Shown here piece after piece: positions 1 to 64,000 of a stretch of 64,000 bases of DNA (positions are counted from its first letter, which is position 1; the number at the start of each line of letters is the position of its first letter). The notes beneath the pieces are model-generated. The model was not told the DNA's origin and made no database searches. It worked only from the letters and a program-made list of their open reading frames with translations. A program made the position numbers and the translations under genes. Source of the DNA: Hoeflea phototrophica DFL-43. Lineage in GTDB: Bacteria > Pseudomonadota > Alphaproteobacteria > Rhizobiales > Rhizobiaceae. The DNA is taken from the NCBI RefSeq assembly GCF_000154705.2, contig NZ_CM002917.1, forward strand, positions 4,245,408 through 4,309,407, in the 5' to 3' direction.

Positions 1-88
1 CTAATAGGTTTTTGGTCCCTATATAGGACATTTGTAAATTCTTTATTATTCAGTGGTACAATAAATTCCGTGTTTCCATAGTTGGAAA

Positions 89-114
89 CCCCAAGGTCAC
101 TTTGGGGTTGTTTT
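89..114 (+). terminator. Weak candidate intrinsic terminator
   Basis: A 6-bp stem (CCCCAA, 89-94, with TTGGGG, 102-107) closes a 7-nt loop and is followed by TTGTTTT. A second small hairpin (GTTTCCA 72-78 with TGGAAAC 83-89) lies directly before it. The arrangement would suit the end of a plus-strand gene lying left of the window, but the stem is short. Confidence 0.3.
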
Positions 115-782
115 GGGTGATGAGGGGGGTTTTTGTTGCACGTTGAGAAGGCTTATTGTTCTGATGGGTTTTGATCCGGGCAGAGAAAAGTATCTTTTTC
201 GTAAGATGATTTATTGATAATTTTCATGGTGATTGAGAACAGTAATGTAAAGATGTAGGTGATTCTGAAGACCGAATCCCCTTCCTGTAAACCGCCTTAT
301 AAACAGAAGGTGAACCATTCCGGTAGGGGGAAAATTCGCTTTGGTCTTTTGGTCGCCGATTGAGCGTTTGCCTAGAACTATTGGTTGAGGCGTGGGTGCT
401 CACCGTAATTCAGGTTTGCGGCTTTCACGGGGTTTTGAGTCTGTCGATGTGAGATCAATGAAGATCTTCCCCCAAGGGCGGGCTATCCAGGTATCTTGAT
501 GTCTTTGGCGTTCATAGGTAAATGCGGAAGGCGTTGAGTTGCTCCAAGGCCTGAGGCGAAGATAGATAGGGGAAGAGCAGCAGAGATCTTTAGCGGTGTT
601 CTGAGGGTCTTCATGGTCTCGGTAAGGAAGATGGCGCCGATCAGCTGTCCTAGGCGATAACATGTAGTGGAGGCCGCTAGTACGCATCAAGCCACTCGTA
701 CATTCCGTCAGTCGTGGCAGTCCGGTTGCCGCCGATTGCCGCATTGCGCACCCTCATTGATTGCAGTCACGATCCACACAAC
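115..782. other. No convincing gene
   Basis: A+T-rich stretch between the left edge and the first supportable gene. Short open frames exist on both strands (for example 400-744, minus), but none has a recognisable protein, a ribosome binding site or an operon partner. I see nothing further in it. Confidence 0.5.
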
Positions 783-811
783 TTGACAATATGAATATAT
801 TCCTATATGTT
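783..811 (+). promoter_or_regulatory. Candidate sigma-70 promoter for the 926 gene
   Basis: A perfect -35 hexamer TTGACA (783-788) is followed after 17 bp by TATGTT (806-811), in an A+T-rich setting about 115 bp before the start codon at 926. Spacing is ideal and the -10 matches four of six consensus bases. Not experimentally supported. Confidence 0.4.
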
Positions 812-925
812 TGTATTCGTCTGAGCCATTCCGACTTCATGGCTCTCGCTCAATTCGGCGATGGTTCAGCTTGTTGATGAACCCACGCGAGGCTTCAAGC
901 TTCCGACACCAAATTGAGGATCAAA

Positions 926-1570
926 ATGGCACAAGCAGCAAAAAACGAAATCAACCCAACCGATGCGCCAGCCGAGGTGGCAACCGCTACCGGCGCGGCC
1001 GATACGCCCGCAGTTGCCGTCGTGTTCCGCAACGGCAAAGACACGCCACGGGGGGCGTGGTTCCCCGCCGACGACATTGAGGGTGTGCTCGCCGGTGCCG
1101 CAGAGATGGGCATGCAGGCTGTGAAAGCCAGCACCGATGAGATCATCAGCCTTGCTCAACGACTGCCTAAGGGCCGGATCTTCGACAGCGGAAAGCTCTT
1201 CACCCCGCTGATCCAAACCAAGGTCTATGACGAACTCATGACCCACCTCCCCGAACATGGGATCACGGCCAAGCCGAGGCTGGTGATGAGTGCAGCTTCA
1301 AGCGACGACGGTGATGCCGATGCGGAAAGCCCAGGCGCATCAGTGCCCGAAGGCACGCGGCCGACGGACTGGTCGCAGATAACCGTGGGGTCACTGGTCC
1401 TGGCCGAGGAAGCGAGAATGGAGGGCTGGTTCGAGGCGATCATTCTGGAGGTCTGCCCCAAGCACGTTTTCAAATTAAGGTACCGTGATTACCCCGACGA
1501 TCCGATCATTACCCGTCATGTGTCCAGGCTTGCGCTGATGATGCAGCTCGACGCTGCGACCAGCGCTTAA
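926..1570 (+). CDS. Uncharacterised island protein
   Basis: Encodes about 214 residues that I do not recognise. The ATG at 926 is preferred because GAGGA lies a few bases upstream; an in-frame TTG at 914 would add four residues. The N-terminus is Ala/Thr-rich and low-complexity. A middle segment (roughly 30-115) looks folded, with a Trp-Phe-Pro-Ala-Asp-Asp stretch, and an acidic Ser/Asp/Glu linker leads to a C-terminal segment rich in hydrophobic and aromatic residues. No signal peptide or membrane segment is seen. It is followed 24 bp later by a DUF3768 gene on the same strand, a family common on rhizobial plasmids and integrative elements, so it is probably element cargo rather than a chromosomal gene. 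Function unknown. Confidence 0.6.
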   Translation: MAQAAKNEINPTDAPAEVATATGAADTPAVAVVFRNGKDTPRGAWFPADDIEGVLAGAAEMGMQAVKASTDEIISLAQRLPKGRIFDSGKLFTPLIQTKVYDELMTHLPEHGITAKPRLVMSAASSDDGDADAESPGASVPEGTRPTDWSQITVGSLVLAEEARMEGWFEAIILEVCPKHVFKLRYRDYPDDPIITRHVSRLALMMQLDAATSA

Positions 1571-1594
1571 ACGGCCAAGCGAGGGGTGATGGCC

Positions 1595-1918
1595 ATGGGC
1601 AGCAACCAAATTCAAGTTCTCAATGATCGATTCCGTCAGACCTTTCTCGGTGGCCGAGTGATGATGACTGCGGGCGTTGCTGCCATGGCCTACGACGACC
1701 GCCGGACCCTCATCGACAGGGTCCGGCATTTCGATGAATTTTCGCCAGACAATGACCCGTACGGCGAACATGACTTCGGCTCCATCGACCTCGGTGGATG
1801 CCGATATTTTTGGAAAATTGAATATTATGATCCAGCGCTGACATGCGGTTCATCTGACGCCAGCGACGAAACCGCCACACAGCGCGTGCTGACGCTGATG
1901 CGTGCCGAGGAGTACTAG
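1595..1918 (+). CDS. DUF3768 domain-containing protein
   Basis: A small (107-residue) soluble protein matching the DUF3768 pattern as I know it: an LND-R-TF start, GGRVMMTAGV, then FSPDNDPYGEHDFG, a Trp-Lys-Ile-Glu-Tyr-Tyr-Asp segment, and an ending in LMRAEEY. It covers the whole family length. GAGGGG at 1581-1586 sits 8 nt before ATG 1595; an ATG at 1589 is also possible. The family is uncharacterised and, in my knowledge, typical of plasmids and mobile islands of Hyphomicrobiales. It probably shares a transcript with the 926 gene. It supports calling this region accessory but says nothing about mechanism. Confidence 0.8.
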   Translation: MGSNQIQVLNDRFRQTFLGGRVMMTAGVAAMAYDDRRTLIDRVRHFDEFSPDNDPYGEHDFGSIDLGGCRYFWKIEYYDPALTCGSSDASDETATQRVLTLMRAEEY

Positions 1919-2312
1919 ACCAGAAAAAACTCACAAAGCCGCCACACGAGCCGCTATGACGATTGTTAGCCGTATCCGCCAAAGCTCTGCCAAGCCAACT
2001 GAAGATCATGACGCTTCACACAACGACTGCTATGCGCCCCCACTCCCGCGGTTCGCTCGATACCTTCAGCTCCCTGAAAGCTGCCATAGGGGACGCCAAC
2101 AATGTCGTTCCGCGCAGTCCTTTGGTCGACCTAAAGATCGACAGCACAAGGCTATCGAGGCTATTTCTGGCTTTGATGACATTGCCAAAAGCGTAAAAAT
2201 GCGAGTGTGTTTGCGATCAGAGCGACCGCTGGCTCCATTGAGGGTTGGCAGGCAGATACTTGCTGCTGCCCGGACGGCCACCGGACCAGAGTTTCGCGAT
2301 GACCACAAAGAC
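1919..2312. other. Spacer between convergent transcripts; no supported gene
   Basis: About 390 bases between the end of the DUF3768 gene (plus) and the end of the minus-strand methyltransferase operon. Open frames are present in plus (1902-2693, 1963-2196) and minus (2066-2506), but they look like unselected frames with no known family and no ribosome binding site. No strong terminator hairpin was recognised. Confidence 0.4.
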
Positions 2313-2783
2313 TTAATTGCTAGTTGTCCTTGCCAAAGGCGGCAGATCCAAGAGCTTCCTAGCAAGCCGGTGAAAGTTCGGCAGGTGATCGACAAATGCC
2401 TCAGCATACCCTTCGTTGAAGACCAGCCCCACCTCACTGCCCATGGCCTGCTGGATGATCCGGTCCATGGTGTCGGGAGATGCCGTGAAGAGGATGTTGG
2501 GCACATCGCTCATGTTAGCCGAAGTTCCGATCAAGCCGCCGTTGCAGGAACTAATGGGCGTGCCTCCGAGAGCAGAAATCGCTATGACCAAACCCGCGAC
2601 ACCAGGATCCAAGAGAGAGGTCAATCCGATGGCACCCATGTTGTCCTCGACGACATCTTCGGCCTCCTCTGTGTTCCACCCAGCTTCGGCTAGGTCGGCA
2701 AGCAATTGAGCCTCATCCAAGCTGCGCAGCCCACGGATTCCTTCATCCCAGCGGATTTCCACCCCTGCGCTGCGAAGCAGCAT
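2313..2783 (-). CDS. Small protein of unknown function, last gene of methyltransferase operon
   Basis: A 156-residue soluble protein that I cannot assign. A Leu-rich, acidic N-terminal helical part (about 1-55) is followed by a segment (about 62-85) of the form L-V-I-A-I-S-A-L-G-G-T-P-I-S-S-C-N-G-G. This resembles small domains carrying a conserved Ser-Ser-Cys-x-Gly turn after a 'LG-x-T' strand. The C-terminal third is helical. The start codon has AGGAAAG six or so bases upstream. It lies 33 bp after the stop of the receiver-like gene on the same strand, so it is very likely the fourth cistron. Its role could be an effector, an adaptor or an immunity partner; nothing in the sequence decides this. 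Confidence 0.65.
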   Translation of the reverse strand: MLLRSAGVEIRWDEGIRGLRSLDEAQLLADLAEAGWNTEEAEDVVEDNMGAIGLTSLLDPGVAGLVIAISALGGTPISSCNGGLIGTSANMSDVPNILFTASPDTMDRIIQQAMGSEVGLVFNEGYAEAFVDHLPNFHRLARKLLDLPPLARTTSN

Positions 2784-2816
2784 GTATCTTTCCTCGAATA
2801 GGTCGGCTGGCGGGCG

Positions 2817-4631
2817 TCACTCGGTTGGTGCAGAAAAGTCGAGACCGATCCTAGTAAACTCAATGCCCAATTTCTGGATCAGGTTTAATGCATACTCGTA
2901 TCGCAACTGGCCAACCAATTTGGCATCGACCTCTTTCACCTGCATTTGCTTTTCCTTGCTCAAGAGGTAGCTCAGGCTAAGCTTGGCGGTGTGGTCCTCC
3001 TCGATCACAAATTTTCCGAAGTCGGCAGCCATAAAGAGGCGCCAAATCGGTGAACCAAACTGGCCACCCCGTGGATAGACTGTGTAAGTCTTGATGGCAT
3101 CGTCTTCCTTGAGGAATATCAAGGTGTTTGAGTTCACTTCAGAACTCGTATACGTCTGCCAAGGAGTTAATCTGACCGCAACGAACGGTTTTACAGATGC
3201 CTCACGGGAATTCAGGACAGCTATTGATGCCTTTTGGAACGGTACCAAATCACAAGACGGCGAAAGGCATACCCACATCTCCTTCTTTATCTTGAAAATG
3301 TGACCGGGATTAAGGTGCCAACCGGAGAGCTGCTTGGTCGATATGTGAGCGTTGTAGTGAGCAAGTGCTTTGGTGCTCTCCGCTTTCACAGAGGAATTGA
3401 TCGCGTAGTACCTCGAGAACCCCGGGCGCTTTGGGTTGGCTTCGCTCGGATCGGCTCGCAAAACCTGCAAACCGAAATCTACAGCCTTCTTGCCAATCTG
3501 ATCGAGCAATCGCTCCGTGTGCCGCGCAACATGGCTTTCCAGTAAGTTTTTTCTACGATTTTGAACCGCCTCGGGAGAAGGATCCAGCGGAGCTTTTCTG
3601 AGCTCCTTATAGTAGTGCCAATATGCGTACTTATCGCTTAAGGCATGGTGCTCAGCTCCAGCACCTTTCTGACTGATCTCAGCGCGAATGTGAGCGGACA
3701 TTAGCCTCGATGGGGATGGGCGCCAATCTACGATTGCGGTTTGGAGAATTTTAAGCAGTTGGGTATTCTTCTTGTCGGCGAAGGCGATGAAGCCGCCGTT
3801 GGTTCGTATCCACGGCTTACGTCGGTTTCCGGGCTTGCTCCATCGTAGATCTCTTGGAGACGCTTCATAGGATGCAACTTTCTTATCGTGTGATGACATC
3901 CCCCATTCCATGACCTTAAGGCGTTGGTCGTCATCCCAACCGGCTTCATCCGCAATGGCACGAAAATTGGCAAACTCGGGCGACGACTTCATGCAGTCCG
4001 CCCGCTCGCGTCCATTCCGTTCAAAGCCTTGGAGTGCAATATAAGCGGTTGCGTTTAGGGCCTTCTTCAAATCTTCAAAAACGTCCGCGAACCGCTCCTC
4101 TCCAGTGTCCTCCAAGGCTTCGACCAAATTGAAGCCCTCGACGGCCCTGTCATCGGATATGTTCAGTGGAGTTAGCAGTGACATCAAGATGGTGTTGAAC
4201 GGGTCAATCAGATCGCCAATCGCTGTATGGATAACCACCAGGTTAAAGTGATTGTTATTCAGCAAATCCGCTACAATCTGTGCAGCACGGACACCATGCG
4301 GTTCGTTCTTTTCAAGCTGATAGTCGAGCACCAGAAGGTCGGACTGGCACAAATAGCTACCGATCTCTTCGTTGTGTTGGCCGTCATGAATGTCCACTGT
4401 CAGCGCGGGTGACATTTGCCGAAACTGTTTGACCACCTTCAAGATTTTGTTCTTGGGTGTCCAACGTTTGGTGTCGGAGGCATCATAGCCCTCCTCACCG
4501 AAGACCTGCTCCCAAGTTGGATATTGGTCATCGATGATCAGCACCGATTTGATAGGGTCAATGAAAGCCTCCTTGACCAGATCCGAAAACGTAACCTTGG
4601 GTTCCTCAGCCGCAATTGCCAGTTCAGTCAT
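2817..4631 (-). CDS. Receiver-like domain protein, third gene of methyltransferase operon
   Basis: 604 residues. The N-terminal ~150 residues read like a divergent response-regulator receiver: strand V-L-I-I followed by acidic Asp34-Asp35, a phosphoacceptor-like Asp103 in L-L-V-L-D-Y-Q-L, and Thr136 at the end of strand V-V-I-H-T. The rest (about 200-604) has no DNA-binding helix-turn-helix that I can see. It carries Lys/Arg-rich helices and, near 450, a Cys-containing L-S-P-S-C-D-L motif within a beta-rich segment. It overlaps the upstream GHKL gene by 8 bp, implying translational coupling and a shared complex or pathway. I recall a Pfam family of 'response receiver' domains in uncharacterised proteins that may cover it, but could not check. 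Inference: phospho-accepting partner of the histidine-kinase-like half of the 991-residue protein. Actual output unknown. Confidence 0.7.
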   Translation of the reverse strand: MTELAIAAEEPKVTFSDLVKEAFIDPIKSVLIIDDQYPTWEQVFGEEGYDASDTKRWTPKNKILKVVKQFRQMSPALTVDIHDGQHNEEIGSYLCQSDLLVLDYQLEKNEPHGVRAAQIVADLLNNNHFNLVVIHTAIGDLIDPFNTILMSLLTPLNISDDRAVEGFNLVEALEDTGEERFADVFEDLKKALNATAYIALQGFERNGRERADCMKSSPEFANFRAIADEAGWDDDQRLKVMEWGMSSHDKKVASYEASPRDLRWSKPGNRRKPWIRTNGGFIAFADKKNTQLLKILQTAIVDWRPSPSRLMSAHIRAEISQKGAGAEHHALSDKYAYWHYYKELRKAPLDPSPEAVQNRRKNLLESHVARHTERLLDQIGKKAVDFGLQVLRADPSEANPKRPGFSRYYAINSSVKAESTKALAHYNAHISTKQLSGWHLNPGHIFKIKKEMWVCLSPSCDLVPFQKASIAVLNSREASVKPFVAVRLTPWQTYTSSEVNSNTLIFLKEDDAIKTYTVYPRGGQFGSPIWRLFMAADFGKFVIEEDHTAKLSLSYLLSKEKQMQVKEVDAKLVGQLRYEYALNLIQKLGIEFTRIGLDFSAPTE

Positions 4632-7599
4632 TAATATTCGCCCCCCGGAACTTCATTGCGAAGTTCGCGCCGGACAGGATCTTCCTGTCGTCCTCTTGCA
4701 CATAACGGATTGTGTGTCCTCCGGCGGCGAGATTGGCCTGAGACAAATATAGGCCTATGCCGCGCCCACCCTCGATCTTCCGGGTGAAGAACAAGGTGAA
4801 CAGGCGTTTCAGATCTATCTCGTCTACGCCAGGGCCGTTGTCGGCCACGAAAACTTCGTCATCCCGGACATCAAGTAAGATCTTCGGACCCTCAACTCGT
4901 GCGTTGACCAACCAATAGATACTGTTGTTCACGAGGTTCACGAACACCGGCAGCAACCGCGATGGCTGGTCGAAAACGTTGAACCGCCGAAACGCCGGGG
5001 TGGCGACCAACTCTATGCCACTCTCGGCAAGGGTGCGCCCGAAAAAATCCGAGACGTACTGATCGATGTAGTCTCCTCCGATGTCTCGTGGCTGCGGGCG
5101 GCCTGCCATGCGTAGTGGTCCGAGGAAATCGAGGATCTGTTTGAGGCCAGCATAGCCCATGGCGAGCTGTTCAAGGTCCTTATCCTTCCCAAGCTTTTTC
5201 TTGAGCTTCAGAATGCCCTCGTCGATGACAGAGTCATGGGAATGGAGCTCATGGTCGAGAAATTCGACGGTAATGCCTAGCTGCGCCAGCCCATTCAAGC
5301 GATCGACGGTGCTGCGAAGTTCGTTGTTCTCCTCGCCAGCGAGAATAGCGACTGCTTGGATGTCGATGCTTTCCTTCAGATTCTCCAAGGCCAGTATATA
5401 GTTCTGGAACAGCAGCTCATTCTCGCCGTCGATCCTATTTTTGGCATCGACGACAGATCGGGAAGCTGACGTCAGCGATAGCCTGCCGCTGGCTGTCTGC
5501 TCGATCAGCGGCATAGTCTCCTCCCGCAAGAGCTTGTTGCGCTCAGAAACCAGGTCGCTAATGCGATCACGTTCCGCGTCTTGTAATACCCTTATCTCCT
5601 TGGACCAGCGGGTTACACGCGAAGTGAGCTGACCCTCATTACGCTGGATCTGCTTGAGTACGATCTCTTCCGGCGACGGTGGATTTATCTTTTCGACGGC
5701 ACTGGCGATGCTGTTGGAGAAATCTGCAACCATTTGGTTCAGTTCGGTCATCGCCCGACGATAGGATCGATATTCTTCCTCCAGGGTGCCGAGCGGCGAC
5801 GGCGCACCAGGCAGCCTGAGTTCAGCTATGCTCGCTTGGACCGCCTCTAAGCACTCTTGCGCGGTCGGGATGTCATCGGCAAATTCGATGCGGGTTGCCT
5901 TTATGTCCGCACGCAGTCGTTCCGACACAGAAGGGATGCTGGCGATGCGAGCTTTCAGATTCTTTCGGAATGACCTGCGCTGCTTCTGGCGTAGCTTTGC
6001 CTGAGACTCCTTTGCCTTGTGTTCGGCGAAATTACTTCGAGCGTCCGCCAATTCCACGGCGCGGTCATCGGAGTTTGAGCCAAAATAGTCGTAAGCAGAC
6101 GACCTGAGGATGTTGACGATCAGGACCTTGAGAGTTTTAGCGGCCTTGTTGACGATGAACCCTTCGCGTCCAGCCTTATCCTTAAGATTGGGGTTGTGTT
6201 CGCGACTTATGGCTATCCGACCGAATATTCGGCGGGAGTTCCAATACTCTCGCCCGGCATTGATGCTGCGTCGCTTTTCGATCTCGAAGAAGTCGTTATC
6301 TTCGCGGCCATACGGCAGTACGCGCAAGCCGTTGCGGTAGATCATCAGACCCGCATGAGGAGAGGCGTGCTGCTTGAGATACTCAAACTCAATAGGAGTG
6401 TGGCTGGTGTTCTTCGGTTCTTGCTCGAATGTCGCGAAATAAACGTCGACCGGTCCAAGCAAGGTCCCTGACCCAGTTGGCAGAACGAACTCCTTGGGGG
6501 GACGAATTTCGTACTCGGTTCCAACTTTACGCCACTTGCCAAAGGACTTGATTTGCCCCCTGAACACACCTTTTTCGTCGATGCGTCCGTCGACGATATG
6601 CTCCATCCGATCCGTAAGCGATCTGTTGAACTCGGCAGCAGAGCCGATGATCTTGCGAGAATGACCGTTCGAGGAAAGAAAGACACCGTACTCGAAATCA
6701 GGCATCGCTGCGTTGATCTCAGGTATCGCGGGATCATAAAGTGGATCTACAAACCCTCCCAAGGTCCTCTCGAACCGGGCTTTGTCCTCCTTTGCCGTCG
6801 ACAGTTGACTGTTGGCAGGTAGAAGTGCCGCGAATTCTTCGCTGGCGCCGGAGACCACCATGGCGGTGCCTTTATCGGCAGCTCCGGACCAGGCACTCCA
6901 TGGGGCCAGATATTCGTTGGTAAGCTTGAACGATCTGCAAGCCGTCACAATAGATAGCGAGGGCGCTGCTTTATCGCCGTTCCGCCCCTCTGCCTGCACA
7001 GCCAGATCATATCTGGACCAGGCGTCGATCATCCTGAGTGACCGTCCATCTTCCAGACCTGTGCCAAGCACGTTCTCGAGGAGCGCCTCGGTCATTAGAG
7101 GCAGAAATTCGGTGATCTCGTTATGATCGTCAAACTCGATAACTGGGATCTCGATGTCAGTGAGGACAAGAAACGGATTCTCAAAGAGCCGCCAATCGAT
7201 CAATGCAGCAGCCATTTTCTGCCGCCGGCGCTTGGTGAGGAGCAGCATCAACGGACCGAGGTGTGCGGACGATAGCCGGCCAATGCCCTTTTGACCTTGG
7301 CGCGTTCTTGGTTCCAGTCCATCACGATCTTCGTCAGAACGACCATCGCCAAAAAGCTTAGATTCTGTACCGACAACCAACCAACGATCTATTAGTTCCT
7401 CTATGTTCATACCATGGCCATCATCGGCGATGGTCACAACCAAGGGATCCTCATCGAAAATGGTCAACGACACCGATCGGGCGTACGCGTCATAAGAATT
7501 TTTCCACAGCTCTGAGATAGCTGTGGGGACGTCAGCGATCTGTTCGCGCCCCAAGTGATCGACCGTACGTGCCGTGGTCTTAAAGCCGACTGTCCTCAT
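4624..7599 (-). CDS. Dual-GHKL ATPase (MutL/MORC-like N-terminus, histidine-kinase-like C-terminus)
   Basis: 991 residues with two Bergerat-fold ATPase domains. The first (about 1-200) has N-box E30-L-W-K-N-S-Y-D-A, G1 motif D-D-G-H-G-M (59-64) and a G-x-x-G-I-G motif (102-107), the MutL/Hsp90/MORC style. The second, at the C-terminus, has N-box N-L-V-N-N-S (888-893), D-N-G-P-G-V (920-925) and G-R-G-I-G-L-Y-L (945-952), the histidine-kinase style. Between them lie a beta-rich transducer-like region, long charged coiled-coil helices (about 520-760) and an H-box-like D-H-E-L-H-S-H (His783/786/788). No membrane segment, so cytoplasmic. Its ATG overlaps the methyltransferase stop (ATGA), and its end overlaps the receiver-like gene. 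GHKL/MORC ATPases beside DNA methyltransferases are known from restriction-modification-like loci. The kinase half suggests signalling to the receiver protein. Both roles are inferred. Confidence 0.8.
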   Translation of the reverse strand: MRTVGFKTTARTVDHLGREQIADVPTAISELWKNSYDAYARSVSLTIFDEDPLVVTIADDGHGMNIEELIDRWLVVGTESKLFGDGRSDEDRDGLEPRTRQGQKGIGRLSSAHLGPLMLLLTKRRRQKMAAALIDWRLFENPFLVLTDIEIPVIEFDDHNEITEFLPLMTEALLENVLGTGLEDGRSLRMIDAWSRYDLAVQAEGRNGDKAAPSLSIVTACRSFKLTNEYLAPWSAWSGAADKGTAMVVSGASEEFAALLPANSQLSTAKEDKARFERTLGGFVDPLYDPAIPEINAAMPDFEYGVFLSSNGHSRKIIGSAAEFNRSLTDRMEHIVDGRIDEKGVFRGQIKSFGKWRKVGTEYEIRPPKEFVLPTGSGTLLGPVDVYFATFEQEPKNTSHTPIEFEYLKQHASPHAGLMIYRNGLRVLPYGREDNDFFEIEKRRSINAGREYWNSRRIFGRIAISREHNPNLKDKAGREGFIVNKAAKTLKVLIVNILRSSAYDYFGSNSDDRAVELADARSNFAEHKAKESQAKLRQKQRRSFRKNLKARIASIPSVSERLRADIKATRIEFADDIPTAQECLEAVQASIAELRLPGAPSPLGTLEEEYRSYRRAMTELNQMVADFSNSIASAVEKINPPSPEEIVLKQIQRNEGQLTSRVTRWSKEIRVLQDAERDRISDLVSERNKLLREETMPLIEQTASGRLSLTSASRSVVDAKNRIDGENELLFQNYILALENLKESIDIQAVAILAGEENNELRSTVDRLNGLAQLGITVEFLDHELHSHDSVIDEGILKLKKKLGKDKDLEQLAMGYAGLKQILDFLGPLRMAGRPQPRDIGGDYIDQYVSDFFGRTLAESGIELVATPAFRRFNVFDQPSRLLPVFVNLVNNSIYWLVNARVEGPKILLDVRDDEVFVADNGPGVDEIDLKRLFTLFFTRKIEGGRGIGLYLSQANLAAGGHTIRYVQEDDRKILSGANFAMKFRGANIND

Positions 7600-8735
7600 G
7601 CCTCGATCAACTCGCCAATGTCGGAGGCTCCTCGCTCTGGGATCACTATCATCGTCTCCGGTTCGTTCTGGAACAGAAGAGAACTGATGTGCCGAATAAG
7701 GACTTCGCCCAGAGCAACGGGGACCGCATTCCCGATTTGCTTACCAGCGGCCATCAAACCGCCAACGAAGATGTAGTCGTCCGGGAAGGTCTGGATGCGC
7801 GCCGCCTGACGGGCAGTTATTCCGTGATGAAGGACGGGATGCACGAAACGTCCCTTGGACGGATTGATGCAGGCAGTTGTCATAGTAGGGGCTGGCTTGC
7901 TCGGATCTATGCGGCCATAGACGTCTTTGTGACCATCATGATCGACATGGCAAGCGAGCACTCGACCCGAATCTCTGCGACTGCCTCCATTTGCTGGCGT
8001 GCGCTTGAACGCGGCGATCAGCTCCGGTCCGTGATTCATGTGTACGCCATTGATGTCATCTTCGGGCATGTCCTCGAAGGCGGTTTTGCAGGACAGCCAA
8101 GGCTCCAAGCCGAACGTCGTCGCCGTTTCCGGTTCACAATGGGTCCGGGCTGGCGGCCATTCGAAACCATCCGTAGATACGTCTCTACGGATGCCTAGAA
8201 TGAAGACCCGCTGCCGGCGTTGGGGGGTGCCATAGTCTCGAGCGTCCAATTTCTGAGGCTGGTAGACAACGTAACCGCTGTCGCGAGCCTGTCCGTAAAA
8301 TTCATCGAGGTAGCTCTTATGGCGCGGCCATAGCATGCCGGGAACGTTCTCCATCAGGAACGCCTTGGGTTGTAGGCTGCGCACGAAAGCAAAATATTCG
8401 TGTATCAACGCATTACGTGGGTCGTTTACACCAGCATCGTTGATCCTGTGTGTCGAGAAGCCTTGGCATGGCGGACCGCCTAGTAGCAGGTCGCAATCGG
8501 ATGCTGGAAAATGTTTCTTCGCCAAAGCCGACGCGCTCAGCGAGGTAATGTCCCGATTGTAGACGACAACGTTTTTGCTGCGATGGTCCGCGCCGATATT
8601 GTTCCTGAAGGTCGTCGCGGCGTTCTTGTCGAACTCGACCGCGAATACGATCTCGCAGCCCGCTCGCACGGCAGCCAGGGAAAACCCACCAGCGCCAGCA
8701 AATAGGTCCACCACTTTAAGTTTCACGCCAGTCAA
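7596..8735 (-). CDS. DNA (cytosine-5-)-methyltransferase
   Basis: About 379 residues, a full-length C5 methyltransferase using S-adenosylmethionine. Motif I D-L-F-A-G-A-G-G lies near 10-17; motif IV G-G-P-P-C-Q-G-F-S carries the catalytic Cys; motif VI is E-N-V-P-G; motif VIII is Q-R-R-Q-R-V-F-I; motif IX is R-Q-A-A-R-I-Q-T-F-P-D-D-Y; motif X is G-K-Q-I-G-N-A-V-P. The variable target-recognition region sits between VIII and IX. The start is uncertain: TTG at 8735 or GTG at 8726, neither with a good ribosome site. It is the first gene of a four-gene minus-strand operon, overlapping the dual-GHKL gene by 4 bp. No restriction endonuclease is obvious in the operon, so it may mark self DNA for the ATPase/receiver pair. 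It could otherwise be an orphan methyltransferase. Confidence 0.92.
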   Translation of the reverse strand: MTGVKLKVVDLFAGAGGFSLAAVRAGCEIVFAVEFDKNAATTFRNNIGADHRSKNVVVYNRDITSLSASALAKKHFPASDCDLLLGGPPCQGFSTHRINDAGVNDPRNALIHEYFAFVRSLQPKAFLMENVPGMLWPRHKSYLDEFYGQARDSGYVVYQPQKLDARDYGTPQRRQRVFILGIRRDVSTDGFEWPPARTHCEPETATTFGLEPWLSCKTAFEDMPEDDINGVHMNHGPELIAAFKRTPANGGSRRDSGRVLACHVDHDGHKDVYGRIDPSKPAPTMTTACINPSKGRFVHPVLHHGITARQAARIQTFPDDYIFVGGLMAAGKQIGNAVPVALGEVLIRHISSLLFQNEPETMIVIPERGASDIGELIEA

Positions 8736-9171
8736 AATATTCTACCGCCCCAACGCCATGACATAGGATGCCCACGACCTGACTCCATTGTGTCAGGACC
8801 ATAACTTACAATTGCACAAAACAGAATAGGTCGCTGCCTCAAAACGCCGACCTCTGGCGCTGACTGCCGATCCAAACGCCGTCACATATTTGCGAAAGCA
8901 GCGATCGAATTCGGATGGTTGGACTGCAATTCATCTATGTATGGGCTACCCCTATTATTTACCGACAAACATGAACCATCGGCACCACGGCGTCACCATA
9001 AGTTTCGTTTCCTTTGCGTTAACAAGACCGGCCCTCATAGCACTATCGACATGTAACTTTCGAAATGCCAAATCTGCAGGCACACGATCGGATAGGGTCG
9101 GCAGCCAAACGTCCACTATCCGTGCTGATCACCCGGAAGCAGACAGTCCGCTTCCGGCCCCATTTCGAACA
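8736..9171. other. Upstream region of methyltransferase operon
   Basis: No gene supported in these 436 bases. It must hold the promoter of the minus-strand methyltransferase operon. A small dyad (CCTGAC 8778-8783 with GTCAGG 8792-8797) lies about 45-60 bp upstream of the start and could be an operator. No clear -35/-10 pair was identified. The far end carries the hairpin listed at 9133-9157. Confidence 0.35.
9133..9157 (-). terminator. Hairpin just after the resolvase gene
   Basis: A perfect 8-bp dyad (CCGGAAGC 9133-9140, GCTTCCGG 9150-9157) with a 9-nt loop lies 14 bp beyond the stop of the minus-strand resolvase. There is no T-run on the minus strand, so it may slow transcription or stabilise the 3' end rather than be a full intrinsic terminator. 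Confidence 0.35.
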
Positions 9172-9720
9172 TCACACATTCTCGTTCAGGATCCTGTAGA
9201 CCTGCATCCGCGAACAATCCAAGATCCTTGCTATTGCGGATGGCTTTTCGCCAACACCTGCCAATCGTTTGACTTCAATTCGATCAATTCGCTGCTTGCC
9301 GCCCTTGTACCGGCCAAGCGACTTGGCGCGATCGATCCCTTCACGCTGGCGCTCCTTGATGAACCGGCGTTCCATTTGAGCCACCATGCCAAGTACGGTC
9401 ATGACGATCTGACCCATGTCGCCCTTCGTTGAGACGTAGGGATCGAGCACGGTGACAAAAGCCTGTTTCTGCTCGCATTCATGGATGATGTTCAAAACAT
9501 CGCGGGTATCGCGACCAAGCCGGTCCAACCGTGTGACAATTAATTCGTCGTCTGGCCGGAGGAAACTGAGAATGGTTGCCAGCTCATCGCGGTCATCGCG
9601 GCTCTTGCCGGATACCTTTTCCGAGCGGATGAGACTGCACCCTTCAGCGGTCAGCCGTTCTGTCTGTATGTGCAGGTCCTGGTCGGTGGTGCTGACGCGA
9701 GCATATCCGATGCGTGCCAT
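9172..9720 (-). CDS. Serine recombinase (resolvase/invertase family)
   Basis: 182 residues, normal length for a small serine resolvase or invertase. The catalytic domain starts M-A-R-I-G-Y-A-R-V-S-T, with nucleophile Ser10 and the preceding conserved Arg. The active-site Arg cluster appears in T-R-L-D-R-L-G-R-D (about 62-70), followed by the long E helix and a C-terminal helix-turn-helix (about 140-182: G-E-K-P-S-A-I-A-R-I-L-D-C-S-R-M-Q-V-Y-R-I-L). It catalyses site-specific recombination through a 5'-phosphoserine intermediate at paired res or inversion sites. It stands alone in its stretch, with dyads upstream (9783-9814) that could be its crossover region. It marks plasmid- or transposon-derived DNA. 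No transposase or terminal repeats were recognised around it. Confidence 0.92.
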   Translation of the reverse strand: MARIGYARVSTTDQDLHIQTERLTAEGCSLIRSEKVSGKSRDDRDELATILSFLRPDDELIVTRLDRLGRDTRDVLNIIHECEQKQAFVTVLDPYVSTKGDMGQIVMTVLGMVAQMERRFIKERQREGIDRAKSLGRYKGGKQRIDRIEVKRLAGVGEKPSAIARILDCSRMQVYRILNENV

Positions 9721-9890
9721 ATGTAACTCCAGCTTCTAGACCGGAGTCTACGATGTCACAAATAGACCAAGTCAAGGCTGATGTTACGGGTTTCTGGCGC
9801 TTTCGATACGTAACACCAGAGTATACTTTAGTGTTATCAATTAATTTGAGAGCTACAACGCGTTAAAATATGAAATTGGGCGGAGTTGAC
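9721..9890. promoter_or_regulatory. Resolvase upstream region, candidate res site/promoter
   Basis: This A+T-rich segment upstream of the resolvase contains a 6-bp dyad GTTACG (9783-9788) and CGTAAC (9809-9814), with TGTCACAAAT (9754 onward) and GTGTTATCAA nearby. Serine resolvases usually bind two or three imperfect dyads just upstream of their own gene. The match is by position only. Confidence 0.25.
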
Positions 9891-10023
9891 AGAATATCGA
9901 GGACCCCGCGAAACTATCGTCCTAAGCCGACCTTGGGGTCGTAAATTCAAAAGTCCGTTGTGCGCCGTCAATGTGGTCGTTCGAATCCTTTCGACGACTT
10001 CCAAGAGCTGCCGTTGCGCCGAT

Positions 10024-10358
10024 CTACCGCTTCAGAACATCGTCGAGTTCTCTTGCCGCTTCGCTCCAAGCATGCCATGCATGGACGACCGTCTTATGTA
10101 CGTACGCACCTACATCGAGACCGAACTCTTCCGTGAACCCGTCTGCTGACCGTCCACCATCAGTGGAGCTGATCGCATAACAGCACGCATTGCCTCATAG
10201 ACCGTCCCGTGTCTCTTCGCTTTTCTGGCGATCGTTACAAGGTCATTCAAAACGTCTGGGTTGGGTATTTCATGCCAGCGAAGCTCAGCTGGGCTTCGCT
10301 GGCATGAGGTTGCTTTCCGCCAGTTCCCGCAGTCTCGCTTGCAAACAAATAGAAGCGC
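10024..10358 (-). pseudogene. Decayed coding remnant, unknown family
   Basis: Read on the minus strand, two abutting frames look like protein-coding sequence joined by a shift of one base. The first runs from about 10358, contains N-P-D-V-L-N-D-L-V-T-I-A-R-K-A-K-R-H-G and reaches M-V-D-G near 10165. The second continues from near 10165 as S-A-D-G-F-T-E-E-F-G-L-D-V-G-A-Y-V, then V-V-H-A-W-H-A-W-S-E-A-A-R-E-L-D-D-V-L-K-R and a stop at 10024. No good start codon is present, and a perfect palindrome interrupts the upstream part (10270-10307). I do not recognise the family. It could be chance openness, since support comes only from composition and continuity. Confidence 0.3.
10270..10307. repeat. 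Perfect 15-bp inverted repeat
   Basis: Arms TCATGCCAGCGAAGC (10270-10284) and GCTTCGCTGGCATGA (10293-10307) are exact reverse complements separated by 8 bases. No T-run follows on either strand. It could be a mobile-element footprint, a REP-like palindrome, or a stem at the 3' end of the 13863-10489 operon. Confidence 0.7.
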
Positions 10359-10488
10359 CTATGCTGGAGCGTGGCGGATCCGGCCCTGCTTTCCACAACA
10401 GAGAACCCACCAATCAGTGAACTTCGTATGGCTAACATTATAAGCCTTGCATGAATCGGCTGCCAACGTGGCCTTGGCACGGACCAAC

Positions 10489-10941
10489 TCAATCTGCCTT
10501 ACTTATTTCAGCCCGACATTGACCTAGCAGCAACGCCGAATTTCGCAGTTGGCGCGATATCTGCTTGGCGTTTCCGTCTTTGATGTTCATGACCACAAAC
10601 TTAACCGGTTCGCAGAACCAGGAGCCAGATACCCTTTTAATTGAAGTCAGGGCGACACCCGTTGTCGGAACATCTGGATCCAACAAGTGATCCATGTTCA
10701 TTTCCGAATTGCAGTCCATCTCGGTCGCAAGTATCTCGACAAAACGCATATTTGGCGATCCTTCTCGAAGAGCCGTCAACAAAAGGACTGAAAGCAAGTC
10801 CTTAGACAGCTGGAGAAGATTCGCTTGATCGACGTTCATACCTGTCTCGTGAAAAATCGCCCCGGCAGCTCGCTGCGCGCTTTCCCATGAACGGGGCAGC
10901 CAGGCAAAATCAATATCGTCAAGTGTTGAAGCATGCTTCAT
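10489..10941 (-). CDS. Unknown 150-residue protein, downstream of tRNA-editing fusion gene
   Basis: A soluble 150-residue protein that I do not recognise. It has a good ribosome binding site (AGGAAAG four to five bases before ATG 10941), so it is probably real. The N-terminal half (about 15-75) is predicted helical, and the C-terminal half contains alternating hydrophobic strands (V-K-F-V-V-M-N-I-K). No signal peptide, membrane segment or catalytic motif is seen. It lies 106 bp after the stop of the B3/B4-YbaK fusion gene on the same strand, so it may be the third gene of that operon, or have its own promoter in the gap. A palindrome at 10270-10307 lies past its end. Confidence 0.55.
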   Translation of the reverse strand: MKHASTLDDIDFAWLPRSWESAQRAAGAIFHETGMNVDQANLLQLSKDLLSVLLLTALREGSPNMRFVEILATEMDCNSEMNMDHLLDPDVPTTGVALTSIKRVSGSWFCEPVKFVVMNIKDGNAKQISRQLRNSALLLGQCRAEISKAD

Positions 10942-11047
10942 TCGTCTTTCCTCTTCTTGAAGGTAGAAGCCAACTCGCGCGGCTATTCTCGAGGCGTAGT
11001 ACCGTAGGATTTCTTCGTCCGCGGCGTGTAGAGCGAGTGAATTCTTG

Positions 11048-12142
11048 TCATGCTATTGTGAACTCGAGAACCTGGAAGCGGCGCATCGCTAGAAGGCTGG
11101 AAACTCTGATGCGGAGCTGATTACCGGGTCTGCCGCCATTGACGTAGACGTGTGAGAAAGATGTCACCGCCTCGTCGCAGACAAACTCCAAGTCAGTATC
11201 AAGAAATGGTGTAACGGCTCCACTCATAAATCCACCGGTTGCTTCTGCCACATCTTCTTGGGGTATCAATTCGATCCGAGAAGAACCAAGTGCAGTTGCA
11301 AGACGCTTGAAGTCCACGCGTCTTTCGTAGCCAAGCACCAGACAAAATCGGCGGTCTGCGGCTTGGCAGATAAGTGTCTTCAAGACACTGCCACGTAATT
11401 CATTGGTTAAGAAATTCGGATACACACCTTCGTGCGGCTTATGATAGCGCTGACGAATATAGTGCCCTTGTGCTCGAAGCTCTCTGGCAGCAGGCGTCTG
11501 CGCGATTTCCACGATCGGAATCGGCTCTACCGTTGCACGAGCGGTATTAATGAGCGAATGGAACATCCTGAGAGCGTCGTCCAAGCGCTTGTTCGGTAGG
11601 CCTGGGACCTTCATAATCCGGACCACGGCATCCGGAGAGGCCTCCTCCAGCATATAGTCGTGATTTAGTCCAGACTCAGGCGCATGTACGACATTTGAAC
11701 CATCATAGATCGCAATAGGTCCAGGTGCTGTCGATTTCGTTCTAAAGCGTCCCAAGTGCAGTCCCTTTTGCATAGGGGGTTTAAAACACTGAAAGCTCAC
11801 TCCGGATCCGTACTCAGCAATCATGCATGCATCCACCAGCCGAGAAATTGAACGATAGCTCTTGTCGTGGAATCTAAATGCCTGCCGGAATGGTGTTGAT
11901 ACCCGCTTCCCGCGAATTCCTGTTGCCTTGTAGAACTCAGGATAAGTCCAGGAAAATTTGACCTCTGATACTGCTTGGGCATTACCGCAAGTGGCGCGGG
12001 CTGCGGCCGTGGCCATGTCTTCGGCATGCCGCCGCTCACTATCGCATGCATAGGCTCGGATACCGGAGACTCGGAAAAATGCAAACTGGAGGTCCGGGAA
12101 TTCCCGGACCTCTTCTGACATGGTCACAAAAGGACGGATCAT
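11048..12142 (-). CDS. B3/B4 domain - YbaK-like domain fusion (putative aminoacyl-tRNA trans-editing protein)
   Basis: 364 residues. Residues about 60-200 resemble the B3/B4 domain of PheRS beta and stand-alone B3/4 proteins: W-T-Y-P-E-F-Y-K-A-T-G-I-R-x-K-R, then a L-V-D helix and P-I-A-I-Y-D-G. Residues about 245-355 resemble the YbaK/ProX editing fold: V-L-K-T-L-I (the Lys aligns with the catalytic Lys of YbaK), L-V-L-G-Y-E-R-R-V-D-F-K-R-L-A, G-G-F-M-S-G-A-V-T-P-F, and a final G-G-R-P-G-N-Q-L-R-I. Both families remove wrong amino acids from tRNA. Its ATG overlaps the flavoprotein stop (ATGA), so the two are translationally coupled. Inference: it clears mischarged tRNA, perhaps for an amino-acid analogue linked to the flavoenzyme. 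Assigned from motifs only. Confidence 0.65.
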   Translation of the reverse strand: MIRPFVTMSEEVREFPDLQFAFFRVSGIRAYACDSERRHAEDMATAAARATCGNAQAVSEVKFSWTYPEFYKATGIRGKRVSTPFRQAFRFHDKSYRSISRLVDACMIAEYGSGVSFQCFKPPMQKGLHLGRFRTKSTAPGPIAIYDGSNVVHAPESGLNHDYMLEEASPDAVVRIMKVPGLPNKRLDDALRMFHSLINTARATVEPIPIVEIAQTPAARELRAQGHYIRQRYHKPHEGVYPNFLTNELRGSVLKTLICQAADRRFCLVLGYERRVDFKRLATALGSSRIELIPQEDVAEATGGFMSGAVTPFLDTDLEFVCDEAVTSFSHVYVNGGRPGNQLRIRVSSLLAMRRFQVLEFTIA

Positions 12143-13863
12143 GCCGCTTCCTCCGGTGATAGAGCGTCATTCATTGTGCCAGCCCGGTAAACACGGGAGG
12201 TATGCATCACTCCGTCCTCGCTCATCCGCACAGAAGTATTGTAGATGTCTATTTCACCGTCAGCGTCTGTGCGGTAATGCGCACCGACCGAATTGGTTCG
12301 TTCGATAGCTGCGCTGTTAACAGCGCGTGACAGTATGAGTTTTTGATAGAGCGACCGCATCGCCGCGCATGGCAGAGAAAGGTCTCGCGCCGGAACTTTG
12401 ATGACATTTGACGCGACCCGAGCAAAAACATCGTTCAATAGCAAACGTGCTAGTTGAAGACCGTCACCCGAACGGATCGGCCCGACGTGATGCCACATGG
12501 TCTTCTTGATCAAGGCGTCCAATCGGACTGTCTCCGACACGTCTGGAAGGTTCAGCAATGAGACAACGCATTTTGTTGGATCGAAACTGCCGGTTTGACC
12601 AGCGTCAGAACGCGCAGCCGCCTCGCCAGCGATTTTTCCGAACACGAGTGCGTCCGAAACGCCGTTCCCGCCCAAACGATTGCCTCCGTGGATCCCAGCG
12701 GCGTCTTCACCGCATGCAAAAAGCCCTTTGATGCTGGTCTGTGCATGAATATCAATCTCGATACCGCCCATCCAGAAATGTGCCGCAGGGCTGGTTTCGA
12801 CCTGTGTAACCTGGGTAAGATCAACGTACGTACGAAGGCGTTCCAACATGTACGGAAAGCGCTGTTGCAGAAACTGCGGTGGCAGCATAGAGAGATCAAA
12901 AATGACGCCGCCGTTAGGCGTTCCACGCCCCTCCATGATTTCACGGTAACAAGCACGCGCGTTTACATCGCGTGTGGCACGTTCGGCATCTTCATGTTCA
13001 TACTTCATGAAGCGCTCTCCGTGGACGTTAAAGAACTGGGCTCCCTGAGCGCGCAGCTCTTCCTCCATGATTTCGCCGTGCCCCTTGCGCCCCGGGCGCG
13101 CCAACCCAGTTGGATGAAATTGCATCATTTCACTGTCCATCAGCGCACCACCCGCTTCGAGGAAACAAGCAGCGGCAGTCGCTTGTTTGTCGTCGGAGAT
13201 TGTTGCAATGGGGTACACGCATGCACCTCCACCCATGGCCGTAATGCCCACGGGAGCAGCAACATATTCAGTCTCACCAGTCACCGTATCCATCACGATC
13301 ACGCCACCAAAGACATTGTCGGCGATCACGAAGCTGAGTACTTGCCGGCTGTGAAGCGCCTCCACACCGCATCGGCGTGCTTCTTCCCAGAGGCGAGTCA
13401 CGCCAGAAAGGCCCAACATATCCTGTGCATGAACGGAGCGTGGATGTGTGCTGCCGCCGTAGAATCCTGGATCGTATCGGTCGCCGATCTTGTCAAATTG
13501 AACGCCGAGCTGCTCCAGTTCGCGAATCGCTTCCGGAGCACCTTCACAAAGCGTTGCGACAAGCTCAGGCTTGCCGATACCGCCGCCGCCACGAAGCGTG
13601 TCACTCGCATGAACAGCGACACTATCGCCGGGATTCATTGCTGCATTCGCACCGTGTGTTTTGTGGGAGCAGCAGCCGTAGCCATTATTTGGACCAGCAG
13701 TCAGAAGTCCAACGCGTGCCGTCGGTCTCGTCTTCTTCGCGGCAACAGCTGCGCGCAATCCCGCAAAGCCGCCGCCCATAATCACAATGTCGTATCGCAT
13801 CTCATGGATTACGCTGGATCGGAAACTTTTGATCTCTGTGCCGGATGGTTTTGCCTGGTTCAT
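12139..13863 (-). CDS. FAD-dependent oxidoreductase of the fumarate reductase/succinate dehydrogenase flavoprotein family
   Basis: 574 residues from ATG 13863, which has an excellent AAGGAGGA site; a longer reading to 13965 lacks one. The N-terminal Rossmann motif is Y-D-I-V-I-M-G-G-G-F-A-G-L-R-A-A. The capping/catalytic part has H-P-T-G, an Arg-rich E-E-L-R-A-Q-G segment, and H-F-W-M-G-G-I-E-I-D. The FAD-binding end is G-L-F-A-C-G-E-D-A-A-G-I-H-G-G-N-R-L-G-G-N-G. This is the SdhA/FrdA/NadB/AprA fold. No iron-sulfur or membrane subunit follows, and the core genome here has its TCA genes elsewhere, so it is not ordinary Sdh. It is the first gene of a minus-strand operon with the tRNA-editing fusion. 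The substrate is unknown; a dicarboxylate or amino acid is plausible. The usual S-H-T/Q-G-G segment near FAD is replaced by C-C-S-H-K-T-H-G. Confidence 0.88.
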   Translation of the reverse strand: MNQAKPSGTEIKSFRSSVIHEMRYDIVIMGGGFAGLRAAVAAKKTRPTARVGLLTAGPNNGYGCCSHKTHGANAAMNPGDSVAVHASDTLRGGGGIGKPELVATLCEGAPEAIRELEQLGVQFDKIGDRYDPGFYGGSTHPRSVHAQDMLGLSGVTRLWEEARRCGVEALHSRQVLSFVIADNVFGGVIVMDTVTGETEYVAAPVGITAMGGGACVYPIATISDDKQATAAACFLEAGGALMDSEMMQFHPTGLARPGRKGHGEIMEEELRAQGAQFFNVHGERFMKYEHEDAERATRDVNARACYREIMEGRGTPNGGVIFDLSMLPPQFLQQRFPYMLERLRTYVDLTQVTQVETSPAAHFWMGGIEIDIHAQTSIKGLFACGEDAAGIHGGNRLGGNGVSDALVFGKIAGEAAARSDAGQTGSFDPTKCVVSLLNLPDVSETVRLDALIKKTMWHHVGPIRSGDGLQLARLLLNDVFARVASNVIKVPARDLSLPCAAMRSLYQKLILSRAVNSAAIERTNSVGAHYRTDADGEIDIYNTSVRMSEDGVMHTSRVYRAGTMNDALSPEEAA

Positions 13864-14123
13864 GACTTCCTCCTTCGAGCGGGGGGGGTGAAACCCGCTA
13901 GCAAGAGCAGTTTGAACGATCGCTGGGCAACGTCTAGGAAATGAAATCGGCTCGCGAATTTTCAAACGCCGAGGATATTCTTTGATTCTGCGATTGAGAC
14001 GATTGTGTATTCTTTTTTTGACAGGTTGATTAAAAAACTACAGGTTCTAGAAAGAAACTGACAAAACAGCGACCCGATCGAGCTTCGTGACCAGCCACGT
14101 ATCGGAGTGATTCGTTTGGCTTT
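13864..14123. promoter_or_regulatory. Divergent intergenic region
   Basis: 260 A+T-rich bases between the divergent flavoprotein operon (minus) and the STAND-like ATPase (plus). TTGACA at 14018-14023 (plus) could be a -35 element, but the matching -10 is poor (TACAGG 14039-14044, 15-bp spacer). Both transcripts presumably start here. Confidence 0.3.
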
Positions 14124-17100
14124 TTGGGGGCAGGATTGGGACAAGGGCGCACTAGCGATAGTGATCGTTACTATAATCAGGCTTCGCTTTTCGAGGCCTT
14201 GGAGAAGCTAGAATCCCTATGGCCGCGCTTGACGCGATCGGAATCTGATCTGTCTAAACATTCCGCTCGGAAACTCAACCCTCTTTGGATTGCCGACAGT
14301 GCAGGTGGGCATGTTGGCGTCAGGGTTGCGATACTCGCCACCCATCTCATCTATCGCTACGCAACTAGCGAGATTCTCAAGATCTCTGACTTGAAGGACC
14401 TCAGGGATTACCCTGCACTCGACGACGAACTGTTGAGAAAAGAAGGCATTTCAGAGTCGGTGAATGACTTCAAGAATGCGATAGCGCCGCTTGCATCCGA
14501 GAATGAGAAAAACATACGTCGCTACGACCCTAAACGTGACAGGCTGGCGTTCGTCTGTTTCGCATCCAGAGCGAAACAGACGCTCGATAAAGCACGCGGG
14601 ATACAACAAGAGCCGAAAACCGCTATCAGCGACGCAGTTGCGCTGTACGATCGCATAGTCAAGGCGCACTGCAAAACCGCCAATGAAGTCTTCAGCATCA
14701 TCAGCACCACTTGGCTAGAGGGCCTCTCCTATCTGGCGCCGAAAGGCGACGTAGAAGCCATTGCCAAAAAGCAACCGCCCGATCCGTCAAATGCACTTCA
14801 CTTCATACCACCTAAACTGGCTGAGTATCTTCCCCCATCAGGACGGTTTCACGGCAATCGAAATCCGCGCGAACTGTCAGACATGGCTGAACTTGTCCTG
14901 CAGCAGTTTCGTCATGCCAGAGCTCGGCTTGCTGTTATCTCTGGAAAGGTGAATGCCGGCAAGTCAGGATGCGTTGTCGAGTTCTTGCGAGCCCTTTACT
15001 CGTCCGACAACACGACGATCGGGCTATCGTTATCTTTTGGTAGCAAGAGCTCGGAGGGCACTCTGCCCGTGTTCACAGTGAGCGTGCAAGACTACACGGG
15101 TTATGAGTTACTGCTACATGTTTTGGCCTTTCTGTCTCGTCTCGAAATGCCAGCACGAGACCGGAGGAAGTCCACCTTCGAACGATGTGTCGCTGAACTG
15201 CGCAACGAATATGGAACGGAGCCGGGGGCAGAAGAACTCCAGAGGATTAAACAGAGAATCCGGAACCTACACAGAGACAACCCAGCAGTTTTCATATTGA
15301 CGAACTGGGAAGATCTGACATGGAGCACGCCACGCGCGCAACTACGTGATCAGTCGAAAGCATCTTTGATTGAGCTTTTGCACGATAGCAACGAAACGAG
15401 CCGATTTTTGGTCACAACCACTGATGTACCGACGGCCCGCTCGGAACAATCGCTTCCCGCATTTGAGCTCTATGATGTCGAAGATCCTCGGTTAAAGGAC
15501 ATCATTCGCTATTTACCAGACTTGCAATACCCTTCCTGCTACGAAGAAGAACTATTCGCCGCAGCTAAGCGGATGAACAAGGTGGCTATACCGGGAGATC
15601 ATCTCATACTTTTCGCCGGGGCACTTGAGCTATGTCGCGGCGATCCAGAATGGGGGGCGAGAGCCAATGATACACTCAGGCAGCTTTCGCCTGAACAGTA
15701 TCTAACACTCTCTAAGCCGGCGGCCCACCAGTTTGTTCGATTGTTAGTTGAGCGCCTGCATAACCGGGACCTGTTCAGGATCGTGGTTGCAATAGCTGCA
15801 TCTGACGATGGGTTGCGCCCCAGTTCCCTGCAACGACTTATGAGCAACTGGGACAGCGACACTGGTCGGAGCCTCCAGAGGAAGGGGTCGCAGATTAATG
15901 CTGGATTGGAGGAATTGGAGGGGCTCGCGAACAGCTTCTTCCTCCGATGCAGGATGATCAAACCAATCAGCGCCTTGCAATTCGATCCTACCGAGCGCGG
16001 GATAGCTGGGGAGGCCTCTTGGGAGACTTATGAGTCACTGAGAAAGACGTTGATCTCCGCACTAACTGCGCATGGCGAGCAGGATTGGGCAGCCCCATTC
16101 ACAAGGCTTCTTCGTGAGGGGATGCGCCACATCGCAAGGCTTGCGTTCAATAGGGCGCAAGAATGGCGCTGCCGAACAGTGCTTTCGAACCTCACGCCAA
16201 GATGGCAGGACTTACTTCTCGATATTCAAGCCTACGAAACTCTTCTGGCTAGTATTGATCCTGCAGACTTGACCGATAACAACCGCAACGCAGATCAGGT
16301 CAGCGCCAATCCCTTGCTTCATCATTCTGTGGAAGCAGTATTCACATGTGGGAATGGCCATTCCGCTGCTGTCGCTATCCGGTTCGCCGTTCAAATACTC
16401 CTGCTCGAGACAGTCGATCAGGACAACCAGATGTCCATGTGCTATGATCAGGATTTGATGCGGATGAGGCTATACATGCTTCCATTCGTAGGCGTCGGTC
16501 GTCGGCACTTCGATCGGCTCGATGATATGGAATACGAAGCTCTTCCTAGTTCCTTCCCTGAATGGCTGGAGACCATCTTTTCCGTGGAAGAGATTTTCTG
16601 TCTCTTGGAAGCTGTAGCGATCTCGGCTCTGCACGCTCAAGTCCCGCATGTCGTGCGGTGGGCATGGGTTCGGACTGAGGAGCTCATCGAACGCCTTGTA
16701 GATCGTGGCATAGATCGTACCGATTTGATTGCCCGCGTCGCAAGGATTTACTGCTCGACAGTTGATATGGCGATTCAACTCGGGAAGCCTCTCATTCAAA
16801 ACGGTTCGAGAGACGATACCCGCAACGGTCACGAGCTTACCCTCCGGCAGGTTGAAGACTTCATTGCGGGTGAGTTCCCCGAATTTGGCAAAGAAACGCC
16901 CATTCCTGCCGAGTTCGACCTATCGATCACGCGAAAGCGCAACCACATCGAAGCCATCAAACGAATTGAAGTACGAAGGGCGCAACTTCTTGGTTTAACT
17001 GGTCAGCTCCAGAAAGCTCAGGAGGAACTAAAAAACATCCACACATGGGACTCTGCGCTTGCAAGATCGAATAGTTTTGGTCATGCCAGAATCCTCCAAG

Positions 17101-17747
17101 GCCGTCCGGCACGAGTGGCCCTTCACATAATGATGCGGGACTTTATCCTTTCGAAAAACGACATGCAGATGCCTGATGAGCGGTCACGCCGTGTTCTAGG
17201 AATGCTCTCTGCCAATGCGTCGCGCCTGGCTCGGTTTGGAGGTGCAGAACAGGCCGCTTTGCTGATCGATCGTTCAAGGTTCGCATTTGTGAACGGAAAC
17301 ATTGACCTGGCCATGCAATATGCGTTGGAGGCGCGACAATTCTGCGAAGACAATAGGGTCAGTTACGGGATGCAGATTCAGATACTACTCAATCTGGTCG
17401 CAATCCTGATCGAAGCATCCGAAGTCGCGAGATCAGATGCTGCGAATGATCGTTTGGCAAACCGGGCGACAATGGAAAACGCGCAACGGGATGTGGATGC
17501 TGTCTACCAGACCGCGAACGCCCTAGGCCTGAGACCAACAGAAGGTATTGCGCTCTATCTAAAGGTCCGACTCCAATACATTCGCACTTTGCATTATCCG
17601 TCTGAAGGCCTGACGTCTGGGAAGCTTCGTGCTGCAACGAAGGACATATCACTAGCAATCCAAATCATGAAAAGTTGTGGTGATGTATCCTACAGACATG
17701 CGATGGAAGAGCTGAGGGGTTCTCTGCAACAGCTTACTCCCATATAA
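14124..17747 (+). CDS. Large STAND-like P-loop ATPase
   Basis: About 1207 residues. No ATG occurs in the first 250 codons, so the start (TTG at 14124) is uncertain. After an N-terminal domain of about 235 residues without a recognised fold, residues 241-253 read R-F-H-G-N-R-N-P-R-E-L, like the F-x-G-R-x-x-E-L entry of STAND/AAA modules. A Walker A G-K-V-N-A-G-K-S follows (274-281) and a Walker-B-like V-F-I-L-T-N-W-E-D-L (389-398), in which Asn-Trp replaces the usual acidic pair. The C-terminal ~700 residues are helical and repeat-like (TPR-type near 960-1170). No membrane segment. STAND proteins with sensor repeats include many bacterial antiviral NTPases (Avs-type), so a defence role is inferred. 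The N-terminal region would be the effector, but its type is not visible. Confidence 0.7.
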   Translation: MGAGLGQGRTSDSDRYYNQASLFEALEKLESLWPRLTRSESDLSKHSARKLNPLWIADSAGGHVGVRVAILATHLIYRYATSEILKISDLKDLRDYPALDDELLRKEGISESVNDFKNAIAPLASENEKNIRRYDPKRDRLAFVCFASRAKQTLDKARGIQQEPKTAISDAVALYDRIVKAHCKTANEVFSIISTTWLEGLSYLAPKGDVEAIAKKQPPDPSNALHFIPPKLAEYLPPSGRFHGNRNPRELSDMAELVLQQFRHARARLAVISGKVNAGKSGCVVEFLRALYSSDNTTIGLSLSFGSKSSEGTLPVFTVSVQDYTGYELLLHVLAFLSRLEMPARDRRKSTFERCVAELRNEYGTEPGAEELQRIKQRIRNLHRDNPAVFILTNWEDLTWSTPRAQLRDQSKASLIELLHDSNETSRFLVTTTDVPTARSEQSLPAFELYDVEDPRLKDIIRYLPDLQYPSCYEEELFAAAKRMNKVAIPGDHLILFAGALELCRGDPEWGARANDTLRQLSPEQYLTLSKPAAHQFVRLLVERLHNRDLFRIVVAIAASDDGLRPSSLQRLMSNWDSDTGRSLQRKGSQINAGLEELEGLANSFFLRCRMIKPISALQFDPTERGIAGEASWETYESLRKTLISALTAHGEQDWAAPFTRLLREGMRHIARLAFNRAQEWRCRTVLSNLTPRWQDLLLDIQAYETLLASIDPADLTDNNRNADQVSANPLLHHSVEAVFTCGNGHSAAVAIRFAVQILLLETVDQDNQMSMCYDQDLMRMRLYMLPFVGVGRRHFDRLDDMEYEALPSSFPEWLETIFSVEEIFCLLEAVAISALHAQVPHVVRWAWVRTEELIERLVDRGIDRTDLIARVARIYCSTVDMAIQLGKPLIQNGSRDDTRNGHELTLRQVEDFIAGEFPEFGKETPIPAEFDLSITRKRNHIEAIKRIEVRRAQLLGLTGQLQKAQEELKNIHTWDSALARSNSFGHARILQGRPARVALHIMMRDFILSKNDMQMPDERSRRVLGMLSANASRLARFGGAEQAALLIDRSRFAFVNGNIDLAMQYALEARQFCEDNRVSYGMQIQILLNLVAILIEASEVARSDAANDRLANRATMENAQRDVDAVYQTANALGLRPTEGIALYLKVRLQYIRTLHYPSEGLTSGKLRAATKDISLAIQIMKSCGDVSYRHAMEELRGSLQQLTPI

Positions 17748-17791
17748 TGAGGCGTATCTGTCCGTCGCGCTCTGTGATTTGCATAATCGTC

Positions 17792-18110
17792 CTAGAGCGC
17801 CTCGGTGCGGGATTGGATATGCGATCCGGTCGGTGTCCCTTCGATATCGAAGCCGGCTGGGATCAGGGCTTTCACCTGCTCCGTGTGGGAGATCAAACCC
17901 ACCGCCCACATCTCGTTGGCAAGGGAATAGAGCGTTCCAGTGCGGTGTTCAGTGTCTCGTCATCTAGCGTGCCAAATCCGTCGTCGATGAAAATGGCGTT
18001 GAGCCAGATTACGCCGCTATTCTGTTGCACAATAACTGAGAGTCCGAGCGCCAGCGCCAACGATGCCTGGAATACCAGAAGCCACCAGTCAGTTCCCGAC
18101 CCCATTTCAG
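17792..18110 (-). pseudogene. Frameshifted 3' remnant of an SbcC/Rad50-type ATPase gene
   Basis: On the minus strand three frames in turn encode the C-terminus of an SbcC/Rad50-like ATPase. R-E-L-T-G-G-F matches the ABC signature. Then [10 protein letters not shown] and the Walker [15 protein letters not shown] appear in a second frame. After a further shift near 17930, [22 protein letters not shown] (the H-loop) leads to a stop at 17792. At least two frameshifts and loss of everything upstream make it non-functional. It lies between the STAND-like gene and tRNA-Ser. It may be left over from an earlier element or nuclease-ATPase locus. Confidence 0.75.
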
Positions 18111-18349
18111 CCATTCGTGGCCAACGCTGCGAAGGCCCGGCTTCTGCGACCCAAAGTGATTTAGGTGCGCACTGCGGCGAAGGCCCCACCTTCACTCGAT
18201 GCTAAATGAAATCTGTGCCAGCCATAAAGTTGGTTATGTGTCGTCCAGCAAGGCTCAGAGAGAAGCAAAACAATATGTGGTATGAAATGTGGAATAGAAG
18301 ATCCAATCTCCACAATTATTCTTTAAAACCAATCATTTAAGAAAAGAAA
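18111..18349. other. Junction between island remnant and tRNA-Ser
   Basis: Short A+T-rich stretch with no supported gene. It would contain the att junction if the island entered at the tRNA 3' end; no duplicated tRNA 3' segment was found elsewhere in the left 18 kb. Confidence 0.35.
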
Positions 18350-18439
<90 letters not shown>

Positions 18440-18590
18440 GCGTCTTTGGTCGGCGCATTTTGATGCGCGGCGGTTCAATACTAGCGATGGACCGCTTAGA
18501 CAAGGACAAAATTTGCAGCCGTGCCGGCAGGCCTGTTGTCCGCCCGCATCACGGCGCTGGTTCCAGGCCCGGAGACTGGCTGGATATTGC

Positions 18591-18619
18591 TTGACTCTTT
18601 GGCCCGCCTCACGTATCCC
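18591..18619 (+). promoter_or_regulatory. Candidate promoter for rplU-rpmA
   Basis: CTTGACT with TTGACT at 18591-18596, a 17-bp spacer, then TATCCC (18614-18619) fits the alphaproteobacterial CTTGAC-N17 pattern. It would give rplU a leader of about 175 nt. The 360 bases between the tRNA and rplU hold no other recognised feature. Confidence 0.45.
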
Positions 18620-18801
18620 GCGAACCGAATGCGGCGTGGGGCTTCCTGCGCCGTTCGCCTTTGGATGCGTGCTCCCACACTGGGCTGCACCACAGGCTTC
18701 ACCCGGCAGACCCAGCCATGGATCGGCCGATTCGTTTCCGACTGGCAAAAAGACGGCCCGCTTTGACAAGTGAGAGCCGGATGAACACGAAAGGACAAAA
18801 G

Positions 18802-19431
18802 ATGTTCGCAGTCATCAAAACCGGCGGCAAGCAGTACCGCGTTGCAGCCAATGACGTTCTCACCATCGAGAAGCTCGAAGGCGCTGCAGGCGATACCGTT
18901 GAATTCAACGAAATCCTCATGGTCGGCGAAGGCGCCGGCGCATCTGTTGGCGCACCGTTCGTCGAAGGCGCAATGGTTGTTGCCGAAGTTGTCGAGCAGG
19001 GCCGTGCCCGCAAGGTTCTCGCATTCAAGAAGCGCCGCCGCCAGAACTCCAAGCGCATTCGCGGTCACCGCCAGCACCAGACTGTCGTCAAGATCACCGA
19101 CATCCTGACCGGCGGTGCGAAGCCAGCCAAGAAGGCAGCGGCAAAGAAGGACGCGGCCCCGAAGGCCGAGACCAAGAAGGAAGCTGCACCAAAGGCTGAA
19201 ACAGCTGCAGCGCCGCTGTTCACCGCACCGGCTGGCGAGCCCGACAATCTGACCAAGATCAAGGGCATCGGCCCGGTCGCAGCCGGTCAGCTTGCCGAAC
19301 AGGGCATCACCACCTTTGCACAGGTGGCGGCTCTGTCTGACGCTGACATCACCCGCATCGACGAAGCCATGCCGTTCAGCGCCGATCAGATTTCGGACTG
19401 GCGCGAGCAGGCCAAGGCACTCGCGAAGTAA
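18802..19431 (+). CDS. rplU: 50S ribosomal protein L21, with C-terminal HhH-like extension
   Basis: The first ~105 residues are ordinary L21 ([14 protein letters not shown] start; [15 protein letters not shown] near 77-91), which binds 23S rRNA in the large subunit. The protein is 209 residues, twice the usual ~103. An Ala/Lys/Glu-rich linker (about 110-145) leads to a C-terminal helix-hairpin-helix-like module ([16 protein letters not shown], then W-R-E-Q-A-K-A-L). Such extended L21 proteins occur in rhizobia as far as I know. The start at 18802 has AAAGGA seven bases upstream; an ATG at 18781 is in frame but less likely. rpmA follows 78 bp downstream. Confidence 0.97.
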
Positions 19432-19509
19432 TCAACCGCCCGTTCGGGCCCTGGCGGCTTAAGGCCGCAAACAGACAATCGCCCTTGAGGGCGGAACAGG
19501 AGCAGACCC

Positions 19510-19779
19510 ATGGCACACAAAAAAGCTGGCGGTTCCACGCGCAACGGTCGCGATTCGAACTCCAAGCGCCTCGGCGTGAAGAAGTTCGGCGGCGAAGCTG
19601 TGATTTCCGGAAACATCATCATTCGTCAGCGCGGAACCAAGTGGCATCCGGGCACGGGCGTCGGCATTGGTACTGACCATACCATTTTTGCCGTGCAGCC
19701 TGGCAATGTTGACTTCCGCAAGAAAGCCAACGGCCGAACTTACGTATCCGTTGTGGCGAAAGCCGAAGCAGCAGAATAA
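19510..19779 (+). CDS. rpmA: 50S ribosomal protein L27
   Basis: 89 residues, full length. The N-terminus [16 protein letters not shown] is the conserved tail that reaches the peptidyl-transferase centre, followed by L-G-V-K-K-F-G-G-E and [10 protein letters not shown]. There is no cleavable pre-sequence of the Firmicutes type. GGAACAGGAG lies before the start. It forms a two-gene transcript with rplU, closed by a strong intrinsic terminator at 19853-19885. Confidence 0.98.
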
Positions 19780-19852
19780 GCCGGATTCTTTATCAGCCGG
19801 CGTCTCATTGACCCGGCCGAAACAGGCATCCTCCGGATTACCGGACAAGGCA

Positions 19853-19885
19853 GGGGAGATGGAACGCCATCTCCCCTTTCTTTTT
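19853..19885 (+). terminator. Intrinsic terminator of rplU-rpmA
   Basis: A perfect 10-bp stem GGGGAGATGG (19853-19862) and CCATCTCCCC (19867-19876) with loop AACG is followed by TTTCTTTTT (19877-19885). This is a classic Rho-independent terminator, ending just before the acetyltransferase gene. Confidence 0.93.
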
Positions 19886-19900
19886 GTCCAAAAACGGAGA

Positions 19901-20563
19901 ATGACCATGAGACATGACCCCGAAAGCAGCGAATTCAGCGCGCCGAGCGCGCCACCTGACAGCATAAGTCCCGAAGCGCGGCCACCCACCGATGCGGCGC
20001 CCCACTGCCCCGTTCTGTTGAGCGAAAGTCTGGTCCTTCGAGCGCCGCACGCCGAGGACATTGACGCCATTGCCATTCTCGCGGACAACCCGGCGATCGC
20101 CACCATGCTGTCGCGCATGCCGCATCCCTATGGCCGCACCGACGCCGAGACCTTTGTAAAAGCCTCGGCCAAACGCGAGAATGGCAATTGCGTCTATGCC
20201 ATCACCGAAGCTGACAGCGGCCGTTTTCTCGGATGCTGTTCGCTGCAAACCGGCAAGACCGGCAATTCGCTCGAACTCGGCTACTGGGTGGGCGAACCCT
20301 TCTGGGGCCGCGGCATCGCCACCGAAGCCGCCCACGCACTGATCGCCATGGCCTTCAGAACCCGCGACATCAACCATATCGATGCTCGTTGCCGGGTCAC
20401 CAACCCCGCCTCACGGCGGGTGCTGCAGAAAAGCGGCTTTCAGTTTCAGGGCACCGAGATGCACCCGGTACTTTCACTCAATGCCTCGGTCTCGATGGAA
20501 TGGTTCCGGCTTGATCGCAAGACCTGGATGTCGCTGATGAGCTGGAGCCATCAGGAGCGCTGA
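19901..20563 (+). CDS. GNAT-family N-acetyltransferase (RimJ/RimL-like)
   Basis: 220 residues from ATG 19901, with GGAGA directly upstream. The first ~45 residues are a Pro/Ser/Glu-rich tail. The rest is a GNAT fold of the ribosomal-protein acetyltransferase subgroup: L-V-L-R-A-P-H-A-E-D near the start, acetyl-CoA loop G-Y-W-V-G-E-P-F-W-G-R-G-I-A-T-E-A, and N-P-A-S-R-R-V-L-Q-K-S-G-F near the end. It transfers an acetyl group from acetyl-CoA, probably to a protein N-terminus or small amine; the substrate is not shown. It sits between a terminator and the hairpin at 20580, so it is probably its own transcript. In related genomes a GNAT gene occupies this place next to L27 and Obg. Confidence 0.9.
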   Translation: MTMRHDPESSEFSAPSAPPDSISPEARPPTDAAPHCPVLLSESLVLRAPHAEDIDAIAILADNPAIATMLSRMPHPYGRTDAETFVKASAKRENGNCVYAITEADSGRFLGCCSLQTGKTGNSLELGYWVGEPFWGRGIATEAAHALIAMAFRTRDINHIDARCRVTNPASRRVLQKSGFQFQGTEMHPVLSLNASVSMEWFRLDRKTWMSLMSWSHQER

Positions 20564-20569
20564 CGCGGT

Positions 20570-20606
20570 AAAAAAACCTGGCGGCCAGGAGATCCCCCTG
20601 GCCGCC
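20570..20606 (-). terminator. Strong hairpin with T-run on minus strand
   Basis: A 10-bp stem GGCGGCCAGG (20580-20589) and CCTGGCCGCC (20597-20606), 7-nt loop, has AAAAAAA (20570-20576) on its left. It reads as an intrinsic terminator for minus-strand transcripts, though the flanking genes are on the plus strand. On the plus strand it would still form a stable 3' hairpin after the acetyltransferase gene. Confidence 0.5.
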
Positions 20607-20695
20607 GCTCTGACTCCGTCATGAACCGCAATGCCGGCGACCAATCCGCCCGGAGCCGTTTCGCGTAGAAAGGCTGTCACACCGGAGCAAACCCC

Positions 20696-21253
20696 ATGAC
20701 CCTTCCGCGTTCGCTTGCCCTCTCGATGTTTGCGATGCTGTTTGCATCTCTTTCCCTGCCGGCCCACAAGGCTCACGCCCAGGGTGGCAAGGCCGGTCTG
20801 GTGCTTGAAGACTTCTTCAAAGGGAAGACCTTCGCCTATGGCCGGTTTGGTGCGATCAACGGCACCACACGCACATTCCGGGTGGATCTGACCGGCCATG
20901 TACGCGGACCTGTTCTCACCCTTCGCGAGGACTTCATCTATGGTGACGGCGAACGTGACACCAAAACCTGGATCTTCACCCGCACTGGCCCGGGCACCTA
21001 CAGCGGCACCCGCGAGGATGTGATCGGCGAAACAACGGTGCGGGTATCAGGCAATGTGGCCCGCTTCACCTACCGCGTCGATCTCAACCCCGGCGGCAAG
21101 CCCAACATCGTGCGTTTTTACGACAAGCTCACACTGAAGAATGACGGGACCCTGCGCAACTCAGCGCTGGTCACGAAGTTCCTGCTCCCGGTGGCCCGCG
21201 TGAAGGTCAATTTCGCCCGCACCCTCAACGCAGCGAAATCTATCCGGCCGTAA
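20696..21253 (+). CDS. DUF3833 family exported protein
   Basis: 185 residues. An N-terminal signal peptide (Arg at 5, hydrophobic core 7-20, cleavage near A-H-A-Q) sends it to the periplasm. It lacks the lipobox Cys often present in this family. The mature part matches DUF3833: L-E-D-F-F-K-G-K-T-F-A-Y-G-R-F, F-R-V-D-L-T-G, L-R-E-D-F-I-Y-D-G-type strands and K-F-L-L-P-V-A-R-V near the C-terminus. The family is uncharacterised, probably an envelope lipocalin-like barrel. It stands alone between a hairpin and obgE. Confidence 0.8.
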   Translation: MTLPRSLALSMFAMLFASLSLPAHKAHAQGGKAGLVLEDFFKGKTFAYGRFGAINGTTRTFRVDLTGHVRGPVLTLREDFIYGDGERDTKTWIFTRTGPGTYSGTREDVIGETTVRVSGNVARFTYRVDLNPGGKPNIVRFYDKLTLKNDGTLRNSALVTKFLLPVARVKVNFARTLNAAKSIRP

Positions 21254-21333
21254 GTCGAGCTTAGCCGGCCTGCACGTCTGAAATCAGTGCGCGGCACGGC
21301 CTCCAAAGGGCTCAAAACCGCGATAATCTTTGA

Positions 21334-22461
<1,128 letters not shown>

Positions 22462-22463
22462 TC

Positions 22464-23585
22464 ATGACCGCCAGCCGAAAACCGCTCTCCGCGCACAAGC
22501 GCATCGTCATCAAGATCGGCTCCGCATTGCTGGTCGATCGCAAGTCCGGTCTCAAGTCCGCCTGGCTTGATTCACTCTGCACCGACATCGCCGCCCTCAA
22601 ACAGGCAGGCGCTGACGTTCTGGTGGTCTCGTCAGGCGCCATCGCGCTTGGCCGCACCGTGCTCGGCCTGCCCCCGGCTGCACTCAGGCTTGAGGAAAGC
22701 CAGGCTGCCGCAGCCGTCGGCCAGATTGCGCTGGCGCGGGCCTGGTCCACCGGCCTCTCCACCCACGGAATCGTTGCCGGCCAGATCCTGCTGACGCTGG
22801 GCGACACCGAGGAGCGGCGGCGCTATCTCAATGCCCGCGCGACCATGGGCGAACTGATGCGCCGCAAGGCGGTCCCGATCATCAACGAGAACGACACCGT
22901 TGCCACATCCGAAATCCGCTATGGTGACAATGACCGTCTGGCCGCCCGCGTCGCCACCATGGTCGGCGCCGATCTTCTGATTCTGATGTCGGACATTGAC
23001 GGGCTCTACACCGCCCCGCCAGCCAACGATCCTGACGCCCGTTTTCTTCCAGAGATCGAAGCCATCACCCCGGAGATCGAGGCCATGGCTGGCGACGCCG
23101 GGTCCGAACTTTCCCGCGGCGGCATGAAGACCAAGATCGACGCCGGCAAGATCGCCACCAGTGCCGGTTGCGCCATGATCATCGCTTCGGGCAAAGCGGA
23201 TCATCCGATTGCCGCCATCGACACGGGCGCGCGTTCGAGCTGGTTCAAACCCTCGGGCACACCCCAGACCGCCCGCAAAACCTGGATCGCGGGCCAACTC
23301 GATCCCTCCGGCCGCCTGGTAATCGACGCAGGCGCAGAGGCCGCGCTCCGTTCGGGCAAGAGTCTGCTGCCCGCGGGCGTCGTCAGCGTTGCGGGCGACT
23401 TCCAGCGCGGTGATCCGGTGGCCGTCTGTGACGCCAATGGCCGTGAGATCGCCCGTGGCCTCTCAGGCTATGACGCCGATGAGGCCCGCCGGATCGCCGG
23501 CCGCAAATCCGGTGAGATCGAAGCCATTCTGGGCTATTCAGGCCGCACCGCCATGCTTCACCGTGATGACATGGTGATAAGCTGA
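22464..23585 (+). CDS. proB: Glutamate 5-kinase
   Basis: 373 residues. An amino-acid kinase domain ([39 protein letters not shown]) is followed by a C-terminal PUA domain (about 280-365). It phosphorylates glutamate, the first and normally proline-inhibited step of proline synthesis. It follows obgE by 2 bp and precedes proA, the next enzyme, across 139 bp of dyad-rich spacer. Confidence 0.98.
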
Positions 23586-23627
23586 GCCTGATCTGGTTAC
23601 GACCCGGCCAGTAACGCATACGGATCT

Positions 23628-23691
23628 GATCCGGGCCGGATCGGTGATCCAGGGCGCATCCCGGCTTTACGCAATCCCCACGATTGCGTAA
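23628..23691 (+). repeat. Two palindromes between proB and proA
   Basis: GATCCGG-G-CCGGATC (23628-23642) and a 9-bp dyad TTACGCAAT/ATTGCGTAA (23667-23675, 23683-23691) with a 7-nt loop lie in the 139-bp proB-proA spacer. Neither has a T-run. The second is 34 bp before proA and could act as an operator or mRNA hairpin. Confidence 0.6.
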
Positions 23692-23724
23692 GACAATCGC
23701 CTGATCGCCGCCGGGAGACCCGCT

Positions 23725-25008
23725 ATGCTTGAAAAGACCAATTCGCAGGCTGACATTGCCGAGCTGATGGCCGATATCGGCCGCCGTGCGACGGCTGCCG
23801 CACGGCCATTGGCGATCGCGGGCCCGGACCAGAAGAACGCAGCGCTTGAAGCCATGGCAATTGCCATTGACGCCGAGCGACAGACCATCCTCGACGCCAA
23901 CCAGATCGATGTCGAAGCGGCACTGGCATCCGGCATGGCCGCATCCTTTGTCGACCGTCTCAAGCTTGATGATGCCCGCATCGACGGCATCATTGCCGGC
24001 ATGCAGGCCATTGCCGCGCTAGCCGATCCGGTCGGCGATGTGATCGCCGCCTGGGACCGGCCCAACGGGCTGAAAATCGAACGCGTGCGCACGCCGCTCG
24101 GCGTCATCGGGGTGATCTATGAAAGCCGGCCCAACGTCACCGCGGACGCCGGAGCGCTGTGCCTCAAATCCGGCAATGCCGTGATCCTGCGCGGCGGATC
24201 GGATTCGTTTCATTCCTCCCGCGCCATTCACGCCTGTCTGGTCAAAGGCCTCGAGCAGGCTGGCCTGCCCGGCGATGCGATCCAGATGATCCCGGTCAGC
24301 GACCGGGCCGCGGTCGGTGAACTGCTCACCGGCCTTGGCGGCGCGGTGGATGTGATCGTACCGCGCGGCGGCAAGAGCCTGGTGGCCCGCGTCCAGTCCG
24401 ATGCGCGCGTACCGGTCTTCGCCCATCTCGAGGGGCTCTGCCACATCTATGTCGACGCCTCTGCCGATGCGGCGATGGCGCGCGCCATCGTGGTCAACGC
24501 CAAGATGCGCCGCACCGGCATCTGCGGATCGGCGGAAACCCTGCTGATTGACCGTTCCCTCGACCTGGACACGGCCAAGAGCCTTCTCACAGATCTCCTC
24601 GGCGCGGGCTGCGAAATCCGTGGCGATGAGGATGTCTGTGCCCTCGTTCCTGAAGCCAAACCCGCGGCCGAGGAAGACTGGCGCACCGAGTATCTCGACG
24701 CCATCATCTCGGCCCGCTTCGTTGACGGCATCGATGGCGCCATCACTCATATCGCCACCTATTCCTCCAATCACACCGAAGCCGTGATCGCCGAGGATAG
24801 CCGCGTCGTTGAACGCTTCTTCAACGAGGTAGATTCGGCGATACTGCTGCACAATGCCTCGACCCAGTTCGCCGATGGCGGTGAATTCGGCATGGGAGCT
24901 GAAATCGGTATCGCCACCGGCAAGATGCATGCCCGCGGCCCCGTCGGCGTCGAACAACTGACCTCTTTCAAGTATCGCGTGCGTGGCACGGGTCAGACAC
25001 GGCCCTGA
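23725..25008 (+). CDS. proA: Gamma-glutamyl phosphate reductase
   Basis: 427 residues, full length, aldehyde-dehydrogenase superfamily. It reduces gamma-glutamyl phosphate with NADPH to glutamate semialdehyde, the second proline step after ProB. Seen: [30 protein letters not shown], the catalytic-Cys segment [11 protein letters not shown], and C-terminal [14 protein letters not shown]. nadD starts 2 bp after the stop. Confidence 0.98.
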
Positions 25009-25010
25009 CG

Positions 25011-25649
25011 GTGCAGCTCAAGTCACTTCCGCCCTTTTTGAAAATGCCGCATGTCGAGAAGGGTATGACCGTCGGCCTGTTTGGCGGATCCTTCAACCCG
25101 CCGCATCAGGGCCATGTGCTGGTGGCCGAGATCGCGCTGAGACGCCTGCAGCTTGATCAATTGTGGTGGATGGTCACCCCCGGCAATCCGCTTAAAAACC
25201 ACAACGAGCTCGCCGGCCTTGAAGATCGAATCAAGCTGAGCCGGGACATCGCGCCCGGACCACGCGTCAAGGTCACTGCCTTTGAGGCCGCTCACGGGTT
25301 GAATTATACTGCCCAGACACTGGACTTCGTGATGGCCCGCAATCCCGGCGTCCACTTCGTCTGGGTCATGGGGGCAGACAATCTCAAGCATTTTCACCAC
25401 TGGCAGAACTGGCGCGGCATCACTGAAACCGTCCCCCTCGCAGTGATCGACCGGCCGGGTTCGACACTCGCCTACCTGTCCTCGAAAGTGGCCAAGACCT
25501 ACTCCAAGGCCCGCGTCGATGAGGATGATGCCGCAGTGCTGCCGTTCATGACCGCGCCGGCCTGGACCTTCATTCACGGACCGCGCTCGTCGCTGTCCTC
25601 AAGCGCCATTCGCCGGGAGCTGCGGGCCCTTTCAAATCCCGCGTCTTGA
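25011..25649 (+). CDS. nadD: Nicotinate-nucleotide adenylyltransferase
   Basis: 212 residues from GTG 25011 (an ATG within, giving M-P-H-V-E-K, is an alternative). Nucleotidyl-transferase fold with G-L-F-G-G-S-F-N-P-P-H-Q-G-H (the G-G-S-F-D/N-P-x-H-x-G-H motif), W-W-M-V-T-P-G-N-P-L-K and a C-terminal S-S-L-S-S-S-A-I-R (the I-S-S-T-x-I-R equivalent). It adenylates nicotinate mononucleotide to deamido-NAD. It is tightly spaced after proA and upstream of rsfS, an order common in rhizobia. Confidence 0.97.
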   Translation: MQLKSLPPFLKMPHVEKGMTVGLFGGSFNPPHQGHVLVAEIALRRLQLDQLWWMVTPGNPLKNHNELAGLEDRIKLSRDIAPGPRVKVTAFEAAHGLNYTAQTLDFVMARNPGVHFVWVMGADNLKHFHHWQNWRGITETVPLAVIDRPGSTLAYLSSKVAKTYSKARVDEDDAAVLPFMTAPAWTFIHGPRSSLSSSAIRRELRALSNPAS

Positions 25650-25746
25650 AATTGCAACATGTCCGTGACTATCTTTAAGGAGCGACCTGAAGGTTTCATC
25701 GCCTGAGTCGCCTGTTGGACTGTTCAGGAAAAGGAAAGGAACCACC

Positions 25747-26160
25747 CTGAGAACAGCACACGAAAAGGGAACCGCGACGAGCGGGTTCTCACAAGCGGCG
25801 GGTAGCGGAGAACAGTCTGCTTTGCGCCAGCTTAAACTGGTCCGTGAAAGTCTCGCGGACTCAAAGGCAGAAGATGCCGTTTTCATCGATATCGCGGGCA
25901 AATCGGCGCTGGCCGATCATATGGTTGTGGCTTCAGGCCGCTCCAACCGTCATGTCGCTGCGGTCTGCGACCGCCTGATCAGCGAACTCAAGGATGCCGG
26001 CTATGGCACACCTCGGGTCGAGGGTCTGGCCACCGGAGACTGGGTGCTGATCGATGCCGGCGATGTCATCGTCCATGTTTTCCGCCCTGAAATCCGGGAA
26101 TTCTACAACATCGAAAAGATGTGGCAGACCCCGGAAATCGAGGACGAGAAACTGCATTGA
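25747..26160 (+). CDS. rsfS: Ribosome silencing factor RsfS, probable CTG start
   Basis: RsfS binds L14 and blocks subunit joining. The core is clear: D-S-K-A-E-D-A-V-F-I-D-I-A-G-K-S, M-V-V-A-S-G-R-S-N-R-H-V, G-D-W-V-L-I-D-A-G-D-V-I-V-H-V-F and R-E-F-Y-N-I-E-K-M-W. The open frame has no ATG or GTG before the core. TTG at 25822 would truncate the N-terminal tail and lacks a ribosome site. CTG at 25747 has AAAGGAAAGGA six bases upstream and gives an N-terminus (L-R-T-A-H-E-K-G) like that of rhizobial homologues as I remember them. I choose it, giving about 137 residues. nadD ends about 100 bp upstream. Confidence 0.85.
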   Translation: MRTAHEKGTATSGFSQAAGSGEQSALRQLKLVRESLADSKAEDAVFIDIAGKSALADHMVVASGRSNRHVAAVCDRLISELKDAGYGTPRVEGLATGDWVLIDAGDVIVHVFRPEIREFYNIEKMWQTPEIEDEKLH

Positions 26161-26279
26161 CCGGACCGGCCTGACCCGGCCTTCCGGTTGTCTGGATCAG
26201 AGGTGAAACCGCCCAGTCCCGTGGGACAGGGCGGCCGAGAGCGGACTGCGCTGATCTCAAACAGAAAAGCACGGCCAAT

Positions 26280-26762
26280 ATGCGCGTCTCCCTGTTTGCC
26301 GTCGGGCGGCTCAAATCTGGCCCCGAAAGTGATCTGTCAGCCCGCTATCTCGACCGCTTCGCCAAATCCGGCAGCGCGCTGGGTCTTGATTTCGCCCGCG
26401 TTATTGAGGTGGCTGAAAGCCGCGCTGCAACCGCCGAGTTGCGCAAGCGCGAGGAAGCGGCTCAGCTTGAACGCCATCTTGGAGGCGGCGCAGCCCTGAT
26501 CCTGCTTGACGAGCGCGGCAAGACACCTGATTCACCCGGCTTTGCCGACCTCCTGGCTCGCTTTCGCGACGATGGCCGCCGCGATCTAGTGATTGCCATT
26601 GGTGGTCCCGACGGGCTTGACCCGGCATTGCATGCGAAAGCAGACGCAGTGATCTGCTTCGGGCGAATGACCTGGCCACATCAATTGGTGCGCATCATGG
26701 CAGCCGAACAGCTCTACCGGGCTGTCACCATTCTGGCCGGCCATCCCTACCACCGGGCCTGA
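26280..26762 (+). CDS. rlmH: 23S rRNA (pseudouridine1915-N3)-methyltransferase RlmH
   Basis: 160 residues, a SPOUT-class methyltransferase with the C-terminal trefoil knot. Seen: V-G-R-L-K-S-G-P-E near the N-terminus, L-D-E-R-G-K, the SAM-binding V-I-A-I-G-G-P-D-G-L, and A-E-Q-L-Y-R-A at the C-terminus. It methylates pseudouridine 1915 in helix 69 of 23S rRNA. It follows rsfS by 119 bp, the conserved pairing of two large-subunit maturation genes. Confidence 0.97.
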   Translation: MRVSLFAVGRLKSGPESDLSARYLDRFAKSGSALGLDFARVIEVAESRAATAELRKREEAAQLERHLGGGAALILLDERGKTPDSPGFADLLARFRDDGRRDLVIAIGGPDGLDPALHAKADAVICFGRMTWPHQLVRIMAAEQLYRAVTILAGHPYHRA

Positions 26763-26846
26763 GCGCGTCCTGACAACGACCAGCCCGATAGCGTCGTCCA
26801 CGCGCGCCGGGTCGCAAAGAAGTGATCTTCCAGGACAATATGGGAC

Positions 26847-28307
26847 ATGGAGGATTTGCGGCAAAGCAGTTATCATTGTGCAATGATTTGTGTGCCGCAC
26901 ACATCGCCTGGAGCTCAGCCACACCGGACCCGGATCCGGCGCATCGCTGCGGCCATGACAGCGGCACTTTGGTTCGGCTTTTCGTTCCCGGCCCACGCCA
27001 CCGACCCCAATGAACCGATCGGTCCTGACGAGCCAGGCGCCTCACAGGTTGCCAGCGAGCTTGAAGAGCAGAAGCAGGCGAACAATCTCGAACTCCAGTC
27101 TGTCGAGGAACAGGCCGCAGCAACAGCCCGCGCGCTCGCCGCCCTTGAATCCGACATGGCAGCATTGCGCAACGACCAGCAGGATCTGGATGAGAAGATC
27201 AACGCCACCGGTGCACGCCGCGCCGAGCTTGATCAGCGCATTGCCGAAGGTGAAACGGCAATGGTCGATCTTTCGGAGCGCCAGGAGGCCGTGCGCCTGT
27301 CTCTGATCTCGCGCCGCGCAGTCCTTGCCGAAGTGCTCGCAGCGCTGCAGCGCATCGGCCGCGATCCGCCACCCGCACTGCTCGTCAGCCCCGAGGATGC
27401 GCTGTCTTCGGTTCGCAGTGCAATCCTTCTTGGTGCTGTGGTGCCAGAAATCCGCGCAGAAACGGAAGCGCTGGCCGGAGACCTCAAGGAGCTTGCGGCG
27501 CTCAGGCAGGCAATTGCGCTCGAACGCAGCTCCCTCGCCAGCGCGCTGGCTGAAAACGCCGCCGAAGAGAAGCGGCTGGCCGAACTCGCCGCAGAGAAAG
27601 TGGCACTTCAGGCAGAAAGCCGGCGCCGCCTCATTCGGGAGCAAACCCGTGCAGAAGCGCTCACCGTCCGCTCGAGCGAGCTCGAATCGGTGATTGCCTC
27701 CCTGGCCGGCGAGATCGAAGATCTTCAGCGCGCCGCCGAAGCTGCACGAGTGGCTGAACAGGAGCGCCAGCAGCGGCTCGCCGAGCAGCTTGAACGGGCC
27801 CACGCTTTCGCCGCCACCGCGCTGCCCGACAAAAACCGCATTGCCCCGGCATATGCGTTTTCAAGACTTCTTGGAACGCTCGACAGGCCGGTCGAAGGCG
27901 AACCGGTTCGTTTCTTTGGCGCCGATGACGGTGCAGGCCATTCGCTCACCGGCGAGGTTGTTGCGTCCAGTGAAGGGGATGTGGTGCGTTCGCCGGTGGA
28001 TGCCTGGGTGGCCTATGCGGGCCCCTTCAGGAGCTATGGGCAGGTGGTGATTCTCGATGTCGGAGAAAGACATCATCTGGTTCTTGCCGGAATGGAAACA
28101 ATCGAGGTCAAAGCTGGCCAATTCGTGCTTTCCGGCGAGCCTCTGGCCACCATGGGCCAGACAAGATTTGCAGGCTCGGCGGCTTTGACGCTGGCCTCGG
28201 AGCGTCCAACGCTCTACATTGAGTTTAGAAAAGACGGTCAACCGGTCGATCCGCGTGCATGGTGGAAAGACCCGAGGTCTTCGGGAAAGGCAAGCAATGA
28301 TACGTAA
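26847..28307 (+). CDS. Murein hydrolase activator, EnvC-type (M23/LytM domain)
   Basis: 486 residues from the outermost ATG; ATG 26883 or 26955 would place the start closer to the hydrophobic signal segment (about residues 35-51, A-A-L-W-F-G-F-S-F-P-A-H-A). A long Ala/Glu/Arg-rich coiled coil (about 60-320) is followed by a LytM domain (about 370-480). The zinc-binding His/Asp set of active M23 peptidases is incomplete (for example Y-I-E-F-R replaces H-x-H). As in E. coli EnvC, it should activate amidases during septum splitting. Its last bases overlap the start of ctpA by 11 bp, so the two are co-translated. The gene order is conserved in Hyphomicrobiales. Confidence 0.9.
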   Translation: MEDLRQSSYHCAMICVPHTSPGAQPHRTRIRRIAAAMTAALWFGFSFPAHATDPNEPIGPDEPGASQVASELEEQKQANNLELQSVEEQAAATARALAALESDMAALRNDQQDLDEKINATGARRAELDQRIAEGETAMVDLSERQEAVRLSLISRRAVLAEVLAALQRIGRDPPPALLVSPEDALSSVRSAILLGAVVPEIRAETEALAGDLKELAALRQAIALERSSLASALAENAAEEKRLAELAAEKVALQAESRRRLIREQTRAEALTVRSSELESVIASLAGEIEDLQRAAEAARVAEQERQQRLAEQLERAHAFAATALPDKNRIAPAYAFSRLLGTLDRPVEGEPVRFFGADDGAGHSLTGEVVASSEGDVVRSPVDAWVAYAGPFRSYGQVVILDVGERHHLVLAGMETIEVKAGQFVLSGEPLATMGQTRFAGSAALTLASERPTLYIEFRKDGQPVDPRAWWKDPRSSGKASNDT

Positions 28308-29619
28308 GGTGACACTTTTGGCAGTCGGCGCTTTGATGGGCGCGACGGCAATGAGCGCAATCAATGTCTTCGGCAGCTCTGCCGAAGCTGCGGGTGCGGC
28401 GACCTATCGCCAGCTTGCCATCTTCGGCAACGTGTTCGAACGCGTCAGGGCGCAATACGTGACACCGCCGGAAGAAGACAAGCTGATCGAAAACGCTATC
28501 AACGGCATGCTCACCTCGCTTGATCCACATTCGAGCTACCTGAACCAGGAAGCTGCCGACGACATGCGGACCCAGACCCGCGGCGAATTTGGCGGCCTCG
28601 GCATCGAAGTCACCATGGAAGACGAACTGGTCAAGGTGATCACGCCGATCGACGAGACCCCGGCCTCCAGAGCCGGTGTTCTGTCCGGTGATTTCATCTC
28701 GGAGATTGATGGCGAGCCGGTTCGCGGCCTGTCGCTCGGCCAGGCGGTTGATAAGATGCGCGGGCCCGTCAACACAGCCATCGAACTGACCATCCTGCGT
28801 GAGGGCGCCGACGCTCCGATCAAGATCAAGGTCGTTCGCGACATCATCGCGGTCAAGGCGGTGCGTTCCCGCGTTGAGGATGATATCGGGTATCTCCGGG
28901 TCATTTCCTTCACCGAAAAGACCTATGATGACCTCTCCGACGCCATCGAAAAGATGACCGATGAAATTGGCGAAGACAGACTCAAGGGTTTTGTCCTCGA
29001 TCTGCGGCTCAACCCCGGTGGTCTTCTCGATCAGGCCATCAGCGTTTCGGATGCGTTCCTTGACCGCGGCGAAATCGTCTCGACCCGCGGCCGCAATGCC
29101 GAGGAAACCCGCCGCTTCAATTCCCGTCCGGGCGATCTGACCGGTGGCAAGCCGGTGATCGTGCTGATCAATGGCGGTTCCGCATCTGCCTCGGAAATTG
29201 TCGCCGGTGCGCTTCAGGATCACCGCCGCGCCACCGTGCTCGGCACCCGCTCCTTCGGCAAGGGATCCGTGCAGACCATCATTCCGCTCGATTCGTCGAC
29301 AGCCCTGCGTCTCACAACTGCGCTCTATTACACGCCGTCAGGCACATCGATCCAGGGCACCGGGATCAAGCCGGACATCCGCGTCGAACAGCCGGTCCCT
29401 GAAGAATTGCGCGGCCGTGTGAAGCCTTCTGGCGAGAGCGAACTTCGCGGTCACATCCAGGGCGAGAACGAGGACGAAGAGGGCTCCGGTTCGATTGCCT
29501 ATGTCCCGCCGGATCCGAAGGACGATGTTCAGCTCGGCTATGCGATGGAACTGCTTCGTGGCGAGAAGACCGATCCGGCGTTCCCGCCGAACCCGGACCA
29601 GGCTGCCAACGAGAACTGA
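28297..29619 (+). CDS. ctpA: Carboxyl-terminal processing protease (S41 family)
   Basis: 440 residues. An N-terminal signal/anchor (1-30, V-T-L-L-A-V-G-A-L-M-G-A) places it in the periplasm. A PDZ domain (about 85-165, G-G-L-G-I-E-V) is followed by the S41 protease domain with catalytic Ser in N-G-G-S-A-S-A-S-E-I-V-A and Lys in F-G-K-G-S-V-Q. The C-terminal tail is acidic and Pro-rich. It cleaves periplasmic proteins near their C-termini, including cell-wall hydrolases. The start at 28297 overlaps the EnvC-like gene; that pairing suggests joint control of peptidoglycan remodelling. Confidence 0.96.
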   Translation: MIRKVTLLAVGALMGATAMSAINVFGSSAEAAGAATYRQLAIFGNVFERVRAQYVTPPEEDKLIENAINGMLTSLDPHSSYLNQEAADDMRTQTRGEFGGLGIEVTMEDELVKVITPIDETPASRAGVLSGDFISEIDGEPVRGLSLGQAVDKMRGPVNTAIELTILREGADAPIKIKVVRDIIAVKAVRSRVEDDIGYLRVISFTEKTYDDLSDAIEKMTDEIGEDRLKGFVLDLRLNPGGLLDQAISVSDAFLDRGEIVSTRGRNAEETRRFNSRPGDLTGGKPVIVLINGGSASASEIVAGALQDHRRATVLGTRSFGKGSVQTIIPLDSSTALRLTTALYYTPSGTSIQGTGIKPDIRVEQPVPEELRGRVKPSGESELRGHIQGENEDEEGSGSIAYVPPDPKDDVQLGYAMELLRGEKTDPAFPPNPDQAANEN

Positions 29620-29629
29620 CGACACCTTT

Positions 29630-29678
29630 GTCCGCCGCCTCATTTGTGCAAGTCTGTCTTGCATCAACGGCGGCGGAC
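29630..29678 (+). other. Nested hairpin after ctpA
   Basis: An outer 10-bp stem GTCCGCCGCC (29630-29639) and GGCGGCGGAC (29669-29678) encloses an inner 6-bp stem TGCAAG (29647-29652) and CTTGCA (29658-29663). It starts 10 bp after the ctpA stop. No T-run follows, so it may be an mRNA-stabilising or attenuating structure before the deacetylase gene. Confidence 0.65.
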
Positions 29679-29750
29679 TGATTCAATGCCACAACAGGGT
29701 TCAGGGCCGCACCGGGATTCGGGATCGCATCGGGATTCGGGCAGAATATC

Positions 29751-31007
29751 TTGGGCAATGACATTCACAAGCCGCTGGGAACAAACACCAGGCCCTCGGC
29801 CCAGCGCCAGGCCAGGCCAGCATCCGCTTGGGCTTCCAGACTTGCGATCGGCCTCGTCCTTCTTGCCATTCTTGGCAGCGCAGGATGGATAGCTTTCTCC
29901 AGCTCACAAATCGAACGGTTGGGAACATCGGTAACTGCGAGCGGACCCGGATCTGACACGCCGCCCGACACAGTTGATGTGGCATCTGCCCAGAACCAGA
30001 AGGAAGACTCGGTTTCCGGACAATCGGGCTCGGGCATTTCCGGCACCTCCGACGACCCGCTTCAGTCGCTTCACGGCCAGTCCGGTGCGGAGGTCGTCAA
30101 AACCCTTGATGACGATGGCAACGAGATCGTCACGATCACACCGCTTCAACGGCCGGACAACCGTCCGGTGCTGCTCACTCCGCCCGGGCGCGTGGGCCAG
30201 AACCCGCGGCTTGCACATTTGCCCGATCCATCCGTCCTTGAAGAGGCCGGTATCGGCGACCTGCCGGTGCGTGGCGAGAACGGCGAGCGCCCTTTCGACA
30301 TCTATGGCCGGCCCTGGTCAGGAGCGCGGGGCGCGCGTGTTGTCATAATTGTCGGCGGTCTCGGCCTGAGCCAGACCGGCACCCAGCATGCAATCGCCGC
30401 CTTGCCGGAAGACATCACGCTGGCCTTCGCCGCCAATGGCAACAGCCTTCAGCGCTGGATGCAGGAGGCCCGTCGCGAAGGCCACGAAATCCTGTTGCAG
30501 ATCCCCTTTGAACCTTTCGACTACCCGGCCAACGATCCCGGCCCGCGCACCTTGACCGTGGAGGCAGGGGCAGAGGCAAATCTGGATAATCTGCACGCCT
30601 CCATGGCCCGGATTACCAACTACACCGGGATCACCAACTTCATGGGCGGAAGGTTTCTCTCCGACGCGGACGCGCTTGAACCGGTGATGCGCGATATCGC
30701 CGACCGCGGGCTCATGTTCCTTGACGACGGCACATCCGCCCAGTCGCTTACCGAGCCCTTCTCCAAGACACTCGGAATTCCTTTCGCTGCGGCCGATATG
30801 GTCCTCGACGCCACACAGGAGCGCGGCTACATTCTTGCCAAACTCGATGATCTTGAGCGCTCGGCCCGGCGCAATGGAATTGCAATAGGGGTGGCCTCGG
30901 CATTCGAGGTAAGTGTGGACGCAATCGCCAGCTGGGCCAACGAAGCCAAGGCCCGCGGCATAGAGATAGTCTCGGCCTCCGCGGGCGCCGAAGATCCGGA
31001 AGGATGA
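29751..31007 (+). CDS. Divergent polysaccharide deacetylase family protein
   Basis: 418 residues from TTG 29751, whose N-terminus ([10 protein letters not shown]) matches the usual beginning of this family in rhizobia. A single membrane segment (about 26-48) anchors it, followed by a low-complexity Ser/Gly/Asp stalk. The C-terminal ~230 residues form the divergent NodB-like domain: [34 protein letters not shown] and N-F-M-G-G-R-F. The metal-binding His/Asp triad of active deacetylases is largely absent; the initial Asp-Asp is replaced by Val-Gly-Gly. It probably acts on cell-wall or exopolysaccharide, or only binds it. The stop overlaps rppH by 4 bp. Confidence 0.88.
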
Positions 31008-31552
31008 GCGAATACATGGGCGGGAAGACAGTGGACACAAAGCCAGGGACCAACCTGCCCTACCGGCTGTGCGTGGGAATCATGGTGCTCGATACGCGTG
31101 GACTGGTCTGGGCCGGTCGGCGCATTTCGGAGGGCAACACCGAATATGATGGCTCACCGCAACTCTGGCAGATGCCGCAAGGCGGGATCGACAAGGGTGA
31201 AGACCCCTACATGGCCGCGGTGCGGGAACTCTATGAGGAAACCGGAATCACGTCGGTCGAACTGATCGCCGAAGCACCTGACTGGATCGACTATGATCTT
31301 CCCGATCATATGATCGGCATTGGCCTGAAGGGCAAATACCGTGGACAGCGCCAGCGCTGGTTTGCCCTCCGGTTTACCGGCAACGAGCGTGAAATCCGAA
31401 TCAACCCGCCCCCGGAAGGCCACAAACCGGAATTTGATGCATGGGAATGGAAGCCAATGGCGACGCTTCCCGAATTGATCGTGCCTTTCAAACGGCGGGC
31501 CTATGAGCAGGTGGTTGCGGCCTTTTCACATTTGGCGGGGGTACCCGAATGA
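31004..31552 (+). CDS. rppH: RNA pyrophosphohydrolase (Nudix)
   Basis: 182 residues. The Nudix box [22 protein letters not shown] is complete. L-P-Y-R-L-C-V-G-I and W-Q-M-P-Q-G are typical of RppH/IalA. It removes pyrophosphate from the 5' end of triphosphorylated mRNA, priming RNase E decay; the Bartonella homologue IalA is linked to invasion. It is coupled to the deacetylase gene upstream (ATGA overlap) and to the racemase gene downstream (4-bp overlap). Confidence 0.97.
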
Positions 31553-32238
31553 AGTTGATCGGTTTGTTGGGCGCCGTGGGCTGGAAGACCACTGCCGACT
31601 ACTACCGAATGATCAATGAATACACCCGCCGCCAACTTGGTGGTGAGCATACCGCACGCATCCTCTTGCATTCGGTGGATTCCCATATGCTGCATCAGCA
31701 TCAGTGCAACAATGATTGGCCGGAGATCGGCGCGATTCTCGGTGAAGCGGGCCGGAGCCTGAAGAATGGTGGCGCTGATTTCATCGTATTGACCAGCAAT
31801 GCCATGCATCAGGTGGCCGACCACATCACCTGCAATTCCAAACTTGATCTGCTGCATATTGCCGAACCTGCCGCGGCAATGGTCCATAATGACGGACACA
31901 GGCTGGTAGCATTGATCGGCACGCGAGACACGATGGAAGGAGATTTCTACCAGGAATGGCTCGAAAAGCACTATGGCATTGCCATGATAACGCCCGAAGC
32001 GGACGAACGGGAACGTGTGCACCAGATCATAATCGACGAACTGGCTGACGGCGTCATACACGCCAGTTCACGTCGCTATGTTTCGGAACTGATCGGCAAG
32101 CTGCACCGGCGTGGGGCTCAAGGCTTGATCCTTGCCTGTTCGGAGATCACAGCGATCGTACCGCCGGATTACGACCTCATCCCGGTTTATGACACGACCC
32201 GGCTTCATGCCCGCGCCGCCGTGCAGCGCGCGCTTTAA
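31549..32238 (+). CDS. Aspartate/glutamate racemase family protein (YgeA-like)
   Basis: 229 residues, two-domain PLP-independent racemase fold. In the usual enzymes two Cys act as acid and base. Here the first position is Ser83 (V-L-T-S-N-A-M-H) and the second is Cys197 (L-A-C-S-E-I). E. coli YgeA, as I recall, has Thr83 and Cys197 and racemises several amino acids, so this belongs to that subgroup rather than to classic aspartate or glutamate racemase. Substrate not shown. It overlaps rppH by 4 bp and ends the plus-strand run, facing the convergent atp operon. Confidence 0.88.
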
Positions 32239-32392
32239 GAACATCACGTTTGAACCCTGCGGCATCGGTGCCAGGATCAACTGCCGCGCCGGCGCAATGG
32301 CGCATGCCGAAGCGAACAAAGCCATTGAGGCTCAGAGCGATCTGAACGTTAGAGCCAGCCTGTCAGAAACGTTCGTGTCCGGACCATCCTGC

Positions 32393-32417
32393 AAAGAAAA
32401 AGCGGCCCGCAGGCCGC
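32393..32417 (-). terminator. Intrinsic terminator of the atp operon
   Basis: On the minus strand GCGGCC-TGCG-GGCCGC (32417-32402) is followed by TTTTTCTTT (32401-32393), 35 bp after the atpC stop. A compact G+C stem plus T-run marks the end of atpHAGDC. Confidence 0.92.
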
Positions 32418-32451
32418 CCGTTCCAAATTATCCTGTTTCTTGCCGAATTGC

Positions 32452-32859
32452 TCAGGCAGACACGATCGCCTCGTTGAGCGTCGTCAGGTGATCAAGATAA
32501 TCCTGCGCCTTCTGCTTGGCGGCATCGGAGCTCGCATCGGCGACATCTTCCCGCGCATCCTGCAAACGCTGTGCGAGATCATCACGGTCGATATCACCCA
32601 CCGCAACAGCCGATTCGGCAAGCAGTGTGCAGCCATCGGGCAGGATGTCGGCAAAACCGCCAAACACGACGTAGCGTTCTGTCGCGCCTTCCGCTGTCAC
32701 GACACTGACCACGCCGGGCTTGATGGTCGTCATGGTCGGTGCATGATGCGCCATCACGGTCATTTCGCCATCCGTACCGGGCAGCACGACTTCGGTGGCG
32801 GAAGCTGACAACAGCAACCGCTCGGGAGATACGAGTTCAAAATTGAAGTTGTCAGCCAT
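32452..32859 (-). CDS. atpC: ATP synthase F1 epsilon subunit
   Basis: 135 residues from ATG 32859; a longer reading adds non-homologous residues. The N-terminal beta-sandwich (F-N-F-E-L-V-S-P-E-R-L-L, L-P-G-T-D-G-E-M-T-V-M-A-H-H-A-P) and a C-terminal helical hairpin rich in Ala/Asp/Lys (about 90-135) are present. It connects gamma to the c-ring and regulates ATP hydrolysis. Last gene of the operon; terminator follows. Confidence 0.97.
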   Translation of the reverse strand: MADNFNFELVSPERLLLSASATEVVLPGTDGEMTVMAHHAPTMTTIKPGVVSVVTAEGATERYVVFGGFADILPDGCTLLAESAVAVGDIDRDDLAQRLQDAREDVADASSDAAKQKAQDYLDHLTTLNEAIVSA

Positions 32860-32933
32860 GACCTTCACTTTACCGTAGTGCCAGACGAGAACCCGCGCCA
32901 ATCGTCACGATCGGCGCGGTCCGTATTTTCTGT

Positions 32934-34493
<1,560 letters not shown>

Positions 34494-34512
34494 TTACCCT
34501 CTTTCGTGTCCC

Positions 34513-35391
34513 TTAGAGCGCTTCCGCGCCGGAGATGATTTCAATAAGTTCCTTGGTGATCTGGGCCTGCCGCTGACGGTTGTAGCTCATCGACAGCTTG
34601 TCGATCATCTCGCCTGCGTTGCGGGTAGCGCTGTCCATTGCGGACATCTTCGCACCCATTTCGCCGGCGACATTCTCAAGCAGCGCCCTGAAGATCTGCA
34701 CCTTGATAGAACGCGGCAGCAGATCCTCCAGGATCTCGGTCGCGTCGGGTTCGTAGTCATAGATTGCCATGGCACCTGCATCCGCTTCAACCGGAGCGGC
34801 AGAAGCCGGAATAAGCTGCTGCGCGGTTGGCACCTGGCTGATCACGGATTTGAATTCCGAGTAGAACAGGGTGCAAACATCAAAGCCGCCTTCCTCAAAC
34901 AGGCTCATCACCTTGCCGGCAACCGTTTCGGCCTGGGCAAAGCTCATCTGCTTGACCTCACGGAAATCAACCCGCTCGATGATCAGCGACGAATACTCGC
35001 GGCGAAGGATGTCGTAACCCTTCTTGCCAACGCAGATGATCTTCACAGTCTTGCCGTCGGCAACCAGCTTGCGCACATGTTCGCGCGCAAACCGGGCGAT
35101 TTGGCTGTTGAAGCCACCGCAAAGCCCACGTTCGGCGGTGCAAACCACCAGAAGATGAGTGTCGTCCTTGCCGGTCCCGGCCATCAACCGTGGCGCATCG
35201 TCACCGCTGCCCACGGCATCGGCGATGTTTGCCATCACGGCAGCCATACGCTGCGAGTAAGGCCGGGCGGCCTCGGCCGCGTCCTGCGCACGCCGAAGCT
35301 TCGCCGCGGCGACCATCTGCATCGCCTTGGTGATCTTCTGCGTCGCCTTGACGGAGGCGATCCGGTTTTTCAGATCCTTAAGTGAAGGCAT
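34513..35391 (-). CDS. atpG: ATP synthase F1 gamma subunit
   Basis: 292 residues, full length. N-terminal [24 protein letters not shown] and C-terminal helices [12 protein letters not shown] and [12 protein letters not shown] form the coiled-coil rotor shaft; the central Rossmann-like part has [13 protein letters not shown]. It transmits rotation from the c-ring to the catalytic head. It lies 25 bp before atpD and 27 bp after atpA. Confidence 0.98.
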
Positions 35392-35418
35392 CCGTTATCC
35401 GTCCTCGGTCTCTCGCCC

Positions 35419-36948
35419 TCAGGCGAAGGTTTTTGCGAAGGTGTCGATCGTGTCCTTCAGCTTCGACTTGACGTCGTCGCTGATGGCCTTCTCGGTGCGG
35501 ATCGCTTCAAGCACGTCACTGCCTTCGCTGCGCATATGCCCGAGCAGACCCTGCTCGAACCGGCCGACATCGGACACCGCCAATTTGTCGAGATAGCCGT
35601 TCACACCGGCGAAGATCACGGCAACCTGCTCTTCGGTCTTCAGCGGCGAGAACTGTGCCTGCTTGAGAAGTTCCGTCAGGCGTGCACCACGGTTAAGAAG
35701 CCGCTGGGTGGCAGCGTCGAGGTCGGAGCCGAACTGCGCGAACGCCGCCATTTCGCGGTACTGTGCAAGCTCACCCTTGATCGAGCCGGCAACCTGCTTC
35801 ATCGCCTTGATCTGCGCCGACGAACCCACGCGGGACACCGACAGACCGACGTTCACAGCCGGGCGGATACCCTGGAAGAACAGTTCGGTTTCAAGGAAGA
35901 TCTGACCGTCGGTGATCGAGATCACGTTGGTCGGAATATAGGCTGACACGTCGTTGGCCTGGGTTTCGATCACCGGCAGAGCGGTCAACGAACCAGAGCC
36001 ATTGTCTTCATTGAGCTTCGCAGCGCGCTCGAGAAGGCGCGAGTGAAGATAGAAAACGTCACCTGGGTAAGCTTCACGGCCCGGAGGACGACGCAGCAGC
36101 AGCGACATCTGACGATAGGCAACGGCCTGCTTGGAAAGGTCGTCATAGGCGATCAGGGCATGCTTGCCGTTGTCGCGGAAATACTCACCCATCGCACAGC
36201 CGGCAAACGGTGCCAGGAACTGCAGCGGAGCAGAGTCCGATGCGGTCGCAGCGATCACGATCGAGTACTCAAGCGCGCCGCGGTCTTCAAGGACCTTGAC
36301 GAACTGGGCAACGGTCGAACGCTTCTGACCGACAGCCACATAGACGCAGTAGAGCTTCTCGCCCTCAGGCCCGTTCTCGTGGATCGACTTCTGGTTCAGG
36401 AAGGTGTCGAGAATGATTGCGGTCTTGCCGGTCTGACGGTCACCAATCACCAGTTCGCGCTGTCCGCGGCCGACCGGGATAAGCGCATCGATGGCCTTGA
36501 GGCCGGTCGACATCGGCTCATGCACCGATTTGCGCGGCATGATGCCGGGAGCCTTGACGTCCACACGGGCACGCTTCTTGGCCTTGATCGGGCCCTTGCC
36601 GTCGATCGGATTTCCAAGCGCGTCGACAACGCGGCCGAGAAGCTCCGGACCGACCGGCACGTCCACGATGGCGCCCGTCCGCTTGACGATGTCGCCTTCC
36701 TTGATGTCTCGGTCGGAACCGAAGATCACGACACCGACATTGTCGGCTTCAAGGTTGAGCGCCATGCCGCGAATTCCACCTGGGAATTCGACCATTTCAC
36801 CAGCCTGGACATTGTCGAGGCCGTAGACGCGGGCGATGCCGTCACCGACGGACAGAACCTGACCAACTTCGGAAACTTCGGCTTCCTTGCCGAAATTCTT
36901 GATTTGATCCTTGAGAATTGCGGAAATTTCCGCGGCGCGGATATCCAT
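35419..36948 (-). CDS. atpA: ATP synthase F1 alpha subunit
   Basis: 509 residues, full length. N-terminal [16 protein letters not shown], Walker [11 protein letters not shown], and [18 protein letters not shown] carrying the arginine finger. Regulatory, non-catalytic nucleotide sites alternate with beta in the F1 hexamer. The start codon overlaps the last base of the atpH stop, so the two are translationally coupled. Confidence 0.98.
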
Positions 36949-37547
36949 CAGCCAACCTCTTTCAGTGCAAGCTTAAGGGTGGAAAGTTTAGTGCGAAGAG
37001 ATGTGTCGACCTGACGCGAACCGATCTTGACGATCAGCCCACCCAGAAGCGACGCATCCACTGTGACGTTGAGCGTCACGGTTTTCCCAGTCACGCTGGA
37101 CAGCGCGGCCTTGAGTTCTTTTTGCTGCGCCGCCGAAAGCTGGTGGGCAGTTTTCACATCAGCGGTCACTTCGCCACGTTCCCGGGCGACAATCTCGCCA
37201 TAGGCACGGACGATCGCGGGCACTGCAAACAAGCGGCGGTTACGCGCGACGACCTTGAGGAAATTGGTAACGAGGGCACCCAGACGCGCTTTCTTGAGCA
37301 GAGCCTCGATGGAGCGGGACTGGTCATCGGCGGAAAACACGGGGCTTTTGATCAGACGCTGCAAGTCTTCGCTGCTGTCGATCAAGGCCTGGAAACCGTC
37401 AAGATCCTTCGCCACGGCATCGATCGATTTGGCTTCGGCTGCAACCTCAAAAAGCGAGGAAGCGTAGCGCTCGGCGACACCGGAAATTTGCTGGGAGTTG
37501 TCTGCCACGGTCGGGATTGTCTCTCGTTGGCGGTCAAAGGCCTGCAC
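36948..37547 (-). CDS. atpH: ATP synthase F1 delta subunit
   Basis: About 199 residues from GTG 37547. A second GTG at 37508 gives [21 protein letters not shown], closer to rhizobial homologues (186 residues). The helical N-terminal domain and the C-terminal [22 protein letters not shown] are typical. It joins the peripheral stalk to F1. First gene of the operon; the membrane Fo genes lie elsewhere, as is normal for alphaproteobacteria. Confidence 0.96.
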
Positions 37548-37642
37548 ATCACCGGGAGCCGGAAAAGCAAGCCATTGATTTTGTTGCGGTAAAAATCAGG
37601 ATTTCCAAGCCCAAAAGCTTGTTTTTCCTCATTTGCGCGGTC

Positions 37643-37671
37643 CGTCTAGCATAGTGTGTGAGGAGTCGCAA
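37643..37671 (-). promoter_or_regulatory. Candidate promoter of atpHAGDC
   Basis: On the minus strand TTGCGA (37671-37666) is followed after 17 bp by TAGACG (37648-37643), overlapping CTAGAC, in keeping with relaxed alphaproteobacterial housekeeping promoters. It would leave a leader of about 90 nt before GTG 37547. Confidence 0.4.
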
Positions 37672-37760
37672 CACGCCGGGTGCGGCATATCGTACATGCT
37701 TTAGGATGAGGCGGCAGGGCAGGCCGCGCCGAGGCGCCAGCCTGAAACTGCGATTCGGCT

Positions 37761-38150
37761 TCAGATCAATCCCATGCCGTAGGCCAGTGGCAGCGCGGCA
37801 AGCACGATTTCTATGGCGACGGAAACAAAGTTGAACAGCGTTGCACCCCGGTCCGACATCATCGAGATGATTCGCCCGAAAGCGGTGAAGGCCCATCCGG
37901 CACCCAGCGCCAGGTAAATCAGCGGCTGCGCAAACAGGATCGCGCACAGCCCGATACCGAGATAAAATCCGGACATGGTGGCGCGCGCTTCGGACACCGC
38001 TTCGGGATGATCCGGCAAGGTCTGGAGCCTGAGGATTTTCAGCGACAGCCGCGGCGCGAACATGCACAGAAGGCCAAATGCGATGGTGACCACCGCGGAA
38101 CACCAGGCCATCCACTCACCCTGACTTGAAGGCCAGTAAAACTCGATCAT
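37761..38150 (-). CDS. DUF4345-like small membrane protein
   Basis: 129 residues with about four hydrophobic helices (near 13-35, 62-80, 80-97 and 105-127). A central E-A-R-A-T-M-S-G-F-Y-L-G-I-G-L segment recalls DUF4345 proteins of 120-130 residues. Function of the family is unknown. The N-terminus starts M-I-E-F-Y-W-P-S-S-Q. It lies upstream of the atp promoter on the same strand but is separated by 213 bp, so it is probably its own transcript. Confidence 0.75.
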   Translation of the reverse strand: MIEFYWPSSQGEWMAWCSAVVTIAFGLLCMFAPRLSLKILRLQTLPDHPEAVSEARATMSGFYLGIGLCAILFAQPLIYLALGAGWAFTAFGRIISMMSDRGATLFNFVSVAIEIVLAALPLAYGMGLI

Positions 38151-38264
38151 TGTTGCGCTCCGTTCACCAGGCCCCGGCCCGGCGGCAAATCAGACATGAG
38201 CTCCTCATATCATGACCCGCAGCCACGCCAAACCACCAGCTCTTCGGGCACAATTGGTCCGCTC

Positions 38265-39227
38265 TCAGCCCAGGGCTGCCAGCTTGCGCTCGTTGCGGGC
38301 GATCTGCCGCTCCCGGTTCATGATGTAGATGCCGCTTATGCAGATGATGGACGCCCCGACCATGGTCCAGCCATCGGGCACATCACCAAAAACGATAAAG
38401 CCCAGCCCTGTCATCCACAGCAACTGGCTGTAGACAAACGGTGCAAGCTTTGACGCGCTGGCCAGGCGGCTGGCCTTGACCAGAAGCGCATGTCCGCCCA
38501 AGCCAAACGCGCCCAGGCTGGCAAGCAGCAGCCAATCGAACGTCGAACCAGGCACCTGCCCGTAGATCAGCGCTGGCGGCGCGAGCAGCACCGTGGCGAA
38601 AATGCTGGAATAGAACACCAGGCTGGGCTGGCTTTCCTGCATCGCCAGCTTGCGGGTCACGATCGAGTACAGCGAATAGGTGGTTGCGGCGAGAATCGAC
38701 CAGATGATCGCCAGGGAGAACACGTCTGTGCCCGGCCGCACCACGATCAGCACACCGATGAAACCGACCATGATCGCCGCCCAGCGGCGCGGCCCGGCCC
38801 ATTCTCCCAGCAGCGGTCCGGCCATCGCCGTGACCAGCATCGGCACACTTAGAAAAATGCTGATGGTTTGCGCCAGCTGAAGCTCGCGCAGTGCCATGAA
38901 ATTGAACAGCGTGGTTGCCGGCAGAAGCAGGCCGCGCAGAACCTGCAGCGGCATGTTGTTCACCCGGTACATGTCGGCGCGGCGCCATCCCTGGAAAGCA
39001 ATGAAGGAAATCACGGTATGGCTGATGAACCGGCACCAGACCACGAAGATCGCTGCGTAACCGGCGGTCACCAGATATTTGGCGCCCGTATCGAGAGCCG
39101 CGAAACACATGAAGGTCAATATCGCCAGCAGCATTGCCACCGGCGGCATTGCCTCGCGGTCAACATCATGCCGGGCAGGACGCACTGTATGGTCAGATTT
39201 CAAGATGGTTCTTTCTCTCAGGCTCAC
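38265..39227 (-). CDS. DMT-superfamily transporter (EamA domains)
   Basis: 320 residues with ten predicted membrane helices arranged as two EamA repeats (about 30-165 and 175-310). Seen: F-A-A-L-D-T-G-A-K-Y, R-G-L-L-L-P-A-T-T-L-F-N-F-M-A-L at the end of the first half, and the second half closing with I-I-C-I-S-G-I-Y-I-M. Members export metabolites or amino acids; the substrate cannot be told. The inner-membrane protein ends in a Lys/Arg-rich cytoplasmic tail. Not obviously in an operon with its neighbours. Confidence 0.9.
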   Translation of the reverse strand: MSLRERTILKSDHTVRPARHDVDREAMPPVAMLLAILTFMCFAALDTGAKYLVTAGYAAIFVVWCRFISHTVISFIAFQGWRRADMYRVNNMPLQVLRGLLLPATTLFNFMALRELQLAQTISIFLSVPMLVTAMAGPLLGEWAGPRRWAAIMVGFIGVLIVVRPGTDVFSLAIIWSILAATTYSLYSIVTRKLAMQESQPSLVFYSSIFATVLLAPPALIYGQVPGSTFDWLLLASLGAFGLGGHALLVKASRLASASKLAPFVYSQLLWMTGLGFIVFGDVPDGWTMVGASIICISGIYIMNRERQIARNERKLAALG

Positions 39228-39333
39228 GCAGCCAGTTTGCCATGGGTGGCGCTCAACACATGCACCGCCGTGCCGGATCTGTCAAAACCCGCTCAGCCGC
39301 ACGAGACACTGACGAAATCCTGAAACCTGGATA

Positions 39334-40731
39334 TCACGCGGTCCATATTTCGATCGGTGTTTTGCGGCCCCGCAATGTGATCGCCGGCCGAGCCAGGAAT
39401 GCCTTGCGCGTTGGATCTATCCCGGCATCCGATGATTCAGCCCGCCGCATGAGATCTTCGCTGACCACACATTGGCAGCCGAGCTCCCGCGTTGACGCCT
39501 CGAGCCGGCTTGCAACATTGACGGTATCGCCCACGACAGCAAACTCCAGCCGTCGGGAGGGTCCAATGTCCCCCAGGATGACCGGCCCGTAATGCACGCC
39601 GATCGAGATCTCGACCGCGGCCAATCCGTTCGCTTCCCGGTCCTTGTTGAAAGCCTTGGCTTCCTCAATCAGCTGCAAGGCGGCTTTCAGCGCATTGGCC
39701 GCATCTTCGGGCTTGGTTTGAGGCGTCCCGAAGGTCGCCATCACCCCGTCACCCAGATATTTGTCCAGGGTGCCGCCATTCTGAAAAATGGCCCGCTCAA
39801 CAAAAGCATGATACCGCCGCAACAACTCCATAACCTCCTGCGGTGAATGGCTCTCTGCGAACTGCGTGAAACCGACAATGTCGGAAAACAGCACCGCCAC
39901 ATCCTGTGTTCGAACCGCGCCGATGTCATGCTCGGTCGACGCCAGCACATCGACAAGGCTGGACGGAAAATACCGCGAAAGATTCGCCCGCTCAGTCGCG
40001 ATATTGGCCTGTCGCATCAACAGCTGGTTTGAGCGCCAGCCCTTGAGCGCAAGAATGCCGGCGACGATCACAAAAACAACCATCTCCTGAACCCGGACGG
40101 CTGGTTGGGTGGAGTTTGGATCAAGTTCGGACGCCAGTATGTCATGACCGGCAAATGCAAAAGCAGCTGCTTCGCTGAGTTCGGGCATTTCATGACCGAA
40201 CAAGGTCACCCCGAAGAACCCAAGCAGCCAGAGCAGGGCAACCCAGGTGCCCATCGCCCATACGGTTCTCCACGAGTAGGCCAGTGTTGCGACGGCCAGA
40301 ATGATGAAAAAGTAGATGAAGTTATCGAACCGGTAAGTGAGGGCGGTCGGAAGTTCCTCATTGAGGAAAGGGTTCGGCAGAATGAAGAGCAGCGTCAAAA
40401 GGCTGAGATCGAGCAGAATCAGCGCCAGCTCCAGCCTCGACCGGCCGACACTCGCAACCCGGTATTGCAGCCATCCCAAAGCGATGAACATCAACAGCGT
40501 GGCCTCATAGAACAGGACATCGAGCCGCATGTTCAGGAATGGCAGCAGGATGGCGACAAGCCCCAGCGCAATGCTCCGCGCGAACACCGCCAGCCGGTGC
40601 CCCTGGTGTTTTTCATCTTCCAGCGCTTTCGCCAGAAACGGATTTGACCTGGCTTGCTGCTCTTCCGCCTCCTGCAACTTGCGAAAGCGGGCTACAAATG
40701 GCGGCGGCGGCGGCATTTTCACAAACGACAT
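39334..40731 (-). CDS. Membrane-bound class III adenylate/guanylate cyclase
   Basis: 465 residues. The N-terminal ~230 residues hold five to six hydrophobic helices. The C-terminal cyclase domain (about 270-440) is complete: metal-binding F-S-D-I-V-G-F-T-Q-F and Y-L-G-D-G-V-M-A-T-F, substrate-specifying Lys in L-D-K-Y-L-G-D, and V-V-G-D-T-V-N-V-A-S-R-L-E with the transition-state Asn/Arg. It probably makes cAMP at the inner membrane in response to a membrane or envelope signal. The neighbourhood gives no hint of the signal. Rhizobiales carry many such cyclases. Confidence 0.93.
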   Translation of the reverse strand: MSFVKMPPPPPFVARFRKLQEAEEQQARSNPFLAKALEDEKHQGHRLAVFARSIALGLVAILLPFLNMRLDVLFYEATLLMFIALGWLQYRVASVGRSRLELALILLDLSLLTLLFILPNPFLNEELPTALTYRFDNFIYFFIILAVATLAYSWRTVWAMGTWVALLWLLGFFGVTLFGHEMPELSEAAAFAFAGHDILASELDPNSTQPAVRVQEMVVFVIVAGILALKGWRSNQLLMRQANIATERANLSRYFPSSLVDVLASTEHDIGAVRTQDVAVLFSDIVGFTQFAESHSPQEVMELLRRYHAFVERAIFQNGGTLDKYLGDGVMATFGTPQTKPEDAANALKAALQLIEEAKAFNKDREANGLAAVEISIGVHYGPVILGDIGPSRRLEFAVVGDTVNVASRLEASTRELGCQCVVSEDLMRRAESSDAGIDPTRKAFLARPAITLRGRKTPIEIWTA

Positions 40732-41029
40732 GTTCGATCCGTTCTGTTTCGGCGTCAGCCAAGGATAGCATCCGAGCAGGAGAAACAGGAAACAAGTTGT
40801 CAGTGTGGCCGCACAGGATCGATGATGTCCTGCGGTCGGCCTTTCTTCAAGAAATGTTCATTTCGCTCCCTGCGCAAACGCCACGGATCGATGCCGACGT
40901 CAGCCGGCACCGATCCGCTCGTTTTCGGGTTCCCCTCAAGCTTCAGCCGTACAGGCATCGCTTGCCGGGAACCTTTGTATCATGGCTGAGAGCACAAGCT
41001 CCGGAAACCGGAACAGGCGACGCCTCTGA

Positions 41030-41926
41030 TCAACCCCACTTCATTTCGCCGGTGGCGACCTTTGCGCCGAGGTCCAGGTTGATTCCGCCACCCAGATCCG
41101 GGAAGCGGGCCTTCATCGCCGCGATCAGCTCTTCTGAAGACTTGGCTTTGGCAAGCTCTTCTTCAAAGGCCAAAAGATAGGCCTTTGTGTACTCCACCGC
41201 CGCGATGCCCATCGGCGCGTCCGGAGCCATGTGTCCGGGCACAACCACCTCTGGATTGCGTGCAGCAATGGCGTCCAGATTGGCGACCCAGGCGGCACGC
41301 TCTTCCTTGGTTGGCGTATCGGCGACCCAGACATGAACCCCGGAGAAGATCATGACACCGCCAAGAACCGCCTTCAGGTCTTGGGACCAGAGATAGCGGC
41401 GATTGGCCAGACCCTCTGCCGTGACGATCTCGATTTCATGACCATCGACGCTCAGGCTCGCCTCATCATAGGCGACGGGCATGACGACCTCTTCGACCGA
41501 TTGCGGACCGTTTTCGCCCAGCTTCGGGCCCCAGGTGGCAATCTTCTTGGCCACATTGGCATTGATCGCTGCAATCGTCGCACTGGCTGCAATCACGCGA
41601 GCGTCCGGGAACGCCTCTACGACCGGGCGCAGGCTGAAATAGTAATCCGGATCGCTCTGGCTGACATAGATGGTTGTCAGCGGCTTGCCGGTGGCCTTGA
41701 TCGCTTCGGCAAGTTTGCGGCCACCTTCAAGGGTAAAACCGCCGTCGATCAGAACAGCTTCCGTCTCGCCCGTCACAAGCACAGGCGCGCGGTTGAAACC
41801 CGCCTCTCCCGCGGGAAAATGGGCCCATGTGAGGCCTGCATCAGCGGCATTCGAGCCCGTTGAGGACATCAGCATTGCAGCGCCGGCGGCTGCGGTGAAT
41901 TTCATGACATGTCTTCTGGTAAGCAT
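41030..41926 (-). CDS. Exported MBL-fold protein lacking canonical metal ligands
   Basis: 298 residues from ATG 41926. The N-terminus M-L-T-R-R-H-V-M-K-F-T-A-A-A-G resembles a Tat-type signal peptide. The body has the metallo-beta-lactamase fold order (L-I-D-G-G-F near 55-60; V-V-V-P-G-H-M near 225), but the H-x-H-x-D-H site reads S-Q-S-D-P-D-Y and the later Asp ligand region reads L-G-G-V. So it binds metal differently or not at all. NCBI uses a name for a variant ('Vmh') MBL family that I believe this fits, unverified. It sits 29 bp after the DsbA-family gene, on the same strand, next to a divergent LysR gene. Confidence 0.8.
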   Translation of the reverse strand: MLTRRHVMKFTAAAGAAMLMSSTGSNAADAGLTWAHFPAGEAGFNRAPVLVTGETEAVLIDGGFTLEGGRKLAEAIKATGKPLTTIYVSQSDPDYYFSLRPVVEAFPDARVIAASATIAAINANVAKKIATWGPKLGENGPQSVEEVVMPVAYDEASLSVDGHEIEIVTAEGLANRRYLWSQDLKAVLGGVMIFSGVHVWVADTPTKEERAAWVANLDAIAARNPEVVVPGHMAPDAPMGIAAVEYTKAYLLAFEEELAKAKSSEELIAAMKARFPDLGGGINLDLGAKVATGEMKWG

Positions 41927-41954
41927 GGAGGTCTTCTTTCGTATGAGAGGGAAG

Positions 41955-42611
41955 TCAGGCCAGCCCGAGGGCGGCAAGCATAGGATCGGTTCCGGAGTAG
42001 AGCGCGCTTGCGTTCATCGGTTGGCGTGCATCGCCGGTACCAACGATCAGCGCCGGAACACCCTGGACGTGGAATTTCGACATGGTGGCGTGAGCCTCGG
42101 CCATCCGCTCCTGCAGGAGACGTACAAGCGCTTCATCAGGTTCGGTCACCACGACGGCGGACCGGGTCAGCCCAAGTCCGTTCAGCAGCTCCGCGACCAC
42201 CTTGGCCGACGTCACATCCTTGCCGCCTACATAGCGAGCTTCCTGGATTGCCTTGAGCGCTTCGATCTCCCGCTCCGGGGCTTCCATCCGGACGGCGGTC
42301 ACCGCCCGGGTGGCAATGGTGGAATCAAGCATCCCACCCTTGGCCCCGAGCACATCGCTCCGGTAGGCCTCGCTGAAGGTGCGGCCGCTCAATTGCGCGA
42401 TCCGCTGGTCGGCCTGCCAGGCCTGTGCGGCAAAGCCTTCCATCGACCGCGCGCCCCGGCCCGAGAACAGGCCGGTCGCAAGCGGCTGAAGATCAATGTC
42501 GGGGTGCTGCGCAAGCTCTGCAACGGTCGCCGACGCGCCGTAGCACCAGCCGCAAAGCGGGTCGAAGAGATACTGCAAGGTGATTGCCTTGGTCATGGTC
42601 TGTTGAGTCAT
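41955..42611 (-). CDS. DsbA-family thioredoxin-fold protein
   Basis: 218 residues, no signal peptide, so cytoplasmic. Active site L-C-G-W-C-Y-G (Cys20, Cys23) follows the first strand, then a helical insert and a C-terminal thioredoxin half with cis-Pro in G-V-P-A-L-I-V. This resembles FrnE-type or 2-hydroxychromene isomerase-like DsbA-family proteins that act on small thiols or proteins in the cytosol. It is the first gene of a two-gene unit with the MBL protein, divergent from the LysR regulator 96 bp away, so it is probably regulated by it. Confidence 0.9.
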   Translation of the reverse strand: MTQQTMTKAITLQYLFDPLCGWCYGASATVAELAQHPDIDLQPLATGLFSGRGARSMEGFAAQAWQADQRIAQLSGRTFSEAYRSDVLGAKGGMLDSTIATRAVTAVRMEAPEREIEALKAIQEARYVGGKDVTSAKVVAELLNGLGLTRSAVVVTEPDEALVRLLQERMAEAHATMSKFHVQGVPALIVGTGDARQPMNASALYSGTDPMLAALGLA

Positions 42612-42670
42612 GGTCTGTCTCCTTGGCCTGAATATGGTGGCTTCAGCCGATCAGGAGAAGGCAAACGATT

Positions 42671-42699
42671 TTGACATACTGTTTGCTGTTAACTAACAA
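42671..42699 (+). promoter_or_regulatory. Candidate LysR-gene promoter, possibly leaderless
   Basis: TTGACA (42671-42676), 17 bp, TAACAA (42694-42699). The predicted transcript would begin only a base or two before ATG 42708. The surrounding A+T-rich 96-bp gap between divergent genes is the natural LysR operator region. Confidence 0.45.
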
Positions 42700-42707
42700 T
42701 AATACTG

Positions 42708-43616
42708 ATGACAAAGGGCTACAATCTCAACCGCCTCGCCTATTTCGCCGCCGTGGTCGAAACCGGATCCTTCACGCGCGCTGCCGATCGCCTGAAGGTG
42801 ACCAAGGCCGTGGTCTCAAGCCAGATCACCCAGCTCGAACAGGAGATCCAGGCAACGCTTCTGATCCGCAACACCCGAAAGGTCAGCCCCACCGAGGCGG
42901 GAGAGGCTTTCTACGCCCGTTGCGCAACAATCCTGGCCGAGGCGGACGAAGCCTTCGAGGAGCTCTCGCAGATGACCGCCGTGCCGGCAGGGACGCTGCG
43001 ATTGACCGCGCCCAACGACTACGGCACGGCCATCGTCACGCCCGTGGTCGCCGCCTTCCGCCGCCAGTACCCGTTCTGCAAGGTTGATTTTCACTTGGGC
43101 GAGAGCCGCAGCGACCTGATGACGGGCGAGCTGGATCTGGCGATCCGCGTCGGCTGGCTCACCGATTCGGCGCTGCAGGCCAGAAAGATCGGGAGCTTCC
43201 GCCAGGTGCTGGTCGGCGGCTCTGACTATGTCTCCGGGTTGCCGGCAATCGCGCATCCTGACGATCTTCGGACGGCCGATTTTGTCTCCAACGCCCTGAT
43301 GACTGATCCCGACATGTGGCGGTTCACAAACACAAAAGGCAACGAAGTGACGGTGCGCATGGAGAACACGCTCTCCATCGACAGCACACCTGCCCTTCTT
43401 GAAGCGGTGAAGGCCGGCGCGGGACTTGCCGTCCTGCCGGACTACCTGGTCCAGGACCAATTGCAGACTGGCAAGCTGCAGATCATCCTGCCCGGCTGGA
43501 GCTTGCGCGACGGCGGCATCTACACCGTCTACCCGCCCTCCCGCTTCCGCCCCGCAAAGGTGACAGCCTTCGTCTCGATGCTCATGCTGGCAGAAAAGGG
43601 CCGGAGCGGCCGTTAG
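42708..43616 (+). CDS. LysR-family transcriptional regulator
   Basis: 302 residues. N-terminal winged helix (L-A-Y-F-A-A-V-V-E-T-G-S-F-T-R-A-A-D-R-L, residues about 7-27; helix S-S-Q-I-T-Q-L-E-Q-E) and a C-terminal periplasmic-binding-like effector domain (about 95-295, A-P-N-D-Y-G-T-A-I). It likely binds the gap to the divergent DsbA-MBL pair and controls it and itself; the co-inducer is unknown. There is no clear ribosome site before the ATG. Confidence 0.94.
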   Translation: MTKGYNLNRLAYFAAVVETGSFTRAADRLKVTKAVVSSQITQLEQEIQATLLIRNTRKVSPTEAGEAFYARCATILAEADEAFEELSQMTAVPAGTLRLTAPNDYGTAIVTPVVAAFRRQYPFCKVDFHLGESRSDLMTGELDLAIRVGWLTDSALQARKIGSFRQVLVGGSDYVSGLPAIAHPDDLRTADFVSNALMTDPDMWRFTNTKGNEVTVRMENTLSIDSTPALLEAVKAGAGLAVLPDYLVQDQLQTGKLQIILPGWSLRDGGIYTVYPPSRFRPAKVTAFVSMLMLAEKGRSGR

Positions 43617-43675
43617 CCATTAAACCGTCAGGATTGATGAAAGCGCCAATAGGAAGGCGAAGGCCGCGACACCCC

Positions 43676-45880
43676 TCACAAAAAACTCTGCGGATCGATA
43701 TCCACCTGCACCTGCACCGAGCCGCGCTGTTTCGGCCCCTTGGCGAGCATGTCCTTGACGAAGCCCTGCATGTCGTTGCCGCGGGCGCCATGCACCAGCA
43801 GCCGGAAGCGGTGGCGGCCGCGGATCAGGGCCAGCGGCGCTTCGGCGGGGCCGAGCACCATGATCCCCGCGGATGACGGGGCAGCAGCGCGCAGGCCCCG
43901 CGCATGGGCCTCGGCCTCAGGCCGTGTGGCGGCCGAGATGATCACCGAGGCCAGCCGTCCGAAGGGCGGCAGCACCGCCATCCGGCGCTCGTCGGTTTCG
44001 CGCTCGTAAAAGGCATGCGGATCGCCCGATGCGAAGGCCTGCATCACCGGGTGGTGCGGTTGAAAGGTCTGGATCAGGCCATGGCTCTTGCGCCCGGATC
44101 GCCCGGCCCGGCCGGTTACCTGCGATAGCAGCTGATAGGTTCGTTCGGCGGCGCGCGGATCGCCATTGGACAGGCCAAGATCGGCATCGACCACGCCGAC
44201 CAGCGTCATCAGCGGAAAATTGTGCCCCTTGGCCACCAGCTGCGTGCCGATGACGATATCGGCCTCGCCCTTGGCAATCGCCTCCAGCTCGATGCGCAAG
44301 CGCCTTGTGCCGCCGGCCATGTCGGACGACAGCACGATGGTGCGCGCATCGGGGAAATGCTTGTCCGCCTCCTCGGCAATGCGCTCGATTCCCGGCCCGC
44401 AGGCAACCAGATGATCCAGCGCGCCGCAGGACGGGCAGGCCTGAGGCGTCGGCTCGTTGTGGCCGCAATGGTGGCACTGCAATTGCGACCGGAACCTATG
44501 CTCAACCAGCCAGCTCGAGCATTGCGGGCATTCGAACCGGTGGCCACAGACCCGGCACAGCGTCAGCGGCGCATAGCCACGGCGATTGAGAAACAGCAAT
44601 GACTGCTCGCCGCGCTCCAGTGTTCCGGCCATCGCCTTGATGAGCACCGGCGACAGGAACCCGCCCCGCGCCGGGGCATGGCGCCTCAAATCAACCAGCT
44701 CGATATCGGGCAGCCCGGCATCGGCATAACGGCCCGACAGCACCAGATGGCTGTAGCGCCCCTGCGCCGCATTGACCCGGCTTTCGATCGACGGCGTTGC
44801 CGAAGCCAGCACCACCGGAATGTCGCTCAGCCGGGCGCGCACCACCGCCATGTCGCGCGCATTGTAGAACACCCGGTCTTCCTGCTTGTAGGCAGGATCG
44901 TGCTCCTCATCGACGATAATCAGGCCAAGATCGGCAAACGGCAGGAACAGCGCCGACCGCGCCCCCGCCACCACACTGACCCGTGATTCGGTCACCTGCC
45001 GCCAGACCTTTTCGCGGGTGCGCGGTGCCAGCTCGGAATGCCATTCCGCCGGCCGCGCCCCGAACCGGTTGTGAAACCGGTCCAGAAAGGCATTGGTCAG
45101 GGCGATTTCGGGCAACAGGATGAGCACCTGCTTTCCTTGCCTGATGGTCTCGGCAATCGCCTCGAAATAGACCTCGGTCTTGCCCGATCCGGTGACGCCA
45201 TCCAGCAGCGTCACGCCAAAGCCGCCCGCGGCCACCGTCTCGCGCAGCACTTGGGCCGCAGCCAGCTGGTCGGCCTCAAGCTCGGCCGGGTCGTAATCGG
45301 GATCCGGGGCCGGCACCACCGGCTGCGGCGGCAGCATCACCGGCGCGAATACACCCTGCTCCCTCAGCCCGTCGATCACGCTGGCCGATACGCCCGCGGC
45401 ATGGGCAAGCCCGCTCTTGGTCCAGGCCAGACCGTCAGCCGCCTGGGCGAGAACCCGTTCGCGCGCCGCCGTAATCCGCTCGGGCTGCTGATCGGTGAGC
45501 TGCAGCGCCTCGATCAGCGGTTCGGGGTCAAACGCCGCCGGCGCCCGCAGCGCCATCCGCGCCACCAGCCCCGGCGATGACAGCGTGTAGCTGGCGACCC
45601 AGTCGATGAACCGGCGCATCGGCGCGTTGAGCGGCGGGCAGTCGAACACCTGGGTGATCTCGCGCAGCTTGTCAGGGTTGACCACATCCGCCTCGCCGTC
45701 CCAGACCACGCCGGCCACCAGCCGCGGCCCGAGCGGCACCTGCACGATCTGCCCGGGCACCGCATCCGCGCCGTCGGGCAGCGCATAGGAATAGGCGCGC
45801 TCAGCCGGCATCGGCAGCAGCACCGGCACCACTTTTCGCGGGAACAGCCCGCTTTCGATTTGTCGCGAATCTTTGGCCAT
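43676..45880 (-). CDS. priA: Primosomal protein N' (replication restart helicase PriA)
   Basis: 734 residues, full length. N-terminal DNA-binding domain (V-L-P-V-P-type start, Y-S-Y-A-L-P), helicase Walker A G-V-T-G-S-G-K-T-E-V-Y and motif II D-E-E-H-D. The zinc-binding insertion has paired Cys (C-R-V-C-G-H-R-F-E-C-P-Q-C, then C-H-H-C-G and C-P-S-C-G). Motif VI is Q-V-T-G-R-A-G-R. It recognises stalled forks and reloads the replisome. Transcribed alone; the transaldolase gene is divergent. Confidence 0.98.
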   Translation of the reverse strand: MAKDSRQIESGLFPRKVVPVLLPMPAERAYSYALPDGADAVPGQIVQVPLGPRLVAGVVWDGEADVVNPDKLREITQVFDCPPLNAPMRRFIDWVASYTLSSPGLVARMALRAPAAFDPEPLIEALQLTDQQPERITAARERVLAQAADGLAWTKSGLAHAAGVSASVIDGLREQGVFAPVMLPPQPVVPAPDPDYDPAELEADQLAAAQVLRETVAAGGFGVTLLDGVTGSGKTEVYFEAIAETIRQGKQVLILLPEIALTNAFLDRFHNRFGARPAEWHSELAPRTREKVWRQVTESRVSVVAGARSALFLPFADLGLIIVDEEHDPAYKQEDRVFYNARDMAVVRARLSDIPVVLASATPSIESRVNAAQGRYSHLVLSGRYADAGLPDIELVDLRRHAPARGGFLSPVLIKAMAGTLERGEQSLLFLNRRGYAPLTLCRVCGHRFECPQCSSWLVEHRFRSQLQCHHCGHNEPTPQACPSCGALDHLVACGPGIERIAEEADKHFPDARTIVLSSDMAGGTRRLRIELEAIAKGEADIVIGTQLVAKGHNFPLMTLVGVVDADLGLSNGDPRAAERTYQLLSQVTGRAGRSGRKSHGLIQTFQPHHPVMQAFASGDPHAFYERETDERRMAVLPPFGRLASVIISAATRPEAEAHARGLRAAAPSSAGIMVLGPAEAPLALIRGRHRFRLLVHGARGNDMQGFVKDMLAKGPKQRGSVQVQVDIDPQSFL

Positions 45881-45976
45881 GTGGCGTGACCTTGCCCCCG
45901 CTTTGGGCTAAAGGGAACCCGGATTTGTTTATTCCAGCGCCGGATTGATACGGCATGGACAGTTTGGGAGCCTGCA

Positions 45977-46630
45977 ATGAAGTTCTTTGTCGACACAGCC
46001 GACGTCAACGAGATCCGGGAGCTTAACGACCTGGGCCTGATCGACGGGGTGACCACCAACCCGTCGCTGATCATGAAGTCCGGCCGTGACATCCGCGAAG
46101 TCACCAAGGAAATCTGCGATATCGTCGAGGGCCCGGTCTCCGCCGAAGTCGCCGCGACCGAGTACGAAGCGATGATGAAGGAAGCTGCGGTTCTCGCCAA
46201 GATCGCCGACAACATCTGCATCAAGCTGCCGCTGACCCTTGATGGCCTGAAAGCCTGCCGGGCGCTGACTTCGGACGGCCACCAGACCAATGTGACCTTG
46301 TGCTTCTCGGCCAACCAGGCCCTGCTGGCCGCCAAGGCCGGCGCGACCTTCATCTCGCCCTTCATCGGCCGTCTTGATGACATGGCCATCGATGGCATGG
46401 AGCTGATCCGCGAGATCCGCCAGATCTATGACAATTACGGCTTCGAGACCGAAATCCTCGCCGCCTCGATCCGCACCGTCAATCACGTGCGCGAAGCAGC
46501 CCTGATCGGCGCGGATGTGGCTACCATTCCGGCCTCCACCATCAAGGCGCTGGTCAAGCACCCGCTCACCGACAAGGGCCTGGAAGCATTCCTCGCCGAC
46601 TGGAAGAAGACCGGCCAGAGCATCGCCTGA
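45977..46630 (+). CDS. Transaldolase / fructose-6-phosphate aldolase family protein
   Basis: 217 residues, the short MipB/TalC class. [22 protein letters not shown], the Schiff-base Lys in I-C-I-K-L-P-L-T and [10 protein letters not shown] are all present. It either transfers dihydroxyacetone units (transaldolase) or cleaves fructose-6-phosphate; sequence alone cannot separate the two. In rhizobia it is usually annotated tal and lies beside priA, as here. The terminator at 46674-46698 closes the unit. Confidence 0.95.
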
Positions 46631-46673
46631 TTGCAGGCACGCCAAACCGCTATTATTCAGGAAAAAGTTGCAG

Positions 46674-46698
46674 CGGCCCGGTCACCCCGGGCCGTTTC
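46674..46698 (+). terminator. Intrinsic terminator of the transaldolase gene
   Basis: An 8-bp stem CGGCCCGG (46674-46681) and CCGGGCCG (46687-46694), 5-nt loop, then TTTCTG. It lies between convergent genes and may serve both. Confidence 0.75.
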
Positions 46699-46721
46699 TG
46701 CCAGAGGACACTGCCGCCACC

Positions 46722-47630
46722 TCAGGCAGCCTGACTCCAGCCCTTGGGCGCCGGCTCGAACACCCGGTCCGGATTTTGGGCGAGACCGTGCACCGTGTGG
46801 TACTCCAGCGCGCGAACCGCATCATTGGGGTCTGCATCAAGAGCTTCTGGCATGATCGGCTGACCGACGGTGAAACCGAAGGTCTGCTGTTTCTTGTTGA
46901 GCAACTCGTGGAATACGGTCATGTCGCGCAATTCGGTCGAGTGCTTGGAGAGCCAGTAGAACAGGCCTGAATTCCGCGCTGCCATGTTGACCGGAACAAT
47001 CGGCAAATCATAGCGGCGAGCCAGCGTCACCGCCGAAATTTTCCAGGGCCGCTCGGTCAGCTTGCCCTCGTTCCAGAACGCGATCCGGCCTGAAGGGAAC
47101 AGCACCGTTGCCTTGCCGTCTTCAACTGCGCGATTGGTCAGCTGCAGTGTTTCGCGGGTCTTGTCGCGGCTCTTGAAGTCGTCACGCCATTCCACCGGAA
47201 TGATGATTTCATCGAGTCTCGGACTCACCCGCACCGCATCGCGGTTGGCAAAGAACATCATATCCGGACGGGTGTTCTTGAGAAAATCGAACATCGCCAC
47301 GCCATCGGCGATACCTGTCGGGTGATTGGAGACCAGCAAAAAGGCACCCTTGCGCGGGATCCGCTCCTCGCCTTGCGAGACGATATCCAGCTTGAGGATG
47401 CCGCTGAGATAGTGGAACGCCTCCGCCCCCGACATCTTTGCGATCGCATCGGCCATCTTGACGGCCGCACCATATTTCAGCGTTGCATAAACGATCGGCC
47501 GCATCACCGGCCAGGCGGGATGCTCCACCAGCCGGCCGCCACGCTCGGCGATCAATCGGTCGATGATATGGCCCGGACGCCCATGCGCGAGCACGTTCAA
47601 ACGGTATGAAATATCCGCCACATTCGCCAT
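46722..47630 (-). CDS. Lysophospholipid/glycerol-phosphate acyltransferase-like protein
   Basis: 302 residues from ATG 47630 (GAGAGGGG upstream). PlsC-type acyltransferase: catalytic S-N-H-P-T-G-I-A-D-G (His and Asp separated by five residues, as in haemolysin-type relatives), F-P-S-G-R-I-A-F in place of F-P-E-G-T-R, and I-V-P-V-N-M. It probably adds an acyl chain to a lysophospholipid or ornithine-lipid precursor at the inner membrane. There is no long hydrophobic segment. Divergent from xerC, with a 17-bp palindrome in the shared upstream region. Confidence 0.88.
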   Translation of the reverse strand: MANVADISYRLNVLAHGRPGHIIDRLIAERGGRLVEHPAWPVMRPIVYATLKYGAAVKMADAIAKMSGAEAFHYLSGILKLDIVSQGEERIPRKGAFLLVSNHPTGIADGVAMFDFLKNTRPDMMFFANRDAVRVSPRLDEIIIPVEWRDDFKSRDKTRETLQLTNRAVEDGKATVLFPSGRIAFWNEGKLTERPWKISAVTLARRYDLPIVPVNMAARNSGLFYWLSKHSTELRDMTVFHELLNKKQQTFGFTVGQPIMPEALDADPNDAVRALEYHTVHGLAQNPDRVFEPAPKGWSQAA

Positions 47631-47682
47631 GGAATCGACCCCTCTCGAACCGGATGTCAACAACTCTATCGCAACCGATTGT

Positions 47683-47699
47683 GATGTCATGATGACATC
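47683..47699. repeat. 17-bp palindrome between divergent acyltransferase and xerC
   Basis: GATGTCAT-G-ATGACATC is perfectly symmetrical about 47691. It lies 53 bp before the acyltransferase start and 66 bp before the first xerC start, a good operator position. No matching regulator is encoded nearby. Confidence 0.6.
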
Positions 47700-47764
47700 G
47701 AGACACCATCGTTTACCCCCCGCTAAGGCGTCAATGCAATAGTCCACTTGATGTTCCGCGCCAG

Positions 47765-48727
47765 ATGACGGGACGGATGGATGGACAAACCATGGAAAAA
47801 CCATTGGTTATCGCCGCACCCGATGTGGTTGCGGAACAACAGCGTTGGCTGGCCCAGCTGACCGAGGAACGCCGTCTGGCCGACAAGACCGCCGAGGCCT
47901 ATGAACGCGATCTGCGCCAGTTCCTCGGCTTTCTCACCCTGCATCTGGGCGGTCCGCCGAAAATTTCCGATCTGGCTGATCTCAGGCCTCTTGATCTGCG
48001 AGCCTTCATGGCTGAACGCCGCAGGGAAGGTGCGGGTGCTAGAACGCTGGGACGGGGCCTTGCCGGGATAAGGTCATTTCTGCGCCATCTCGAGCGCAAA
48101 GGCCTTGCCAATGCCGCCGGCGCCACGGCCACCCGCGCGCCCAAACAGCCCAAATCCCTGCCCAAACCGTTAAGCGCCCGCGACGCCCGCCGCGTCGTCG
48201 ACGCCGATCTGCAGCTCTCGGACGAACCCTGGATCGCCGCGCGCGATGCCGCCGTGCTGACACTGCTCTATGGCTGCGGCCTGCGCATTTCCGAAGCGCT
48301 GGGGCTCACCCGCAATGACATTCCCCGTGACGGCGAGAGCCTCCGGATCACCGGCAAGGGCGGCAAGACCCGGATTGTGCCGCTGCTGCCCATCGCCCGC
48401 AGCGCGATCAGTGATTATCTCGAACTGAGCCCGTTCCGCCCCGCTGCCGATGCGCCGATGTTCCGCGGGGCACGCGGCTGCCCCTTGCAGCCGGCCATCG
48501 TGCAGAAAGCCATGCGAGCCCTGCGCTCGGCGCTCGATCTTCCCGAAACCGCCACACCGCACGCGCTCAGGCATTCCTTCGCCACCCACCTGCTCGCCGG
48601 CGGCGGTGATCTCCGCACCATTCAGGAACTTCTCGGCCACGCCAGCCTGTCCACCACTCAGGTCTACACCGGCGTCGAAACCAGCCGCCTGCTGGAGATC
48701 TACGACCGCGCGCATCCCCGAGCCTGA
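47765..48727 (+). CDS. xerC: Site-specific tyrosine recombinase XerC
   Basis: 320 residues from ATG 47765; ATG 47792 (M-E-K-P-L) is an alternative. N-terminal SAM-like core-binding domain (about 20-110) and catalytic domain with Arg in G-C-G-L-R-I-S-E-A, Lys in G-K-G-G-K-T-R, H-A-L-R-H-S-F, G-H-A-S-L-S-T-T-Q-V-Y-T. With XerD it resolves chromosome dimers at dif. The position near priA in a core region, and full Xer motifs, argue against a phage integrase. Confidence 0.94.
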   Translation: MTGRMDGQTMEKPLVIAAPDVVAEQQRWLAQLTEERRLADKTAEAYERDLRQFLGFLTLHLGGPPKISDLADLRPLDLRAFMAERRREGAGARTLGRGLAGIRSFLRHLERKGLANAAGATATRAPKQPKSLPKPLSARDARRVVDADLQLSDEPWIAARDAAVLTLLYGCGLRISEALGLTRNDIPRDGESLRITGKGGKTRIVPLLPIARSAISDYLELSPFRPAADAPMFRGARGCPLQPAIVQKAMRALRSALDLPETATPHALRHSFATHLLAGGGDLRTIQELLGHASLSTTQVYTGVETSRLLEIYDRAHPRA

Positions 48728-48885
48728 GGCCGGCTCATCTTCAAGGCCGGGCACTCTTGGATTGCACCAGCAAGCCCGGCATTAAGCAGACATTTACCAT
48801 CCGCAAACACCAAGGCCTTGGTTAACCTGTCGGTTGCGGCTTGTCGCCTACACTTGCGGTCAACACTCAACAGGTTGACACGCCC

Positions 48886-50007
48886 ATGCGACACTTGCCC
48901 CATCTTCCGCCGTTAAAGGCCGCAAGCGCCCGTTTGCCGGGAATGGCGTTTGCCGCCGCGGTTTCACTGCCACTGCTTTTGCTGGCGATGCTCGCGGTTG
49001 GCTTGCTACTGGGAACAGCCCGGGCAAACGCCGAAATCCGCACCGTGGCAGCGCCGGCAGATCAGACGCAAGCCACCTGTGACGGGGAAAACCTGGCTGT
49101 TCAGCTTGGCAAGACCAACCCTGAGGCCCTGGCCGCAGCCCGTGCCGAAGCCGCCGCAGTCCCCAATGGGGACAGCAAGCTCTGGAAGATTGAAAAATCC
49201 GGTGTTGCCCCATCCTGGCTGTTTGGCACCATGCACATCACCGATCCGCGGGTGGTTCGCATGCCCGATGCCGCCCGCACGGCCTTCGACAGCGCCCGGA
49301 CGGTAGTGATCGAAACCGTCGACATTCTCGACCCGGCGAAAGCCCAGGCCGCGCTGATGGCCAAGCCCGAACTCACCATGTTCACCGATGGCAACACGCT
49401 TGTCTCCTTCCTCGATGAGGAAGACGCGAAGCTTGTCGAATCCGAGCTTGCCAACCGCGGCATTCCGCTGGCGCTGGTCTCGCGGATGAAACCATGGATG
49501 GTTGCCGGCATGCTGGCGCTGCCGCAATGCGAACTTGCCCGCAAGAGCAGCGGCGAGGAGTTTCTCGACATCCGGATCGCCAACGACGCCAGGCGCGATG
49601 GCAAGGCCTTGCTCGGGCTGGAGAGCATCGGTGAACAGATGGCCGCGATGGCTGATCTGCCGATGGAGTTTCACATTCGCGGTCTGGTCGAAACCATCCG
49701 GCTCGCCGAGCTGATGCCCGACATCATGGCCACCATGACCGAACTTTATCTTCAAGGCGAGATCGCGCTGATCATGCCCACCATCCTGGCTGCCGGACCC
49801 GAGGCAAATGCCGACGACATCGACGGCTATGCAGAGTTCGAAAGACGCATCGTGGTGATGCGCAATCATGTCATGGCGGAACGCTCAGCCCCGATTCTGG
49901 CCGAAGGCAACGCCTTCATCGCGGTCGGCGCGCTGCATCTGCCCGGCGAGGAAGGCCTCGTGACCCTGTTGCAGCAGGACGGATTTACCGTAACCGCCAT
50001 CAGATAG
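48886..50007 (+). CDS. TraB/GumN family exported protein
   Basis: 373 residues from ATG 48886. A signal/anchor segment (about 15-45) is followed by the TraB/GumN domain: L-W-K-I-E-K-S-G-V-A-P-S-W-L-F-G-T-M-H-I near the start, F-L-D-E-E-D, G-K-A-L-L-G-L-E-S-I-G-E-Q, and a C-terminal F-I-A-V-G-A-L-H-L-P-G-E-E-G. The paired G-x-x-H motifs suggest a Tiki/TraB-type metalloprotease or esterase fold. Cellular role unknown. Convergent with the DUF2867 gene 7 bp away. Confidence 0.9.
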   Translation: MRHLPHLPPLKAASARLPGMAFAAAVSLPLLLLAMLAVGLLLGTARANAEIRTVAAPADQTQATCDGENLAVQLGKTNPEALAAARAEAAAVPNGDSKLWKIEKSGVAPSWLFGTMHITDPRVVRMPDAARTAFDSARTVVIETVDILDPAKAQAALMAKPELTMFTDGNTLVSFLDEEDAKLVESELANRGIPLALVSRMKPWMVAGMLALPQCELARKSSGEEFLDIRIANDARRDGKALLGLESIGEQMAAMADLPMEFHIRGLVETIRLAELMPDIMATMTELYLQGEIALIMPTILAAGPEANADDIDGYAEFERRIVVMRNHVMAERSAPILAEGNAFIAVGALHLPGEEGLVTLLQQDGFTVTAIR

Positions 50008-50014
50008 GCTGCGG

Positions 50015-50500
50015 TCAGCCAACCCGTAAGAGAGACGTCCGGACGATCAGCTTGTGAAACGGCGTGATCACCGCCAGATAGGCGCGGCCGAAGGCATTGT
50101 TGCGTTGGACCAGTGTCATCATCCGCACCCGGGTCGCGCCGTCGTCGTCAGGCTCAGCCGTCACAACAATCCGGAAATTCAGATGCCGGTCATCAAAGCC
50201 AAGCACGACTTCCCGTGGTTGTTTGTGAACCACTGGGAAGATCCCCATCCGCTCGACCTCGGCGGGCACATCGGCGGCATCACCCTTCAGCCCGAGTGGC
50301 CAAACCAGGATGTTGCGCAGCTTGAGCAGGCCGTGAAACCAGAACGGCAAGCGCCCAAACGCCTGCCGCGCCACCAGATCCGCGGTCAAGAGGCTTTCTC
50401 CGCCAGCGGGCGCTGCGACGATCACTTCAAAACAATCAGCCCAGTCCGCATCCGGCAGGGCCCAATGCGGCCAGTCAGGCTCAACCTCGTAAACCGACAT
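50015..50500 (-). CDS. DUF2867 domain-containing protein
   Basis: 161 residues, covering the DUF2867 length. A-D-C-F-E-V near 21-26, F-W-F-H-G-L-L-K-L-R-N-I-L-V-W-P-L-G-L, G-F-D-D-R-H-L-N-F-R and a final F-G-R-A-Y-L-A-V-I-T-P-F-H-K-L-I-V are characteristic. No signal peptide. The fold is likely a START/SRPBCC-like lipid- or ligand-binding barrel (inference). Function unknown; lies just downstream of lpdA on the same strand. Confidence 0.85.
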   Translation of the reverse strand: MSVYEVEPDWPHWALPDADWADCFEVIVAAPAGGESLLTADLVARQAFGRLPFWFHGLLKLRNILVWPLGLKGDAADVPAEVERMGIFPVVHKQPREVVLGFDDRHLNFRIVVTAEPDDDGATRVRMMTLVQRNNAFGRAYLAVITPFHKLIVRTSLLRVG

Positions 50501-50601
50501 CGCGGAACGCTCCTGATGGACCTGAGACCGGGCGGCGTTGTTGCACCCTCACCAGAAAGAATCAGGCTCCATACCCTGAGTACGGAACCTGAAAGCAAAT
50601 T

Positions 50602-52008
50602 CTAGAGATGCAGCGGCTTTGCGAAGGTCGCAAGGGCTGCCTCGCGCACGGCCTCCGACATGGTTGGATGCGCGTGACAGGTCCGGCCGAGATCCTCCGA
50701 AGATCCACCGAATTCCATCAGCACGGCGGCTTCATGGATCAGTTCGCCCGCGCCAAAGCCGATGATGTGCACGCCCAGAACCCGGTCGGTCTCGGCATCT
50801 GCCAGAACCTTGACGAAGCCGTCCGGGGTCTGCATTGCACGCGCCCGGCCATTGGCCGAGAACGGGAACTTTCCGGTCTTGTACTTGATGCCCTCGGCCT
50901 TGAGTTCCTCTTCGGTCTTGCCGACGGCGGCGACTTCCGGCTGGGTGTAGACCACGCCGGGGATCACCCCGTAGTTCACATGACCGGCCTGGCCGGCCAT
51001 GATCTCGGCCAGCGCCACGCCTTCGTCCTCGGCCTTGTGTGCGAGCATCGGGCCCACGATCACATCGCCAATGGCGTACACGCCCGGCACATTGGTCTGG
51101 TAATGATGATCGGTGCGCACCCGGCCGCGCTCGTCGAGCACCACGCCCGCCTCTTCGAGCCCAAGCCCCTCGGTGTAGGGCTTGCGGCCGGTGGCGACCA
51201 GAACCACATCGGCCTCAAGTGTTTCGGCATCGCCGCCCTTCACCGGTTCGAAACTGACCTTGGCGCCCTTTCCGGACTTTTCGACCCCGGTCACCTTGGC
51301 GCCGAGCTTGAACTCCATGCCCTGCTTGGCCAGAATCCGCTGGAACTGCTTGGCGACATCCGCGTCCATCCCGCCCAGGATCGTGTCGAGATACTCGACC
51401 ACGGTCACCTTGGCGCCGAGCCGCGCCCAAACCGAGCCCATTTCGAGCCCGATCACGCCGCCGCCAACCACGATCAGATCGCCGGGAACCTTCTCGAGCG
51501 CAATCGCACCGGTGGACGAGACAATCACCTTCTCGTCGATATCGACCTTGACGCCGGGAATGCCGGCAACATCGGACCCGGTGGCGATCACCACATTCTT
51601 GGATTCAAGCTCCTGGGTCTTGCCGTCATCGCCGGTCACCGCCACCTTGCCCTCGCCAAGCACCTTGCCGGTGCCGATGAAGCTGTCGATCTTGTTCTTC
51701 TTGAACAGATAGGCGACGCCCTCGACATTGGATTTCACCACCGCATCCTTGTGCCCCATCATCTTTTCGAGATTGAGCTTGGCGCCGCCGATTTCCACAC
51801 CGAGGCTCTCCATCCCATGGCTGGCATGGGCATAGACCTCCGAGGCGTGCAGCAGTGCCTTGGACGGAATACAGCCGATATTGAGGCAGGTGCCGCCAAA
51901 GGTCGCGCGCTTTTCGATCACGGCCACCTTGAGGCCAAGCTGTGCAGCCTTGATGGCGCAGACATAGCCCCCGGGGCCGGAACCGATAACGATGACGTCG
52001 TAGCTCAT
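50602..52008 (-). CDS. lpdA: Dihydrolipoyl dehydrogenase (E3)
   Basis: 468 residues from ATG 52008. FAD motif [12 protein letters not shown], redox-active Cys41/Cys46 in [16 protein letters not shown] motif [12 protein letters not shown] and catalytic [10 protein letters not shown]. It reoxidises the lipoyl arm of the 2-oxoglutarate dehydrogenase complex (SucA-SucB). It ends the TCA cluster, separated from sucB by a small secreted-protein gene. Confidence 0.98.
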
Positions 52009-52045
52009 GGTCTTTTCCTTTGGTCGATAAGGGTTGCCCCTGATC

Positions 52046-52567
52046 TTATTCCTGACATGCCTTGAGGCGAAATGAATCGCCGGGAAGGCTGGTGATCTGG
52101 TTGGCCTCAAAGGCCGCGGACTGCATCAAGGCGGCGGTGAAATCGGGAAGCAGCAGGTTCTCACTTGCCGCTTGGGATGTCTGGCTGCTGCTGGGCACCG
52201 GAAGCCAGGCGACGCCACCCTTGTCGCTGATGGCGTAGATCGGTCCCTGCCACACAGTGCAGGCGGCGATTTCGGCCCCCGTGGCGTCCCCTTCCGGGCA
52301 GTCATGCATCACGATGCCCCAGGGCCGGTCGGGGCCTCCGGCAAGCATCACCACGCCTTCCATGGTAACGCCGGAACCGGCGAATGCCAGATCAAACCGG
52401 TGCAGCATCGAATCTGCCGGTCCGGGCGGACCGGAAAAGCCGATCTCGAGATCGCCTCTGGCAGATCCATAGACCGCCAGAGCCTGCGGGCAGGCAGCCA
52501 TCGCGGTGCCGAGCGGGGCAGCCAGCCCCGTCAACACCAAGGCGATATGGCGGAGGGACGCCATCAA
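52046..52567 (-). CDS. Secreted protein of unknown function within the TCA cluster
   Basis: 173 residues with a clear signal peptide (1-24, [20 protein letters not shown], cleavage before A-C-P). The mature part has four Cys (for example after the cleavage site, in M-H-D-C-P-E-G, in A-A-C-T-V-W, and at the C-terminus), consistent with two periplasmic disulphides, and is rich in Gly/Ala. I do not recognise a family. It lies 9 bp after sucB and 37 bp before lpdA, so it is co-transcribed with them although the product is periplasmic. Confidence 0.7.
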
Positions 52568-52576
52568 GTCCTCTCC

Positions 52577-53797
52577 TTACAGATCGAGGACCAGACGCTC
52601 GGGATCTTCCAGGCTTTCCTTGACCCGCACCAGGAAGGTCACGGCTTCCTTGCCATCGACAACCCGGTGATCATAGGAAAGCGCCAAATACATCATCGGA
52701 CGGATCACAACCTGACCGCCGATAGCCATCGGGCGTTCCTGGATCTTGTGCATGCCGAGCACGCCCGACTGCGGCGAATTCAGGATCGGCGAGGACATCA
52801 GCGAGCCGTAGACACCACCATTGGAAATGGTGAAGGTGCCGCCCTGCATGTCGGCCATCGACAATTCACCGTCACGCGCGGCCCGGCCCAGACGTCCGAT
52901 TTCCTGTTCGATACCAGCGATGCTCATCTGGTCGGCGTCGCGCACCACCGGAACCACCAGACCCTTGTCGGTGCCCACGGCAACGCCGATATGGCAGTAG
53001 TTCTTGTAGATGATGTCGGTCGCGTCCATCTCGGCATTGACGCCCGGAACTTCCTTCAGCGCATGGCAGACAGCCTTTGTGAAGAAGCCCATGAAGCCGA
53101 GTTTGACCCCGTGCTTCTTCTCGAACAGGTCCTTGTACTTCTTGCGCAGCTCCATGACTGCGGTCATGTCCACCTCATTGTAGGTGGTCAGCATCGCAGC
53201 CGTGTTCTGCGCTTCCTTGAGGCGCCGGGCGATGGTCTGCCGCAGGCGGGTCATCTTCACCCGCTCCTCGCGCGGCGCATCGTCAGCCGACGAGGCCGGG
53301 CGCGCTGCGGCTGGCGCAGCCGCCGGGGCCGATCCCTTGCCGATGGCGTCAAGCACATCGCCCTTGAGCACCTGGCCGCGCTTGCCCGAACCGGCCACGT
53401 TGCCGGCATCGATCTTGTTTTCCGCCATCAGCTTCTGGGCGGAAGGAGAAGCTGGCATGTCGGACCCTGCGGCCTGCTTCGGCGCTTCGTCAGCCTTTGC
53501 GGGCTCAGCCTTGGCTGGAGCCTCGGCCTTCGCAGGTGCCGCCGCTGCCGCACCTGCTTCGCCTTCGGCAATCTGCGCCAGAAGCGCATTGACCTCTACG
53601 GTCTCTCCGTCCTTGGCGAGGATTTCGCTCAAGACGCCGGAGACCGGCGACGGAACTTCGATCGACACCTTGTCGGTTTCCAGTTCCACCAACGGCTCGT
53701 CCACCTTGACGGTGTCGCCCGCCTTCTTGAACCAGGTGCCGATGGTGGCTTCGCTGACGGATTCGCCAAGGGTCGGGACGCGGACTTCAGTAGCCAT
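52577..53797 (-). CDS. sucB: Dihydrolipoyllysine succinyltransferase (E2 of 2-oxoglutarate dehydrogenase)
   Basis: 406 residues. One lipoyl domain (1-77) with lipoylated Lys43 in E-T-D-K-V-S-I-E-V. An Ala/Lys/Pro hinge leads to an E3-binding domain (about 118-155, [10 protein letters not shown]), a second hinge, and the catalytic core with active-site [11 protein letters not shown]. It transfers the succinyl group to CoA. It follows sucA by 78 bp. Confidence 0.98.
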
Positions 53798-53875
53798 GAT
53801 GTTGTTTCCGTTCTTTCTCAGTCAGACAGGACGCGTGGACATCCAACTCGGGTTGATTTTCAGACGGGGGCGGCC

Positions 53876-56866
53876 TCAGCCGCCCAACGCATCCTCGAGG
53901 AAGGCTTCAAGCTGGGCGAGGTGGCGCGACATCAGACCGGTCGCGGTCGAGGCAGAGGCCGGACGTCCAGTGTAACGCACGCGCTGATACTTGGCGTCGA
54001 TATGGGCCAGCACCCATTCGAGATAGGGATCGATGAACGACCAGGCGCCCATGTTCTTGGGCTCCTCCTGGCACCACACCATCTCGGCATTGCGGAAGCG
54101 CGACAGCTCGTTGATCAGCGCCTTGGCCGGGAACGGGTACAGCTGCTCGAGGCGCAGCAGGTAGATATCGTCGATGCCGCGCTTCTCGCGCTCTTCATAG
54201 AGATCGAAATAGACCTTGCCCGAGCACATCACCACGCGGCGGATCTTGTTGTCCTTGGCCAGCTTGATCTGTTCGTTCTTGAGCACCTCGGCATCGTCCC
54301 ACAGCAAGCGGTGGAACGAGGTGTCGCCGGACATTTCGCTGAGCATCGAGACCGCCCGCTTGTGCCTGAGCAGCGACTTCGGTGTCATCATGATAAGCGG
54401 CTTGCGGAAATCGCGGTTCACCTGCCGCCGGAGGATGTGGAAATAGTTCGATGGCGTGGTGCAGTTGGCCACCTGCATGTTGTCTTCCGCACACATCTGC
54501 AAGAAGCGCTCGAGACGCGCCGAAGAGTGCTCCGGTCCCTGCCCCTCATAACCGTGCGGCAGCAGGCAGACGAGGCCCGACATCCTCAGCCACTTGCGCT
54601 CGCCCGACGAGATGAACTGGTCAAACAGCACCTGCGCACCATTGGCGAAGTCGCCGAACTGCGCTTCCCAGAGCGTCAGCGCATTCGGGCGGGCCAGTGA
54701 GTAGCCATATTCAAAGCCGAGAACCGCTTCTTCCGAGAGCATCGAGTTGATGACTTCATAGCGGGCCTGATTGAGCGCCACATGGGCGAGCGGGATGTAA
54801 CGTTCCTCGGTTTCCTGATCATAGAGCACCGAATGCCGCTGCGAGAACGTTCCGCGCTCGACATCCTGGCCCGAAAGCCGGATCTTGGTGCCTTCATGCA
54901 TCAGCGTTCCAAAGGCCAGCGCTTCGGCCATGGCCCAGTCGATGCCCTCTCCGGTCTCGACCATCTTGGCCCGGTTGTCCATGAAGCGCTGGATCGTGCG
55001 GTGCGCCTTGAAGTCGTTCGGGACTTCCGCCAGCTTCTTGCCGATTTCACGCAGCGTCTTGATCGGCACACCGGTCTTGCCGCGGCGCTGCTCATCCTGG
55101 TTGTCAGCGGTTCTGAGCCCCGACCACTGGCCGTCGAGCCAGTCCGCCTTGTTAGGCTTGTAGCTCTGGCCGATGTCGAATTCGCCTTCCAGATGGGCGC
55201 GCCAGTCGGCCTTCATCTTCTCGAATTCACCCTCTGTGATCACGCCTTCCTCAACCAGGCGCCGCGCATAAAGCGTCACCGTGGTCTCGTGGCTGCGGAT
55301 CTTCTTGTACATCTTCGGCTGGGTGAATGACGGCTCGTCACCCTCATTGTGGCCGAAACGGCGGTAGCAGAACATGTCGATGACCACCGGCTTGTGGAAG
55401 GTCATGCGGAACTCGGTCGCCACCTTTGCGGCATAGACCACCGCTTCCGGGTCGTCGCCATTCACATGGAAGATCGGCGCCTCGATCATCTTCGCCACAT
55501 CCGAGGGATAGGGCGAGGAGCGCGAGAAGCCCGGATTGGTGGTGAAACCGATCTGGTTGTTGATGATGAAGTGCACGGTACCGGCCACCCGGTGACCGCG
55601 CAGCCCCGACAGGCCAAGAATTTCGGCAACCACACCCTGTCCGGCAAAGGCCGCATCGCCGTGCAGAAGCAGCGGCATCACCTTGACGCGCTCGCGCAGC
55701 GGAATGATGTCACCCTCGAAGTCGGTGGCGATCATGTCCTGCTTGGCGCGCGCCTTGCCCATCACCACCGGATTGACGATTTCCAGATGCGACGGGTTGG
55801 CCGTCAGCGACATATGCACCTTGTTGCCATCAAACTCGCGGTCCGATGAGGCGCCAAGGTGATACTTCACATCGCCCGAACCCTCGACCTCGTCGGGCTT
55901 GAACGAACCGCCCTTGAACTCGTGAAACACCGCCCGGTGCGGCTTCGACATAACCTGTGTCAGCACATTGAGGCGGCCGCGGTGGGCCATGCCGAAGACA
56001 ATTTCCTTCAGCCCCATATTGCCGCCGCGCTTGATGATTTGCTCAAGCGCCGGAATCAGCGATTCGCCTCCATCCAGGCCGAAACGCTTGGTGCCCTTGT
56101 ATTTGACATCGATGAACTGCTCGAAGCCTTCCGCCTCGATCAGCTTCTGCAGGATCGCCTTCTTGCCCATGTCGGTGAAGTCGACGCCCTTGTCCGGACC
56201 CTCGATGCGCTCCTGGATCCAGGACTTCTCCTCGGGGTTGGAGATGTGCATGAACTCGACGCCCAGCGTCGAACAGTAGGTCCGCTTGAGAATATCGAGC
56301 ATCTCGCGGATGGTCGCATATTCGAGCCCGAGCACATGATCGATGAAGATCGGCCGGTCGTAGTCGGCCTCGGTGAAGCCGTAAGCCTCGGGCGCGAGCT
56401 CGTTGTAGTCATCATCGGGCTGCTGGGCCAGGCTCAGCGGATCAAGGTTGGCATGCAGATGGCCACGCATGCGGAAGGCGCGGATCATCATGATGGCACG
56501 GACCGAATCGCGCGTCGCCTGCTCGATCGCGGCGGCATCGATCGGCTGGCCCGCAGCCTTGGCCTTGCCGTTGATCTTGTCGCCCATCGCCTTTTCGACA
56601 GCACCCCAGTCGCCATCGAGTGCGGAAACCAGTTCGCCATTGGCCTGCAACGGCCAGTTGGCCTTTTTCCACGACGCTCCTGCAGCCGATTTGCGGACCT
56701 GGTCCGGATCATCCTTCAAATCGGCGAAAAAGGCCTGCCATTCCGATGGCACGCTGTTCGGATTGTCCTGAAAACGGGCGTACATGTCCTCGATGTAGGG
56801 GGCATTGCCGCCATACAGGAACGAGGTCTGCGCCATGATGTCATTGGCTTCGTCGTTGCGTGCCAT
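53876..56866 (-). CDS. sucA: 2-oxoglutarate dehydrogenase E1 component
   Basis: About 996 residues from ATG 56866 (M-A-R-N-D-E-A-N-D). The N-terminal F-L-Y-G-G-N-A-P-Y-I-E-D-M-Y segment docks to the complex. Thiamine-diphosphate enzyme motifs include M-A-H-R-G-R-L-N-V-L, L-H-G-D-A-A-F-A-G-Q-G and I-G-F-T-T-N-P-G. The C-terminal half has L-P-H-G-Y-E-G-Q-G-P-E-H-S-S-A-R. It decarboxylates 2-oxoglutarate and succinylates SucB. Full length; no anomaly. Confidence 0.98.
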   Translation of the reverse strand: MARNDEANDIMAQTSFLYGGNAPYIEDMYARFQDNPNSVPSEWQAFFADLKDDPDQVRKSAAGASWKKANWPLQANGELVSALDGDWGAVEKAMGDKINGKAKAAGQPIDAAAIEQATRDSVRAIMMIRAFRMRGHLHANLDPLSLAQQPDDDYNELAPEAYGFTEADYDRPIFIDHVLGLEYATIREMLDILKRTYCSTLGVEFMHISNPEEKSWIQERIEGPDKGVDFTDMGKKAILQKLIEAEGFEQFIDVKYKGTKRFGLDGGESLIPALEQIIKRGGNMGLKEIVFGMAHRGRLNVLTQVMSKPHRAVFHEFKGGSFKPDEVEGSGDVKYHLGASSDREFDGNKVHMSLTANPSHLEIVNPVVMGKARAKQDMIATDFEGDIIPLRERVKVMPLLLHGDAAFAGQGVVAEILGLSGLRGHRVAGTVHFIINNQIGFTTNPGFSRSSPYPSDVAKMIEAPIFHVNGDDPEAVVYAAKVATEFRMTFHKPVVIDMFCYRRFGHNEGDEPSFTQPKMYKKIRSHETTVTLYARRLVEEGVITEGEFEKMKADWRAHLEGEFDIGQSYKPNKADWLDGQWSGLRTADNQDEQRRGKTGVPIKTLREIGKKLAEVPNDFKAHRTIQRFMDNRAKMVETGEGIDWAMAEALAFGTLMHEGTKIRLSGQDVERGTFSQRHSVLYDQETEERYIPLAHVALNQARYEVINSMLSEEAVLGFEYGYSLARPNALTLWEAQFGDFANGAQVLFDQFISSGERKWLRMSGLVCLLPHGYEGQGPEHSSARLERFLQMCAEDNMQVANCTTPSNYFHILRRQVNRDFRKPLIMMTPKSLLRHKRAVSMLSEMSGDTSFHRLLWDDAEVLKNEQIKLAKDNKIRRVVMCSGKVYFDLYEEREKRGIDDIYLLRLEQLYPFPAKALINELSRFRNAEMVWCQEEPKNMGAWSFIDPYLEWVLAHIDAKYQRVRYTGRPASASTATGLMSRHLAQLEAFLEDALGG

Positions 56867-56927
56867 GGGTCTCACCTTTTTGCGGGCCTTTCCGGCCCTT
56901 CCCTAGACTGTGTGGCTTGCGCGACCT

Positions 56928-57338
56928 TTACGCCGCGAGCCTGCCCAAACCTATTCCCAGCGCGGCGGTATCGGTGAACACCTGAAAACGGGTGATCTTG
57001 CCGTCGCGCAGCGTGAACATGTTGACTGTTTCCGTATGCACCTTGCGTGCCGTCGCCTTGACCGTCCATTCGCCTCTGAGAACCGTGATCACGGTGTCAC
57101 CGGCAACATGAAGGGAAATCGGCTCGACCGTGTCGATCACCAGATGATCGCTCACGGTCTTGAGGAAGGCTTCAAAGCCTTCGAACCCGGTCCAGTCCCC
57201 GGCCCAGGGCAGAAGCCCTTCAGGCGCCGGGTAATGAACCTCGATATCGCCGGAGACGACGCCGCGCAGGGCCACACTGTCGCCCGCTTTCAGCGCGGCG
57301 TAGTAGCGGTCCAGCGTTTCGCGCACGGCGTCGCTCAT
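56928..57338 (-). CDS. NTF2-like (SnoaL/ketosteroid isomerase fold) protein
   Basis: 136 residues. Typical pattern of the NTF2-like superfamily: N-terminal helix V-R-E-T-L-D-R-Y-Y-A-A-L-K-A-G-D, V-S-G-D-I-E-V-H-Y-P-A-P-E-G, a W-x-G-x-E-G-F-E-A-F-L-K helix, and a sheet ending T-E-T-V-N-M-F-T-L-R-D-G-K-I-T-R-F. These bind small molecules, sometimes as enzymes; the substrate is unknown. It lies between sucD (27 bp) and sucA (61 bp) on the same strand, so it is carried within the TCA operon although it has no known TCA role. Confidence 0.85.
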   Translation of the reverse strand: MSDAVRETLDRYYAALKAGDSVALRGVVSGDIEVHYPAPEGLLPWAGDWTGFEGFEAFLKTVSDHLVIDTVEPISLHVAGDTVITVLRGEWTVKATARKVHTETVNMFTLRDGKITRFQVFTDTAALGIGLGRLAA

Positions 57339-57365
57339 TGCTTCAAACCTCGTTTGCCCCCGGGA

Positions 57366-58268
57366 TTACCCCTTGAGGACTTCAACCAGTGTCTTGCCAA
57401 GACGCGCAGGCGACGGCGAGACGCGGATACCCGCCGCTTCCATGGCCTTGATCTTGTCTTCTGCGCCGCCCTTGCCGCCCGAAATCACCGCGCCGGCATG
57501 GCCCATGGTGCGTCCGGGAGGCGCCGTGCGGCCGGCGATGAAGCCTGCCATCGGCTTCTTGCGGCCCTTCTTGGCCTGCTCGATCAGCCACTCGGCTGCA
57601 TCTTCTTCCGCCGAGCCGCCGATTTCACCGATCATGATGATCGATTCGGTTTCCGGATCGTCCAGATAGAGATCGAGAATGTCGATGAACTCGGTGCCCT
57701 TGACCGGGTCGCCGCCGATCCCGACAGCGCTCGACTGGCCAAGACCTTCATTGGTGGTCTGGAACACCGCTTCATAGGTCAGCGTGCCCGAGCGCGACAG
57801 GATGCCCACCGAGCCCTTCTTGAAGATGTTGCCCGGCATGATGCCGATCTTGCACTCGTCCGGCGTCATCACGCCGGGACAGTTGGGGCCGATCAAACGC
57901 GACTTCGACTTGTCGAGAACATCCTTGGCGCGGATCATGTCGGCAACAGGAATGCCCTCGGTGATGCAGACGATCAGCTCGATCTCGGCCTCGATGGCTT
58001 CGATGATCGCCGCCGCAGCGCCTGCCGGCGGCACGTAAATCACCGAGGCATTGGCGCCGGTTGCGGACTTGCCTTCAGCGACGGATGCGAAGATCGGCAG
58101 CTTCTCGCCGCCCGAGCCTTCCCAGGTGGAGCCGCCCTTTTTCGGGTGGATACCGCCAACCATCTGCGTACCGTGATAGGCCAGCGCCTGTTCGGTGTGG
58201 AAGGTGCCGGTCTTGCCGGTGAGCCCCTGGACCAGGACCTTGGTGTCTTTGTTGATCAGAATGGACAT
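57366..58268 (-). CDS. sucD: Succinate-CoA ligase alpha subunit
   Basis: 300 residues. CoA-binding N-terminal part ([13 protein letters not shown]), [10 protein letters not shown], and the phosphohistidine loop [12 protein letters not shown]. With SucC it makes ATP or GTP from succinyl-CoA. Starts 4 bp after sucC. Confidence 0.98.
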
Positions 58269-58272
58269 GGTC

Positions 58273-59469
58273 TCAGGATCCCTTCACCGCATTGACGATC
58301 TTCTGGGCTGCGTCGTCGAGATCGTCAGCCGCGATCACATCGAGGCCGCTTTCATTGATGATCTTCTTGCCGAGCGCCACATTGGTGCCTTCGAGGCGGA
58401 CCACCAGCGGAACCTTGAGCCCGACTTCCTTGACCGCGGCAACAACGCCCTCGGCGATGACATCACACTTCATGATGCCGCCGAAGATGTTGACCAGAAT
58501 GCCTTTGACCGCGGGGTCGGCAGTGATGATCTTGAACGCTGCCGTGACCTTTTCCTTGGTCGCGCCACCACCGACATCGAGAAAGTTCGCCGGCTCCTGG
58601 CCATAGAGCTTGATGATGTCCATCGTCGCCATGGCAAGACCCGCGCCGTTGACCATGCAGCCGATATTGCCGTCGAGCGCGACATAGGCGAGGTCGTATT
58701 TCGACGCCTCGATTTCCTTGGCGTCTTCCTCGGTCAGGTCACGCAGCGCGACGATGTCGTCGTGGCGGAACAGCGCGTTGTTGTCGAACGACACCTTGGC
58801 GTCGAGCACCCGCAGGCGGCCGTCCTTCATGACGATCAGCGGGTTGACCTCGAGCAGCGCCATGTCCTTTTCGACAAATGCCTTGTAGAGGATCGGGAAC
58901 AGCTTTTCGCCGTCAGCCGCAGCCTCGCCGGTAAGCTCCAGCGCGCCGTTGAGCTTGGCCAGATCTGCAGCCGTCACACCGGCTTCCGGATCAATGGCGA
59001 CGGTGATGATCTTTTCGGGTGTTTCTTCGGCAACCGCCTCGATGTCCATGCCGCCCTCGGTGGAAACCACGAAGGCCACCTGACCGACGGTGCGGTCCAC
59101 CAGGATCGAGAGATAGAGCTCGCGCTCAATATCTGCGCCGTCTTCGATGTAGAGCCGGTTGACCTGCTTGCCGGCCTCGCCGGTCTGCTTGGTGACCAGC
59201 GTGTTGCCGAGCATCTCGGCCGCATGCGCCTTGGCTTCATCGATCGAGAAGGCCAGCCGCACACCGCCCTTGGCGTCGGGGCCGAGCTCCTTGAACTTGC
59301 CCTTGCCGCGGCCGCCGGCATGGATCTGGCTCTTGACCACATAGAGCGGGCCGGGCAGCGACTTCGCAGCCGCTTCCGCCTCGTCAGCAGAGAAAATGGC
59401 AACCCCTTCGGCCACCGGCGCGCCAAAACCCTTCAAAAGGGCCTTGGCCTGATATTCATGGATGTTCAT
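58273..59469 (-). CDS. sucC: Succinate-CoA ligase beta subunit (ADP-forming)
   Basis: 398 residues. An ATP-grasp domain ([12 protein letters not shown] start, [13 protein letters not shown] nucleotide loop, L-E-V-N-P-L-I-V metal/phosphate site) and a C-terminal CoA-ligase domain with [10 protein letters not shown]. It provides the nucleotide site for substrate-level phosphorylation in the TCA cycle. It follows mdh by 36 bp. Confidence 0.98.
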
Positions 59470-59505
59470 GGGAACTCCTGGATTGGATCAGCGGCTCGGC
59501 CGCGC

Positions 59506-60471
<966 letters not shown>

Positions 60472-60581
60472 TTAGCCTCCGCGGGTCAATGGACGAACGG
60501 AACCCACGCTTGACTGCCCGGCCCCGAGTTCGACTTTTCGCATAGACTGTATGCCGGGAACTGGCAACTCAAACTTTTGAT

Positions 60582-60610
60582 ATTATATAATTCAATCGGT
60601 TAGCTTGTTC
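60582..60610 (-). promoter_or_regulatory. Candidate promoter of the mdh-suc cluster
   Basis: On the minus strand a consensus -10 TATAAT (60587-60582) lies 17 bp from a weak -35 GAACAA (60610-60605). The segment is strikingly A+T-rich compared with its surroundings. A 10-bp palindrome TTTACGTAAA lies just upstream, a possible regulator site. Confidence 0.4.
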
Positions 60611-60635
60611 GGCTTTTACGTAAACGTCAATATTT

Positions 60636-61811
60636 TCAGACCGGATCTAGCGTTCCGGACACTTTCGCCGCCTGGCTCGCCTCCAGATAGGCCTCGCTTT
60701 GCATCTCGTTGAGACGTGAGGCGGTGCGCGCAAACTCGAACTTCTCGGTGCCGCTCTCCGCCTGATAGAGCCCATCCGGCGCCGCCTCAGCGGACACGAA
60801 CAGCCGGATCTTGCGGTCATAAAACGTGTCAATCAGCGTGATGAAGCGCTTCGCGGCGTTCCGGTTCGCCTGCCCCATCACCGGCACCTGGTCGACAAAT
60901 ACGGTGTGATAACGCCCGGCGATTGCCGCATAGTCGGATGCCCCGAGCGGTTTTTCGCAAAGCCCCGCAAAGCTGAACCGCGCGGCCCCGCCACCGGCTT
61001 GCGGCACCGGAACCTTCCGGCCCTTGACCTCTATCTCCGAAGCCGCCGTCTGCTTGCCGGCCGTCACCCGGATCCAGGCAAGATCCATTGCCGCCCCGGC
61101 GTCGCCGCCCCCCGACAGCTCATGATAAACAGGCAGCCGGGTCGTGGCCTCCATCCGGTAGTCGGTGCGCGCATCAAGGTCGAGCACATCGACGTTCTCC
61201 TTGAGCAATCCGATGAAAGGAACGAACAACTGCCTGTTCAGCCCGTCACGGTAGAGATTGTCCGGTTCCACATTGGACGTCGCCACCAGCACGCAACCGC
61301 GCGTGAACAATTGCTCGAACAGCCGCGACAGCAGCATTGCATCAGCAATGTCGGTGACCGAGAACTCATCGAAACACAGCACCCAGGCCTCATCGATCAG
61401 ATCTCTCGCCACCGGCGGCACCGGATCTGTCTCCTTGGTTTCCCCGGCCTTCAGCTTCTGGCGGTGGGCATGAATGCGGCTATGCACATCCGCCATGAAA
61501 TCATGGAAATGCGCCCGCCGCTTGCGCTTGGCCGGGACCAGTTCATAGAACATGTCCATCAGCATGGTCTTGCCACGGCCAACCGCGCCATGGACATAGA
61601 GCCCGCGCGGCGCATTGATGGATTTGGTCTTGCGCGCGAACATCCAGCCCAGCGCGCTGGATTTCTTCGCCAGCCGGCGGCTCGAAACCTCCAGCAACAG
61701 CGCGTCGAACCGTTTGGCCAGCTTCACCTGCGCCGTATCGAGCGAAAATTCACCACTGGCAACCCGCGAGGCATAGGCCTCAGCGACCGTGGTGTGGTGT
61801 CTCCATGGCAT
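60636..61811 (-). CDS. zapE: Cell division ATPase ZapE (AFG1 family)
   Basis: 391 residues. P-loop G-A-V-G-R-G-K-T-M-L-M-D, Walker B V-L-C-F-D-E-F-S-V-T-D, sensor-like V-A-T-S-N-V-E-P-D-N-L-Y. ZapE in E. coli acts on the Z-ring under stress; mitochondrial Afg1 handles respiratory-complex proteins. It lies upstream of mdh on the same strand, the usual order in Hyphomicrobiales, but the 168-bp gap suggests mdh has its own promoter. Confidence 0.95.
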   Translation of the reverse strand: MPWRHHTTVAEAYASRVASGEFSLDTAQVKLAKRFDALLLEVSSRRLAKKSSALGWMFARKTKSINAPRGLYVHGAVGRGKTMLMDMFYELVPAKRKRRAHFHDFMADVHSRIHAHRQKLKAGETKETDPVPPVARDLIDEAWVLCFDEFSVTDIADAMLLSRLFEQLFTRGCVLVATSNVEPDNLYRDGLNRQLFVPFIGLLKENVDVLDLDARTDYRMEATTRLPVYHELSGGGDAGAAMDLAWIRVTAGKQTAASEIEVKGRKVPVPQAGGGAARFSFAGLCEKPLGASDYAAIAGRYHTVFVDQVPVMGQANRNAAKRFITLIDTFYDRKIRLFVSAEAAPDGLYQAESGTEKFEFARTASRLNEMQSEAYLEASQAAKVSGTLDPV

Positions 61812-61857
61812 ATGGGTCAGACCCTGTCAGCTATCACCGGCGGCGCGCAAGAACCGG

Positions 61858-62376
61858 TCAGCGCGAAAGCGAGATCGGCTGCCCGGTGGCGGTCGATCCG
61901 TCATAGCGCTCGTTGGCCGACTGATAAAGCCTTGCAACCTGATTGCCGCTCGAATCCGCCAGGATCACCTGCTTGCCCTGAACATCCCAGGCCGCAATCG
62001 CAGCAGCATCGCCGACACAGCCACGTGACGCGGCACGATATCCGCCGGTCCATTTGGTCAGCGAAAGGAACACATCACAGCTCGAGCCACCGGTGCCTGC
62101 CGACCAGCGGCCAATCAGCGCCTCGCGGGTGAGCTCGGGCGCATTGGCCGCGGCAACTTGCGGGTTGACCGGCGGAGGTGCAGTTGGCGCTTCGGGGAAC
62201 TGGGATGTTCCGTCGCTCACAGGTGGCGCCAACTGGCCCGATTCCACGCCGCCAATAGGAGCAGGCATCAAAGGCGCGGGGCGGGGCTGCGTGCTCAACC
62301 CGCCAAAGGACGTCCGCTGACATCCACCCAGTGCGGCGGTGACCGCGACCGCGACCAGCAAGGTGTGCATTTTCAT
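61858..62376 (-). CDS. Omp19-like outer-membrane lipoprotein with AprI/Inh protease-inhibitor domain
   Basis: 172 residues from ATG 62376. Lipoprotein signal with lipobox A-L-G-G-C (Cys about 19). A Pro/Ala-rich stretch (20-80) is followed by an Inh/AprI-type beta-barrel (about 82-172, G-R-W-S-A-G-T-G-G-S-S-C-D-V, G-Y-R-A-A-S-R-G-C-V-G, W-D-V-Q-G-K-Q-V-I-L, ending P-I-S-L-S-R). Brucella Omp19 has the same layout and ending as I remember it, and inhibits proteases. Likely surface-exposed or periplasm-facing lipoprotein. Lies 47 bp after... the zapE-side gap, on the same strand as zapE and upstream of it. Confidence 0.88.
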   Translation of the reverse strand: MKMHTLLVAVAVTAALGGCQRTSFGGLSTQPRPAPLMPAPIGGVESGQLAPPVSDGTSQFPEAPTAPPPVNPQVAAANAPELTREALIGRWSAGTGGSSCDVFLSLTKWTGGYRAASRGCVGDAAAIAAWDVQGKQVILADSSGNQVARLYQSANERYDGSTATGQPISLSR

Positions 62377-62548
62377 AGGCTCGCTCCGATTGCGCGAAGC
62401 ACCAGCTTCGCTGTTCGTCCCATCTTCCCGCATAAAATGTCGAGACAATGGAAATTGCAAGGCAAACTGGCCGTTCAGTAAAGACACATCCGGCCATGTC
62501 CAGATCATTCGAACAAATTAGAACAGATTTCTTAAGAAAGAATACACT

Positions 62549-62995
62549 TTAATCCGGCCGGATCGCCGCACTCGGAACCCAGATATAGCCTTCAGGATCG
62601 ACAACAAAGCATTCGCGCAACCCGTGCGGCTTGTCGATGCTGCCTGCCAGAACATGATGGCCCTGCGATTCGGCCCGGGCCTCCACCTTGTCCGGATCGA
62701 GTCCGTAAACGCGGAGTTCGACACCGGCGCCACGGCTCTCGGCGCCGGCGACAATGCCCGACATCGGGTGGCTGGCATAGGAATGGTCGGCATGCAGCAT
62801 GAACACCGAGCCGCACAGTTCGATGGCGGCAAAGTCCTCGTCGTGATCAAGCACCATGGCGCCCAGGCAATCCCGGCAGAACGCAACTTGTGCACCAATA
62901 TCGGCAACCAGCAGATTGACCCCGACACCACGCGGCAGTGATCGGCCAAAATCTTCAGCCGACATCCACGGTTCCTTGCTGCGTTTCATGGCCAT
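62549..62995 (-). CDS. VOC-family (glyoxalase/bleomycin-resistance) protein
   Basis: 148 residues from ATG 62995, with GGGAGAG just upstream; ATG 62989 is close behind. Two beta-alpha-beta-beta-beta units: V-N-L-L-V-A-D-I-G-A-Q-V-A-F-C-R-D-C-L-G-A-M-V near the N-terminus, F-M-L-H-A-D-H-S-Y in the middle, and E-C-F-V-V-D-P-E-G-Y-I-W-V-P at the end. VOC proteins use metal to act on or sequester small molecules; the ligand is not identifiable. It stands alone between the lipoprotein gene and msrA. Confidence 0.9.
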   Translation of the reverse strand: MAMKRSKEPWMSAEDFGRSLPRGVGVNLLVADIGAQVAFCRDCLGAMVLDHDEDFAAIELCGSVFMLHADHSYASHPMSGIVAGAESRGAGVELRVYGLDPDKVEARAESQGHHVLAGSIDKPHGLRECFVVDPEGYIWVPSAAIRPD

Positions 62996-63120
62996 GACAC
63001 TCTCCCGAGACCGAATTGCCGGGCGCAAGCTTTGCGAGGCAGCGACATCAAAGTCAATTCGCGTTTGGAGTCAGGTCATTTCGCGCCTTGAGGCCGTGCC
63101 GGAGAGCAACCGGTTTCCAT

Positions 63121-63759
63121 TCACTTCTTGTCGATGCCGGAATAGGCCTGATCGCCCCACAATGATTTGACCCGTTTGTCGCGGCCGCAGCCATTGCGGT
63201 AATAGCGGTAGCGGATCGGGTTCTTGGCGTGGAAGTTCTGGTGGTACTCCTCAGCCGGCCAGAACGTCGGCGCAGGCAACACCTCGGTGGCGACCGGCTG
63301 CGCCAGCACCATCGCGGCATCAGCCTTTGCCGCCTCGGCAAGAGCGCCTTGCGCATCATTCAGGGTGTAGACGGCGGTGCTGTAGCTGAAACCGCGGTCA
63401 CAGAATTGCCCGCCATCATCGGTCGGATCAACGGTGCGGAAAAAGGTCTTGAGCAGCGCGTCGTAGCTGACCATCGACGGATCATAGGTAATCCGCACCG
63501 CCTCACGGTCACCGTTCCTGGTGTGGGTTTCATAGGTCGGATTGTCATTCTTGCCGCCAATATAGCCCGACACCGTTTCCTTGACCCCTTCGATATGGTC
63601 GAAATCGGACTCGACGCACCAGAAGCAGCCACCTGCGAAAATGGCCACACCGGTGTTGGCCTCGGCTGCTGTTGCGTCATCCTGGGCCCTGGCAACGCCT
63701 GCCGTCAGCATGCTCAGCGCCAGCATGATGGTCGCGGGCAACAATCGTCTCATCGGCAC
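63121..63759 (-). CDS. msrA: Periplasmic peptide-methionine (S)-S-oxide reductase MsrA
   Basis: 212 residues (an ATG two codons in is an alternative). A signal peptide (1-25, L-P-A-T-I-M-L-A-L-S-M-L-T-A-G-V-A-R-A) exports it, unlike most cytosolic MsrA. Catalytic Cys in A-G-G-C-F-W-C-V-E-S, G-Y-I-G-G, T-F-F-R-T-V-D-P-T-D-D-G-G-Q-F-C-D-R-G and Y-H-Q-N-F are intact; a C-terminal Cys (N-G-C-G-R) may resolve the disulphide. It repairs oxidised methionine in envelope proteins. No MsrB follows on this strand. Confidence 0.95.
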   Translation of the reverse strand: MPMRRLLPATIMLALSMLTAGVARAQDDATAAEANTGVAIFAGGCFWCVESDFDHIEGVKETVSGYIGGKNDNPTYETHTRNGDREAVRITYDPSMVSYDALLKTFFRTVDPTDDGGQFCDRGFSYSTAVYTLNDAQGALAEAAKADAAMVLAQPVATEVLPAPTFWPAEEYHQNFHAKNPIRYRYYRNGCGRDKRVKSLWGDQAYSGIDKK

Positions 63760-63923
63760 ATCTCCTGTTCAGTTCGAAGCTAGACCATCGGCACGGCATG
63801 ACAACTCACGCTTCCGCACATTGCCGTGAGACTGAGGTCTTTGCCGCAATATCCGGCATCCTGTGCTCCTGCGGCCATTGCACCGAAGGCGCCACGTTCT
63901 CTGCGGTTACCGTCCGGTTGAGG

Positions 63924-64000
63924 TCAGCCCTGCGTCGGCCAGACCCGGTGGTGTTCATCATCGATGACAAACACATGGCGGTGCCGGGTGCCCTGCGGCG
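63924..64000 (-). CDS. Partial gene at right edge (C-terminal fragment)
   Basis: The last 25 codons of a minus-strand frame run off the window and end R-H-R-H-V-F-V-I-D-D-E-H-H-R-V-W-P-T-Q-G before a stop at 63924. Codon use fits a real gene, but the fragment is too short to assign. Confidence 0.35.
   Translation of the reverse strand, partial: PQGTRHRHVFVIDDEHHRVWPTQG

Follow-up and report, generated by a model that had tools for sequence, protein, structure and literature searches.

A cytosine methylase, dual-GHKL kinase and receiver trio on an integrative island of Hoeflea phototrophica: a further member of the HEF_HK/Response_reg_2 family with a candidate effector domain

Phosphorelay-based defense is represented among known systems by Detocs, whose effector is a nucleosidase. 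To our knowledge Detocs has no methylase; what it would share with the locus considered here is the idea of a phosphorelay in defense. The closest relatives of this locus belong to a family for which Bellieny-Rabelo, Pretorius and Moleleki defined both Pfam domains, HEF_HK and Response_reg_2, in 2021 (PMC8011034). According to the sections of that article used here, the kinase and receiver genes are linked in 91.6% of 644 regions, C5 methylases are frequently found upstream of the pair with Vsr genes most often just downstream, 174 of the 222 kinase proteins display a three-domain dual-ATPase architecture (group 1), a copy of the pair in E. coli is named, and the pair is proposed to be a two-component system tied to restriction-modification (R-M) and to paraMORC ATPases. 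The same sections offer no defense test, system name or effector domain for the receiver protein, and the terms MazF, PemK and phage do not occur in the main text. A search of the open literature, with subscription journals and bioRxiv outside its scope, returned two articles that name either Pfam domain and likewise recovered no experimental study or phage-defense test of the family.

Two further groups of proteins bear comparison. In the MORC/paraMORC ATPases of R-M loci (Iyer, Abhiman and Aravind 2008, PMC2292703) an N-terminal GHKL domain comparable to that of our locus adjoins cytosine methylases and Vsr genes; however, the portions of that paper used here describe no protein with two GHKL domains, and the word receiver has no occurrence in them. 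The nearest tested analogue, as far as the consulted part of its description goes, is VcSduA, a Shedu nuclease earlier annotated as paraMORC3, in which a GHKL domain is fused to a DUF4263 nuclease effector, and both the ATPase and the nuclease residues are required against phage (PMC12137116). The likeness lies in the GHKL ATPase, which in VcSduA comes with a defense effector, whereas our locus has a kinase half and a receiver in place of DUF4263, for which the GHKL protein gave no Pfam match.

The locus lies in a window of 64,000 nucleotides of the H. phototrophica DFL-43 genome and comprises four intact minus-strand open reading frames: a C5-cytosine DNA methyltransferase gene with a TTG start (7596..8735; 379 aa), a dual-GHKL HEF_HK-type protein gene delineated by its reading frame, Pfam and a 49-row alignment (4624..7599; 991 aa), a Response_reg_2 receiver protein gene (2817..4631; 604 aa) and an optional fourth gene of a nameless family (2313..2783; 156 aa). 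Successive genes overlap by 4 bp and 8 bp and are then separated by a gap of 33 bp, just as the original prediction had laid them out. That prediction also held that no described unit matches this operon, which does not stand, given that the pair and its linkage to C5 methylases were published in 2021, as the parts of PMC8011034 used here attest. The methylase, GHKL protein and receiver are a further member of that described kind, with which they share a receiver family scoring above the cut-off, the dual-ATPase architecture and the C5-methylase neighbor; the window differs from the pair as described there by its extra fourth gene.

The second gene bears out the prediction of a bipartite GHKL protein, combining an N-terminal HATPase_c_3 domain (residues 26-139; 7183..7524, minus strand; PF13589, 1.5e-18) with a C-terminal histidine-kinase ATPase, HATPase_c (residues 879-971; 4687..4965, minus strand; PF02518, 4e-15). 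Between the two, where the family would have it, lies a putative DHp-like HEF_HK region (residues 773-829; 5113..5283, minus strand), in which PF19191 scores 19.4 bits and so stays under its cut-off of 24.1; of two orthologues scanned, L047 gave 21.9 (below the cut-off) and L004 31.5 (above it). In an alignment of 49 rows (omitting the fragmentary or duplicate L001, L002, L011, L048 and L054, as well as L005 and L027 with their over-extended starts) both ATP sites are invariant, the first at N34, D59, G61, G63, G102, G105 and G107, and the second at N888, N891, N892, D920, G922, G924, G945, G947 and G949. H783 (codon 5251-5253, minus strand) is conserved in 49/49 rows and is the likely phosphodonor, as foreseen, and within the stretch His783-788 that had been singled out it alone is invariant. 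The alignment also contains a conserved block at about residues 420-507, which may be akin to the S5 domain that follows GHKL in MORC/paraMORC proteins. In L011 and L048 the GHKL gene is broken across several frames, possibly representing decayed copies.

The receiver protein matches PF19192 (Response_reg_2) at residues 27-154 (6.6e-16; 59.4 bits, where the cut-off is 27), and its AlphaFold2 model (mean pLDDT 83.9) predicts a REC fold built from two separated segments. The first (residues 26-155; 4167..4556, minus strand) carries D34, D35, D103 and T136, and the second (residues 263-303; 3723..3845, minus strand) contributes the beta5-alpha5 unit with Lys287 that would close the fold after a variable helical insert; this insert (residues 156-262) is the least conserved stretch of the protein, with a median identity of 0.15. 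Across 51 aligned rows (L001, L002, L011, L053 and L054 omitted) D34, D35, D103 and K287 are invariant, the last in 51/51 rows, which agrees with the earlier proposal of Asp103 (codon 4323-4325, minus strand) as the likely phosphoacceptor. The residue set of a two-component system is thus present between the two proteins: a phosphodonor histidine, a receiver aspartate with its acid pair, a Thr/Ser and a lysine. In another genome of the same genus (L002) the receiver family matched a short frame of 216 aa, possibly a decayed copy.

The receiver protein, the last of the trio, may hold the effector in its C-terminal beta domain (residues 437-595; 2847..3323, minus strand), which is marked by an invariant C460-D461. 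A separate model of residues 303-604 reached a mean pLDDT of 88.3, and in a single structure comparison the predicted domain displayed a MazF-like arrangement. This raises the possibility, rather unlikely in our estimate, that the receiver acts as a toxin gated by phosphorylation and built on a MazF-like barrel, such that a methylation-sensing phosphorelay would replace the cutter and fire an RNase or gyrase-type toxin. We also looked for MazF homology by sequence with hhalign, using 4 and then 20 PemK rows, and with hmmsearch in both directions, and obtained nothing significant: the profile of 20 rows gave a probability of 0.1% in hhalign and E-values of 0.9 or worse in hmmsearch, these rows being retained without individual checking from 34 loci by the simple rule of a frame of 85-160 residues, which dropped 14. 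Controls (Vsr, resolvase, HNH, NOV_C, integrase and small protein) gave scores equally low or a little above those of PemK. A Pfam scan of 51 C-terminal pieces and a PDB profile search gave nothing significant, and we read the top scattered Pfam matches, T2SSL in 1/51 members (0.0067) and Hera_DD in 4 (best 0.068), as chance. Profile searches hence yielded no significant link of this domain to a known effector; no PADLOC family matched the receiver protein, and the full-length model had no Foldseek match among viral structures at E <= 0.001. A search for stand-alone versions of the domain returned 51 matches from 7,998 scored candidates, of which five have a receiver domain and one has a methylase domain. 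Many come from short contigs and are apparently cut pieces, but others, P0155, P0157 and P0159 among them, are on contigs of 4-7 Mb. A stand-alone form of the domain may accordingly exist.

The fourth gene had been put forward as another potential effector, which its distribution and its state in the window do not bear out. It is found at 1/53 receiver loci by tblastn, a result repeated with a profile including distant members, and the window copy lacks a block of 33 residues, at least part of which is retained by each of 24 relatives in the alignment (drawn from 29 non-self matches); 23 of the 29 are 181-191 aa long. Ruled out as a core part by its presence at a single locus, the protein is a poor candidate for the effector. 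The missing block falls between similar DEAQ/EEAQ stretches. The 156-aa protein has no Pfam match, and a wider search found relatives in 6 of the order's 397 genomes, one of the six being that of the window itself. Linkage to the receiver is likely real in some relatives, because in one further genome (L088) a relative directly follows a receiver of 33% identity and 8 of the 29 non-self matches apparently share a genome with a receiver match. Elsewhere, relatives adjoin a different C5 methylase in two genomes (L086:3345-7038, L087:6661-10353 and L089:230-2882), together with an unknown protein of 285-286 aa and, next in L086, a GIY-YIG protein, an arrangement that may represent an R-M-like unit in its own right; the stretch fetched around another relative (L090) showed no relative of the methylase. 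Taken together, the 156-aa protein is apparently an accessory that accompanies methylases, and the window copy is perhaps damaged.

The methylase is recognized by Pfam as DNA_methylase (PF00145, E 3.1e-63), its sequence reads directly as having a PCQ motif with Cys90 and an ENV motif, and its nearest solved chains are the HaeIII methylase 1dct and 3g7u. Searching the organism's own genome with this family recovered the island C5 gene and, at another place in the genome, one further frame with two matching stretches. We compared the methylases of 46 of 53 loci (the loci are defined below), omitting L011, L048 and L054 as fragments, L015 and L024 as lacking a methylase, L016, where tblastn showed that the reading frame had been missed, and L005, where the wrong one of two methylases had been taken. 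Forty loci have a methylase of the window's type, and in all of them identity to the window proteins falls from methylase to GHKL protein to receiver (medians 0.58, 0.45 and 0.32), and the methylase recognition region, for which we set the bounds at residues 188-268, has a median identity of 0.53. Six loci (L008, L009, L022, L023, L025 and L032) instead carry another methylase type downstream of the receiver (median identity 0.37), and their GHKL proteins and receivers are no more distant than the rest (medians 0.45 and 0.32). These six cluster together in the GHKL tree (support 0.707) and in the methylase tree (1.0) but are not united in the receiver tree; the change is perhaps one replacement event. 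Exchange of the methylase thus appears to be tolerated by the kinase and receiver, which is mild evidence against a built-in target sequence in either protein.

This bears on the reading of the locus as an ordinary R-M system with an unrecognised nuclease, in which the receiver C-terminal domain or the GHKL protein would cut unmethylated sites and phosphorylation would only gate the cutting. The N-terminal GHKL domain has as its closest NCBIfam family NF050001, the BbrUII/HgiDII restriction enzymes (residues 11-133, 4.5e-17), and in PADLOC it matches a model for type II restriction enzymes; moreover, conservation of the recognition region across the 40 loci is what a co-evolved cutter would require. 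However, the resemblance to BbrUII/HgiDII stops at residue 133, with 61.8 bits against a cut-off of 550 and the remainder of the family absent, and neither Pfam nor PADLOC found a nuclease domain in the operon proteins. The swapped methylases, unaccompanied by extra change in the GHKL protein or receiver, argue further against a hard-wired target, although that argument draws on one group in the GHKL tree with a support of 0.707 that the receiver tree does not recover. On balance we consider this reading unlikely.

To place the trio in its wider context we scanned 84,980 species with the receiver alignment and took the 53 named loci matching peptide patterns, a sample selected solely on the receiver. 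In 53/53 the GHKL gene lies next to the receiver gene, and a C5 methylase adjoins the pair in 50/53, being upstream in 35, downstream on the same strand in 11 and downstream on the opposite strand in 4; among the three remaining loci, the contig of L054 ends within the receiver gene. Since the loci were chosen by receiver only, these counts indicate that the linkage is not due to chance, and the predicted methylase link and co-occurrence in distant genomes hold for the trio. Among the hosts, going by record titles, are alpha- and gammaproteobacteria, Acidithiobacillus, Akkermansiaceae and a Dadabacteria bin; an orthologous trio (L045) comes from Sphingopyxis yananensis. With one query each against the fetched stretches, Vsr was found in 24/53 loci, HNH_2 in 5 and NOV_C in 3, and 25/53 had no match to any of these three queries. 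The complete trio is present on 3/3 plasmid matches. On the Pantoea dispersa plasmid its neighbors are a VOC-family gene on one side and a gene for a sulfonate transporter on the other, and the annotation listed for the surroundings contains no nuclease. On a Pseudoalteromonas plasmid (L093:13088-15999) DUF86 and nucleotidyltransferase genes, presumably a HEPN/MNT pair, and a Fic gene occur close to the trio.

The frequency of Vsr genes in these neighborhoods favors a regulatory role rather than that of a weapon, with the soluble two-component pair controlling the expression or activity of the methylase and neighboring R-M genes; this is also in line with the predicted REC fold of the receiver and with the suggestion made in the consulted sections of PMC8011034. 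Yet the Pantoea pair has its own methylase as the only annotated R-M gene nearby, and Pfam scans of the receiver proteins reveal no DNA-binding output, helix-turn-helix or otherwise. We regard such a role as somewhat unlikely.

The receiver occurs in 12/397 genomes of the window's order and in 2/61 near relatives, the own genome counted in both, which is a patchy, mobile pattern. No match was found in the phage records searched; E. coli genomes gave none to a Citrobacter receiver gene as a DNA query, which may be too distant to indicate absence. In H. phototrophica the operon region has a GC content of about 0.53 against about 0.61 in adjacent DNA, a tyrosine integrase is encoded just left of the window (C1:4238051-4239265 of the genome; L066), and a 15-bp direct repeat has its left copy beside the integrase (C1:4237917; L066:11917-11931) and its right copy (18349..18363) at the 3' end of a tRNA-Ser(CGA) gene (18350-18439, minus strand). 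As anticipated, then, the operon lies in island DNA: these repeats at the integrase and the tRNA-Ser delimit an island of about 25.9 kb with the operon as cargo. A 101-bp query found no second copy of a larger tRNA repeat near the island. The island also encodes a fumarate-reductase-like flavoprotein whose frame overlaps that of a protein bearing a YbaK-type tRNA-editing domain (11048-13965), odd cargo for an island, and a 1,207-aa frame at whose last base a 152-aa frame starts (14124-18205), both of the latter lacking significant Pfam, NCBIfam, PADLOC or PHROGs matches. PADLOC had no match for five frames left of the window and one inside, and PHROGs gave a single match, of unknown function, for seven frames (six outside the operon). 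An integrative island and patchy spread would suit a selfish addiction module, in which a host that loses the methylase would have its receiver effector activated, so that the island is kept; they are also compatible with defense, and we hold this alternative very unlikely.

Our best explanation, offered tentatively and at somewhat less than even likelihood, is that the trio is an R-M-like module with a phosphorelay in place of a separate restriction enzyme. The C5 methylase, judging from its family, would place a mark on a short sequence in host DNA. In the GHKL protein, the MORC/MutL-like N-terminal half would dimerize on ATP and clamp DNA, reacting to the absence of the mark or to otherwise abnormal DNA, upon which the C-terminal kinase half would phosphorylate His783 and the phosphate would pass to Asp103 of the receiver. 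Phosphorylation may then free the receiver's C-terminal domain, the effector by elimination, to harm the invader or stop the cell, with the 156-aa protein as an optional helper. Against this module stand the good conservation of the methylase recognition region, unusual for an R-M system in an arms race, the sequence searches and PADLOC results for the receiver and its C-terminal domain given above, and the published suggestion, in the part of PMC8011034 used here, of signaling that controls R-M systems.

The HEF_HK/Response_reg_2 family is already known to be widespread. The proposal of the receiver's C-terminal domain as a candidate effector, together with the occurrence of the trio without other annotated R-M genes, turns a general link to R-M into a testable claim, namely whether bacteria can couple a check of DNA methylation to a response triggered by a phosphorelay.
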